Assembly: GCA_029204225.1 (NCBI GenBank)
Contig: CM055109.1
Span: 33,206,317 to 33,270,316 of the forward strand
DNA length: 64,000 nt
From: Diphasiastrum complanatum
Lineage: Eukaryota; Streptophyta; Lycopodiopsida; Lycopodiales; Lycopodiaceae
Reading direction: 5' to 3'
The translations under genes were made by a program, and so were the position numbers. Of this stretch, positions 1 through 64,000 are shown piece after piece (position 1 is the stretch's first letter; each line of letters opens with the position of its first letter). The notes beneath the pieces were generated by a model, which searched no databases, had not been told where the DNA came from, and was given only the letters and a program-made list of their open reading frames with translations.

Positions 1-2199
1 AAAATCACATTCAAATCATGAGTGGTTAAAGCTATACTATCACATTTGAGAATAGACGATTTACGAAAAACAGTTTCAAAATTGATTGGGACGAATGGCA
101 ACGGAAAAACTCAAGTCAAGTAACATTTGACAATAACCCACAGCTTTTACCATCAATGCAAATAGATATAAAAATCATCTCATACCTCAATGTGCAGTTT
201 AGGTAGTCGTTGCATGTGAAACCCTAGTCATGAAACTTGTAGCAAAACAATCATTCTAACTAACCCACCAACATTGAACTCACCTCAAGCAATCAATCAA
301 GCCAAAGTTTAGAATACACCTTACTAACTATGGAGTTAACAACACACAAACAATAAACAGGCATGAGGGCACAAAGCAACCATTAACCTCCCACAAACTA
401 CTAACCCACATTGCAAGTGACTAACATTGAGCAACTAACATTCACAACAATTAGCCACAAAATGGAATTAACTTCAAAGCACACTCAAACAAGCAAGCAA
501 CTCCCAAAAGTGCCAACTCCTAAAAGTATTAACATACAAATACCAAAATACACAAGTACTGACTTCCACACAAGGAGTTGGCTCCTTCTTATAGGAAAAT
601 CCAATGCATCCCCTTCACAATGCCATCTTGTCATTCTTCATGCCCTTCAAGCCCTCTTTGCCATTTGTCTCCAACCCATTTGATAGTACACCTAGTGGCC
701 TCCATAAGAGAGTGGGGGAGTGGTGCATTCAAGGCTCTCTTCCAAAACTAGCCAAGATGCCATTTTTGTCAAAGGCTAGGGAGGCCATTCAAGTTTCCCC
801 TTTTGTACACCCTAGAAGCCCAAAATGTCAATGGCTAGTGGGTGCACCTCCCAATTTTTATAGCCTCCAAGGTGTTTTGACATTTATTATCCAAATTTTG
901 GGTGAGGTCCTTTTTCAACCCCTATTTTTAGTAGGCGGCTTTCGTTTTTCTTCGAGTACCTGTGTTTTCGACTTTTCTTCGGTTTTTCAAGGGCCGTGCG
1001 CCTATTGCTCATTTGTCTAGGTTTTTGGCTTGTTGGGTAACCACTTGGCCCGCACATTTCATTAATTGCCCGCAAATTGCCCAAACTTTGCCGTTAGGGT
1101 TTATGTGATTCCTTGACACTGAATCCATATTTCCCGGTCCCATTTTTACCCGAAACTTTTCTTTCTCGATTTTTTCTTCTGTGGTTGACTTTTTCGGCAT
1201 TCATGACTAGGGCTCCCACGACAACACGGTTTCCCTGAAAAATACACTGAGTGATCATATATTAGTAAAAACGGACTCAGTACATGGTGAGATTTTAGCA
1301 TGGTCATACCGGCTATTTTTTTCTATCAACTGGCTATTTTTTTTGAAAAGTTGTAAAATATTTACCGGCCATTTCTAAGGCCACAAAATCTGCTCTAGTC
1401 TCATTTAGGGCGGGCTGGGACCCAATTCTAGGTGGACCGGCACTTTTGGCTCGGTCTTACAAAACTTGACCACAAAATATTTTTGACGATTTTTTGAAAG
1501 TCAGTTTCTTATTTTAAACTGTGTCTAGCCACTTTAGGACGGGCTGGGACCCAGTTCTAAGGCAAATTTGTGCCAATTTTTCTCTAATAACCGGATTTTA
1601 CATGCTGGTTTTTTTAATTATTGCGAACATAAACTTCAATATTAGCCCGATTTTCCGTGCGGAAATATCGGCTAACAACTCCTAATCGATACCTATAGTT
1701 TCAAATATCTTCTCAATATAGGTCACTTAAGATCTACCATAGATTTGAATGATCTCCAAAAACTTTTCAATTAAGGGCTTAACTTATCATTCTAATAAGT
1801 GTATTGCCTCAAGATTCTGACCAACATATTTTTTGACCACCAAGTGGTATCAAAACCATGATGTTGGATGTTCACATATATTTCTAGCATGCATCACTCT
1901 TGTTCATGTCCTTAAAACTCATTTAATAATCCTCATTCTTCTGGTACCTTCCATGTTAGAGCAAAATTTACCATAAAGTAGTTTTTCATTTTAGTCAATA
2001 GTGGTAGCACTCATTTCTTTTTTATCAATAGTCATCACATTAAAACCATAAAAGATCTCAAATAGTTACATGTTCATTTTGTTAACGGTAATATCATCAC
2101 CTACAACAAAATCACATACAATATCTGTGGACTATGTCAGAGAGTGAGAACCAAGATTGAAACTTGACAATATTCCACCATACAGGTTGTCATAGTTTG
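1..2199. other. Non-coding, probably repeat-derived sequence
   Basis: No reading frame here resembles a known protein; the open frames at 411-1020 are compositionally random. The stretch holds a short direct repeat (see 1404-1562). At 1845-1860 the string TGGTATCAAAACCATG resembles the initiator-tRNA primer binding site of plant LTR elements (usual form TGGTATCAGAGCC), on the same strand as the gypsy remnant downstream. No LTR ending in CA lies directly before it, so a 5' LTR cannot be drawn. Confidence 0.4.
1404..1562 (+). repeat. Pair of ~28-bp direct repeats, 129 bp apart
   Basis: The string around GGGCTGGGACCCA occurs at 1404-1431 and again at 1533-1562 with only a few changes. It is a small local duplication with no visible function. 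Confidence 0.6.
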
Positions 2200-2967
2200 A
2201 AAAAGAGGAAGTTCAAAAATAGGTCTAGGTGTTACTTGATCAAGAGTCCACTAGCTTGCGTGGATCAAGAGTCCACTGGCTTGAGTGGATCACCTTTTGC
2301 CTCACCAATAGGAAGGAAGGAACTTTTTGGGCGTGCAGATATTATTGTTCACTCAACAAGAGCATAATCAAGAATAGATTTTCAATCGGAGCAAATAACC
2401 TATTGGATGCTCTTAAAGGAGCACACATGTTTTGTAATATTGATCTTCATTTCGATTATTACCAGATCAAGGTCAGTGAGGAGGATCAACAAAAACCTAC
2501 TTTTTGTATTGATAGAGAGCATTATCAGCTTAAGGCTATGCATTTGGATTAATCAATGAACCAACTGCATTTCAAGCATTGATGAATATGAGTTTTGGGC
2601 CATATCTATATTCATTTATTTCGGTAATCTTTGATCACATTCTAGTTTATTTGTTGAAGAAGCACTTCAACAAGAATGTTCAAACAATTGTTGAACTTAT
2701 ACCACCTTTGAATGAAGAAGGAAAATTGGCAGTAGAACTGGAGTAGTAGTTGGATATCATGACAAGGAGCTTCATAATGGAAAATGATTACAACAATACT
2801 TAATCAAATGGAAAAATTTACCAACTGAAAACTACACATGGGAAGATCATTTCTATATGAAGAGGTGGCCAACAATAGTTGAGACTTCCAAAGGTTTATG
2901 AAGCATAACACTTGACAAGAAATTGTATGGCTTCATTTTTTAGGACAAAATCTTAAAGTAGAGGGAG
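2200..2967 (+). mobile_element. Ty3/gypsy fragment: part of reverse transcriptase, then chromodomain
   Basis: At about 2395-2530 a frame reads as gypsy reverse transcriptase (LDALKGAH, NIDLHFDYYQIKV, EHYQLKAM). A frameshift follows and RT continues to about 2650 (GLINEPTAFQALMN). The catalytic FLDD box reads IFDHILVY, so the second metal-binding aspartate is histidine. About 140 bp later (2788-2890) a chromodomain is visible (QQYLIKWKNLPTENYTWED), so RNase H and integrase are deleted. A purine tract (AAAGTAGAGGGAG) ends at 2967, directly before a TG-starting LTR candidate. A near-identical RT fragment lies in the opposite orientation at 11.4-11.7 kb. This is a dead copy. Confidence 0.75.
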
Positions 2968-3515
2968 TGTCATGTCCTACATCAATTTATCCCATGTGCT
3001 CAAAATAATAATAATAATTATTAAATATAGCCATGGAGCTAAGTTAGAATACGATTAGTCAATGAAAGCGCTTAGACTAACTTTGGCGGGCTTAGTGATA
3101 ATTGTTGTAAGGCCTAATTTAGCCCAATAAGGTGCCAATCTCATATTAAAGGCACAAAGGACCACTATGCATACTTGAAGTCATGCTAAATTTGGAGGCT
3201 ATTCTGCATTCACTAATTTGAGACTCTCTAATGAGATTTAGGAGCTTCGCTATAATGAGAGCTATGGCCTTGCTAGTTGGTGTTTCATGTGCCTACCATT
3301 ACATGAGATTTTTATCATGTTCTAGCTTAAGGCCTTATGTAATGAACAATCATCAATAATGCAAATTCTTGCCTCCATTTGCAATATTTGGTAAAGCATC
3401 TTTAATTTGTCTAGTTTTCTTGATTCTTGTTGATTTTTTGAGTTCTTGTTTTGCCATGTAAATGTGATGCTAATAAATCGATTAAATCTTAGGATGTTAT
3501 GATTGGCACATAACA
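2968..3515 (+). repeat. Probable 3' LTR of the preceding gypsy remnant
   Basis: Starts TGTCATGTCCTACATC directly after the polypurine tract, as expected for a 3' LTR. The right end is uncertain; a CA-ending position near 3515 is plausible. No second copy is in the window, so the LTR is inferred from the PPT and the TG start only. Confidence 0.4.
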
Positions 3516-3559
3516 TCAAACATTTGGATTTAAACAAGGCAATCTTGTTTGATCAAGCC

Positions 3560-4740
3560 AAAATGCATGAATCAAAAGAAGTTGTTACTACTTATTTGCA
3601 TGCTATCTCCACACATATTCTACAAATAAGTAGTTGTTGACACAATGTGTTGCCAAAATGATTTGGGAAACAAAGCAGGAGCTATCATGCACTTAACAGA
3701 TTCAAGTAAGGTCATGTTCTTCCTCTCGACCAGCTCATTTGATTGTGGAGAGTAGGAAGTAGCAAACTGTTGTTCGATGCCTGTGGCGGAACAATAGTCC
3801 TTACATTAGTTTGAGATGTACTCACCACCATTGTCACTCCTAAGAGCTTTGATCTTCTTTCTTTTCTGTAACTTTGCATTTTTTTATATTCTTTGAAGAA
3901 TCTGAAAGCCTCAATACTTGTGCTTCATGGAATATACGGTAGTTCTTCTTGAATAGTCATCAATAAAAGTAATAAAGAATCTAGCACCAAGCACTGATCT
4001 TGTTTGCATTGGGCCACATATGTCTGTGTGACCCATTTGTACTACTTGCTAAACAACTTCTTGCTCTGAGCAGGTTGCGGATTCTGGTTCGAACTTTGCT
4101 TCTGCGACTGTTTTTGGTTGCCATCACTTTGCTTGGCAGCTTTCTTCTTTATTCTTCTTCGTATTCTTCTTTGAAAACAAGGCTTTAGAGTTGTTGATGG
4201 AGGACAAGGATGTTCCATTTCTGCATGTCTCCTCCTGCAACAACATAATGATGATTCTTGACAGAGTCAGGTCAGAATGCATGGAAATCATCATTATTTA
4301 GTTCTTGTAAGAGGGTGGCATGCTTGAAAGCAAGGTCATGACAACGTCAGAATCATTGATTTATGTGATTCTAGACAGCATCATGACCTTCTAACATTCT
4401 GAGGGAAAATAATCTTTTCCTTAGAAACAGCTTTAAAGTGACATCTCTCACTTCATAAGAGTGTTCAATATATCCCAAGCTTCTCTCTTAGATTGGGCTT
4501 GTCTGATGTGGCCAATCTATGTGTCGAAGATGTTAAGAGTGATCAAGGTGAATGCCTTGCCATCCCTGAGCTTCCACCTGTAAATGGCCTGCTCATCGAC
4601 ACTAGGAATCAGTTCGATTCCTGCGACTATCTCCTCCCAAAGTTCCTTGGCCATTAGAACTATTGTCATCTTGAATTTCCACAAGTGGTAGTTCGAACCA
4701 TCGAGTCATCATTATAACAAACTGTGATTGCGAATCCATT
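3560..4740 (-). mobile_element. Ty1/copia fragment: gag joined to integrase core
   Basis: Reading on the minus strand from 4735, a copia gag start is visible (YHLWKFKMTIVLMAKELWE, then WRLRDGKAF-like WKLRDGKAFTLITL), followed by a frame-broken remainder. From about 4010 down to 3640 the frame reads integrase core (HTDICGPMQT, FITFIDDYS, LRSDNGGEY). Protease and the integrase N-terminus are missing, so the copy is internally deleted. It belongs to the same lineage as the full element at 18282-24037. Both carry a TAG stop at the same gag position (here 4519-4517; there 19515-19517). Confidence 0.75.
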
Positions 4741-6307
4741 TGCGAAGTTCAAGATAAGGCTATGCAGATGTAGATTATATTACTAAAAACAATTATAATG
4801 AGTGTCTAGCTTATGATCGACACACAATAACAATCATAAAAACGTTTTAATCTACAAATAACTTTATCTGCATAGCATGAATCAATTGATCTAACTGTTA
4901 GTGACTGCAAGTGGTTCACTTGCTTTGCGGTCATCCACTTGTGAGGCCTTTGAACTAGCCTCCGTTATTGACCACAAGTAAGGCTCTTGTGGTGCATTGT
5001 GGTATTTAATGAACATTTCGGGGAGACCATTATTGACCCCAAATGACCTTCTTGCGGGGCCTTGCGATGACTTCAAAAGCCTATTTTTAGACAGAGTATT
5101 TTTGAAGACTATACGTTTGTACAAATATTTACATACAGAATGGATGGATCTAGATTACCAACGAGATAAGGGATGGAGAGGATAGAAATCCAACAAAATG
5201 GTGTCCCATGCCCTTTTATAGGCATTACTAGGGTTAGGATTTAAGTGACCCAAAAACATGTGCCATACCAACTTGAGTTGCACAAAAATCTTTAGATTAA
5301 TTCATTTTTAACTACTTGGGTCCCATTTCACATTTGGGCCCATTGAGACCAGTCTACCATTATTTCTCATGCCTTTGGCATGCAAGTACATTGCACTATT
5401 TAACGATGTGTGACTTTATACATTGATAGTCCTATTTGCACTTGTGTGCACTTTTTCGACGTGGCCATGCTTTTGTTTTGGCTGTCATAAACTTTGGTTG
5501 TAAGGAGGCCGCCTTGTTATTCATTTGTTGGGTCTACTGCTCCCAATAGAGATAGATCCTGAAACTGCCACTCTATTCTTCCATTTTTGTTCTGGGGTTT
5601 ATGATTCAACAATTAATTCGAGTATTCTTGTACGATTGGCGAAAATTGGAAACCCGTTAGAAGATTGTTGTTGGAATCTTATAACATTACACTTGAGAGA
5701 CAGATTCTATGCGAAACATGAAGACCATGCATCCACCAAAAGGAATTTTCGTCTTGGAAGGAGTAATCCTCCAACAATGAGTAGAGGAAGACAAAGATTT
5801 TCCAAAGGCAGCTTGAGATGCTAAAGATTCTACAGTTAAAGTGGAATGAAAAAAGCTAAAGAATATACTTAACCACCTTCGACTAAGAGACTATGGACCA
5901 AATTTAATTGAGGAGTCCCCTTCCCTGCTTCCAACTAAACGTTGTACACTTAAATACATTGAAAATAGTGACACCTCACCATCATCCTCTTATGACACAT
6001 CCTCCTCTTCTTCAAAGGTGAGAGATAAGCTCTTTGACATAGATAAAATATTGTTAGATATTTAGAGAGAGGATGTACAATAAATAATTGTTAGATATTT
6101 AGAAAGAGGATGTACAATCTTAGCAAACAATCAGTTTGTCTAATAGTTATGGAACAATTTTGCCTCATAGTACTTACAATTCAAAACAAGAAATATTCTA
6201 TACTGATCATTGTAATCAATATAAGAAACCCTTTTCAAAACAAATTTGATGCCTTTATAACAGAGCATTTGACATCAAGGTTTCTAAAACCATGATGCAT
6301 TCAAAAT
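4741..6307. other. No recognised gene
   Basis: Open frames of 60-100 codons occur (4891-5124, 5525-5824) but none resembles a known family. The end of the stretch is low-complexity and AT-rich. It is probably decayed transposon sequence between two copia fragments. Confidence 0.35.
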
Positions 6308-7540
6308 TTGATGAGAAACAAAATGTCCAGCATAGGATTACTTCTTGCCTTTGCAGCTAGATGCAATCTTGAGATACATCAGATTAATATGAAAACTGCA
6401 TTTCTATATGGTGACTTGGATGAGAAATTTTATATGAAACAAACAGAGCGATCTGAAGACAATGTACACTTGGATAGAATATGCAAATTAACAAAATATA
6501 TTTATGGTTTATTAGGCAGTTTGAGCTTGGTATACAAAAGTAGACAATTCTTTAAACTCTCTGGGAGTGATTCAGATCCAGTGGGATTCAAATCTGTATG
6601 TGATTCAAATTTGTGAGAAGTTTCTGACCATGACTATATTTGTTGATGATAGTCTAATGATCGGCAATTGCCTTGAGTTAATTGAATATGTTAAAGAAGC
6701 ACCATCTAGATAGTTTGAAATTATTTTGATCTTGGTGAAGCCATGTTGTGTCCAGGGTTGGAAATCTCAAGGAATTGACTCAAAAAAGTCTGCAGGTTAA
6801 ACAATCTAGAAATTAAAGACTGAAACATGGAAGTCTGTAGGGAGGTTTTTGCTCCCATGCAGCTTGGTGCAATATTGAACAAAAAGGATTGTTCACAAAC
6901 AAATGAAGATAAAGCAAATGTGGTAAAGATTCCATACAAAAATTTAAATGGAAGTCTTTTGACAATCTGCATTGAAGCAAATTTGGCTTATGTTATTTAT
7001 TCATTCAATCAATTCTCAAACAATCTTGAAAGGATACACTGGAGAATGGCAAAAAGAATTCTACAATATTTGAGGAAGACCACACCTTGCACATATACAA
7101 GTACTACATACTTCATCTTTGAAACTTACAACAATACTAGTTGAGCAAGTTGTAAAGATGGCAGTAGATCTGTCTCAGGTGGATATTTTCTATTGTGTGG
7201 TGGTGTTATCAGCTGGGTGTGTAAATAACAAACCCTAGTTGCACAATCATCTTGTGAGTATGAGTGTATTGCAGTCTCACAGTATACCAATGAGGTTGTA
7301 TGGTTAAGAAGTGTTGTTAAAATAATTGCGACAAAGCACGTAAAACCAACTGTCTTGTTTTTCAGTGCAAAACAAAGAATATTCCCTTAAGGCCTATGAT
7401 TGAAAAGTTTGAGATCACAATGGATTTTGTCAAATTAGCTGAAAGATTGTAGATATAATGACAAAACCAGTAGGAAGGAGAGTATTTAAGTACTACAGAA
7501 CAAAACTGGGATCTGGAGAAAAGTTTGTCAATTGAAATGA
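6308..7540 (+). mobile_element. Ty1/copia fragment: reverse transcriptase and RNase H
   Basis: From 6308 the frame reads copia RT (IHQINMKTAFLYGDLDEKF, then CKLTKYIYGL). A second piece near 6640 has IFVDDSLMIGN, which fits the YVDD catalytic loop. The connection to RNase H (6827-7144) is frame-broken. RNase H follows at about 7150-7330 (GGYFLLCGGVISW, YECIAVSQYTNEVVWLRSV) and its C-terminal tail ends near 7530 (IMTKPVGRRVFKYYRTKLG). Multiple stops and frameshifts show a pseudogene. The lineage differs from copia A, C and D. No LTR or target duplication was found. Confidence 0.75.
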
Positions 7541-8510
7541 TGAACTTCAATCCTACTCTGACAATCCATGTGAATAGTTGAAGAATTATTACATGAAAAT
7601 TCTAAAAAGAAAACAGTCTGTAAACATATTGCAGTTTTGCTCGGGATAACAAGCAGAGAAACAAGCCTACATAATTGAAGAGGATTTCTCAGCAGAATGA
7701 CAGTTTGCAGAATAACACGAAGTGAGAAGCATGTTCAGTAAAACAGTATTGAGAATTCATAATTCCAACATTGAAAAATATACATATTTCCTTTCAGTAC
7801 AGAGTAGACAGGTACTTTGTTCAAGCATTACTTTTACTGAATTTTCTGCTGTTCAATGAGAACTAGCATTTTTGCTTTGTTCATATATTGTCAATTTGAT
7901 CTTGTGCGCAATTTCTTACTGATCCACTTGTTCAGTGTGAGTGTTGTCAGAGATCAGATTTCTTGTGTGCTGAATTTTCCTCTATGTAAACTTGTTTGTG
8001 TGCTCTACGCATCGGTGCAAACGATCTTATTATGCTTCTGCAAAGTTGTCTGTATACGCTTTACTCTGATGGGTACCGCATAACAAGACAATATTGAAGA
8101 AATAAATGGCTGTAAAGTCATGTCTATGAAAAGTAATGCATGAACGACAGCTCGGTAACAGCCCCAACAACCAGCATAGATCCATTTTCATGCTAAATAA
8201 GAATTGCATCCAGCCAGTTGTTTTGAAAACAACAGCCCGATCTGCAGGAGAAGCACAGCTATCCAAAACATGAGAGAGGAATGAAGATTGCAAAGAAACA
8301 ATTTCTTCACAGAGAGGTCCCCGTGAAGGAGGACCATGTCGGGGACAATAGTGAAATCACCATAGAGAATTTGGTTATGCCATATTCAATATCCATTTCG
8401 TAATTGCCGTTCCGCTCCTTTTTGGGCCTATATTATTTTGCATAGTATAGGGCCCACCTTTTTTTACTCGTTATAGAGAGCGTGAATGCGAGAGCATGAA
8501 TGCGGTCTTT
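7541..8510. other. Non-coding; no recognised feature
   Basis: AT-rich sequence after the copia RNase H tail. It could include remains of a 3' LTR, but no repeat partner exists in the window. Nothing else is supported. Confidence 0.3.
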
Positions 8511-8514
8511 TAAT

Positions 8515-9035
8515 TTAAATGAGAGAGAGCATGAATGCAACAAAGAGAGAAAGAGAGTGAACGCAGTAGAGACAGAGAGGTAGGGAGAGAGAGCGTGAAC
8601 GCAGTAGAGAGAGAGCAGGATACGGAGAGAGCAGGGCAAAGAGAGAGATAGAGGGCAGAGAGAGAGAGAGCGCAGGAGAGCGAGAGAGAGAGCGCACACA
8701 GAGAGAAAGAGAGCACGGGAGAGGGTGAGAGAGGGAGAGCGCAGGAGGGGGAGAGAGAGAGAGACCGCAACAGGTGGAGAGGGGGGGGGGGAGAGAGAGA
8801 GAGAGCGGGAGAGAGCAGCAGCAGGAGAGAGAGAGAAACAAAGAGTGTGGGACAGAGAAGCAGCAGGAGGAGAGAGAGAGAGAGAGAGAAGCGGCAGGAG
8901 AGAGAGAGAAACAAAGAGCGTGGGACAGAGAAGCATCAGGAGAAGGAGAGAGAGAGAGTGGGAGAGCGCAAAAAGGAGAGAGAGCGCCGGACAGGAGAGA
9001 GAGCACGGGAGAGGAGAGAGAGAGGGAGAGATGTA
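8515..9035. repeat. ~520-bp GA-rich imperfect microsatellite tract
   Basis: Almost all purine on the plus strand: runs of GA interrupted by recurring words such as GAGCGCA, GAACGCAGTAGAGA and AGCAGCAGGAGAGAGAG, and AAACAAAGAGYGTGGGACAG twice. Long open frames on both strands here are by-products of the dinucleotide repeat, not genes. The recurring longer words suggest growth by segmental duplication as well as slippage. Confidence 0.85.
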
Positions 9036-9065
9036 AAAAAAATCAGCGGAACCGCAATTACGTGA

Positions 9066-9180
9066 GGTAATGGTTCATTGGTTGGGCCATTACCACAAAT
9101 AATCCGATTCCTGAACAGCTCGTAGCCTCCGCCACTCGCTGTCGGGTCCCAAATTATTTATGGTAATGGCCATTACCTAC
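9066..9180. repeat. Small foldback (inverted repeat), ~115 bp
   Basis: The left arm (GGTAATGG...GCCATTACCACAAATAAT, 9066-9102) is matched in inverted orientation by the right arm (ATTATTTATGGTAATGGC...TTACC, 9152-9180). It may be a MITE remnant or part of a larger foldback cluster running to 9630. Confidence 0.5.
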
Positions 9181-9260
9181 TACATAATTGATGTTTGGGC
9201 TTATAGTGGACAAATGGCAAATTTTAATTGGATCTGACCACAAATGTTTAAACTCATATT

Positions 9261-9292
9261 AGTTTGGGCCTTTCAATTGAAAGGCCCAAACT
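9261..9292. repeat. Perfect 32-bp palindrome
   Basis: Half-site AGTTTGGGCCTTTCAA is followed directly by its exact reverse complement, with no spacer and no mismatch. It lies between two other foldbacks. Confidence 0.9.
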
Positions 9293-9314
9293 TCAATTAT
9301 GCCTGTTAGCAGGC

Positions 9315-9420
9315 TTGAGCAGACCTGCTACCTAGTAGCAGGCAGCCTTCAATGCACCTCGCCACAGGGCGGCTCGGTGCATGAAGGCTGCATGCTACAG
9401 CCGGTAGCGGGCCTGCTCAC
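9315..9420 (+). repeat. ~105-nt imperfect hairpin, miRNA-precursor-like or MITE
   Basis: The left arm from TTGAGCAG to CACCTCGCC (9315-9363) pairs with the right arm GGCGGCTCGGTGCATG...CCTGCTCA (9368-9419). Paired blocks include GCAGCCTTCA/TGAAGGCTGC and TGCACC/GGTGCA. Bulges are small and the loop is only a few bases. Size and pairing would suit a plant miRNA or siRNA hairpin, but a MITE stem would look the same. No transcript evidence is available. Confidence 0.45.
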
Positions 9421-9501
9421 ACCCGCTACCTAGTCCATTTCAGATTGTTTGTATGCATAGCTTGAGATTTTGAAGCACAGTCATCTCACCTACAATGTAT
9501 T

Positions 9502-9630
9502 ATGGAAGGAGTCGGGTAGAGGGCCCGATAAGGATTTCCAAAAAAAATTGGGCGAGGCCCGGAGGGGCCGAGCCTAAATTTTTTTGGAAAGCCGAACCGG
9601 GCATAATGGCCTTTGCCTGGCTCCTTCCAT
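9502..9630. repeat. Foldback element, family with copies at 11.7 and 61.9 kb
   Basis: Left end ATGGAAGGAGTCGGGTAGAG and right end CTCCTTCCAT form inverted termini. Inside, TTTCCAAAAAAA and TTTTTTTGGAAA also pair. The outer motif GGAGYCGGGYAGA recurs in the two other small foldbacks, suggesting a MITE family. No clear target duplication was found. Confidence 0.5.
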
Positions 9631-9904
9631 TGCGTAATGGATACTTGAAATTTTTTCAGAAGCACATTACGAAGCATAATAGGCAAGTTTGACTTTGACT
9701 AATCAGCACAAATGTGCCACGTGGCAGTTGTACGGAATCCGTACGGGCGGGCACAGATAGGCAGAAAAAAAAAGCAAAATCTGCCTTTGAAAAGAACGCA
9801 TGCATTTTCTGCTTTTTATTTTATTTGAAAATGGGCATAATATGCAAACAGGTATCCATTACGTTACGAGAAAAGAGAAAACCAGTTAGTGCTTGCAATG
9901 GAAT

Positions 9905-10450
9905 AGATAGTGCTTGTAGTATTCTAAGTTTTTTCACATGTTCAACTTCGTTGACTAGACATGATGGACATTCTTGGACCATTGCATTTACATTCTACTT
10001 CATAGCTTGCCATTAAAAAGATTTGTACTTTCTAGTAAGTTTCTAATATACCATAAATGACTAACATTGGAGAAAAGTGTAATTTGTAAGATATTAAGGA
10101 ATCAACCTCGATTTTGCAATAGAAGTCGACGAGAGTACCCCCAACCATTTGCTAAGTGAATCTTGGGCCAGGGTTTGTCATACGCGTCTTCTTAATAGTG
10201 GGTGATATGTTGGATCTGTGTGTCTTCTTAGATAGTGAGCTTGTAGTATTCAAAGTTTTTTCACATGTTCAACTTCGTTGAACTGACATGATGCACATTC
10301 TTGGACCATTGCATATACATTCTACTTCATCCCTTACCATTAAAAAGATTTGTAGTTTCTAGTAAGTTTCTAATATATCATAAATTACTAGCATTGGAGA
10401 ACAGTGTAATTATTTGTATGATATTAAGGAATCAACCTCAATTTTGGTAG
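9905..10450 (+). repeat. Direct duplication of ~220 bp, period ~326 bp
   Basis: 9905-10126 and 10231-10450 match closely along their whole length. Shared words include TTTTTTCACATGTTCAACTT, TTCTTGGACCATTGCAT and GATATTAAGGAATCAACCTC. Neither copy carries a recognisable coding frame. Confidence 0.8.
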
Positions 10451-10589
10451 AAAAACTATTCTTTTGTTGTCATATATTAGAATTTTATCCTTAAGTGGAT
10501 GTCAAGAATGATTATCACACTTGGATTTTTAATAAATCTCCTATGACTTGCATAATAGCAACAACTTTAGAACACTCATTTGTGATGAT

Positions 10590-11703
10590 GGATTTTCAAC
10601 ACCTTTTCAAGAAAATGAGTGGATTTAGTATGCATCTTCTCGACATGCAACATAATTCATTTGAAATTTGATCTTGTCTTGTGGACATCCAATTTTTCTC
10701 AACTTTTGGAAGATGGATATATTCTCCTCCATAGATTTACAAATATCACGTACTTGCTATCAAATACCCTTGAGGTATTTGATAGAAAAATTATACACTT
10801 GAAGTTGTGCTAACCATCTCGTATGTTTATCCACAACCTACTTTTGATTGAAAAAGTACTTCAAACTATGATGATCACTTTTTATAATAGAATTTGACCA
10901 TGCAAGTATTGTTGCCATTTTTTAGAAGTGTGAACAATTACCAACATCTCCTTGTCATGCATAGGATACAACGTTTTCTTATTGGTTAACTTTCAACTCT
11001 CATAAGCAATCACACCATGTTTTTGGCTCAATTTGGCACTTAATCCACTTCCACTTCCACTTCCACTCACTCTAATCTTCAATGAGAAATCGAAGTTAGG
11101 TTGCACCAGTAGTGAGGCTTTTCCCAAAGCTTCTTTCAATTGAACAAAGCTCTTTTGAGCCTCATTATTCAATTCAAATTGACCCTTTCTTAATAATGTA
11201 TAAGTGGTGTGGCTATCTTTTAAAAATACAAATTGACTCACATGTAGCATTGTGCAAATCCCAAGAATCTTCGTAACTGTCATAGGATTTCTAGGACTCT
11301 TCCAAATTTTCACTGCTTCAATTTTGTGTTGATCCACCCTGATTTGTCCTAATTGCTCAATTTCATGTTGAGCAACCTCACATTTTGACATCTTTGCAAA
11401 CAAATGGTATTCTCATAATAGTTTCAAAACTACTTTAGATAGATGGGCATGTTCTTTTAAGTTCTGGTGGTAGAAGAATACCAAAATAAATGAATATAGA
11501 TATGGCCCAAAAATCATATTCATCAATGCTTGAAATGCAGTTGGTTCATTGATTAATCCAAATGGCATAGCCTTAAGCTGATAATGCTCTCTATCAATAC
11601 AAAAAGTAGGTTTTTGTCGATCCTCATCACTGACCTTGATCTGGTAATAATCGAAATGAAGATCAATATTAAAAAACACGTGTGCTCCTTTAAGAGCATC
11701 CAA
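10590..11703 (-). mobile_element. Ty3/gypsy fragment: RT palm/thumb and RNase H
   Basis: On the minus strand from 11703 the frame reads gypsy RT (MDALKGAHVFFNIDLHFDYY, EHYQLKAMPFGLINEPTAFQ). Sequence around the catalytic FLDD is deleted (ILVFFYHQNLKEH). A second frame (11403-10993) continues with the RT thumb and RNase H entry (FVQLKEALGKASLLVQP). RNase H remnants run to about 10600 (EMLVIVHTSKKWQQYLHGQ, RWLAQLQVYNFSIKYLKGI). A (CTTCCA)n expansion near 11043-11066 makes a Gly-Ser run. It is dead: the catalytic box is gone and frames are broken. It is near-identical to, and opposite in orientation to, the fragment at 2.4 kb. Confidence 0.75.
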
Positions 11704-11734
11704 TATGGTTGTCCCATGACAAACATATTATGGA

Positions 11735-11838
11735 AGGAGCCGGTAGATGACACTTTGCATTGCAAGGAATCTGAACCTCATCTAGGACTTCTTTGCATTG
11801 ACCCAAGGACTCCTTACTAGGCAGTGTCATTTGCCCGC
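11735..11838. repeat. Foldback element, ~104 bp
   Basis: Left end GGAGCCGGTAGATGACACTT and right end GCAGTGTCATTTGCC are inverted copies around the TGACACT/AGTGTCA core. It resembles the foldbacks at 9502-9630 and 61922-62029. Confidence 0.55.
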
Positions 11839-13294
11839 GTAATGAGCACATTGACCTTTTTTTTTATGACCCTTAAAAAAGCTGAATCATCATTCAAAAA
11901 AAAGAATCTTGTCTTTGAAAAAGATAATCATCTTACTTTTTAGTTTTTGCAAATGTTGCTTTGTAAGGAGTTTGAAAAAGGAGCAAACAAAACCACATGT
12001 GTTGAGTACTTGGAACCGAATAGGCTTACCATTAGATCATTAGATGGTTGTTGCACCATGACTCACTTAGTGCCGAGAATATGCTAATTCGAACAATCAC
12101 TTTATGTTTCAGTTCTAACTTATCATAATGGTGAACTTTTCTATGATTCACATCAATCAAATAGTGTGATTTTGCTTGCTACTACTAAAGATGTCATATA
12201 CCTCTATTGTTTTGTGTAATTTTCATCCTAGGATTTAAATGTATCATTCAATGTTGGTGGGCTTTGTACCTATGGCTTTTTTCTGGGCTCTTGTAGTGTT
12301 TTGAGTTGTTCGCTACCTCATGTCCTTTGTCCCCATTTCTATCAGTCATCATTCATGAATTCATTCATTCTTTTGTCTTAGGAATTATCAATGTCTATTC
12401 ACATGGTATTTCATGTTAATAATATTCTTTTGGTGGGAAACATGGTTGTCTTGAATGGCTATGATCAGTGCACATTATAGGGATACAATCTAACGGTGAG
12501 CATTAGTAAGCATCCAGTGCACCAAGATGTACTGCAATCTTTATATAAAGGAAGATGACAACAGCCCTAAGTTTCACTCTTCCTGCTTTCTCTCTATCTC
12601 CCTTGCTTCATCTCTCTCGGTTTGCTTCTCTACTATGACCATTTCCGCTTGGATGAGAGGAGACTTGTAAATGCTAATGGAAGAGTATTCGTGTGGAAGA
12701 TACTACAAGCTGAGGTAAGGTTGCTATCGATTGTTTGGCATAATGATCGTCTATAGTTGATATGTTTCATTTGCTAGTTATGCTGGATGGGAATTAGCTC
12801 ATAAGATGTCGTGATTATCGTTGATTGGTATAGTATTATGGCTTCTAAAAACACGTTTGAAGCTTCTACAAGTGAGCGCTGCCTCAAAGAGCATTCTTGA
12901 ATAACTCTACAGGTATGATACTCATTATTGCACATAGTATGATGTCTCTTGACAATGAACAGGCACATGAAGTTTCATGCATATATGAGAAACTTCAAGA
13001 GCTGCTTGAAGTGATTGTTTTTGAAGCTATGTTCCTAAAAGTGCTTATGTTTCATGTCTTGAATTTCATAAGGATAGGTCTATGATACCAATAGCAAGGT
13101 TTGGAATTATTAAAGCTTAAGAGTAGCTTTTGTGCATAAGCTATGGACTTGTGTAGAGTTTGACTTTGACATGCTTGAATGGCATGGATTTTCCCAAGCC
13201 ATAAGGTGCTTGGGCTCCCAAATGTTTCTCATGGGAAGTCCTTGGGGCTAGTATGGCACGGATCTGCCCTAGTACCTAGCATTGTTGTCAAAGT
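11839..13294. other. Mostly non-coding; one promoter-like spot
   Basis: No protein family is recognised. A TATA-like string at 12542-12549, a pyrimidine-rich leader and a possible splice donor (GAGGTAAGG, near 12715) are listed separately. The remainder shows nothing definable. Confidence 0.35.
12542..12715 (+). promoter_or_regulatory. Possible TATA box and untranslated first exon
   Basis: TATATAAA at 12542-12549 is followed by a CT-rich leader with several TCTCTC words, a very short ATG frame near 12635, and a GT donor-like GAGGTAAGG near 12715. This layout resembles a plant promoter and first exon, but also an LTR fragment. No coding exon follows, so it is only a candidate. Confidence 0.2.
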
Positions 13295-13942
13295 TGTGAA
13301 AGTTCTCAGATCCTTAAGATCCAATCAACTTGAAAGATCTTTTTTTAGAAAGAGAAATACACTACCAATCTCACCAATGTAGAAAAATTAGCATCTACAC
13401 ACAAAATGAGATGCAAACACTAATAGAACTTGATCAAACTTGAATGAAATGATAGAGTATTGTTGCTGTTGTACAAAACTAGCATGCTACTATCATTCAC
13501 ACGTGTGAAACCAAAAATAACAATTATGGGTAATTCTACACATAAAATTGCATGCAATCACCAATATAGTGCACCAATGGATAGTAGAACCCAAGAGTAC
13601 CATGTATAAGCATGAAATGAGATAGAGAAGAGAGAAGATCACTCTCTCCACGAGTTACATCCATTTATAACAAGTCCAAACCCTATCTGGCCACTTGGCT
13701 TTCTCTCCAAAATGCTAACCCTACTAATTTTGGGTCTAGATTCAATGTACCCAACTATTCAAATTTGAATCTCCTAAAACTCGCCTCCAAATTTTCCCAC
13801 ACTTTCAAAAAGTATTTATTCAAATGAAATTTAGACTAATGAACTTTGAAAAGTTATTCTCTAAGTTTAAAACAAATTTTGGCCTCAATATGCCAAATAT
13901 GGAAATATTGACAAAATAATCAAACTAGTTGAATCTTTCACA
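13295..13942 (-). repeat. 3' LTR of copia A
   Basis: On the minus strand it starts TGTGAAAGATTCAAC right after a purine tract (GTTGAAGAGGGAG, 13955-13943) and ends in CA at 13295 (plus-strand start TGTGAAAGTTCTC). Length is about 648 bp. Its termini resemble those of the copia D LTRs. The matching 5' LTR is not in the window. Confidence 0.6.
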
Positions 13943-14048
13943 CTCCCTCTTCAACTAGTTTCAACGTAGACTTTGATACCACTCCAAGTGATGTCCTATG
14001 CTTCATGAACAAGTCATTTCCCAATGCTTTGGTGAAGATATCAACTAC

Positions 14049-15504
14049 TCATTCCCTTGAAGACACATGTTGAAGCTCCACCTCCTTTGCAATGACTTGC
14101 TCCCTCACAAAATGATATTGCACCTCAATATGCTTGCTCCTAGCATGAAAGATAGGATTGGTTGCCAAGCTTTGGGATAATTGATTGTCACAAAAGATGA
14201 TTGGGCTCTTTGAATAATCCATCAAATGAAGATCCTTGATCATCCTCTTGATCCATACCATCTCCTTTGTGCAATGTGCAAGAGCTTTGTACTTGACCTT
14301 ACTAGATGACAATGAGATAGTGGCTTGTTTCTTCGACATCCATGATATAGCTCCATCACCTATGAAAATACAATAAGCACTAATGGATTTCCTATCCATT
14401 ACATCTCCAGCATAGTCCGAATCTAAAAATACAAAAAGATCAGGTGATGATCCCTCATACAATATGCCAAAATCTCGAGTTCCAATGATGTACCTCAAAA
14501 CTCGCTTTTCTGCTTCCAATGCTCCTCACTAGGATCTTGCATGAATTGAATCAATCTTCCAACACAATATCTTAAATCTAGTCCAGTAATGGCTAGATAG
14601 ATGAGTGAACCAACTAGCTTCCTATAGAGAGTAATGTCCTTGAAGGATCTTTCATTACCTCTTATAGTTGGCTTTACATGAGACTCCATAGGTGTATCAC
14701 TAGCTTTTGCATCTACCATATGAAATCTTTCTAGAATATAATTAGCATACTTCTCTTGACAGATAAAAGTAGATTGAGAAGATCTAATGACTTCTATTCC
14801 CAAAATGTAATGCAAATTACCAAGATCATGCACCTCAAACTCCTTCTTAAGAGCATTCTTGATATCCTCCACATCTTGATTGTCTCCACCACTCAAGATG
14901 ATATCATCCACATAGATTAGCAAGATGGTAACATCATTTTCAGCAAACCTATAATAAAGTCATACTCACTCATAACAAAGCCTTGAGAGAGTGAAAATGT
15001 GTTAAGCTTAGCATACCAACTTCTTGGTGCTTGCTAAAGGCCATACAAATTCTTTTGTAGTAGACACACATGATTTGGCTTTGTTGATGAAATGTAGCTT
15101 TTGGGCTATGCCATGTACACTTCCTCCTCAAGATAATCATTTAAGAATGCATTTGAAATGTCCATTTGCCATAGATCCCATCCATAAAGTGTAGCAAGTG
15201 AAATGATGACTCGAATGCTTACCATCTTTGCCACGGGTGCAAAGGTCTCATCATAATCAATCCCTTGTTGTTGAGCATATCCTTTTGCCACTAACCTTGC
15301 CTTGTACTTGTTGATAGATCCATCTTGGTTTGTCTTCACCTTGAACATCCATTTGCATCCAATAGCTTTCTTGTCCTTAGGCAACTCCACCAGTCTCCAT
15401 GTTCCATTCTTCATAAGAGCTTGATACTCAAGATCCATTGCTTGGATCCACTCCTCTTCTTTCCTTGCTTGATCTACACTTGTAAATTCATAGGAAAGCA
15501 ACAT
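14049..15504 (-). pseudogene. Copia A reverse transcriptase and RNase H
   Basis: From 15504 downwards the frame opens copia RT (GTWRLVELPKDKKAIGCKWM, YKARLVAKGYAQQQGIDYDE, WQMDISNAFL). A stop- and frameshift-rich gap at 15105-14930 follows. It then continues with the palm catalytic loop LIYVDDIILSGG, which keeps both aspartates, and the connection domain (RFHMVDAKASDTPME). RNase H (14519-14049) shows FLDSDYAGD, SWMSKKQATISLSS and CDNQLSQSLA. The order RT-RNase H after integrase defines Ty1/copia. The reading frame is broken in at least three places, so no active polyprotein can be made. Confidence 0.85.
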
Positions 15505-16760
15505 AATTTCCTGAAACTACTTGCTTACCCTTTTGATCATATGTGAGCCTTGAAGGTACTTGTCTTTCCCTTGATGTTTTCCTTGGCTTTTGACTTGATG
15601 AAGGTCCATCATCATCACTATCCGAAGTAGGATCCTTTTTATCTATATCAAGAATGTTAGATCCATCCACACTACCATCAATCATGCTTGAAGACACTTT
15701 TGGAATGTTCCCCTCATCAAAGATGACATCTCTACCAACAATCACTTTGTTAGTAGAAGGAATGTAAACCTTGTAGGCTTTACTCACCTCACTATATCCA
15801 ACAACAATACCTCTTCTTGAAGATGGATCCTCCTTGGTCCTATCATCAAAAGTAATGTTGACATAGCATGTGCATCCATTGGTTCTTAGAAAGTTGACAC
15901 TCGGCCTCCTCTTGAATAGCATCTCAAAAGGTGTCCTTCCAAATAGCACTCGGCCACCTATTGCACAAGAAATTGGCACACAACAAAGCTTGATCCCAAA
16001 ATGGTTTGTCAAGATTAGCACTTAGCCTCATAGCTTTAGCACTTTCACATAAAGTCCTATTCAGCCACTCCATTTTGTTGTGGGGTCCTTGATGTTGTAT
16101 ACTCCATCTTGATCCCATGCTCATCACAAAAGGCCTTGAACTTGGTAGATATGTACTCACCACCATTGTCACTCATTTAAGCACTTGATCTTTGTGGAAA
16201 ATTGGTTCTCCCTTCCATTCTTGAACTTGATAAAGACATCATACACTTCATCCTTGCTCTTTAGTAGATAGATCCAACAAAATCTACTAAAATCATCAAT
16301 GAATGTTACATACATCTTAGCTCCACTATTGCTAATTGTAGTAAATCCATGAATACCCGAATGTACAAGTTGAAAAGGCTTTGTAGATTTAGATATAGAT
16401 CTAGTATAAGGTAGTCTATGCGACTTAGACAAAGCACAAGACTCACAAACATGTTTGATGCCACTTAAGGAGCTTGGAAGACCTATCACAATCTTCTTTT
16501 CTAGCCATTACCTCTAATGACTTGAAGTTGAGGTGTCCCATCATTTTATGCCAAACCTCTTGGATAGGTATTTGCTCCCTTGCCACACATCCAACTTGGT
16601 TAGCAATACACAAGCATCTAGTTTGAACAACTTCCCTTGCCTTTTACCTTTTCCAACCAAGACATCCTTCCTTTTGATCAAACAAGCATCTCCATCAAAC
16701 TCCACCTTGAGGCCTTTATTAGCATTTGACTCACACTATGTAAATTCCTGGTAATAGATG
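15488..16760 (-). pseudogene. Copia A integrase
   Basis: The zinc-binding entry (HVCESCALSKSHRLPY) leads into the catalytic core at 16489-16169. Where copia integrases carry the first catalytic Asp (LVHSD), this copy reads LVHSGIHG, so the first metal ligand is glycine. The core continues (VTFIDDFSRFCWIYLLKSKD), then the frame breaks near SDNGG. It resumes in 16172-15924 (MEWLNRTLCESAKAM) and 16021-15488, the C-terminal part with GYSEVSKAYKVY and a Ser/Asp-rich linker. It is a pseudogene from both frameshifts and loss of the active-site residue. Confidence 0.8.
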
Positions 16761-18240
16761 GAATAAACAAGACATCCTCCAAATGAACATTCCTATTTGT
16801 AGAGAGAGAAATAGGAATTGTGCCAATCCCTTTGATTGCACACTCACCATCATTGGTCGTGTAGATGACCCTCTTGTCATCTCCATATGTCAACAAGGAA
16901 GTAAAGTACTCTTTCTGAAAAGTCACGCGTGAACTTGCTCCACTATCAATCCACCAAGGATCTAGATCTCCATCATTAGCAAGCATGCATGAAGACATCA
17001 CAAAAGCATCATCATTTACTTAGAATTTGCTTCGAACAGGAACACAATTCATGCTACACAGTAACACAGACAGAAAACACTCTCCATAGCAAGCTCACAT
17101 AGCAACTGTATTTCTCAAAATAAAATTACACTATACATATAATTGTTCACTCAGGCAATCCATGCATGACATCAGGTTACCTCGTGGCAAGGCCAACTGA
17201 TCCTTATCAACTGGTAGGACCCACAAAACAGTAGCACAGTGATTCTACTTTAATTCTAACTCTCTCCCTTAGAGTAGAGTCGACTTTTTATACAGTCATA
17301 TACATAGCTTTAAAGTCAAAAAAACTTTAAGTACAGAAAGCTTTGATCTAAACTTATCAAACTTTTCTCCAAGAAGTGGCTTAGTGAAAATATCAACTAG
17401 TTGTTCTTCCGTACTACAATGAACAACATGAATTTCATGACTCAACAGCCTCTCACATATAAAGTGAGACTGAATCTCAATGTGTTTGGTTCTCGCATGG
17501 AACACTGGATTCTTTGCTAGCTGAATGCCACTCTGACTGTCGCTATGTAACGTCGTGGGATTTTTCTGCTTCATGCCAACTTCCTCCAAGATTTGTCTCA
17601 ACCATATAGCTTCTTGTGCTGCACTACACATTGCCTTATACTCTGCTTCTGTGGTGGATAGAGCAATTGTACTTTGCTTCTTACTAGACCAGGAAAAGCA
17701 ACTGCCACAAAGCTGGAATACATACCCTGTGGTGGATCTATGATCATCGTAGTCACCTCCCCAATCCGCATCCACATAGCCACACAACTCAGGTAAACCC
17801 TCATGCTTCCTGTAAATCAAGCCATAATCTGAAGTGCCTTTTACATAACGCAAAATGCGCTTAGCTGCCTTCCAATTATCAACTGATAGGACCCACAATA
17901 CAATAGCACAATGATTCTACTTTAATTCTAACTCATTTGCATCTTGAACATGCAAACCATCCTCATCAAGAGTAAGATTACCTTGCTTGACTCCTTGATA
18001 TCTCTTCTTCTTGTAGCAATAAGTCGACTTATTTGTAATTGCAATCAAGCTGATAAGGTAGTGAATCTTGTTTTGGACATGGATCTGATGCTCAGCTATG
18101 ACAATTGTCTTCCTCACGTAAATAACTCGTGCAATTGTGTTTTGTGGGATGTGGTAGGTGACAGCTGGGTGTCCTAAAACTTGCTTCAGTTTATGGTACT
18201 CTCTGTATTGTAAGACTTTATACAACTTTGTTTTCACCTG
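16678..18240 (-). pseudogene. Copia A gag end and protease, interrupted by copia B
   Basis: The protease active site reads PWWIDSGASSRVTF (about 16960-16920). Following the frame upstream, codons DDAFVMSSCMLANDGDLD reach 17012, where a 916-bp insertion starts. On its far side, from 17939, the same frame continues as STYCYKKKRYQGVKQG...LDEDGLHVQDAN. Removing the insertion and one CATTT copy restores an unbroken gag-protease junction. A degenerate zinc-knuckle-like CY-KKK region lies upstream. Beyond 18240 the gag is cut off by copia C. Confidence 0.75.
17018..17933 (-). mobile_element. Copia B: deleted copia element with target-site duplication
   Basis: CATTT occurs directly on both sides (17013-17017 and 17934-17938). 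On the minus strand the element starts AGTTAGAATTAAAG. Only about 57 bp of the 5' LTR remain (17933-17877), fused straight into the end of pol. An RNase H frame follows (17880-17296: [55 protein letters not shown]). A purine tract (TAAGGGAGAGA, about 17272-17262) precedes a 3' LTR of about 240 bp (17261-17018). The 57-bp LTR start is therefore present twice (17207-17262 and 17877-17933). Gag, protease, integrase and RT are missing. Lineage differs from copia A. Confidence 0.8.
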
Positions 18241-18281
18241 TTATGCTATAAATTAAAGGGTCCAAAGGGTTTGATCTTGAC

Positions 18282-19155
18282 TATTAGATTTCTTATACTC
18301 GGTCTTAAACAAATCATTCAAGTAATGAGCATCTTGAAAATCGAAGGCCGACTACATATTTTCGAACCTTCACATTTTTTCCTTTAAGATTTTTTTGCCT
18401 TAACCATTTTTAGGCACCTTCGCCTTTTTCGCCCCTTCGCAAAAAATGCGACAACATGGCCAGAATGCCTTAGAAACCATTTTAAGGCACCTTCGACTTT
18501 TTCGGCTTTTTCGTTGCCTTTAGCCTAAGGCACCTTCGACTTTTCGCTGCCTTCAGTTTAAGGCACCTTCGGCTTTTTTGCCTTATTCGCTGCCTTCAGT
18601 CTAAGGACGCCTTCGGGATTTACATTCCTTAAGTCTAAGGGCTCCTTCAGGATTTGCATACCGTTCAATCTAAGGGCACCTTCGGGTTTTTCTGTTTCTG
18701 CTACATTGGCAGACCGACGTCGCCAACTTATCATCAACCCTAAAACAGCTGGAGAAACAAATATCCTAAGGGCGGTTACCAACTTTGTACATATGCAAAA
18801 CTAGGGTGAATGGCAGTTAAGGCTTATAAGATATTTGTCTCTCGACACTTGTAAATATATATACTAGCTGAATCAAGCTATGTAAGTGTTAATTGAGTTC
18901 TCTTTCAATCAGACTTATCTATAGCCAGTGTTATCACGCTCAGCAAGCTGAAGTTATTACTTCAAGCCATTGTACTCACTGTTGATATTAATCAGAGTGC
19001 AATTTTTGTCTCAATACTGCGTTGTTCATTTGTGCAATTTTGTATGGATCATTCTACTTGAATATTTCTGCTGCTAACTGTTGCGTTTTCGTTCCTACAT
19101 GCCTATGCTCAAAGCCTCAAGCTTCCACTGCCGGTCATCCCCACATTTTATGACA
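18282..19155 (+). repeat. 5' LTR of copia C
   Basis: Starts TATTAGATTTCTTA (the 3' copy has TGTTAGATTTCTTA, so the first G has mutated) and ends TTTTATGACA. Positions 18410-18690 contain five to six degenerate tandem units built on AAGGCACCTTCGGCTTTTTC. A TATA-like ATATATAC lies near 18857. Confidence 0.92.
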
Positions 19156-19170
19156 TGGTATCAAAGTAGA
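19156..19170 (+). other. Primer binding site of copia C
   Basis: TGGTATCAAAGTAGA starts directly after the 5' LTR. It matches the first part of the usual plant initiator-Met tRNA site (TGGTATCAGAGC) with changes. Confidence 0.75.
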
Positions 19171-19297
19171 CATTTCAGTAATCTGCATTTCTACTACGGA
19201 TTATTAGTCTTGTTTCTATCAAGACGTTTTTCTAGCAAATGCGCAGCCAACAGTATTCTAACAATCGTTGTTTCTACCAACGATCTCGTTCCCAGAA

Positions 19298-20450
19298 TGG
19301 ATACGTCATCTAGTTCATCTCTCATTGACAAATTGATGGAGATAACTACCATCTCTAGAAATTCAAGATGAAGGTTATACTTCTAGCCAAAGAACTGTGG
19401 GACATCGTTGATGGCACAGAGCTCAAACCAGAAGGTGATGCAGCCATTATCACCACGTGGAGACTGAGAGATGGCAAAGCATTTGCCATGATCACCCTCA
19501 GCATCAAAGATACTTAGATCAGCCACATCGGGGTTGTTCAGACTATTAAGGATGTCTGGGCCATCCTAGCAACTCTCTACGACATCAGAGACGTTACTTC
19601 CAAGCTTCATCTTAGGAAGAAATTCTTCACCCTCAGAATGTCTGATGCAGATAGTGTTTCGAGTCATCTCAACATCTTCAAAAATCTTATGGAGCAGATG
19701 ACTGCAATTGGCTTAGTCATAGATGATTCCGATGCACTCATGACTTTATTATCGAGTCTACATGAAGCCTACAAAAATTGGGTAATGGCAATTTCTACCT
19801 AGGAGCACCTCACTCCATCAAGAGTAATTTTGCTGCCCTACAAGAGGAGATCAGAAGATCAGCATCCTCCTCATGCTCAGGATTGGATCCTGAAGCTCTG
19901 TATTTGAAAAATCAGAAGTTTAGATCCAAGAGATCTAAAAAGTTAGACTATACTGACAAGAAGAGCAACATGCAATCTGGACCAAATTCCGGTTCAAGAT
20001 TGAATTCAAGCTCTTCATTATTCCAACCAGTGCAAAAACTTTTCTGCAGATACTGTAAAGGACTGGCCATGAAATCAAGGACTGTCGAACTTTGAAATAC
20101 AACAACAAAAAGAAGAAGCAGTTTCAACAACAAGCACATAGTGCTACAACCAGTCACATAAATCAGCAACAACAAGAAGAAGATGAAGCAGCTTTCATGA
20201 CCAAAGTTGGAGAACAATAGGATTTCGATTTCTGGTATCTAGATTTCAAAGCAACTCAACACATGACTCACCATTGCAACTGGTTCAAAGACTATAAGTC
20301 ATTTACCCACTCTCGAGTTGTGCAACTTGGAGACAACTCATCACATTCAATCGAAGGTGAAAGAATAGTCAGAGTTGAATTCAAAAGTTCTGGCCTACGG
20401 AAGAAGAAGCTACTATCTTTACAAACTCAGCCATTTCTATTCTTCTAACA
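19298..20450 (+). pseudogene. Copia C gag and protease
   Basis: Starts MDTSSSSSLIDKLMEITT. Gag continues after a frameshift (LLAKELWDIVDGTELKP, TWRLRDGKAFAMITLSIKDT), then a TAG at 19515-19517. A CCHC knuckle is split by a one-base shift: CRYCKG in one frame and GHEIKDC in the next (20045-20090), giving C-x2-C-x4-H-x4-C spacing. A Gln/Lys-rich segment leads to the protease, where the usual D-S-G catalytic triplet reads DFK (WYLDFKATQHMTHH, about 20230-20275). Protease activity is therefore lost besides the frame breaks. Confidence 0.8.
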
Positions 20451-21560
20451 ATCAAGCCCTTCACACAGTCACTTCTGAATCAACTAATATGTTGTGGCAT
20501 TTCAGACTTGGCTGTCTTAACCTCAACAATTTTTAGCAAATGTCAGCTCAAAGTCTAGTACAAGATCTGCTTTATGTCAGCAAGCCAACTTCTCCATGCG
20601 AAAGTTGTATTATCAGCAAGCATGCTAGAAGTCCCTTCATTTCAAACTCAGTTCATACATCCAAGGGCTTGCTTGACCTTGTACATAGCGACACTTGTGG
20701 CCCGATGCAGACTGCTTCCACATGGGGAGCTCTCTATTTCCTAACCTTCATTGACGACTTCTCTTGAAGGACTGCAACCTACTATATGAAGAACAAATCC
20801 AAAGCATTCAAGCTCTTCAAGCAGTTCAAGGTGTCTGTAGAAAACCAGACCCAGAGGAAGATCAAGGCTCTATGCACAGATGGAGGGGGAGAGTACATTT
20901 TCACAGAATTCAAGGAGTTTTGCAAGGTCAACGAGATACATCAACAATAGACAACTAGCTACTCACCTTAGTCCAATGGTGTAGCTGAACGGAAGAATCG
21001 GACACTCATCGAAAGTGCCAAGAGCATGATGGCCCATGCCTCTCTTCCAAAGAAATTCCGGACAGAAGCTGTTACTATAGCTGCCTATTAACAGCATTGA
21101 TCCATCACCAAAGCCCTGAATGGCAAGAGAACTTATGAGGTGTGGACAAGATTGAAACCATCACTCAAACACATTCGAGTGTCTGGATGCATCGCTTTCA
21201 CTCATATCCTTGAAGATCTAAGAAAAAAACTGGATGATAAGAGCAAGAAGACGATATTCATAGGCGATTCTCCAAATCAGAAGGCATACAAGCTCTACAA
21301 TCTGGATACCGCGAAGGCATTCACCAGTAGAGACTTCATTTTTGTGGAAGACTAGTTCATCGACCACAAAGGGAAAGTTGCTGATAATTTCGACCCAAGG
21401 ATTGAGCAACTAAATGATTCTGATCCAGGGATTCAACTGCTGAACAACAACATTGATTCAGACATTGAGTCAGAACCTCAATGAGTCAACCCACATCAGA
21501 GGACCGAAGTTCAACCCAGAAGGTCGAACAGGTCTAGATAGCATCCATCCAGATTTATGG
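20450..21560 (+). pseudogene. Copia C integrase
   Basis: GAG-pre-integrase and HHCC region (MLWHFRLG, CESCIISKHARSPF), then the core: LVHSDTCGPMQT and ALCTDGGGEY hold the first two catalytic Asp, and NGVAERKNRTL holds the Glu. Stops inside: TGA after FIDDFS, TAG near 20948 and before SNGVAERK, and TAA/TGA near 21090. The C-terminal part (KTIFIGDSPNQKAYKLYN) ends with TAG at 21353-21355 in the word FVED-stop-FID. The same stop at the same place occurs in the unrelated-locus copy at 53479-53481. Confidence 0.82.
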
Positions 21561-23140
21561 ATGATCCGACCTACTACTTTGTGCAGGAACCAACCACCGT
21601 TTATGAGGCAATGTCTACTCCTGATGATGACCAGTGGAAGGCAGCGATGGACACCAAATTCGATTCTCTGATGGAGAATCAAACATGGATAGTCACTGAG
21701 CTGCCAAAGGACAGAAACCCAATTCCATACAAATGGATATTCAAGGTGAAGTACGATGCTGAAGGAAGGCTAAATTATTACAAGGTCAGGCTAGTCGCTA
21801 AAGGCTTTTTCCAGATTCCAGATCTGGATTATTCAGAAACCTTCAACCCAGTTGTCAAACATGCTTCGATCTGCCTACTCCTCTCCTACAACAGATCTTG
21901 AAGTCCACCAGATGGATGTCCAGACTGCTTTCCTCAATGAAACCATCGAAGAGAAAAATTTTATGACAAAGCCAGAGGGATACGAACTCAACGGCAAGCA
22001 ATAGCACCTTGTTTGCAAAATTCACAAGGCGCTCTATGGGCTGAAATAGTCACCCAGAGCCTGATTCCAAAAGATCAACGCATTTTTGAGAGAGAATGGT
22101 TTTATTCCAAACTCGGCAGACTCGAATGTCTACTGCAAGTCTGTATCAGATTACTTCATCATCATCACTCTCTATGTAGATGATACACTCTTATTCAGTA
22201 ACGATATAAATCTAATGAAGGATACAAAATGCATGCTCGCCCAGGAATACAAGTTGACTTGACATGGGTCCAGCCCACTATTGTCTCGGAATCCAAATCC
22301 AACGAGATCGACCCTGCAAACTAATCTTCATCAGTCAACAACGATATCTCAACAACGTGCTAAAAAGGTATCGAATGGCCAACTGCAAACCAAGTCACTT
22401 TCCACTCGACCCTGAACTAAAGTTATCATAGGAACAGTCTCCTCAAACTGAGACAGAAAAGGAGGAGATGAAGCACAACCCATTTCAATCCATCGTCGGC
22501 TCACTGATGTACGCAATGATTTGCACGCGACCAGACCTTGCATATTCGATCAGTGCACTCAGCCAGTTCCTGTCAAATAGGCTTGACTCATTGGAAGGCA
22601 CTAACAAAGGTCATGAAGTACATCCAAGCAACAAAAACTCTCAGCATCTGCTACGGAGGCAGCCACACTGCCAACATCCTTGAAGCCTACACAGATGCGG
22701 ATTGGGCAAGAGTTGTCGACACCGAAAATCAACTTTTGGATTTGTATTTTTATACAACCAAGGCCTCATTTCATGGAACAGCCAAAAGCAGAGCTTAGTT
22801 GCATTATCATCAATGGAATCCAAATACATAGCTGCCACAAATGCAACCAAAGAGGCGATCTGGCTAAGGCAACTGCTTGTAGACCTCAACCTTGCACAAT
22901 TACTTCCTACAACAATCTACTTTGACAATCAAAGCACAATAGCACTATCTCTCAATCCGAGATTTCACTCTCGAAGCAAACATATAAAAATCAGGTATCA
23001 TTACCTTAGAGAGAAAGTGCACAACAAGGAAGTAGCATTGGTTTTCTGCAGAACAAACTACATGAGCAGTAGATTATTTCACAAAAGCTCTATCAAAGGA
23101 GCAACATCTCAACTTTAACAATATGTTAAATCTGAAGATC
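21557..23140 (+). pseudogene. Copia C reverse transcriptase and RNase H
   Basis: RT opens with EAMSTPDDDQWKAAMDTKFD and KWIFKVKYDAEGRLNYYKVR. A frameshift lies near 21890, then MDVQTAFLNE-type sequence follows. The catalytic loop ITLYVDDTLLFS near 22165-22200 keeps both Asp. YGLK-stop-SPRA near 22045 shows TAG where the family has CAG. RNase H follows (AYTDADWA, SWNSQKQSLVALSSMESKYI, STIALSLNPRFHSRSKHIKI), ending near 23120. Several frames are needed to read it. Confidence 0.85.
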
Positions 23141-23159
23141 AAAGTTTTCAGGATCCACA

Positions 23160-23170
23160 TTAAGAGAGAG
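23160..23170 (+). other. Polypurine tract of copia C
   Basis: TAAGAGAGAG lies directly before the 3' LTR, the standard plus-strand priming site. Confidence 0.75.
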
Positions 23171-24037
23171 TGTTAGATTTCTTATGCTCAACCTTAAACA
23201 AATCGTTTAAGTAATGAGCATCCTGAAAACCGAAGGTCGGTCGACTACATGTTTTCGGACCTTCACATTTTTCCCTTTAAGATTTTTTTGCCTTAACCAT
23301 TTTTAGGCACCTTCGTCTTTTTCGCCCCTTCGCGAAAAATGCGACAACGTGGCCAAAATGCCTTAGAAACCATTTTAAGACACCTTCGGCTTTTTTGACT
23401 TTTTCGCTGTCTTTAGTCTAGGGCACCTTCGTCTTTTCGATGCCTTCAGTTTAAGGCACCTTCGGTTTTTTCGCCTTCTTCTCTACCTTCAGTCTAAGGG
23501 CGCCTTCGGGATTTACATACCTTCAGGATTTGCATACCTTCAATCTAAGGGCACCTTCGGGTTTTTCATGTTTTTGCTACATTGGCAGACCGACGTCGCC
23601 AATGTATCATCAACCCTAAAATAGCTGGAGAAACAAATATCCTAAGGGCGGTTACCAACTTTGTACATATGCAAAATTGGAGTAAATGGCAGTTAAGGCT
23701 TATAAGATATTTGTCTCTCGACACTTGTAAATATATATACTAGCTCAATCAAGCTAGGTAAGTGTTAATTGAGTTCCTCTTTCAATCAGACTTATCTGTA
23801 GCCAGCATTATCACACTCAGCAAGCTGAAGTTGTTACTTCAAGCCATTGTACTCACTGTTGATATTAATCAGAGTGCAATTTTTGTCTCACTACTGCGTT
23901 GTTCATTTGCACAATTTTGTATGAATCACACTACTTGAATATTTCTGTTGCTAACTGTTGCGTTTCCATTCCTACACGCCTACGCTCAAAGCCTCAAGCT
24001 TCCGCTGTCGGTGACCCTAAACCCACTTTTTATGACA
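23171..24037 (+). repeat. 3' LTR of copia C
   Basis: TGTTAGATTTCTTATG to TTTTTATGACA, collinear with the 5' LTR. It contains the same degenerate tandem CACCTTCGGCTTTTTC array (about 23300-23560). TTGAC follows at once. Confidence 0.93.
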
Positions 24038-24043
24038 TTGACT

Positions 24044-24428
24044 TGTCAAGAGGGACACTCACATTATCGCTATTTTTCATGTGAAATCTAAATAACCCTA
24101 AAAAATAAAAAATAAACGTCTCTCTCTCTCACGCGATCCTAAAGTGTAGCGCAACCTCCTTCTCTCTCCATTTTATACCTTCTCTCTCTAGAAACTTATC
24201 TAGAAATTTCTAAAGGCACATGCTCTCTCTCTCTCTCTCTAAAATTATAAATGCACATCATTTTCAACCCATTTTCACTACACTTCAAATGCCCTTCGAT
24301 GACGTTCTAGGGCAAATGTGGACCAATGAAAATTTCCAAATCCCATTTTGTGTAAGTGGGGTGACACATTTCTTCTTTTCTCTCTCTCTCTCTCTCTCTC
24401 GTTTAACAATATGGTATTAGAGCCTGAC
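24044..24428 (+). repeat. Possible LTR plus primer binding site
   Basis: TGTCAAGAGGGACACTC starts at 24044 and a CA-ending TTTAACA lies near 24408. Just after it, TGGTATTAGAGCCTGAC (24412-24428) looks like an initiator-tRNA site. Two CT microsatellites lie inside (24221-24240, 24379-24400). No partner LTR and no gag-pol follow, so this may be a truncated element. Confidence 0.35.
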
Positions 24429-27084
24429 GCAGTCCCCGATGTGTGCCCAGACAAATGTGCCTAGACGCACAACCAAACACAGAGATTTGATGACAACCAA
24501 CAATCCAACCAAGGAAAATTTGCATTGGTAGAGAAAGACCGAGATGATCTTGGATTTGCAAAGATCTTTGCTTCTTTTGAAGTTATGAAGATGAAAGTTG
24601 CAGATACCGAAGAGAGGATGTAGACACACTTTAGGTGATAATGAATTCTTGGTGAATATGATGCAGATAAAAGGATGCTTGATTGCTGAATCCAAGCATA
24701 CATTATGAATGACAAATCTTTTGATTCCTAAGTGAAGAAGAGGTGTCGTACATTCTGTGGCAATACAAAAAGTTAAAAACAAGCCAACAAGATGAACAAT
24801 TAGTGGATGGCATTGGCAGTATGGAGTATACTTTCACCAGTGGAAAAATGTGAGAGGGAGCAACAAAATATGAGTCCAAGACATTCAAAAGAGGAGGAGT
24901 GACTACTTCCAGCGAAGCATCGAATGCAACTGTGGAAGCACTATGGCCTGTACTCTGTACTGAGCGATTGCATTAGTGGATGAAGTGGCAATATACAACA
25001 TATGTGCTTCCATCGTTCTCCAAGACTTAGCCATGTGAGTTCACTATTTTTTTTAATGCTTTTGGTTTCGCAGTTTCACAGTTTCCTGTTGATGTTTGAT
25101 CTTCAAAAAGGAGAAAAAAACAATGACACTGCCCGACCCATTGATTTCAATATTTTTTTGCTTTTGATCACATTTTTACGGTTTCTTGATCTTTTTGATG
25201 CTTGATCATCAAAAAGCATATCTTGTTTAACTATTTACTGTCCCTGTTACAAGACGATACTACAAAACATATTCTCCGCTCACCTGTGAGATATGATTAG
25301 TAAAGATCCCACTCAATTTAACCTTGTGCCATCTTGGAAGCAGTAGCAGCACCAATTCTTTGCAGCAGCTTCTGAATGATTCAGTCGGAACAAACGCATC
25401 CACCTACCGATTGTACGAAGACAATAATATTATAGAATTGCAAAAATAGGGACACGAGATTAAGACGCTTGCATCGCTAAGATTGCTTGCCACTGCACAA
25501 GCCAAGAGTGTCTCAAAATTTATGCATAAGCTCTAGTCAAAAATGTCAGATGGGCCGGAGAAGGGCTTGCGCTGGTGCAAGCCCTGTCCAAACCCAGTGT
25601 CATTGTTTTTTTGGTTTTTTTTTAATGTTTATATATTGTTTTTTGATCAAACGTGTAGCTAATTTTCTTCCATTGATCAAACAATGCTGGTCTGCTGACA
25701 AAAATGGTGTTGTTTTTTCAAATGATAATATAAAAAGGATAAGACAAATACTGAAACTGGGCCGGGGCAGGGCTTGCACCAGCCTTGCAGTTTGACAGCC
25801 GTATTGATCGTCAAAAGCCATTTTGGCCGTAAAATATAGGCGTCCTAAAAATTTGGCCGTGATATCAGACAAACACATACATTTCAAAAACGTCATTTTG
25901 ACATGCGCCTTTGTTTTTTTTTACTTGTATAGATTCACAATAAATATATTATACACATCACTTGAAACTTCAAAAAAATTTCAGCACAAACTTTGACATT
26001 CATGATTCAACTTTCAGCCCTTCTAACTTGGCAGCTCATCTTTCAAATTTGTACCCATCTCTAAACTATGAAATGTCATTTCATAATTGAAGGTCAAATG
26101 GTTTTTCAAACTGTCACTGAAAAAAAGCATGACAGGCAGCCTTGACTGTCAAACTGCAAGGCTGCCTGCCCCAATCTCTGACTGACTAAACTTCCACAAT
26201 ACAGAAGCTCTGCCCTAGACATTACTACTCATGTGTGGCCCACCAATAGATGCATAGTTGAAATTTTGTCATTCCTAAACGTAGTTCAGACTTTCGAGGA
26301 ACACCTTAATCAATCTGGTCCTTTATCACTTTGGGAACACCTTAATGGAGTTAACATTTGTTTTATTGAAAGGGATGATAACGGTGAAGTTAGGATTGAT
26401 AAAGATAACGTTAAATTGTTGGAATCGATGGATTTGTAATTCTATCTGTATGATGACACCAAAGCACTCTACATTCGGATTGTCTTGTCAGTGGAGCCAC
26501 TGTAGAGGAGGTCCGCCGAACTGGCAAGGCTCAGTATTGTCTACAGATGGCCTCTGAGAGTACCCAGATGGCACAGTTGCGTTTCCTTCAAGCTCTTGGT
26601 TTTTTTGTTCTTTTTTATGTTTACATATTGTATTCCGCATAATAAGTAGTTAGTTTTGTTTTGTTGATCATAAAACAGTGGTCTACTACCAAAAACAGTG
26701 GTCTACTATTCCTCTGAGCCCATAGACAGGCTGGTATTTCTTCCGAACATCTCAAAGATCATATGTGATAGCAAAAGAACATTGAGCATATAAGAACCCT
26801 CCAAAATCTAGAAGCAACTGTCTTGAACACCCGACCCTTTTTCTCTTTTATTTTTTTGTGATCTCCTGGCCCTCTGTGATGGTTCTTTGGAGCGCTCTCT
26901 CATGTTACCTACAATAAAAAAAGCACCATAAAAAAAAGTCATTTTGATTGCGTAAATGTGCTTTGAAATGGCTTTAGATATGTCTCTCTTCGGATATGCA
27001 AGTTTTATTCCATTGGCCTATCTGGCAATTGGATCATTTTCTAAGCCAAAAGCAACATTGTAGAGATAGACAAGTACGATCAAT
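24429..27084. other. Non-coding; no recognised gene
   Basis: Short frames (24417-24782 minus, 25487-25795 plus, 26233-26439 plus) do not resemble a known family. The stretch contains a foldback (25757-26172) and near-repeats of GGGCTTGC...GCAAGCCC near 25562-25590. The last 5 bp (27080-27084, TCAAT) are the target duplication of copia D. Confidence 0.4.
25757..26172. repeat. Candidate foldback/TIR element, ~415 bp
   Basis: CAGCCTTGCAGTTTGACAG at 25780-25800, preceded by GGGGCAGG, is matched by the inverted CTGTCAAACTGCAAGGCTG and CCTGCCCC at 26147-26172. No coding frame lies inside. Target duplications were not clear. Confidence 0.5.
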
Positions 27085-27774
27085 TGTGAAAGTACTGTAC
27101 TTTAGGACCATAAATGGATCTACAAAAGATTCACAAGAGTGATTGGATGCTTGCTTAACAATCTATCAAAAAACTAGACACACAAAAGTTGATCTAGATT
27201 GGCAATTTGCAAACAACAAGCATTAACAATCAAAAGCATTGAAATCCGAGCCCACATGTGTGTACTACAGGTTGTAGTACGGCCTTAAATTTGAGAAACA
27301 AGTAGAAATTGATTTGGTTGCATTTGGATCACAAAAACTCAATGTTCATAGTGAACTAGCTTGAGATTGCCAATGAGCTCCAAAATTTTTCTATCTTCTC
27401 ACTATGGAGAGAGGGAATACATACCAAATTCGACTTCCTTCTTGAAGTTAGGTGGATTTCCAGCATGTAATAAGGAAACTAACTCACTCTCCTTGACCTA
27501 AAATGAAACCCTAGTCTATTTCCTAGAGTTATGCTTGGTAGGTAGCTAGTTGGTCAAATTTTCACCTTAAACTTAGGTGTAGGTCCTATAAAGTAGGGAT
27601 GACCACCAAATAGACATGACCAACTCTCTTGACTTGACCTAACCTACATTAGGATGGGTTTTCCACGTGGCATCATGGTCTCACATGTGTGGGACCCGCT
27701 TGTGTACACAATTTACACTATTCTACATGGTTTTTGATCAAGCTAGATTTGCCAATTTTTGGCAATTCTTCACA
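27085..27774 (-). repeat. 3' LTR of copia D
   Basis: 690 bp, TG...CA; plus-strand start TGTGAAAGTACTGTAC, end GGCAATTCTTCACA. I count roughly 20 substitutions against the other LTR, mostly transitions, plus a one-base indel. Confidence 0.93.
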
Positions 27775-27823
27775 CTCTTCCTTTGATCTATTTACAACTC
27801 TCTTGATAGATGAATGAAAGCTT

Positions 27824-28565
27824 TTAGAAGTGTCTAAAAAATCCATCTACAAACAAGGAACTTTTGAGACTCCAATAGAGAATGATGTCCATGAAGGATC
27901 TTTCACCACCTCTTAGAGGATCCCTTACAAGATGTTCCATAAATGTGTCTATATACATGTAGCACACTTCAAAACTAAACATCATGCCAAGCCATGGATT
28001 CCAAGGCATTTTGTGCGCTTGAAGATACATCAATTAAAATATTAAGTGCATAAATAATGTTGCCAAAGACAACTTGTCTTGCTTGATCCATATGATTGAG
28101 CCTAGATGGCTCCATCTTGATACTCAAGGTTCTTCTTGGAGTCCCCGGGTCTTGAGTTTGCTCCTCCACTTGACTTGACTCCAAACCATCAATGAATTGA
28201 ATAAGGTGTTGATCCAAAGGTGCTTCTTCAAGTTTACAAATCTTCCACTCTTGAAAGATCACATTTCCACCATTGACAAATTCTTTGGCTGAAAACAAGT
28301 AGATTCTACAATCTCTACTTGAAGAGCAAAACACTACCATTATTCCTATCATTGAAATAGGATAATCTTTGGTCCTTACATTGGAATGATCATGCTCAAA
28401 GCATGTGGACCCAAAGATTTCCAATACAAATGATGTTTCATCTTTTATGACATTATTCAAACTATTACAAAAATAGTTATCCAATGAAATTGCTTTATCA
28501 ACAACAAATGGAGATTTGAAAGCATCTAATTTCATTGTCTTGTCATAAAGAGTACTAAACACCAT
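27824..28565 (-). pseudogene. Copia D scraps of integrase C-terminus and RT
   Basis: Minus-strand frame 28565-27975 resembles the copia integrase C-terminal part (LEIFGSTCFEHDHSNVRTKD, RIYLFSAKEFVNGGNVIFQE), then a linker rich in acidic residues (VEEQTQDPGTPRRTLSIKME). The frame 28033-27824 contains ERSFMDIILYWSLKSSL, recognisable as the RT connection region by comparison with ERSFKDITLYRKLVGSLIYL in copia A. The RT palm between them is deleted. Confidence 0.6.
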
Positions 28566-28623
28566 AGATCTTCAAGATAAGCAACAAGTCACTCCATGTT
28601 TAATAATACTATCTAAAAAGTAT

Positions 28624-30035
28624 TCAAAGATAGTAGACTCTCCAATGCTTACCACCCTTGGAAGATGCACACTTGAATGGACAATTTGCATGCAATTTGA
28701 TGACTTGGCCATTATCATTGAGGACTCCCTTGGAACTCTCATGCTTTGAAACCTCAAGATCTTCCTCCTTTTGATGCTCCTCCTCAATGCAAGCAAGATC
28801 ACACTTTGCCAAGATCTCCTCTTGAGTGATCTCCTGCTTTGCCAAGCTCATTCTTTCAAAAGCAACACTAGCTTCCAACTTAAACAATCTTCCATGTTTA
28901 AATCCCTTTGCAATGCAAATACCATTCTTCAAGATGAAGCAAACACCATGCTTAAAGTGGACATCCAAACCACTTTCTAAAAGTAGACCAACACTAAGCA
29001 TATTCTTGGTGATTGATGGTATATAAAGGACATTTTCTAGATCCATGCCTAGACACAAAGAGATGGTGCCAACACCATCTATCTTACACTCTTCATCATT
29101 TGCAGTAAAGACAAACTTTTTAGCAGCATTGAAAGAGTGTAAGGTTGAGAAAAAGTCCTTTTCACAAGACATGTGGGAGCTAGCCCCACTGTCAATCCAC
29201 CAATTGTCTCTTGAATTGCCATTGCTTGTTGGTGAGGATGTAGATGCCATCAAGAATACATCTACTTCATCCTCCTCCTCCTCCTTTGCAAGGTTTCCTT
29301 GTTTGTCCTCCTCCACTTGTGCTCTTAGCCTCTTGTAGCATTCACATGCATAATGCATCTTCCTTCCACAAAAGAAGCATTTCTGCTTTGACTTGTCCTT
29401 TGAGCTTGATGCATCATCCTCTTCTTTGGCCTCCTTTGGATGCTTCTTCTTTCCATTGGTCTTCTTTTTGCCCTTGAATGAGAAATTGGCTTTCTCATCA
29501 CCATCCTGCAACGACAAGGAACTCATCCTAGATTTTGCATGGAGCATCTTACACTCTTCAACCACTAATACACTGTGAAGTTTTTCTATAGTTGGCAAAG
29601 TGTCTTGGATGGCAAAACTTTGGAACAAATTTGCAAAGTCATCTCCTAGACCATTAAGGACAATTTGTACAAGCTCTCCATCATGAATCTTCTCTCCAAT
29701 GGAAGCCAACTCCCTATTTAGAAACTTGATTCTGAGTACATAATCCTGTGCACTCTCCTCACTTCTCCTCATGCTTTGCAAAATTTGATTTCTAAGCATA
29801 AGAACTCTAGAAGTGTTGCTAGACTCATAGATTGATTTTAAAGACTCCAAGCCTCTTTAGCACTAGTACAAGCTGATACTTCTCTCAACAAATCATTGCT
29901 CACATTCATCTTCACACAATGAAGTGCAAGCCTAGATCTCTTCTTGTATCTAGCTAACTCCTGTGCACCTAGAGGTTCATCTTCATCTTCAATCAAGAAC
30001 TCATAAAGGTCTTGGAGCACCAAGAGTGACTCCAT
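28624..30035 (-). pseudogene. Copia D gag, protease and GAG-pre-integrase
   Basis: Gag starts in 30035-29838 (MESLLVLQDLYEFLIEDEDE) and continues after a frame step in a long 408-codon frame (29850-28624): UBN2-type gag (LRIKFLNRELASIGEKIHDG), a Lys-rich basic stretch, zinc knuckle CFFCGRKMHYACEC with the exact C-x2-C-x4-H-x4-C spacing, then protease WWIDSGASSHMS with catalytic DSG intact, then GAG-pre-integrase (GVCFILKNGICIAKGFKHG). It is the best preserved retroelement frame in the window and lacks only its first part, by one frameshift. Confidence 0.85.
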
Positions 30036-30919
30036 TCTAACCTTCCAAACCTCTCAGTAGCTTCTAGAAGGTATGCTCCAGCAAATCCCATCTTACTAGT
30101 GACTTCTACAAACAAGAAATAGATTTGATTGACTTGAAACTCACAAAGGTCTCACACTTGCAGTGTTTCACTCAAATTTGATTTCTAATCCAACAAAACT
30201 CAAATTTGATTTCTAATCCAACAAATGGACTTATAATCACAGTTCTATCACTCCCTCACAAAGCTGGAATGAAGATAAGATGAAGTGAAAACTACTTTCA
30301 CAAATCTTGCCAAGAAATGGATTTGATTGTCTCTAGAAACTCACTAAGGTCTCTCTCTTGTAGTTTTTCACTCAAATTAGATTTCTAATCCAACAAATGG
30401 ACTTATAATCTCAGTTCTAGCACTCCCTCACAAAGTTGGAATGAAGATAAGATGATGTGAAATATACTTACAATCAAATCTTGCCAATTTTGGTTGTTTT
30501 TGGACAAAAAAATGACTTAATCTCTTTCTTCCTTCTTGGTGTACTTTCAAGACCTGTTTTTAACCTTAATAGGACTTGAATTCAGCCTAGATTAATTAGA
30601 TTCCATGAAACAAATTCAAATCTAATCAATGGCAAATGATCTTGGTAGATTAAACTAGGATCTCCACCAAAAATTACACCAACAGCTCACAAATTGAATT
30701 TTTTTGGATCAAATGAATACCCACATTAAATGCAGGTTCAGAGGTGCCCACACATGGACAGTACAGATTTGGACCCCTACCAAGTTTGGGATCAAATCTC
30801 CTCACCAAAATCAAGATTCTAGCTCGCCCTCTCAATACTAGTTTTTAGCACCAAAACTTGCTAAAAATGGATTTGCATTAGATCAATGGCTTATGCTCCT
30901 GTACTTGGCTCTAAACCCA

Positions 30920-31610
30920 TGTGAAAGTACTGTACTTTAGGACCATAAATGGATCTACAAAAGATCCACAAGAGTGATTGGATGCTTGCTTAACAATCTA
31001 TCAAAAAACTAGACACACAAAAGTTGATCTAGATTGGCAATTTGACAAACAACAAGCATTAACAATCAAAAGCATTGAAATTTGAGCCCACACGTGTGTA
31101 CTACAGGCTGTAGTACGGCCTTCAACCTGAGAAACATGTAGAAATTGATTTGGTTGCATTTGGATCATAAAAACTCAATGTACATAGTGAACTAGCTTGA
31201 GATTGCCAATGAGCTCCAAAATTTTTCTATCTTCTCATTATGGAGAGAGGGAATACATACCAAATTCGACTTCCTTCTTGAAGTTAGGTGGATTTCCAGC
31301 ATGTAATAAGGAAGTTAACTCACTCTCCTTGACCTAAAATGAAACCCTAGTCTATTTCCTAGAGTTATGCTTGGTAGGTAGCTAGTTGGTCAAATTTTCA
31401 CCTTAAACTTAGATGTAGGTCCTATAAAGTAGGGATGACCACCAAATAGACATGACCAACTCTCTTGACTTGACCTAACCTACATTAGGATGGGTTTTCC
31501 ACGTGGCATCATGGCCTCACATGTGTGGGACCCACTTGTGTACACAATTTACACTATTCTACATGGTTTTTTATCAAGCTAGATTTGCCAAATTTTGGCA
31601 ATTCTTCACA
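30920..31610 (-). repeat. 5' LTR of copia D
   Basis: 691 bp, collinear with 27085-27774. Followed directly by TCAAT (31611-31615), the target duplication. Confidence 0.93.
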
Positions 31611-31879
31611 TCAATATCATCTATAAGAGGTGAATTAGATTGTAACATATAACCTAATTAGGTGATGGATGAATAATGGACCTCATATCAACTGTACTAT
31701 GCCAACAATCGTAAGTCCTAAGATTCCAAGACCAGGGCAAATGCATATCATATCTTGTTTGAATTCCCACATTCAACAAAGTTAATTCGATGAATGGCAT
31801 GGAGCAGAAATTTGATGCGCACACTTGGACTAAAGCAATAACAAGTAATGTCACTTTTGAAGGGGTGGTCCGAGTGAGT

Positions 31880-34574
31880 TATTGTGCTGGGGTGTTCCAG
31901 TGTTTTAAGTGTGTCTTGTCCCCACAAGATAAATAATGGCCACCACAATAGAACCTTCTTCAAAGGCTTATTAAAGAAGAAATGCCCATTGGGCTATGTG
32001 GCTGATTTTGATGGAAACATTACTTGTCACTTCTGCATACGACATGCAACATGTGTTGACACTTGCTCGTGCATTTTGCAGTATGTGATGCCAAATGATG
32101 AGACACTCACTAGGTTAATGATACACTCTGAAAACCATTTACATGATGTGCAACCCGGGACATCAAAGAGGAGTATTGACAACACTAGACTCTTAGTTGA
32201 AAGGGCGGTAAAGGCTGACAAGAATGTTGGATTACGAAAAGTGCAGATGATGATTGCAAGAGATTTGATCTCATCAACTCTAACAAAGCTTGATTGTCTG
32301 CCAAATGAGGTTGTTGGAGATCTGGAACTTGGAAACTTTTTGGATGAGTTGATTCCTCTTGTCTAGAATAAAAGGTACATCAGCCTTAATAAATAAACTA
32401 TTTGTTTTGGCATTTCTTTTTTTGAACTAAAAAATAAGTTCCAATTTACGATGTATAGATTACGTCGGATGGTCTCCAAGACAAATAACACATTAATGCC
32501 TTTAGGAGATGGTTTGGACAATCTTCTACACCTAAAGAACAAATGAATGTATGACTTCTTTCATGGTACTAAATTTCTAGGACAAGGTTCTTTGGAAGAC
32601 TGACGCTTTGTTTTCAAAATGTCAATGAAGGGACTTGCTTCAAGAGTGGATCTAGTAAATCGAATGCGACGAACAAGCAATGGAGATTTCAAGAATGTCT
32701 GGGTTCAATTTGATCACACCAGAAGAGTAATTGGATGGTCAACAATGGCATGCCATGTCTATGACCCAAGTTATATTTTTTCTTTTCCAACCATGTTGGA
32801 TGAAACTATTTCCAATTTGAAGAAAAACCTGTGAACATGCTCTTGATTTTTCTGATTAAGTGTGCAGGAGCTATTGAGCATAGCTACATGTGAGATGAAG
32901 GAAGAGGATACTGAGGCACAAATTCTATTTTGGGACATGCTCAACACAGTCATGGAGCGTCCTGGTCAAGACAATGTGGACTTTTGTGGGTTCATGGCAG
33001 GTGAAGCCCAGGTGAACTGGAGAGCAGTTCGAACAGTGTATAATCGGGGATAACGTCATATTATGCGAAAATTGGAGGGTTGTCGCAACTAGGGAAGAAG
33101 CATTGGAACATTACAGGTTAATTAGACAGTGGTGGTGGATAGCAAAAGTAAAGGAGTGTGATATCCTAGCTTTGGATAGTTGGTTGAGATGGTGGAATGA
33201 CAAAATTGCTCACTAGGGCAATTTCATGGTGGCAATAAATTGTTTCTATAAATCAAGGCCGCAAATTCTAATTTATTTAAATTTGACCTAAAATTAAAAT
33301 TGAACATTATGAATTGTTTTCAATAGTAGATACTAAAACATCTATGTTTGCATTTGTTAGGTGTTGGATAGCAATGCTATTGCAAATACTCCACGAGCCA
33401 ATTTATCGGAATCCAAACATGGAAGTTGGCTTGCTGGAGAAGTGCAAAAAGATAAAATTTCCTTGTATCGTGCAACTATCTTTGACATGGCAAATGCTCT
33501 TTTGCAAAGTGCAAAACAACATGCATGTATTTCGGAAAAACATTTGGGAGCACCAAGCTTGAAGAATCTAATTGAGGGGGAGCGAGAGACCATGCGACAA
33601 AAGAGGAGGCCTTCCTTGGTTGTGGATATAGAGGACGATAATAGTTACAAACCCGAAATTTTTCATGTTACTAAGGAGTGCAAGGAAAGGGGCTGCCCTA
33701 AAAAATTATCTTTCAAGTTGAGGGAAGTATACCTAGGCAAGATATGGAGATACCACCGACCTCGAGGATTCCCCCTCAAGCAGGTGATTCTGTGTTCCAA
33801 GATAAGCAAGAGGTGGTGGAATGTAAAGGACATGACACTTTCTAGGCAATAAGGAGGACTAACGTTGGTAGTCATATTGTGAAGTATCTCGGATGGATAT
33901 CCAAAAGTGAAAAATGTAATCGTGCAATAACCAATTCATCGAAAGGTACTCCTGCTCCATGTTTTTTTTCCACACTGCACCCATTCTTGGAACCCAAACA
34001 AGAGCATTTCTCCAACACCAACATATGGCATGTCGCTGAAGGAACAAAATTGGTGCAACCAAAGGTGGACATGTTGACTATTGCCGGATTTCAGTTGGAA
34101 GTGAAATCTGTTAATGTAAATAATGTTGCCAATGTTTCTCGCCCCAAACAAGGGGCAAGTCCTAGCAGAGTAGAAAACTCCAAAACCCATGACTCCAAAT
34201 GACCAAGGCATAGGAAAAAAGTATCAAAAATAGCACAAGCACATATAGGGAAAGTCCTGACCATGAGTGCTTCTGTGCTGACAGATAAGTAGTAAAAGAA
34301 TCACAACATGAGATTTTTGAGATTGAGACTGAATCTTCTCTACAAGCAGGACTTCGTTTATGATGTCGATATAAATGTCAATCCCTCTTGTACTTGTCCA
34401 AACTTTCAAACAAGGGTGGCTGAGAGAAAGCCATATATGGCTTGCAAGCATATATATTTCATATTATTAAGGATTTTGGGCTTTGATCATCTAAGCAACA
34501 CGTTTATTCATCAAGCCAGTTTGAGTGAAGCAGAGGTCTTTCAAGCACTTACCCGTGGAAGAACGTACCCATGA
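31880..34574 (+). pseudogene. MULE-like transposase with SWIM zinc finger, broken
   Basis: Pieces in one orientation read as a decayed transposase. At 31884-32366 is an N-terminal part with Cys/His pairs (CPLGYVADFDGNITCHFC). At 32619-32834 follows VWVQFDHTRRVIGWSTMACH. At 32862-33053 comes the block FCGFMAGEAQVNWRAVRTVY, resembling the second-Asp block (FMAD-x-A-x-ANW) of plant MULE-type proteins, with Gly where Asp is usual. At about 33075-33240 is REEALEHYRLIRQWWW. At 33361-33852 is a poorly conserved C-terminal part. At 34370-34530 a SWIM finger: CTCPNF...ACKHIYFILLRILGF (C-x-C-xn-C-x-H). SWIM fingers follow the catalytic domain in many MULE and FAR1/FHY3 proteins. Frame changes may partly reflect introns, but stops inside the blocks indicate a pseudogene. 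TIRs were not found. Confidence 0.6.
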
Positions 34575-35065
34575 ACAAGACAATGGTTCGCATTTTTGTT
34601 GTTGTTGTTGTGTTTGGCATAATCATCATTGCCCATTACTTATGCATGCGAATAATCATTGCCCATTGCTTATGTGAAAAAGCCCATGAAAGCTTAGGTG
34701 AAAGGCATCATATGGCATGATATGAAATGATGGGGACAAAAGAGTTGTTACTATCAACATGGGCCAAAATCTAATTGGATGTCTAGGGAAAAAAAAACTT
34801 TGTTACTTTGCATAATAATGTTCAACTCATATTTTTTCATTGTCTATCTTGCATAGTCCTTAAAATAGTAAATCTGTTGTCCTTATGATTCCTTGAATTT
34901 AAAAGTTTTAGCTTGTAGTGAATTGTACTTTTTCCCTATTACATAGTTGTTTTGTATTGCCTAAAATCATTTCTTTTGCACATATGTAAAGGTGATGACA
35001 ATTTGCTCTTTTGGCTCCATGAATGTTTGACTGATAATTTATTTGTCCTACATATTATGGAAAAA

Positions 35066-35140
35066 GCTCGCTTCGAATACAAAAAAGCTCGCCTTCAAAA
35101 GCTCACCCACAAAAGCTCACCGCAAAAAGCTCGCCAAAAA
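35066..35140 (+). repeat. Short minisatellite, unit AAAAGCTCRCC
   Basis: Five degenerate copies of AAAAGCTCGCC/AAAAGCTCACC separated by 3-8 bases. Confidence 0.7.
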
Positions 35141-35307
35141 ATCACACCCATAATATTAATGTGTGTGCTCACACCAAGCTATAATATATCTAGTTATTTT
35201 GTGGGTCCCCAAATGGTGAGACTCCTCATGTACCCTATCTATCCTCATCTATGTAGAGGCCCTGTCTCATTCATTGCATGATTCATTAATGAAATTTATA
35301 TTTAGAG

Positions 35308-35445
<138 letters not shown>

Positions 35446-36345
35446 CTAGTATCTATATTTTGGAATCTTCTTTAGCTCATATGATCCTTTTGCATTCATT
35501 GGTTTAACAATATTTTATCATTTTTCTATTCCAGTTGTAATTCATCTGTTTCTTGCTTGAATTTAGGTGTTACTGCATTCATTGTGTGCTTGTCCTTGTT
35601 AGATTTTTCTCCTGATTATCGAACAAATCAATCTTTAATCTTCATCTACTCTATTATCCAGTTCTACAATTTTATGCATGTTTTTATACAATCTGCATAA
35701 ATACTTGGGAATCGCTAACAAGTGGCTTAAACATGGGACATCATTCGACATACTCGACATCCCCGACGAAACTCGAAGACTTCGGCCACTTCGGCCATGT
35801 CGAATGAAAGACGGTTATTGTTCCACTTGAATTGATGCTACAGACTTGCCCTAATCGTTTACCAAGTAAGTTTCTAAGAAGTCCTAACTGGATGGATGCC
35901 AGCTCATTATGGCCAACTAGCTATTGCGATCTGCGACCTAATAGTTGTCCTACTATATGTGTGTCAATTGTTTAGTATAAATAGCTGATCATCAAAATAC
36001 TTCTTTAACTCTTTAGCATTGTAGCTCAACTCTCTTTCTATTTAGAAAGTTTCTTTCAGAAATCATTAGAATATTGCTACTTGTGCTTACCGCTTATTAA
36101 TAGAAGTACTTCAGACAGAGTTTTCAATTACTTAGAGTACGCGGTTTCTATCCACAATTGTCTTGTGCTCATCATCATCTGATTTTGTACATGCTACATG
36201 CTGAATCAATCCATCCTTTATCGCGTTCAGTATTATGTCAGAATGAATGCTTCTTTGTGATTGTTTCTAACTAATAATCTCTTATTATTTTGTCTGATAA
36301 TTCAATACTTCATTGTTTGGCTATGAAATCACTATAGTGTTAAAA

Positions 36346-39300
36346 CCTTTAATGATGTTGTTCGTGTCGCGAAAGCGTACGACTCCATGGTAGTGGCAGC
36401 TAGGAAGCAGTTATAGGCTAATCCATCTGGATCATCCAGACCCAGCCAGAAAAAAGAGAAGAAAAGAGTTTGTGGGAATAAGAAAACTAAATATTTCGAC
36501 GAACTGGATCAAGCTGCATCTGAATTTAGACAAAAGAAGAAGTTGTCCGGGAAAAAGACTAGAAGGACCAATGTTTGTTTCCATTGCAGTCAGCCTGGAC
36601 ATGTTATAAAATTCTACCTAGAGCGAAAGAAAGGTGCAACTCAACTGATTGAGATGCTAAGTAAAAAGAATCTTAAGCTGGAAATTAATAAAATTAATTG
36701 TGAGTGTGATTGTTCTTTCAGTACTACTTCATTCTTGCCAAATGATTTATTTCGTTTGAAAGGCACTATGAATGGACATGAAGTTAGTATTTTAGTGGAC
36801 AATGGATCTACTCATAATTCCATTAACTATGTCTTGTCTTGTGCAAAGTCTCGGACTCAAAACTTAAGCCAGCAAGCATAGATATCGAGTATATCTAGCT
36901 TCAGGAGCGGAGTTGGAGACGTGTGATGTGAAAGTTCCAAGGCTCCCAGTTTGGATCCAGGACTATAGAGAGTTAATTGATTTCCATGTTTTAGATTTAG
37001 CACATACGGACATAATTCTAGGATACGAGTGGTTATTTATTAATCATCATGAGATAGATTTTGAGAAGCATGTTCTCTCCTTTCAGATTGGTAAAGAAAT
37101 AGTTACATTATTTGGAGACAATTTTGTACATCCATCTGGGATGAGTTCATTTGCTAATGTAATAGAAATTTTTGATTCGCAGTATGAAGCTTATTCTTTA
37201 TTTGCTAAGCCAATTTTGGATTTATCTGCAATGCATCTAAGTAGTTGTGAATTGTCAAAAATTATTAACTCGGTAGACTTAGATCAGGAGCAAATTGAGA
37301 AGAATAAGTTACTGTCTGAATTTAGAGAAGTGTTTCCAGAATAATTACCTCATGGAATACCGTCGTCTAGATTGGTAGACCATAAGATTGAGTTAATTCC
37401 AAGTAGTCACCCTATCTCTAGACAAACTTACAGGTTCTCTTTGAAAGAAGAAGTAGAGATTACTATGCAAATTGAAAATTATCTAAAGATGAGTCATATT
37501 TAGCCAAGTAAGTCGCCTTGGGGTGCTCCTGTTCTTCTAAAGCAAAGAAAGATGGAGGCTTCAGGTTGTACATGGACTACAAAGGGTTGAATAAGGTAAC
37601 TATTAAAAATAAATATCTTTTGCCTCGTATGGATGATCTGGTAAATTGATTAGGTGGAGCTAAATACTTCACAAAGATAGACCTTAGAACCGGATATCAT
37701 CAGATTAGAATTCATCTGGATGACATGTAGAAGACTGGTTTTCTGACGAGATTCAGTCATTATGAATTTCTCGTGCTTCCTTTTGGGTTGACGAATGCAC
37801 CAGCTATGTTCCAACAGATGATGAACGATCTTTTTTGTCCATATATAGGGAAGTTTGTGGTTGTATTCTTAGATGATATTCTCATCTACAGTAGGACACT
37901 TAAGGAGCATTTGAGTCATCTTAGGACTGTCTTAGATATTCTCGGACGAGAGAAACTCTATGCTAAGGAATCTAAATGTGAGTTCTTTAAGCATGAGTTA
38001 TTGTACCTCGGTCATAAGATCACCCGTACTGGGTTGGAGATTGACGAGAGTAAGGTCAAGACAGTGCTTGAATGGCCGATACCGAAGACGGTTAGAGAAG
38101 TTGAATCTTTTTTCGGTTTTACAGCTTTCTTTCGTAAGTCAATTGAGGATTATGCTAAAGTGGCAGCACCTTTAAATAATTTGACTAAAGGCAGAGTTAA
38201 CAAAAAGAAAAAGAGAGGTCAACCAAGCGTGCCTATTGAGTGGAATGATGAATCGAACCAATGATTTGAGAAACTCAAGCAAATGGTTGCTTCAGTTCCT
38301 GTTTTACAAATTCTGAATCCTGATTTACCTTACGTCATGCGAACTAAGAGTTATTTGCTGTGATACATGCACTTAAAACCTGAAGGCATTACCTTTATGA
38401 TAGTCAATTTATAGTGTATATAGATCACCAACCTCTGAAGTACTTTTGCAATCAAAATGATCTAAGGGGTTGTAAAGCTCGTTGGGCTGAGATTATGTAG
38501 GAATTTGATCATGAGATCCGATATGTCAAGGGCAACCCTAACCAAGTTGCGGATGCGCTTAGTCGAATTGGTGAATTAAATAAACTTTCATTCACCCAGA
38601 TTTCCACTGATCTATATCTTTCACTGAGAGGAAAATGTGAATCAGATTCTCATTTTGGTCTCATATGGAAGATGGTGGAGATGGAAAAAAATGAGAATGG
38701 AAATTCACTCACAAGGGTCTCAAGTTCCTAAGAAAGATAAAAAGATAGCGGAATAGTTCTCTATCCAAGGTGGATTACTATTTCAGAATGGAAAAATTTG
38801 TGTACCAGCGGATGGTGAGTTAAAGAAGAAGATTCTTTATGAGTGTCATGACATTCCCTGTGCAGGTCATCCGGGTATACATAAGACTTTGGACTTGGTC
38901 AGAAGAGAGTTTTATTGGCCGAAACTCAAGCCATTTGTCAAGTCTTATGTGGTTAAGTGTAGACCTTGCCAGTTAGCCAAAGCAGAACGCTTAAGGGTTG
39001 TTACATTCCCTAGATATCCCTCAGAAGCGATGTTAAAGTATATTTATGGATTTTGTGGTTGGACTTTCAAAGACCCAACGCCAAAATGAATCTATTTGGG
39101 TTGGTGGATAGGTTGACAAAGTTAGCTACTTTTATACCAGTCAAGTCAACTGCTAAGGCTTCGGATTTAGCCTAGATCTTTGTGGAAAGATTATTTAGGC
39201 TTTATGGACTGCCAAGTGCTATAGTTAGTGATAGAGATCCTAAAATTTACAAGTCATTTTTGGTCAGCTGTATTCCATAAGCTTGAAACCTTGTTTAGTT

Positions 39301-39985
39301 TTAGTTCTTCTGATCATCCTGAATTAGATGGCCAGACTAAGAGAACTAATTAGACTATGGAGGATATGTTGAGAACTTATGTGTCTCACAAGCAATCTCA
39401 GTGGAAAGATTACATTCCTTTGATTGAATTTGCTTATAATAGTAAGAAACATTCTGCTACTGGTTATAGTCCGTTTATGCTGATGTACGATTTTCAACCT
39501 AGATCTCCGATAAATGTGGAGACAAAGTCCGTTAAGATTCAGAAAGTTGCAGATTCTGGCATGATATGCGTGAAATGTTGCAAGTGGCCCGTGATTGTAT
39601 CTGGAGTACTTAGGATAGAGCTAAGCACTATGCCGATCTTAAGAGGTCTCCCAGAGATTTTAAAGTTGATGACTGGGTATATCTTAGAATACATAAGGAT
39701 TCTAAGACTATGAGTACAGCGAAGCATTATAAATTGTCTACGAGATATTGTGGACCGTTTCGGATTATAAAGAAAATTGGTTCTTTAGCTTACGAACTAG
39801 ATCTTCAGAACAAGACTACAGCTCACCCTGTGTTTCATATATGCTGTTTAAAATTAAGTTTACATGAAGGTGCAGTTGGTTCAGAGGAAGATCTTACCCA
39901 TTTGGAGGACTCATCGCTTAGTGTTCCTTCGAAACCTGAAAAGGATATTTTCAAGAACAAATTATGGCGAGATTATCAAGAGACA
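36346..39985 (+). mobile_element. Gypsy E: Ty3/gypsy gag end and complete pol order, no LTRs
   Basis: Starts within the end of gag (VVRVAKAYDSMVVAARKQL). A knuckle-like CFHCSQPGHVIKFY has Tyr in place of the last Cys. Protease: ILVDNGSTHN (36795-36825). RT: about 37380-38170, with GAPVLL, YPLP-like [28 protein letters not shown] and VVFLDDILIYS, catalytic Asp pair intact. RNase H: 38340-38580 (YIDHQPLKYF, RYVKGNPNQVADALSR). Integrase: zinc finger HDIPCAGHPGIHKTL...CRPCQLAKA (38850-38990), then the core to about 39500, and a chromodomain start that stops near 39985 (WRDYQ). At least eight in-frame TAG/TAA/TGA codons; TAGs at 36414, 37501, 37728, 38498, 39173 and 39351 sit where relatives have Gln. 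No LTR on either side. Same lineage as gypsy F and G. Confidence 0.85.
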
Positions 39986-41061
39986 TTTGGAGGGTGAGAA
40001 ATTTACAGTTGAAAACCATGGAAGTTTCAAATTCAATGGCGCCTTGTAGGGGATTTGAAAACATTAAAATGTATGTATAATGTCTCTCATGGGGCAACAT
40101 CAAAGCATCCATGTCTTTATTGCATGAAGGATTGCTACAATATGAATTTGGGACGATCAACAAACATTGGCCCAACACGAGAAGCTGAAGATCCAAATAT
40201 AAAAAGTGTTCTGCCAATTCCATTAAAAAATGTTCACATATGCACATTGCATGCTGAGGTTTGTATTATTGAAAAACTTATTTACCTGCATATTCTACTA
40301 GCATGGAATCATAAACCGGAATCTGTGGCTAAAGCATCAATCAGGAGGTTGGAAATAGTTCTGTCAAATGCAAGACTACATAAAGGGAATGTCACGATTG
40401 AAAAAAGTGACAGGCTTTCCGGGAAGAAAGGAAACGTTCCTAATAAGCTATCAATTGGAGGTGCTAAGGCAAGAAGATTCTTATCCAATCACACATGCAA
40501 AGAATCAAGTGTCAAATACGAAATTTGGAGAGAAATTGTTCAAGCCACACAAACTTTGGAAGGAAGTAATTGAGTGGAAAAGAGACAAGTGTGAACCAAC
40601 TTAGACAAACTCATAGGTGTTATCAGGAAAGAAAATCTATCATCAGAAGATCTGAGGACTTTGCAAAATCATTGCACCACATTTGTAAAATCTGTACATG
40701 ATTGTTGGGGAAAAGACAATGTTACTCATTACATGGTGCTAATCTATATCATTATCTGGTACTTTTCTCATTCAGGCTTATATTTTTTTCTACTGATGTA
40801 ACTAATCAAAACTATTATTTGCAGCACATCCTTCTTCATCATGCAACTTATTTTGCAAAGGAATATGGGAGCTTAAGTATCTGGTCATCACAAGGCATGG
40901 AAAAATCTCATTGGCAAGCAAGGGGAGCATTTCATAGAGCAACAAATCATGGAGGACACAATTCAAGAAATAAATATTTAGTTCAACTTTTTCAATGGTT
41001 TTATAGAAGAGCACAATTTAAATATCAAGCTAAAAACTCACCAAGTAGTACGATATTTTGA
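39985..41061 (+). pseudogene. 3' half of an unclassified DDE (RNase H-fold) transposase
   Basis: From about 40025 the frame reads FQIQWRLVGDLKTLKCMYN, then SKHPCLYCMKD with a C-x2-C pair, and later VHICTLHAEVCIIEKLI. After two one-base shifts near 40530 and 40605 it continues LIGVIRKENLSSEDLRTLQ. It then crosses a probable intron (about 40738-40824, acceptor TTTGCAG) into HILLHHATYFAKEYGSLSIW, SSQGMEKSHWQARGAFHRAT and FQWFYRRAQF. I interpret GDLK as the second catalytic Asp, the CLYC...CTLH part as the zinc-binding insertion, and SQGMEKSH as the catalytic Glu region, by analogy with insertion-bearing DDE transposases. The first Asp and N-terminus are cut off at the gypsy E junction. I could not assign it to hAT, MULE, CACTA or KDZ. 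Confidence 0.5.
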
Positions 41062-41129
41062 AAGGCATTCAAATTCATAACAAAAGAGAGATCCTTGTAA
41101 TATATCAAAAATCTATTACAAAAAATTGT

Positions 41130-42010
41130 TTACTTATCATCATCATCCTCTTCAAGATTCAGACGGATGGTATTGTCATGAAGGAATAATCTCCTTTCAT
41201 ATGGATCCAAAAATTCTAAATCTTTCCTTTTGCTCATATCAATGTAACTTGAATAAAGGGCCATTGCAGATGATCTTTTTGTAGTCTCATTGGGAGTATA
41301 ACCCAATATTTTAATAGACAAATCTTTTTTCACAGAAATTATTTTATATGTTCTTGCGTAATTATGGCCTCCTAAACAAACTGATAATGATTTGATGGCC
41401 ATAATGACAATGGTTGCATATGGATTAAAAAATGAATGATATATATAAATCTCATTATTTTGAAAGTTTTTCAAATAATGAGATAGAGACACATCCTTTC
41501 TCCCAGTTGATACACCTCGGACGCCTCCATGTCTCATACCAAAGGCATCTATTTCAATAGCATCTTGTAAACGAGAAAAGAAAATAAATTTAGAATGATA
41601 TATAACACTGCAAACTCATACTTTAACACGGTGTTTGAAATAAGAAGACTGAACATATCAATACCAATATAATATCTACGTACTAGATTATAATCATCGT
41701 ATTCAACGACGTTTGCTCTGCTAATGTCATGTCCTCCAATGGCCTCTACATTTCCGGAGGAGATATATCTAGGCCTTGGGGAATATTTTTTTTGGAATTC
41801 CAAAAAAATTTCCTCAGTAGGCAAAGTTTTTTCATAGGCTTTAGATTTTTCAATCATGGCCTCCAAGGCCTCATTGCCAGATTTCCAGTTGCCATCTTTA
41901 TCATAATCTATCTCACTTTCAAGGTCATCATATGAGAAATCAACAATGTCAGAAAATTCTGATAAATTTTGAGCAAAAAATTGAGAGGATTTTATCCTCT
42001 CTTAAATTCA
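41130..42010 (-). CDS. Hypothetical gene A, probably with an intron; possibly a pseudogene
   Basis: Two consecutive minus-strand frames. The first (about 41990-41640) reads FFAQNLSEFSDIVDFSYDDL and NWKSGNEALEAMIEKSKAYE, then YISSGNVEAIGGHDISRAN and DDYNLVRRYYIGIDMFSLL. The second (41570-41130) begins AIEIDAFGMRHGGVRGVSTG and ends with ILGYTPNETTKRSSAMALYS, DLEFLDPYERRLFLHDN and an Asp-rich tail EEDDDDK. A short T-rich stretch between them fits an intron, but a clean splice could not be fixed. No known domain is recognised. The motif DLxxLDPYERR resembles DLNPYDRR in gene B, 4 kb away, on the same strand. It is divergent to the H3-Ulp1 gene and shares its upstream region. Confidence 0.4.
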
Positions 42011-42104
42011 AAACATCTTCTATATCATTGAATGAAATATAACTTCTATTGGGAGCAAAAAAAAGTACTCGCAAAATACTTTAATTTTTTAGATGATTGA
42101 ACCT

Positions 42105-42520
42105 GATATCGGTTCAACGCGATAGAATGATATCGGTAGAGGAATGAACAACAGTGCGCACGTTGATCCGATATCGTTAGGACGAGACTGAAAGTGTTCG
42201 CAAGCATTATCTCGAAGTAATCATCAATGTAATCTGAGCCTCGGACATCCAAACCACCACGTATGCAATCATTTCGGATTTTCTCTATATATACAGATGG
42301 ATGTCGCTAATTTTTTTTTTGCTTAAATTTCTTATCGTTCTCTACATCCATGCGATATCGATTCAGCGCGCTCGAAACAACCTTCTTACGATCCGCTTTT
42401 ACTCGTCCGTGCCTATCCCCACTACCAGCTATCGGTTTGATTAAGTTCAGATATCGGTTCGACGCGCTCGACCTGACTTCTGATCCTGAGTTCTCCTTCA
42501 TCGCGCGCTGATCCGATATT
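42105..42520. promoter_or_regulatory. Divergent upstream region with five copies of a 17-bp motif
   Basis: Between gene A and the H3-Ulp1 gene. Forward copies of GATATCGGTTCGACGCG lie at 42105-42121, 42354-42370 and 42450-42466. Reverse copies (GCGCGCTGATCCGATATC-like) lie at 42156-42175 and 42503-42520, the last ending 8 bp before the ATG. A TATATA lies near 42288. Repeated sites in both orientations resemble subterminal transposase-binding repeats or operator sites; that role is inference. Confidence 0.6.
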
Positions 42521-42528
42521 GAACACTA

Positions 42529-44564
42529 ATGGCACGGACTAAGCAAACAGCACGAGTCCAGCCAGGTGGAATTCCAATCACAGGAGGGGGTCAAAGAAAT
42601 GCACCACCACCGCCTCGTCCACCACCACCTCCTCCTAGGCCAAGGGGTAGAAGAAGAGACCCACCCTGGCTCAAGGATATTCGGAAGCTACAGAAGACCA
42701 ATAATTTTTTGATTCCGAAAGCTCACATACAGAGATCATCAGACAGGTTACAAGAACTCTATCTGCAGATGTGAGATGGACTGTAACGGCCATAGAGGCG
42801 CTGCACACTGCATATGAGGACTTCCAAGTGAAATTGTTTTCAGATAATACTGTTGTTGTAGTTGTCCATGCCAAGAGAGTGACCATCATGCCCAAGGATT
42901 TCAACATTGTGTTCAGGCTACGAGACACATATGACAAATTTGCAGAGTGCTTTAGACCTGCTCCTTCCTCTCCTCCAAAACAAAATTCAGAGAGGAGAAA
43001 ACGAAAGCAATCTCAATCATCCCGGCTTGTTTTTCGTATACAGAGCGGACGTGTTTCAAAGAAAAAGAGGTCTCATAACCCTCCTAATAAAGCGAGGGAT
43101 TTTTTATAGCCATCTCCTCTGGATGAGATTCTATTTGCTAGGCAATCTCCTCCCAAGTCTCTTCCTAGGTCTCCTTCTTCTCTTCCCAAAACTCCATTTT
43201 TATCTTCTCCTGCTAAATCTTTCTCTCCTTATAAATCTCCTCTTCCTTCAAAATCTCAGTCTCCTCCTACACCCATAAATATTAGTTCCCCACCTCCTGT
43301 TCTAGGAAATGATTTAGATGATTTTGTAAATGTAAAGGTAGAATCAATTTTGAATGACAATTCTTTTTGTGGTTTATCTGTATTACTTTTGTCACCCCCT
43401 GCACTTGCCTTTGTAAATACTCTTCAATACGTACAATATGACCAATTGTTAAACACATATCTTAAAGCTTTAGGTCCTCGATACAGTTTTAAGATGCCGA
43501 AGACCAATGGTGGTCTTCCCCTTTCTAAATTAGATACATGTGAATTAGAAAGTAGGGATAACATGCTAGGTGACAATTAGGAGGTGGGGCAATTCAGTAT
43601 TGGATGGAATTTTTCCAGACCCCATTGTTTATAGATGTAGCATTGTTTCCCCTTCAATTCATAGCTGCATTTGATTTTCCTGATATCAAAAGTCTATACG
43701 ATGATATGCTCCAATATGTCAGACTGGATACTCCAATTCTCGTGCTCCCATACATAATAAAGTAAGTGTATTTTTTTCAGATTTTATTATGTTGAATTTT
43801 TCATATGAATTTTAATTTCACATTGATTCTCATAAATTTATTATTTTCTGATTGCAGTGACCATTGGAGCTTATATGTGTTGTCCTTATACGTCAATGAT
43901 GAGGGTGTGTGTAATCCAGTTTGTTTAAAGATGGACTCTACACACACACACAATTGCCAGAAGCCATATCCAGAAACTACTGGAACTCTTTCAGGTACCA
44001 AATGCAATAGCATATACAAGGTAAAAATTTATCAGTATCGGTTCAATGTGCCCTTGTAGTTATTGTTCGGTTTCTTTTCATATCATGCGCGCTGATCTGA
44101 TATTCAAACAATATTTTTTGGATATCAGTTCGACGCGCGCTTGTTTCCGTTGTTTTATTATAACATCCCGCACATTGATCCGATATCATAATGTTAAAAT
44201 CTGGATACTGCAGTCCTTCTAGCAGGTTGATTCTGTCAGCTGTGGTTGGTATACAGTATGTAATGCCAAACACTTTTTCAATTGGCTTGCACTACATGAT
44301 GGACTTCCTAATCTGGAAGAGGTAAACTTCGATTAACAACATTTAATTGTGTTTTTTTTTTTTTTTTCATAACCAAATTCCTAATAACTAATCTTTGATT
44401 AATAACATTTAACTATGTTTATATTTTTTTTCAGTATGCCTGATGCACTTCAGGCAGGAGACCATAAAGCTTGTGATCGAAAATTCATATCTAGTTGTAG
44501 TGGTAGAGTGTTCTCCACCCAAGCTACTTCCAACTGGAGAAATGGATTTAGAGATTACAGATAG
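42529..44564 (+). pseudogene. Histone H3/CENH3-like domain joined to a Ulp1-type (C48) protease
   Basis: Starts MARTKQTAR, the exact canonical H3 N-terminus. A divergent Pro-rich tail (APPPPRPPPPPP) follows, then the H3 alpha-N/alpha-1 region (DIRKLQKTNNFLIPKAHIQR). A one-base shift near 42735 leads to RQVTRTLSADVRWTVTAIEA, LHTAYEDFQVKLFSDNT and HAKRVTIMPKDFN, i.e. alpha-2, loop 2 and alpha-3. LLIP-like FLIP, RWT, YEDF, LFSD and KDF are CENH3-like choices, but loop 1 has canonical H3 length. A basic tail, a TAG (43107-43109) and a Ser/Pro-rich linker follow in the same frame to 43580. After a TAG and frame step the Ulp1 domain reads QYWMEFFQTPLFIDVALFPL and PILVLPYIIN. An intron (43762-43857) leads to DHWSLYVL (catalytic His); then LKMDS (catalytic Asp). 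A second intron (44021-44222) leads to QVDSVSCGWYTVCN (Gln and Cys). Ulp1 proteases cut SUMO-like proteins and are carried by several plant transposon types. Whether it is one protein or two adjacent genes is not certain, but frames and the missing second start favour one. Confidence 0.65.
44034..44187. repeat. Four further copies of the 17-bp motif, inside the second Ulp1 intron
   Basis: Forward copies at 44034-44050 and 44121-44137; reverse copies at 44087-44104 and 44168-44187. A tenth copy in reverse orientation (GCGTCGATTCGATATC) lies at 44981-44996. Spacing between neighbouring copies is 30-50 bp. Confidence 0.75.
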
Positions 44565-45344
44565 TTGATATTGATAAAAAATTCATCTCACTTGATGTGG
44601 ATGAGACACATGTACAGAAAATTTTAATAGAAATAAATTTACAGTTTTCTATGGTTGTCCTTGCTTGTTTGTTTTCCTGTTATTAATTCAGGTTATGATT
44701 CATTCAGCTTCAATTTCTACGATTTTTCGACATGTTTGTTTTTCATAACCTTGGTCTGCCTTGCCTTTAACATGGTCTTCAAGTTCAGAAAGATGATCTG
44801 ATCGAACCTTTGTCACAACCAATCCAACCATGCGACATTAGTTCACTTAGATTTGTTGCAGCAAAGCTTTGATTAGATCATCTTCTAAACATATCCAAAT
44901 ATGCCAAGACAAGGACAATACAGACCAAGGCAATGAAGACCAAAAATATAATCGATATATACGAGACTTCAACAAGGCAAGCGTCGATTCGATATCTGAT
45001 TGTAGTGCCCACTGGAGTTCAAGTGACTAAAGATCTCCCCAATGGAGATAATGCATTTCCTGCAAGAGACAATGAATCTTCTAAAACTCATATTATCCAG
45101 TTGCAATTACATTATGTTTTGCACCATGGAAATGGATTTGTTTTGTATCCCAACCATCATCCAACAACTCGGCGATTATTTTAGCACTCAAGTCCTTACA
45201 AATAAACATTGTTTTTGTTCTCCGAACATTGCATTTGGAAAAAAAATCAACAAAAATAGTAAAAGGTAGATACCAACTTAATCTATTATTCTTTGATCTA
45301 GTGCTACATATTAATATACTCTGAATATCAATATATAGCCTAGA
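44565..45344. other. Non-coding spacer between H3-Ulp1 and gene B
   Basis: AT-rich, with one motif copy at 44981-44996. No coding frame is recognised. Confidence 0.4.
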
Positions 45345-46009
45345 TCAAAAACTTTCTGAAATTGCTGCATCAAGAGAAATCCATTCCTCACTCAAAAAAT
45401 CTGGTAGAGGATATGGCTCTAATCTACCAACTAAACCATTTCTATCAGGAAAATAGGAGTGATCATAAAAGAAAACTCCTGACTCTAAAAGTGATTTTGG
45501 AGAACGACCTTTATATTGTAAAATACCGATATCCAAATGTATGACATCGATTATTCCTACAATCGATTGAACTGTTTGCCATTCAACAAAATTTGATGGA
45601 TACAAATCTACAAAACAAACAAAAACATCACAAGAAAAATATAATTTAAAGAAAATGCTAACTCTAAAGAAATTAAATCTGAAAACTTACAATTGCATTT
45701 TCTTCTATCATATGGATTCAAATCATGAATGTTGAGCTCATTGTAAAGATAAACATGTTGAACTAAAACTTCCGTGATAGATTGACCGGCAGGTGATACT
45801 TTAAAATCCATTATCCTGCCTTTCCAAGAGCTTTTATATATGTTATCCGATCTTTTTCTTTTTCGGAATGAGCCTTTTGCAGAGGGATGCATCAAGATCC
45901 ATAGATATTTTTGATATATTCTTGGTATCGATTGATCTTCTACATTTTTTTCATTTCAAATATTGATTGCATCAATGGTTCCTCTTGGTCTCTGATTATG
46001 TGTAGCCAT
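45345..46009 (-). CDS. Hypothetical gene B, two exons, one internal stop
   Basis: ATG at 46009-46007 (MATHNQRPRGTIDAIN), then a TGA at 45958-45956. The frame continues open (VEDQSIPRIYQKYLWILMHP, SFRKRKRSDNIYKSSWKGRI, KVSPAGQSITEVLVQHVYLY, NIHDLNPYDRRKC). A GTAAGT donor at 45690 and a TTTGTAG acceptor at 45608 bound an 83-bp intron. Exon 2 reads YPSNFVEWQTVQSIVGIIDV, DIGILQYKGRSPKSLLESGV and LPDFLSEEWISLDAAISESF, then stops. About 200 residues. No known domain. QSITEVLVQHVYLYNEL...NPYDRR resembles NETTKRSSAMALYSSYI...DPYERR in gene A, so the two may be paralogues. The stop could be a decay mark or an unrecognised intron. Confidence 0.45.
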
Positions 46010-46309
46010 TAGTCAAAAATACGAGTATGCAAGCTGAGAACGGAGAGAATGTAGAGATTGCATAGTAAACCTAAGAATGACAATCCAAAATAAGAGATAG
46101 AATGAAGAAAATGAGAGGTATATCAATGAATGACAAGAAGTTCCTAAACTACAAGGATTAGTGTATTACAATTTATGACTATTGACGTCAAATCAACCTC
46201 GAGTGTACAATGACGAGCAACATAAGAGTATTCGGACAGTAACTGTGGTCCAATCACAATTATTTGTTCTGCCCGACACAAAAATTTGGCCGGGAACGTT
46301 CGTCATGGG
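46010..46309. other. Junction sequence between gene B and gypsy F
   Basis: Upstream region of gene B on the minus strand, with no recognised feature. Gypsy F coding sequence stops abruptly near 46310 at ALPMTN, where RT should run on into RNase H. Confidence 0.35.
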
Positions 46310-49044
46310 CAATGCTATTAAGGCATAGTCCATAATGAACCTGTGGAAGAATCTTGTGAATCCCAAAAAGGATTTCACATTTCGAATTGTCAAAGGTCTC
46401 AGCCATTCTCGTACCTTACGGACTTTGTCATAATCGATTTCAAGATCTTTATCCGATATGACATGGCCCAGATAGAGTTTAGTCTGGAAGAACTCACATT
46501 TTGACTCCTTAGCATACAACTTTTCTTGCCTTAGAGGATCCAAGACAATACGAATATGTTGTTCATGCTCCTCAGGTGTCCGACTATAAATTAATATGTC
46601 GTCCAACTAGACCGCCAGAAACTTTCCCAGATATGGACGAAGAATATCGTTTATCATCTGCTGGAAAGTGAGTCCAAAAGGTAACACTAAAAACTCATAA
46701 TGGCCATATCTAGCCTCGAAATCTAGTCTTAGGAACATCTTTGTTCCTAATCCTTATCTGATGGTAACGTAATCTAAGATCAATCTTGGAGAAATACTTA
46801 GCTCCATTCAGACGATCCATATGATTATCCATCCTAGGTAAGGGATATTTGTTCTTCATGGTTAAATCATTTAACTTTTTAAAGTCACCACACAAACATG
46901 TGTCGCATCCTTTTTACTAACCAAAAGGATTGGTGCTCCCCAAGGGAACTTACTAGGCCAAATATGGCCCATCCTAAGGAGTTCTTGTAACTGCTTAGAA
47001 ATTTCATCCTCTTCCTTGATGCTAACCCTGTATGAAAAAAGAGATACAGGTTGGCTTCCAAGAAGCAACTTTATCTGATGGTCGAGAATCCTTTGGGGAG
47101 GTAGGCCATCATGGAGTTTATCAGGAAAAACATCGCTATACTCTTGTCTAAGTTTGTTAAATATTATTCCTTTAGGTGAGTTAACACTTAAGGGACTATT
47201 TACAAGCACGATTCTGGACTGCATGGTCATCCACATAAATTTCATCTTTCAAAAAACAAAGATAAACTTTATTACCAGAATCTTTTAAATATTTAACAAC
47301 TTCTAAAGCAGAAACCAAAGGATCAAAAGGCCTATTTACATCGCCTTTTAGCTCAACCAACGAGCCCTTATGCAATAAGGAAATACTATGCGACACGTAA
47401 TCCTTTCTTAAAGACTCGTTTTTAGAATAAAACCATTCTTTTTCTAAGATTATGTCTATGCTATCTAAGTTCATAGTATGAAAATATAGTGGCTCAACAT
47501 AATCTTGGATGTGAAGCAGCAGTTGAGGAACAAGCTGATCCCAAGCTTGGCCCCGACGCCATTTTCACCACGTACAAGTGAAGGGCTTTGCAACAAAAGG
47601 ATTTAGAGAACTTGAGAGCACTACTCAAGAAGACTAAGCCACAATAAGCACCTCAATGATGAAAATGGAGCCTTTACCGCCCATCCCACTTCTTTTCCTT
47701 CCAAAAAGGCCTTGCTGGGTGGCGGGCCATATGGTCGCCACCTAGCAAGCACATGGGCTCCTAAAACAAGTGGCATCCCCTTATGGGATCCACCTACCCT
47801 CACATCACATGGCCACCACCCTCCCTACGCCACCTCACCCAAGGGTCACTTGGGTCACGTCCCCACTCACCTTTTGAGTCACCGCCTTGACCTCATGGCC
47901 TTATGGCCCAAAGACACTCCTAAATCTCCTCTAAGGCTTGTCCTTAGACTTAGGAGATGGTGCTGGTACAATCGTACGTTCATGAGGAGGAGGTGGAGGA
48001 AAAACTTCAAATTTCCTTCCAAAAGGTGAAGAAGATGGAGGATTTACCATTTATTTTTTATGTGCAGGTGGAAGATTACAAGGAGGTGGATTAAGCCCAA
48101 GAAAGAGACTAAGAAAGATAAGAAGAAGGGCACACAGGTCTGTACTTGCAGTAGGTACAGGCTGCAAGTACAACTGTGTACTTTTCTTTTACTATCCCCC
48201 TTTTTAAAATTCTTATGAAGCCAAAGTTTGGTTTAAAATTGCCTTAGAAATGTAACTTACAAAATTTAGAAGGTTTGTAAGCTTTATTTCAAAACTTAGG
48301 AAGCAAATTTTAAAACATAAGTTAATAAACTTTATAACTTATGAATAAAAACTTAAAAATCAAACTTTGCAAGGCTTCAACCTACGGAGTCTACAAAGTT
48401 AATAAAGACTTTGTAAAGTTTGAAACGTACTTTGTTTCAAGTACAAAGGTCAAAATTTTGTTTCACAATAAACAAAGTTCACAAGGTTTAGGAAGGTTTG
48501 AACTACAAGTTCACTTTTTTTTTCTTTCAACTTTTCCACAAAGCTCAACAATTACAAAGTTTATTGTGCTTTGCAACTTCACATCACGTCACAAGTACTT
48601 TCAAAAATACAAATAAGATACAATTATGGAGATTCCTAACTCCTCTTCCCCAACAAATAAGTTGCTACCTACGCCTCCCTGCTGCCTGTTTGCTTGAGAA
48701 TCAAGGAAATTGTCAGAAATCGTACGTTCGCACGCGCGCAGACTCGCAGGTGGTCGGCAAAATTTTCTTTTTTTTCAAATTGACTTCCAAGTCCCAAAAT
48801 AAGGCCAGAAAATGACATCGGCTTTTGAAGTTTTTATAACCGTAAAAATTCAAAAAATCGACTACTACCACCATAGCTAGCAAAGGTGGCTCGTTTTCAA
48901 TCAAAATCACCTCGGATTGAGACGAACCAAAAAGCAAAGTTGTTCAGTTCGATTCAACGAAATCAACTAAGCCTTCACAAACATCAACTAAAAGCTTAAA
49001 CGAATCAAAAACATAAGTTAGAGCGATTGCACCTTATTCACAAT

Positions 49045-49064
49045 GATCGGTGGCTCTAATACCA
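49045..49064 (-). other. Primer binding site of gypsy F
   Basis: On the minus strand TGGTATTAGAGCCACCGATC, two bases after the LTR end. This is close to the usual plant initiator-Met tRNA site. Confidence 0.8.
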
Positions 49065-49066
49065 AT

Positions 49067-49593
49067 TGCTAGATTCCCCATCGTCGTGTCGGTCATTGCT
49101 AAAGCACAAACAGGTGACGAATGCTACGTTACCACCCAACCATACAGGTACTGCCACCTCACCCCTGTGCACTAGAGCTACAGACCACCATCAAGCAAGC
49201 TCGGATCTCATGTAAGCCATGGTGTCCCATACACCCATGCCTTACAGTCGACCCTCGCCTATCTACATCTTGAGGCCTGGATACTTGTCCTGACCTAACC
49301 ACCAATGAAAGAGCTCTTCATTCTCTCGGAGAGAATGAATACCAAGCTCATGGAGATCCACCTCTATATACATAGTCCAGGTGGGTCATCTCCCTCCATA
49401 GGAGTCACGCATGACCAACGACATGCGGCAGTTGTGCACACTGACACAGGTCCATAGTAATGAGTCATCGCACACCAATGAGACATTGACACGTGGCACC
49501 CAAAAGACCTATAGCTCGAAAATCAGCGTTCCGTCCCATTACTGAGACCGTCACCTCAGGTTTCCTGTTGCGTACCCTTATGGGTACGTAACA
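49067..49593 (-). repeat. 5' LTR of gypsy F
   Basis: 527 bp; on the minus strand TGTTACGTACCCATAAGGG to GGGGAATCTAGCA, with a TATATA near 49365. It is set directly into the RNase H frame of gypsy G (NQVAD, then LTR). Bases 49594-49598 (ATCAG) would be one copy of the target duplication; the other is lost with the 3' end. Confidence 0.8.
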
Positions 49594-52500
49594 ATCAGCC
49601 ACCTGATTAGAGGTGCCTTTGATATACCGCACTTCAAAGTCAAATTCTTGCATGAGTTCCGCCCATCTGGCCTTACAACCTCTTAAATCAGTCTGATTAC
49701 ATAAATACTTTAAAGGTTGGTGATCTGTATTAACCACGAACTTATTACCATACAGGTAATGTCTCCATAATTTCAAAGCATGGATCACTGCAAAAAGCTC
49801 TTTTTCCTACGTGGTATACCTGACCTGTGCATCGGTTAGTTTTTTACTTTCAAAGGCAACGGGCTGGCCTCTTGTAAGAGAATAGCTCCAATAGTCGTAT
49901 CACTCGCGTCACTCTTAATGACAAACGACAAATCTGGATCCGCTATCTCAAAATTGGAGCTGAGGCAATTAGAAGCTTGAGTTTCCGAAAACTCTTATCT
50001 ATTTTCTCATTCCACCTTATGGGAGGACTTGGCCTACCTTTGCGACTTTTAACTCCTTTCAACATATTGTTGAGAGGCGCAACAATCTTTGAGTACTCCT
50101 CTACAAATCTACAAAAAACACAGCAAAACTTAATAATGACTTAAGTTCACAAACCGTTTGAGGGACTGGCCATTCCACTACCATCTTCACCTTTTTCTCG
50201 TCAATCTTGATCCCAAAAGAGGTGATCTTATGACCAAGGTAACGAAGTTCTTTTTTAAAGAATTCGCACTATGATTCCTTTGCATAAAGCTTCTCTTGTC
50301 TTAAGATATGTAAGACAGTACAAAGATGCTTAGCATGCTCTTTGAGTGTTTTACTGTAGATCAAAATATTGTCCAGAAACACTACTAGAAACTTTCCCAA
50401 ATATGGACGAAATAAATCGTTCATCATTTGCTGGAAAGTTTTAGGAGCACTGGTTAAACCAAAGGGCAAAACTAGAAACTCGTAGTGGCCAAAACCGGTC
50501 TTAGATACATCTTTCGGATGTATCCTGATCTGATGATATCCCGTACATAGATCAATTTTTGTGAAGTATTTAGCTCCATTTAACCGATCTATGAGATCAT
50601 CCATCCTGGGCAACGGGTATTTATTTCTTATCGTAAGTTTGTTCAGACCCTTGTAATCCACACATAACCGAAAACCCCCATCTTTCTTACTCTTAAAAAG
50701 GACAGATGCTCCCCATGGAGACTTACTTGGTCTGATGTGCCCCATCCTAAGATATTCCTCGATTTACCTTGCCACTTCCTCCTCTTCCTTTTGACTAAAC
50801 CTGTAAGGTCGTTGCGGGCAAAAGATCTATCTTATGGTCCACTGACCGAGTGGGTGGTAGTCCGTAAGGTAGCTGTTTCAGAAAGACTTCACCAAATTCT
50901 TGTTTCAAATCTTGTAGTAGTTGTTGTTCCTGATGCGAATTTTCGGTGTTAAAACATGAAAACACATTCACATTACCAACATCACAATGCATACAAGATT
51001 TTAAACCAAATGAAAGAGTTCACACTCAGAATCATGAAGTTTCTCTATTAATTCAGCCGAGGAAATTATTGGCGATGGCAGTACATCAGTCTCTCCAGAA
51101 ATAGAGACTATTTGATCAAACTTATTTTTAAATACCAAAGTATGATTTTTGAAATTTATTTCTAATGGATCAGATTTATCGAAAAACCATTCATAACCCA
51201 AGATTACATTAGTCTTGTCTAGATTTATGACATAGAAGTCGAGCAGCTCAACATGCTCCTGCATCCGAAGCTCTAAATTTGAGATTTTATCATCTTATAT
51301 CTCAGTGTCCGACCCCGAGACAAGATGGACCACATAACGGTGATCACTGGCCATGGTGGGCACTCGGAGCTTCTGCACAAGTTGAGCATTCAAAAAATTG
51401 TGAGTACTTCCAGAATCTTATAGTACATTTATGTCTTTCCCTAATATATTGCCTCTTACACGAAACAAAATTACAAGTACAATCACAATTGTTCAGTAAA
51501 TTGACTTCCAATTTACCTGCCGATAAATCTACCGCCATGAAATTTGACGACTTAGTTTTTCGTTCGGGGCACTGCTTAGCACAATGCCCGGGTTTATTGA
51601 AGAGAAAACACAAAGAGCTAATTGTGTCTTGTCTTTTACCACCAGCTTCTTTTTGTTTTTTTCTTCTTCTTAGACTGTTGGTACGCCTCTGTTTTCAGCT
51701 CGTCGAAAAACTGCTTCTTCAACTTATTTGTTGACTTTTACATTTTGGGTTTCAGGGCTGTTTGGTCGTGCATGCTTTTTCGTGAGGCAACAACAATGCT
51801 ATCATAGGCATTGGCCACACGGATAACATCTTCCAGTGAATGGAGGATATTTCGTTTACACTCACTTTGATAATCGGCCTGGCAGTCCGAACTGCCACTG
51901 TGTCGACTTCCGATCAAATAGCAGCACCTTGGCCAAAGAATCCAAGAACTCTTGGACATAAGCATTCTGTTCACAGTTTCCCATCTTGCAGTTAAGGAAA
52001 CAGATATATAACTCAGAATCGTCTATTGTGATGAAAGCTTTACGAAATTCTGCCAAGAATTCAGCCCAAGTCATTGGTTTTGTGGAAAGGTCCCTCCACC
52101 ATGAGGAGGCCTTGCCTTTCAGAAACAATAGAACCGAGGATATCCGCTTATCCTCTAGGACATTGTGCAAGCTAAAATAGCTTGACCAATGATTAACCCA
52201 ATCCTCAAAAACTTCTGGGTGCTTGAATTTTTTATCGCCGAAAAATACTTTCGGCTGGTAGCCCAAGTTAGTTGAGGTGATAGCTTGTAATTAGTTAAAA
52301 AGGTTCTGCATTTGATTATTGCGTTGCTTATTACTTTGGCGAAGTTCCAGTACCGCTTTGCCCAAAGTGTGCAATAATTTACTAGAGTCGAGGGCCTCAT
52401 CACTGTCTGGTGATACCGGTTGGATTTCCGTGTCATCACTGTTTGGTGATGCCGGACGGATTTATGTGTCCCCCGTCACTTGAACATCATCTTTGTCCAT
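49594..52500 (-). mobile_element. Gypsy G: Ty3/gypsy gag, protease, RT, part of RNase H
   Basis: Gag starts at 52500 (MDKDDVQVTGDT, then TAA). It continues with the retrotransposon gag core (NLGYQPKVFFGDKKFKHPEV, WVNHWSSYFSL, ASSWWRDLSTKPMTWAEFLA), DVIRVANAYDSIVVASRK, and a zinc knuckle CFLFNKPGHCAKQC near 51600. Protease remnants run about 51264-51001 (LDKTNVILGYEWFF). RT 50745-50269: [51 protein letters not shown]. The catalytic loop reads [11 protein letters not shown], so the second Asp is Asn. RNase H 49788-49594 (NTDHQPLKYLCNQTDLRG, YIKGTSNQVAD) is cut by the gypsy F LTR. Several frames are broken. Confidence 0.85.
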
Positions 52501-53439
52501 TACAAGTAAAACTAAAAAATTAAAAATTTTCGTTTAGTTTAATTCCATTACATGTATAATTATCGTTAATAAGACAATGTCCAAAAAAACACAGTCTTTT
52601 AATAGACCTATGTGCTTATTAAATTATACTAATGAATCTTGCAAGTCTGACTTAAGCAACGAAAAACGGAATATAACCATATAATGCCATCAAAAACTAA
52701 TTAACTCAGTTACACAAGCCATTATACTCCCTCTGCAATTGCATTTACATAGTCTAGAAATGACTAAAATGCATATGGAAAACAAAGAAAAAAGAAGCCA
52801 AAAAAGCCCCATTCAATAACCTCTACCCCCCACCCCCCCACCACCACCTTTTTACCTACCTTGCACAACACCCACTCAAGTTTTCTAAAAAAAAAAACTT
52901 GAGTTGCATTGCCATGCCCCCCCAACCTTCCTCTACTTCCCTCCCAAATTCCCCTACCTCGGACCAATATAAAGCCCTACTTCTAGGATTCAACTCTAAG
53001 CATGCCAAACAAAGCAACAACAAAGGGAACGGGTGGTGGATAAACCAACCAAACCAAACCTAGATCATACAGATCTAGCCCCCAAGCTATGGATCCATCA
53101 CAGTCATGGAAAGAGGAATCACACTAGCAGCATGTAGCTATCAATCACAGAATCAAGCATACACTAGTGAGAGCCCAATAGGTATACTTAATACCTCCAA
53201 GGCCCATGCACCACTAGTAGTGCACTGTGACACCACACTGCAGCCTATCTGGGCCACCTCATCCAGTTCTCCAATGACTCACTGAAAGACCCATACCAAC
53301 TCCACCACCATGTGTTTAGGCCTATAACCATTAATTATGACCATGTACACATAAGGGCCCCAACTCCCTTATAGTCACAATTAACTTATGGGTTGATGGT
53401 CTACCAGTCTCTAGCATGGACACGCTACCCGAGACCAGT
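52501..53439. other. Non-coding; upstream of gypsy G
   Basis: Includes a C-rich run (CCCCCCACCCCCCCACCACC, near 52826) and TATAAAG near 52971. It may hold the leader or a degraded LTR of gypsy G, but no LTR partner is found. Confidence 0.35.
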
Positions 53440-53745
53440 CATAAGCATGACAAGCCAGATGTCATCTTCATCGAAGATTAGTTTATCGACCTTAAAGGTA
53501 AGGGTAGAGCTCATATAGTCGAACTCCCGGACTCTCCCAAAGCATCGAACTTTCTCGTTCAAAAGTCGACTATTCCTATTGAAGGTCCAAGCTCGTCTAC
53601 TCCCGACGAACAGCTTATCAGCAATGAATCCAAAGAAGATGATGTTGTAGTCCAACAACTACAACATGATGACGATAATCAACTTTGACCACTACCCAGA
53701 AAATTGAAAAGACAAAGTAGACCACCTATCAGGTATATCAATGAG
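53440..53745 (+). mobile_element. Copia fragment: integrase C-terminal tail
   Basis: VIFIED-stop-FIDLKGKGR and, after frame changes, RPPIRYINESAAYS match the tail of the copia C integrase and the start of its RT linker. The TAG (53479-53481) is at the same place as in copia C. The fragment ends at the start of gypsy H. Confidence 0.6.
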
Positions 53746-53753
53746 TCTGCAGC

Positions 53754-55375
53754 TTATTCTTGGAAGAATTCTTCCATCCATCTTGCATCCCTAGTAGGAT
53801 AGTTTTTAAACTTGAGGAGGTATAGTGTAGAAGTTAATCCTTTTCTTCCAGTTCTGGTCTTGTGCATCAAGATCTGCTCAGGTTGAAGGATTTCTTCGGT
53901 TCCTTGAACTTCTGGAGGTTCGAAATTTGTAAGTCCTTCTGGTATTGGACCATTGAATTTTTTTAGTAAGCTTACATGGAATTTGTCATGGATTTTCCAA
54001 GTAATAGGTAAGTCAAGTTCACATGTAACCTCATTGATTACTTTTTTGACTTTAAAAGGTCCATAATACTTTTGGGCTAGTTTTGGGTATAGTTTCATAC
54101 TGCCATTCTTTTTCTTGAGCCTTTTCTTTTCAAATTTTAGGAGAACTAGTTTCTCTTCTTCGTCTTGATTGCCCTCCGACGCATATTTGCGCTTTTTTGT
54201 TGTTTCTGTTGTGCACTTGCAATGGATTGCTGAACCTTCGAAAAGGTGTCTTGATAGTCCTGCACAAATTCATTTGAGGCAAAAATCTTTTCTTTAGTCC
54301 TTAGTATAGGAGGTACAATAGGTTTTCCATACATAACTTCAAAAGGCGCTTTACCAGTAGAAGAATGAATTGTGTTATTGTAAGCAAATTCTAGAATATG
54401 GAGATAGTGTCCCCATTGAGTTTTTTGATCACTCACAACTTCTCAATAATTCTATGATGGTTCGATTCGTAATCTCACTTTGACCATCTGTTTGGGGATG
54501 GAAGGAAGAAGAGAATTTGAGAGTTGTTCCTAAGTTATCAAAAAGGGCTCTCCAAAAATTGCTAGTGAATCTTGTATCTTGATCAGATACTATAGTCTTG
54601 GGCAATCCATGAAGCCTAAAGATGTGACAAATAAACAAATGAGTAGCTTCGGGTCCTTTAAGCTTTTTCTTATAGGGAATAAAATGAGCTTGTTTGCTAA
54701 ATCTATCAATGACATCTCATTCCCATTTTTGGTTTTAGGAAACTCATAGACAAAGTCCATGGTAATATGTTCCCAGAGAGATTCAGGAATAGGCAAGGGA
54801 TGAAGTAGTCCTGGAGTTTTTAATCCTCACTCGTCATTAATATGTTGACATACTAGACATGCATTTATAAAATGCCTTGTGTCTCGATGCATGGCAGGCC
54901 AATAAAAGAATATCTTCAAAGCCTCCAAAGTTAAAGGTATTCTCCTATGTCCTGCCTAGGGTGGACTATGGATTTCTTGAAGTTTCTTAGTTCTAAATGC
55001 TATGGGAATACATAGCTTATTTTCTTTGAATAAATATCCTTCTTTCAAAACATAGTCTTTATGACTTCGATTTCTTTCAAGTTTATCAAAGATATGCTGG
55101 AAGTCTAGATCACTAGCATACATACTTTTCATAGGAACAAAATCCTCATGATATGCTAGGGAAATATGGTTGACTTTGGGGATTCTAATAATGCATCGAC
55201 GACCTTATTATCCTTTCCTAGATGATGAAGTAACTGAAAATGGAAGGTACTAAGGTAGTTAGCTCATTTTAGATGTTTTTCTTGAATTAATTGTTGGGTG
55301 AGAAAGTACCTAAGGCTTTGATGATCTGTTTTAACTAGGAAATCATTTCCTAGAAGATAGTGCTCTCATTAAAGA
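53754..55375 (-). mobile_element. Gypsy H: RNase H end, integrase and chromodomain
   Basis: On the minus strand: RNase H tail near 55330-55200 (LVKTDHQSLRYF), decayed zinc finger near 54860 (CLVCQHIND), then integrase core (MPIPESLWEHITMDFVYEFP; LPKTIVSDQDTRFTSNFW; SSSFHPQTDGQSEITNRT). These hold the three catalytic acidic positions D, D and E. GHYLHILEFAYNNTIHSSTG and the C-terminal KLAQKYYGPFKVKKVI follow, and a chromodomain (LYLLKFKNYPTRDARWMEE) ends near 53757. Frameshifts separate the blocks. Lineage differs from E, F and G, which read THKTLD-type fingers. No LTR found. Confidence 0.85.
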
Positions 55376-56150
55376 ACCACAACGATTCCAGAGGAGAAAT
55401 ACAGCTACCACCAGTCCAAAAGATAAGCTCACGAATAGAAATGAGATCGCTATCGATAGATTGGAACAGAGGAGGGAGAGAGATGGAGAAGAGAAGAGAC
55501 GAACAGGTGGACTCAAGGAAATAAGAATGGGGAGGGTTATCCTAAAACGAAAGAAGGAGAGGAAGGATAGTTGCCATCATTAGGGACCATGGTTGAGGAC
55601 AGGTAAAATTGGAGTAGATACATTTTTAAAAGAGAGAGAGGGAGGTAATAGAAAGATCAAGAAGACCAAAACCCCCAATCTTCTTAGGAGCCGAACAGAT
55701 ATCCCAATTAAGAAGACTAGGCCGATTATTCCAAAGGAATTTCCGAAAGGATTTAGCAATAGAGAGAGAGAGAGAGAGTAAGAAGGGGAGAGAAACCAAA
55801 TGAAAAGAAAGTGAGTGAAATAGGCAGAGATGATATGTTTGAGAACGATGAGTCTAGCAGGGAAACATAAGTCATAAGAGTTCTTCAAAAAGCAGTTTAT
55901 TGTTGATCTTCTCCAAGATCAAGTTAAAACGGTCTCTATTGGATAAAGAAGTACCAAGAGAGAACCCAAGGTATCTAAAAATGGTTTCATGAGGAAGGAC
56001 ACTAGACCAAACAGGAGGGGTATCATGCGAGAGTACAATAATGTCGAATTTCTGCAAGTTGATAATGGAGTTAAAGAAGTCGCAAAAAGGTATGAAATGG
56101 GTAAATTCCAATTTTAAATTTAAAACTTTCGAGTAAGTTTTCAAGTCTAA
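55376..56150 (-). mobile_element. L1-like LINE fragment: reverse transcriptase C-terminus
   Basis: On the minus strand: IVLSHDTPPVWSS, RYLGFSLGTSLSNRDRFNLI, LEKINNKLL, then LCFPARLIVLKHIISAYFTH in a second frame, and FRKFLWNN-type sequence in a third. This is the region after the catalytic FADD box of plant L1 elements (YLG-x-PLG, the R-LI-K-V-SA block). Frameshifts show a dead copy. The 3' end is lost at the gypsy H border. Confidence 0.65.
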
Positions 56151-57722
56151 AACTTAGTTTTATATTATCACATAAGGTGGAGTTGAAATCCACAAATATA
56201 TCAATCAATTACATGAGAGAATAAAAAATATCAGTTAAAAGTGATTTCGAATATTTCTATTTTGTTTTGGTAATTGGAGCAAATGTTATATAAGACATTG
56301 AATTAAGTAGAAGAGGTTACATATATAGATAGTTACATGTGTACATATATAGATAGTTAAATAGCAAGTGATATTCTTGAGTTGGAACTCAAATACATCC
56401 CCACACGTTGCAATTGATGAGAAAACATGTTGTAATTTGATGAGAAATTGATGAGAATGGACTTTTTTTTTTGTTGACAATTTGTGTGAGGTGTATAAGA
56501 GTAGGGTTATTTATGTTGAATGTCACCATAAAGATGGAGGCTCGAATCCTAACCACTTACTTTGTAGTGAGCCCAACTTCGTAAATGGGTAATGGCTTGA
56601 CCAAGTTGTATAGATGTTATAAATGGCTTGACTAGTTGGTATTGGATTGGTGTGGAGTGTGAATATAGCATCAATGCTTTTCCCCCTCTTAGGGATGGAT
56701 AGAAGAATAATTGAGATGATGATAATAGGTGAAGGTTGAAAAAGTAAAAAGAACCTTGAAGGTGAGGGGAGGGGGGTTCGGTCCCACATAGGCAATGACA
56801 TGATGTATCATGTATGTATAATGTGGCGTTGTTACGTGTGTTATTTAGATGAGCTGCCAGGACAGCAGCATTCGGAACATGCTCGAATCTTGCAATCCAC
56901 ATAATCTACAGCATTGTCTCAACCATTTATTACACATTTTGTATTTTTGGTGGACCCATGTGATGAGGTGAGGTTGAGCAGTGGCAGGTATGACGCCTCT
57001 CGCTTATTTTCAAGCTTGATTGAGGAGGTTAAGCCTGCCTGCCTTGCCTGGCCACGGTCCCCCCACCCGGGTTCAATTTTCCAAGCGAAGCAGAAGGGGC
57101 ATGCCGAAACTTGAAAGGCTTGCTTAGATTCGTATTTCAATCATTCAACCCATGTAACGACGAAGACCAAGATAGAAAATTATGGAAACGCACGGTCCCA
57201 TATACATCCAGTGACTCAACCAATTCCTTGATTTTCTCAACAACAAACATTAAATTTAACATTTTCTCAAGAACTTTAAATATAATACAAAGTGAATTGC
57301 AAACTACCAAAAGCACGCCGATCAAGATGGCACAAGGAAGCTATAACTAAACAACCAGTACTTCACATGTATCAACAGACAAAACTCGACTGGACATGAA
57401 TTTCCTAACAAGTTCGTATGCTTATTAAGCAAAAAAGATAGCCAAAGCAAAAAAGTTATTAAACGAAGATCCTTCACATGCACAGCTAATCAATTAAAAG
57501 AACTTATCGATACAATACATCAAACCTATAAACAAGTTTCTGTTGACAGAGCCAAGCAGAAAACGTCAGGCATATACTGGAAAACGTATTTTCTAAGACG
57601 TGAAACATGAAACAACGGGAAGCGGTAGTTTGCGGATGATCATATACAATCTATTTCCAAAAATTTGCCTTATACATCCTTGTACATATTCCACATTGTT
57701 GATTCTCATTTACAGGTATAAG
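56151..57722. other. Non-coding; 3' flank of the host gene
   Basis: AT-rich intergenic sequence. On the minus strand near 56580-56530 the word GGATTCGAGCC resembles a tRNA-type B box, so a tRNA-derived SINE remnant is possible but not shown. The part nearest 57722 is presumably the 3' untranslated region of the gene. Confidence 0.35.
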
Positions 57723-58547
57723 CTACGATCCTACACCAGCCTCTAAAACAGCTAGAGAAGATTCTTGGACAGAACTTTGTGTGGAGGAAGGAACCATTAG
57801 TATTTCCAGGGTAGCGACAGCTCTCTTCAGCCAATCTTGATCAGCACATTCATCCACGCAGGGAAACTCTAATGCATTCTCCAAGGACCAAACATTTTCA
57901 GATTGCCATGACTCCAAATCCACAGCTACCGACTCTTCAGGGCACGTAGAGCCCAAAACAGACCCGCTCTCGTCATAATCTTCTACTGCATGACAAGGGC
58001 TCTGAGATAAACCCAGTTGGTCATCAGATGCCTGCAGAAGGAAGTCAATATCGACACAGCCGTAATCACTACATTGAGCATCGAGGAAACCAGTATTCAC
58101 AGGGCCATAGTCACTACATCGAGCCTCATCAACCTCATTCAAAGACTTCGGTGAAGAAATACACACAAAGCTGCTTTCACCGACCAGAGAACAATCTTCG
58201 CTAGGTAAGCAGCACCAGGATTCTTCCAGAGCAGACGGCATGCATTCTTCCAACGAATACTTTGACGAGGCAGAACAATCACTAGCACCAATCTCTTCTT
58301 CTAGACTTCTCATCACTCCACAGACAAGCTCCTCTTGAGTAGCTGTATCCAAATAGTCATCATTCGAATTTCCATTTTGTAAGTCATCGATTTCAAGAAT
58401 ATTTACCAAATCTCCAGGGGCAAGCATTTCTCCGCAGTGCCTTTTGCAGGATAACGAAGCGGAATGAGATAATTCATCTACAATCATGTCCGGTTCCCTT
58501 CTTCGCTTGGAAAAGGGATCGGGCCTGCATTGTGGAATAACTTCCAT
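57723..58547 (-). CDS. Acidic 274-residue protein of unknown function
   Basis: Single uninterrupted frame from ATG at 58547 to the stop at 57723. It starts with a short basic segment (PDPFSKRRREP, a possible nuclear localisation signal). The rest is strongly acidic and Ser-rich with evenly spaced Cys. The word EELVCGVMRSLEEEIG looks amphipathic-helical. The motif VDIDFLLQASDDQLGL resembles a short acidic motif I associate with plant SERTA-like or co-regulator proteins, from memory only. Residues around RCSDYGPVNTGFLDA and QCSDYGCVDIDFLLQ form an internal tandem repeat of about 16 residues. No signal peptide or membrane segment. Low Trp/Phe and high Asp/Glu suggest an intrinsically disordered nuclear regulator; that is inference. 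It is the only intact long host-like frame in the window. Confidence 0.8.
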   Translation of the reverse strand: MEVIPQCRPDPFSKRRREPDMIVDELSHSASLSCKRHCGEMLAPGDLVNILEIDDLQNGNSNDDYLDTATQEELVCGVMRSLEEEIGASDCSASSKYSLEECMPSALEESWCCLPSEDCSLVGESSFVCISSPKSLNEVDEARCSDYGPVNTGFLDAQCSDYGCVDIDFLLQASDDQLGLSQSPCHAVEDYDESGSVLGSTCPEESVAVDLESWQSENVWSLENALEFPCVDECADQDWLKRAVATLEILMVPSSTQSSVQESSLAVLEAGVGS

Positions 58548-59171
58548 GACGAATAATAACGGTTGGAGTATTTTAAAACAATGCCAACGCTGCTACGAGA
58601 GCCAGACTCTGGATCAAGAAATCATAGTAATCCAAGATATGGATAGATGATTTGAGATCAATGTTCTAGACTAATCCTAACGTATTAGATTTTTATATCC
58701 TGTTCAAATTCCTTGAAAACCGTTCTGCTGGCGCGGAAATGACTAAGGAAACCTATGGAATTGCGCTCCAGCGTAAATTCAACATAAAAAACCTGTCGAT
58801 TTCTGGCAGATACTAGGAACACAGACAAGATTTTAAGAGGTGAGAAGCAAACTCCGCCTTCAAGAAACTTCAAGAGCAACTTCCAAACACATTTCTCGAA
58901 TCACCTTCAACCAAAATCATGTTGACCAGCAGGTAGCACAACAGCGCAACCAAAGGGGATGAACCGCTAGCGAACGAGCTTACTCCTGTAGCCGCCAGAA
59001 ACACCACATGCAGATAATTACAGACCACGTAAAAAACCAGAGCTTCGTGATACTAAAACACGACGCAATCCAGGTTTCCAAAAAGACCAACAGCATCCCC
59101 AAGCTCCAACAGATTTCGTTCAAATCCAAGCCCAATTCTAGTCGTCTTTCACCATCGCCAAAGAGAAAAAC

Positions 59172-59207
<36 letters not shown>

Positions 59208-59281
59208 AGCAGAAGTTACAGCGGATCGACAAAAGCGAGAGAGAAGACAAAGAAGCTCAAGAAAGGCCAGCCTTATTTATA
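58548..59281 (-). promoter_or_regulatory. TATA box, CT-rich 5' leader and possible leader intron
   Basis: On the minus strand TATAAATA lies at 59281-59274, about 730 bp before the ATG. Downstream comes a long (CT)n run (about 59206-59176), a typical plant 5'-UTR feature. A donor-like AAGGTGATTC near 58908 and an acceptor-like GTAGCAG near 58592 could bound a leader intron. Several short upstream ATGs exist if the intron is not removed. Confidence 0.55.
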
Positions 59282-59408
59282 CAGAGAGACCGATTGGAGG
59301 TTTCCTTTTCTATTTTATTTATTTATTTATTCATTTTTAATTTCTTGTGAGATAAAACAGCACAAATAATTACATACTAGAAAAGTCTAGGTTCTAGGAC
59401 GCATTAAT

Positions 59409-60325
59409 TTAGGTCCGTGTTTAGTTGGTGATCGTACATTATACGGTATTTTTAAATCTATACGACATTCAAAATATTGATCAAAATATATTAATATACG
59501 ACCTATTTTATATTGATCAAAATATATCAATATACGAGTTCTTTTTTTTCTTCGTTTTCTTAGTAATCGGCCGTCCGTGTTTAGTTAGGGACCGTACATT
59601 ATACGGTATTATACAACATTCAAAATATTGATCAAAATATATTAATATACGTGTTCTTTTTTCTCTTCGTCTTCTCGCTGATCTTGGTGCTGGTGCTCTC
59701 ATTTTATTGCTTCTATTGCAGCGACTAGAATTGGTAGCTTGATCTGGATTTAGTTTACGATGGGGAGCAAGGTGCTGAATCCAGAGAATATCAATGAAAA
59801 TGTTCTCCGAGGTGAAATTTTTGTGATCGTGTGTTTTTCTTCATGATTTGCGTATTTTTCCTTTTTCCCCCTGCGCCTGCCTGCTCCGCGCCTGCCTGCT
59901 CCAGTGTGTTATTCTATTATCTGCCATGATATTATCGTAGAGTTTGCAGCATTGGGTTGGGTTTGATTTGGGTTTCGTATGATCTTGCCGTGCTTTTGTT
60001 GTTTTTGGGTGTGCGTGGGAGCGCGGACGCTGGTGCTGGTCGGCAGTTGCGACTAGAGCTTCTTCATTTCACCATCGCCAACAAAAAAACAGAACTAGAG
60101 CTTCTTCATTTCACCATCGCCTACAAAAAAAACAGCCTGATTTCACCATCGCCAATTAGAGAAACAGAGAAACAGCCACCCGGGCGATGGTTTCATACGG
60201 TACACCATGTATTCAATGAACGCACGAAGAGATGAACGGGTGAAGAGACGTATTCATACGGTATGAATACATATAAAATGACGTATTATAAAAAAAAGTG
60301 CTAATAATTTAAGATAACGGGCCCT
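59409..60325. mobile_element. Candidate TIR element (PIF/Harbinger-like ends)
   Basis: The left end TTA-GGTCCGTGTTTAG (from 59409) and the right end TAACGGGCCC-TTA (to 60325) show similar inverted ends and a possible TTA duplication. Inside, two direct copies of CCGTGTTTAGTTRGKGAYCG and TACATTATACGGTA lie at about 59413-59455 and 59572-59615. Three copies of TTTCACCATCGCC lie at about 60067-60155. A first-exon-like coding piece lies at 59760-59811. Ends are imperfect, so the element call is tentative. Confidence 0.35.
59760..59811 (+). pseudogene. Possible first exon of an alanine aminotransferase-like gene
   Basis: ATG frame MGSKVLNPENINENVLR ends at a donor-like CGAG/GTGAAATT followed by T-rich sequence. 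An acceptor-like TTCTATTGCAG lies about 40 bp upstream of the ATG. The word ENINENVL followed by RGEIF if the donor is read through resembles the N-terminus of plant alanine aminotransferases (NINPKVL...RGEIV) and glutamate:glyoxylate aminotransferases (NENV...RGEL). No further exons are seen within 4 kb, so it would be a truncated or captured fragment. The match is short. Confidence 0.3.
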
Positions 60326-60461
60326 TATCTACTAAGTAATTAATAAAAAATAAATAAATAAAAGTCTTGAAGTCTCGAGTATTGAAGTCTGAGAAGTCCT
60401 AGTCCAGCTTCACGGGACTTCATGGCACGGCGAGATTCACATCCAACCGTTTGGATTTTCC

Positions 60462-61668
60462 CACGTGTCAACGTAGCACGTGTCACCAGATCGATAGTTG
60501 CTGAGAGGACACGTGGCAGAGCGTGAGAAGCGAACGGCGTATCCAACGGTCGAGGGCTCTGAGTAGCGTCGTGTTTTCAGGGTTGGAATCGTCCACCTGT
60601 CGCTATGCGTTAAAAGTCCAAAACTTAAACGAGACGTCAGAACGGAGACCCGACCTGTCATTTTCAGCGGTTACATTTGATTATTGATACTTCCCAAAAA
60701 AAAAAAAAAAAAATCCAAAAGTAAAATAAAATAAACTAAACACGGGAAGTTCTGTTTCCCCGACGAAAGGTAACTACAATATTAACTACATCATACCGTC
60801 TCAGCCCGCCACCATTGGATATCTAGAAAACACCAGATCTCGCCACGTGCACAGACATGGCACCATGATTTGTTATCCACGTGGCCAATGGACACGTGGA
60901 GGCCATCGAAGGTGGATGGATTGTGAGAATGACACAGACAGATGCGATTGGTGAAAAGTGAAATGGGACGACGGACGGTGAAGTTGGAGGCCTTCAGCCA
61001 ACCCTCCAGAATGATGGGTGACAGGTAAGTACGTCCACCTAACCTGGCATTCAGCCTTCATGGGTCACCGTCTACGGACGTCCGGATTAAACACATTTTC
61101 TTATTTCTCCCAAAGGGGACCCCTGATTGGGCCGAGGAATAATGACGCCCGTCAGGGACGTACGCGACCAGCCGGTGAAGGGCGCCAGTCAGGCGAACTG
61201 TCCATTTTGCCAGCTGTCTTCTGCTGCGATTTGCACGCTTCGCAAAGGCATCCGTCCAGCGGCGGTCCAGCCTTCCACCTGTCGGTTTCCATTTCGTCAA
61301 ACCATCAAATTGACGTGTACCACACCTTCAACTCCCCGTTAGATGCTGGCCATCTGTTGTCAGAGTATACACGTGGCAGAATCAGAGTATATAATTTATT
61401 CTGGTAGAAAAATTTGAAACTCTTCGACTTTTCAATCTGACGGGTTTGGCCAGGATTCCCTGTCAACTGACAAATTGTCCTATAAGAAGACTAAGAAGCA
61501 ATCTTTCAGACCGAAGCCCGTGACAGGTTGACGTGCAATGCAGGTTGCAAACTTCACGTCGTGACATGCAAGTCACCGGTCACGGATGACCGGCGCACCG
61601 CCTGCCATAAAGAAGCGTCCACGCGGCAGACGGCTCGTGGGACTACTACAATGCATCTCGGACACGTG
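60462..61668. promoter_or_regulatory. Cluster of eight CACGTG (G-box/ABRE-type) sites
   Basis: Perfect CACGTG palindromes at 60462, 60477, 60510, 60844, 60878, 60893, 61370 and 61663. Three share the context CACGTGGCAG. bZIP and bHLH factors bind such sites, and ACGTGGC is the ABA-response core. The stretch is markedly GC-richer than its surroundings and contains no coding frame. It could be an upstream control region of the gene at 57.7-59.3 kb, or the promoter of a lost or unseen gene. Confidence 0.55.
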
Positions 61669-61921
61669 GCAGTGTGACCGCTCTCCTATTTTCTATTTTC
61701 ATCTATTTTACTGTGTATTTTTTATTATTTTTATTTTTAATATAATAATGTACGAGGTACGGTTAGGGGGAGTTAAATTCATAAAAAGAAAGGCTGGTGG
61801 TTGCATAGCAGTACTTTGTAATGCGTAGGTCTTGAGTCGTGACAAAACAGAACAAAACAAAACAAAACAAAATAAAACCATATCAACAAACCTATTTGAT
61901 TCTCTATTATGAATTATTTTA
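61669..61921. other. Non-coding, with an (AAAAC)n run
   Basis: An ACAAA-unit repeat at about 61842-61880 follows AGGTCTTGAGTCGTGAC, which weakly resembles a tRNA-type B box. A SINE 3' end is possible. No gene. Confidence 0.35.
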
Positions 61922-62029
61922 GGAGCCGGGCAGATGACATTCTGATGCAGAGTCCTGGGCTCTAGGCCTCATGCCTAGTCCTGGGGCTCTGGGCCTCTAA
62001 CTTCTTACCAAGCAGAATGTCATTTGCCT
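61922..62029. repeat. Foldback element, ~108 bp
   Basis: Left end GGAGCCGGGCAGATGACATT and inverted right end CAGAATGTCATTTGCCT. The middle is GC-rich and itself palindromic (AGTCCTGGGCTCTAGGCC, GGGCTCTGGGCC). Third member of the family at 9502 and 11735. Confidence 0.6.
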
Positions 62030-64000
62030 ACAAGATTGAAGCTTATTATCACTATCCAGGCCATTGGGATTTGGCAATTGCCACTCTCCATGTGGCATGC
62101 CACATGGTAATCAAAGATTTGGCTTGTTCAAATCAGGCAATGCTAATAAGACACAAGGCTCCATAATCTACTTCTATTGTTTCTAATGGGCACTCTGACT
62201 TTTTTTTTTTACATTCTCATTATGAAACGGACATTGCATCTAAAAAGTAGAATCATCATAAGCAATTGTGCTACTCATTTTGCTTTTTAAGCAGATTGAA
62301 AAATGGACAGAAAAAGCCTCATTTGCCCATCACATATTAGGTACATGCCATTCGATTATAATATATAATTTTGGACTCGAGCAATCAAGGGGCAGAAGCC
62401 ATGAACATTATCATATGTAATTGCATTTAGCAAGAATTTTGGGCATCTATCTCACACAATTTTCTTTGAAATGGATAGAAATTCATGGGGCATATATTAC
62501 GCAACATAATGTAATCCCTGAAAAGTCTAAAATTCATGCCAAAGGCAAGATCTACATCCAATTTGAATTTCCTATAGGGGGCAGACAGGGTCGATAGTTG
62601 GAAAATAAGTTGATAACATCTTCGTGATTGTAAGTGAGGGGGTAGCAAGGACCATCCAACGATGAATAATCCTCTATATGATGAAAAGATCAACATGCAA
62701 CATTTTAAATTGCTTTATATGATGAATAGATCAAGATAAAACATAAATGCAACATTTTTGACACTTTGGATTGATTGATGAGGTTGTGACCAAAATTATT
62801 GATGAGGTGTGGCCCTTCCATGCATCCTCCATGGGAATATGATGTTTATGAATTTGCAATCAAAGGCCTATTTGCCCTCAAAGAAAATTCTCCTCTTCCA
62901 ATGGTAAATTTAACAAGGTCCATTTTTTTAAAATTCTCACCTTAAAATATATTAGAATTATGTTTAGAAATGATACACCTCTACCTGGAAGGTAGCCTTG
63001 AACATTTATTTCATGTGAAAGCAAAAAACAAAAGAAAGTATTTCAGCTAAAGTTGAGCATGCATGTCAAATTTGAAGTCTATTTGATCATTATTGGGTGC
63101 CCAATGCTATTGGAAAGAGCATATTTCTAACCATGTATGTCAGGCTGGGCCCCACTCTTATTTAAGGGTACTGAAGTCTTCACTTCACGTTTCTCAACAT
63201 GTCCTCTCCAACATCCAAGAGATGTCTGAAGTCCCCACCCTTGGATGAGAGTGGGGCCAACTTATCATTGCAGAGTTGGAATTAGGAACATGCTCTTCCC
63301 AGATATTGACTTTCAATTAAATCTTTTAAGCCATGATCCTTTAATCATTCCAGCTCTAGGTGCAAAATTGTTTCCAATCAAGGCCAATGTTGAATTGTGA
63401 ATGTTATTTAATATTAAAAAACTCTTGCCACTTATGATAGCTCAACCTTGCCATTTTGGAGTCATGTATTCCATGTTTTGGCTCATCCCACTATTCAATG
63501 CATAATGTATTTTTTTTGCACAAAAATTGTAGTCCAAATTATTTTCTACAAGACTACAAAAATAAATTACTTTAAAATATCAACTCCTTGAACATCAGCT
63601 ATGTCATTGCCAACTTTTAAAAACTGCCCTCGGCTCTCCCCCCATACTCCCAATTTTGTTTGTCGTCTCCCTTTCCAGCAATTATTAATTTTATATTTTC
63701 CTCTAGCTTCCTATTGCTCCTTAGTCTTTTTGTTCCATTTTTTTGTCGATCTCGTCCCCTTCTCCCCCCCCCCACCGGCGAAAAAAAAAGTTGTTCTCTA
63801 TCTATCTACACTGGATTTTGGGTGGGCTAGCAACTGTCTTTTTTGCACAACACAACAACAAAATGTATAAGAAAAGAGAAATATATTTTGGAGGGAGCTA
63901 CATCTTTTGAACTATCACTTTAAGACGAGAGTTCATGGTATAGTTTCTCATGGTCAATAGCTCGTTCAGCCACCCACCTTAGGAGCTAGGCAACAATAAC
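62030..64000. other. Non-coding; nothing recognised
   Basis: AT-rich sequence without long frames, repeats with partners in the window, or known protein similarity. A C-run (near 63766) and an A-run (63781) are simple sequence. Confidence 0.4.

Follow-up and report, generated by a model that had tools for sequence, protein, structure and literature searches.

In the 64-kb window of the Diphasiastrum complanatum genome analysed here, the remains of a DNA transposon are found, whose genes and exons are listed in Table 1. The central gene joins a histone H3 domain to a Ulp1-type protease (hereafter H3-Ulp1). Compared with another copy of the element, L018, the window remnant has two gaps, one of about 1.8 kb at 42042/42216-42250 and one of about 0.6 kb at 45136/45137. 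Its terminal repeats were not found, and nothing like the 3' end of the family occurs within the 64-kb window. The copy is decayed, and the breaks reported in a preliminary description of this DNA are indeed there: frame steps in the H3 fold and near 43575, and TAG codons at 43107 and in exon 3. In addition, the (AC)n run in exon 2 places the remainder of this exon in another frame than in some of the relatives.

Table 1. Features of the transposon remnant in the 64-kb window
Feature	Position	Strand	Evidence or remark
DNA transposon remnant	~39943..46275	.	blastn against other copies, 82-97% identity
Putative transposase gene, C-terminal part	40013..41061 (pieces 40013-40570, 40702-41061)	+	ORFs
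Gene M remnant, acidic C-terminus	41130..42001	-	same gene at other copies
H3 N-terminal tip MARTKQTAR	42529..42555	+	residue 9 not Lys
Full histone H3 domain (tail and fold)	42529..42924	+	one frame step splits the window copy
Basic Ser/Pro-rich linker	42925..43310	+	TAG at 43107-43109
Ulp1-type protease, N-terminal part (end of exon 1)	43311..43761	+	frame step near 43575; SENP2 profile match
Exon 2: catalytic His (NDHWS) and Asn/Asp site, (AC)n run	43858..44020	+	conserved GTAAGT...AG intron edges
Exon 3: oxyanion Gln and catalytic Cys (QVDSVSCG)	44214..44321	+	TAG at 44220-44222 in the window copy
Exon 4: protease end (MHFRQETIKLVIE)	44435..44568	+	frame differs from exon 3 in the window copy
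Fourth element gene remnant	45345..45955	-	matching gene downstream of H3-Ulp1 at other loci

The same description had recognised the H3 tip MARTKQTAR, an H3 histone fold and a basic, Ser/Pro-rich linker leading to the protease, and all three are present. The piece 42705-43106 matches solved H3 structures with E ~1e-10, and the Pfam Histone family at 1.9e-11, which is above the cut-off. Of the protease, the window copy has five pieces, none of which matches Pfam when scanned singly, so that relatives are needed to show it. A structure model of a 134-residue piece from the window, built from the single sequence without an alignment, is of low confidence (mean pLDDT 56.5, pTM 0.40) and has no recognisable histone fold; as the modelled piece is without the first helices, nothing is concluded from it.

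In order to find such relatives, I searched the assembly (1.74 Gb, 5,176 contigs) with the H3 piece of the window, and obtained at least 150 matches with E <= 1.3e-53 and 74-100% identity, these being the best 150 of 5,737 first-look candidates, a number that is a loose guide to copy number only. Twenty copies, picked for long open frames, were taken at 10 kb each, together with eight further short loci, three of which are the window copy itself or have the same H3 piece without a difference. In the subfamily that includes the window copy (subfamily A), 19 of 25 copies have a frame that stays open across the H3 fold and on into the protease; 20 of these 25 had been picked for long frames, and one of the other five has the open frame. 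Copy L010 has a frame of 404 codons from the start Met, which comprises H3, the linker and the first protease segment (exon 1). Its residues 1-131 align to residues 1-132 of H3 in a PDB search, with one gap in the alignment displayed (E 4e-18); the tip of this copy is VQTKQTAR. Pfam Histone is matched at 2.8e-20.

In related copies the open frame measures about 400 codons, and the protease continues over three further exons. The tip of their H3 mostly stays near ARTKQTAR, and the tail has almost the length of that of H3. The GT...AG edges conserved across copies give three introns in the H3-Ulp1 gene, one more than the two initially proposed. The (AC)n run in exon 2 varies in length, which leaves many copies in different frames downstream of the run. 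The in-frame fusion, as first described from the broken window copy, is borne out by subfamily A, and also by the subfamilies B and D introduced below. That H3 and Ulp1 are separate genes in intact relatives, each with its own start and stop, is rejected for subfamilies A to D by their single open frames. These frames show that the transposon family encodes, as a predicted protein, a full histone H3 fused to a Ulp1/SENP-type cysteine protease.

A second search of the genome, with a plant H3 query entered by hand, gave 13 near-identical host H3 genes (97-99%) and many places at 44-57%; some partial matches at 79-93% are probably exons or fragments of H3. Thirteen short loci were then hand-picked from these matches, and proved to be one host H3, five further H3-Ulp1 genes and seven stand-alone H3-like genes (family E). 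The five comprise subfamily B (L043, in which one frame stays open from H3 through the whole of exon 1), subfamily C (L038, broken) and subfamily D (L036, L041 and L042, with the frame from H3 into the protease in the D copies read). Exons 2 and 3 were inspected in one copy each of B, C and D, and His, Asn, Gln and Cys are present in all three; the frame of exon 2 is broken in B and C.

The folds of A, B and C are mutually 62-66% identical and share 40-48% with that of D. Identity to host H3 amounts to 38-52%, and to Arabidopsis CENH3 to 39-46%; for subfamily A the values are 38% and 39%, respectively, which places its fold equally far from both. In a tree of the fold (19 rows and a short alignment of 94 columns, six of the sequences entered by hand and B and C having one row each), a 95/93 branch separates A to D from H3, CENH3 and family E, and the four CENH3 rows are not a single clade. 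A phylogeny of the fold with H3 and CENH3, as suggested in the preliminary description, hence leaves A to D outside both. Loop 1, compared by eye, has the length of that of H3 in A to C and is one residue longer in D. From this grouping and the fold identities, a single founding fusion, long ago, seems probable, and the domain is not simply a CENH3. An origin from CENH3 is supported neither by the tree nor by the length of loop 1. A viral origin was also considered and rejected: a pattern scan of viral contigs with one protein was nil, and three proteins had no match in PHROGs.

The tail of the transposon H3 is poor in lysine. In subfamily A, T3 and K4 are present in all 26 rows and K9 in none, whereas the host H3 tail has eight Lys. 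Over tail residues 6-43, 6 Lys stand against 167 Arg in 959 residues, and 20 of the 26 copies have no Lys at all in this stretch, which leaves K4 as their sole tail Lys. The Lys content of the other regions of subfamily A is 8.1% in the fold, 9.4% in the linker and 4.2% in the exon-1 protease part. At residue 2, Arg is replaced by Gln in 7 and by Trp in 5 of the 26 rows, replacements that would be consistent with CpG decay. Subfamily B has K4 as its only tail Lys; subfamily C has K4, K10 and K38 and keeps a shifted KST; subfamily D, in which ARTK is lost (tip MDRKKQTRR), has K3 and K4. The canonical set of modifiable tail lysines (K4, K9, K14, K18, K23, K27 and K36) is incomplete in all four. 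The best-kept A copies, one B copy and two E copies have the same first nine residues, of which one C copy shares 8; despite this common tip, residues 10-43 are by eye unrelated between subfamilies. The tail changes could be by-products of a proline-rich drift.

The stand-alone family E, which is located elsewhere in the tree than A to D, shares the K4-only tip with the H3-Ulp1 elements, and in one copy K4 is the only Lys in the first 86 residues. This common tip suggests that mobile K4-only H3s may have arisen, or persisted, more than once.

Within the fold of subfamily A, R83, R116, T118 and D123 are present in 26 of 26 rows, H113, K115, R72 and K56 in 25 and R69 in 24; H113, R116, D123, R83 and R72 are also kept in B and C. 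I take such residues to be those of H3-H3' pairing and of contact with nucleosomal DNA. L126 and I130 are conservatively changed in subfamily A. Two other DNA-contact arginines of H3 are replaced there, the one at position 49 mostly by Lys and the one at position 63 by Pro or Leu.

The protease is best recognised from the subfamilies together. When five rows from A to D, spliced or pieced together, were combined in a profile, this had 16 matches in the PDB at E<=1, of which 15 are named SENP or Ulp1 and one is RickCE, which I take to be a C48-like effector; the best match is SENP2 (3.5e-7). A profile built before it, which drew less on B and D and lacked C, had 12 matches at E<=10, six of them to SENP proteins (best SENP2, 1.1e-4) and the other six to unrelated proteins at E 0.84 and above. 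Pfam Peptidase_C48 is reached by one of the five profile members, at 6.4e-4. His, Gln and Cys are in register with SENP2, and exon 4 has what I assume to be a typical Ulp1 ending.

Catalysis in Ulp1 and SENP usually depends on a His-Asp-Cys triad and a Gln. Among 21 readable copies of subfamily A, the window included, the exon 2 His is kept in all 21; the third catalytic site is Asn in 19, Ser in L023 and Asp in the window alone, most relatives reading KMNS where the window reads KMDS, and Asn also stands there in the one copy inspected of each of B, C and D. In exon 3, likewise for 21 readable copies, Cys is present in 19 and Gln in 17. These counts lean to conservation, since the patterns by which exons 2 and 3 were located (with up to 4 and 6 mismatches, respectively) include the catalytic codons. 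The Asp included in the initial assignment to the C48 proteases is a peculiarity of the window copy. I consider membership of the Ulp1/SENP family established; protease activity is probable, with Asn at the usual Asp site as a caveat, and a specificity for SUMO would follow from the family.

Exon 1 does not evolve evenly. The pN/pS ratio is 0.37 for the H3 fold (0.63 and 0.89 in the shifted frames), 0.49 for the exon-1 protease part (0.68 and 1.03) and 0.73 for the linker (0.93 and 0.71), the last not being below one of the shifted frames. The H3 fold is thus the most constrained region of exon 1 and the linker the least, and dropping CpG codons alters the ratios little. The values were obtained over all pairs of 25 rows, which are not independent; long open frames had been the ground for choosing 20 of 25 relatives, and L022, a near-copy of L018, was left out, although it is counted in the 26 rows of the residue tallies. 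They give a signal of purifying selection on the H3 fold and the protease, and of little on the linker, in those lineages that have spread. As neutral decay after insertion pulls the ratios toward 1, the source genes are probably more constrained than measured.

The ends of the element are inverted and 31-32 bp long, with about 1,000 copies of each: allowing <=2 mismatches, the 32-mer of the 3' end occurs 958 times and the 31-mer of the 5' end 1,021 times, whereas the reversed controls are found 0 times. One pair of ends, C1:21824706-21834945, encloses 10,240 bp and is known from its ends alone. Two other pairs bound about 6.2 and 6.4 kb, and in one of these, L019, both ends flank transposase pieces and H3-Ulp1. 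On C1-C6 (C6 for its first 23.7 Mb), 36 H3 matches were compared with the exact 3' ends, both as far as listed: six are followed by such an end at no more than 6 kb in the same orientation, against none with an end downstream on the opposite strand and none with one upstream. No target-site duplication was observed at three family end pairs and one related 389-bp element. For one copy, the joined flanks match 40 other places across the junction, and all five of the places fetched are gap-free near it, from which it follows that this single insertion left no duplication; its site is CTAT/AGAG. With its inverted ends and the clean empty site of this insertion, the carrier of H3-Ulp1 is a TIR DNA transposon.

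The neighbours of H3-Ulp1 recur as well. Of the 20 ten-kb loci, 12 have a putative transposase piece upstream of H3-Ulp1 in the same orientation, 13 have gene M upstream of it in the opposite orientation, and in 12 the fourth gene follows it, again on the other strand. Homologues of both the transposase (60-72%) and gene M (36-50%) are present 1.7-4.3 kb upstream of the H3-Ulp1 gene of subfamily B, in orientations that are the reverse of those in A; downstream of B and D, the fourth gene has short and weak matches. The putative transposase pieces have no Pfam match, a profile of them has none in the PDB, and gene M has no Pfam match above the cut-off. My first guess was a KDZ transposase, which the C-terminal motif seems to me to resemble, but I rejected it, as neither KDZ nor any other transposase was matched in Pfam. 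Elements of the hAT superfamily make an 8-bp target duplication; the resolved site has none, and no hAT domain was matched among the pieces scanned. The same scan of element pieces gave no Pfam match to a VANC domain, a MULE transposase or a PHIS-type protein.

Both halves of the protein have transposon precedents, each separately. Ulp1 is reported in plant MULEs, and in the VANDAL-type MULEs of Arabidopsis, melon, grapevine and rice the Kaonashi/KIU elements resemble the present family as plant DNA transposons with an Ulp1 accessory gene; VANC proteins of these relatives, some of them with Ulp1, are described as anti-silencing factors that direct hypomethylation of their own family (available parts of PMC13317346 and PMC5735166). 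Their partner domain is VANC and the elements are non-TIR, whereas here the partner is a histone and the ends are inverted repeats. H3 genes inside fungal hAT elements have likewise been reported, as H3L of Pyrenophora tritici-repentis and as an H3 capture in Pseudocercospora fijiensis (PMC3538342, PMC6710886). Those H3 genes are, in the accessible portions of the two papers, stand-alone, in tens (26) or hundreds of copies, possibly drifting or RIP-inactivated, and no protease is mentioned there; the H3 of the present elements is fused, diverged and constrained. The absence of a target-site duplication is shared with the Spy group of the PHIS superfamily, which however inserts in AAATTT, unlike the single resolved site here (PMC4482050, as far as the part available describes it). 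Among the papers listed in searches of one open-access library, I did not find a fusion of a histone to a protease.

Compared with cellular proteins, the C-terminal half is like SENP/Ulp1 (peptidase C48) in its sequence profile and in the order His-Gln-Cys, but differs in the Asn that most copies have for the usual Asp and in its N-terminal histone domain. The N-terminal half is like CENH3/CENP-A in having an H3-related fold, a divergent tail and a few common residues; unlike these, it has no loop-1 insertion in A to C (one residue in D), is encoded by a transposon and falls outside the CENH3 part of the tree. As a more general parallel, transposons counter silencing with mark-modifying enzymes or with hypomethylation factors, and they are reported to carry TET/JBP dioxygenases and SET methyltransferases (PMC12730594, in the part available).

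I propose, as a reading that falls a little short of probable, that H3-Ulp1 is a transposon-encoded anti-silencing chromatin factor, which would combine a K9-less H3, almost devoid of tail Lys but rich in Arg, with deSUMOylation; the VANC proteins of VANDAL elements are a plant precedent for such a role. Removal of the start Met would expose the H3 tip A1-R2-T3-K4, and the fold could assemble with H4 into chromatin at the element, as it keeps most of the H3-H3' pairing and DNA-contact residues. A subunit of the A or B type would then offer K4, but none of K9, K14, K18, K23, K27 and K36, to silencing enzymes, and the tethered protease would remove SUMO from nearby silencing factors. The initial suggestion that such a protein might strip SUMO from nucleosome partners is compatible with this. 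In a more specific form, which is possible but on balance doubtful, the protein would be a replacement histone evolved by the transposon, with K4 kept, K9 and nearly all modifiable Lys removed and a deSUMOylase fused to it, that blocks heterochromatin marking. Incorporation into nucleosomes, protease activity and an effect on silencing are inferred. The fit of the data to an anti-silencing role is weakened by the loss of the ARTK tip in D, the third tail Lys in C, the Asn for the usual Asp and the replaced arginines 49 and 63 in A.

The main rival is that the H3 fold serves as a docking module that binds free H4 or chaperones of the CAF-1 or ASF1 type, by which it would tether the protease to new chromatin, or soak up chaperones and leave the transposing DNA nucleosome-free. 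The strong constraint on the fold would suit such a module, and the large linker and protease behind it could hinder nucleosome packing; however, the tip and the DNA contacts R69, R72 and R83 are kept though dispensable for docking, and I consider this explanation rather unlikely. Alternatively, the exposed ARTKQTAR could be a histone-tail bait that competes for writers, erasers or readers of H3K4, with the fold as a stable carrier only. The sharing of the tip between B, C and E above otherwise unrelated tails points in this direction, but a complete and conserved fold would then be superfluous, and subfamily D is without the tip; I consider a bait improbable. Least credible of all, to my mind highly improbable, is that H3 was captured by transduplication as a passenger without a role for the element, as in the fungal hAT elements. 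Those precedents (PMC6710886, PMC3538342, in their available parts) and the many broken copies speak for it; against it are the signal of purifying selection, and a fusion, an exon pattern and catalytic residues common to four subfamilies at 40-66% fold identity.

The preliminary description had also proposed that the histone part guides insertion to the centromere or to chromatin, on account of CENH3-type residues. Some of these residues stand, as RWT, LLIP, EDF/EDY and WL(K/R)DIRKLQK in the fold recall CENH3 (compared with CENH3 sequences entered by hand), but loop 1 of H3 length and a position outside CENH3 in the tree do not fit a CENH3. The spread of the copies was tested on the chromosomes of known length: for 79 exact 5' ends among the matches listed, a KS test gave p 0.43 and a clustering test P 0.25, and for 93 H3 matches among those listed the values were 0.11 and 0.05, the last being borderline. 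One of the two clustering tests could thus be read in favour of targeting, while the other three tests agree with dispersal, and insertions look dispersed along the chromosomes. A holocentric or dispersed target could hide a centromere preference. I regard such targeting as quite improbable and favour the anti-silencing role.

If this anti-silencing role is correct, the element would strike at silencing directly in its substrate, by means of a histone that it encodes itself, and its K-poor tails, being natural variants, would reveal which H3 lysines a silencing system needs. The elements also provide an example from nature of a histone joined to a protease, and point to a group of transposons outside the classes considered here; with four divergent subfamilies in one genome the idea is testable.

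In the group E copies, which form a stand-alone H3-like family separate from H3-Ulp1, I saw no protease. This family is high-copy, with at least 150 places found in the genome search at identities of 76-100%, and its H3/CENH3-like fold, which ends near RERN, is combined with a very long, proline-rich tail. The N-terminal tip is MARTKQTARDP in both copies that were read to that point. The host H3 (L045) is of mixed type: it carries S87, typical of plant H3.1, together with Y41 and L90, typical of plant H3.3.

The H3 piece of the window (42705-43109) has 100% identical copies on two small contigs of the searched assembly, C273 and C1965, which are perhaps duplicate or haplotype contigs. Within the protease part, the length of a microsatellite differs between copies, which alters the reading frame downstream of it in many of them. 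The window's remnant may have been truncated by the Ty3/gypsy-like retrotransposons that flank it. A copia-like stretch, recognised by eye at 27085-31610, is 95% identical to a stretch upstream of the L014 copy.

Features in the window and in loci of the same genome
Feature	Location	Strand	Remarks
Ty3/gypsy-like ORFs	36417-39994	+	by eye; adjoin one end of remnant
Ty3/gypsy-like ORFs	46193-50763	-	by eye; adjoin other end
(AC)n microsatellite	43938-43953		inside protease exon 2; homologous sites in relatives
389-bp element	L012:2597-2985 (oriented)		ends CATTAGAGG...CCTCTAATG
Group E members	L033-L035, L037, L039, L040, L044		upstream stretches L054, L055

The 389-bp element has related ends and is likely non-autonomous, derived either from the same transposon family or from a sister one.
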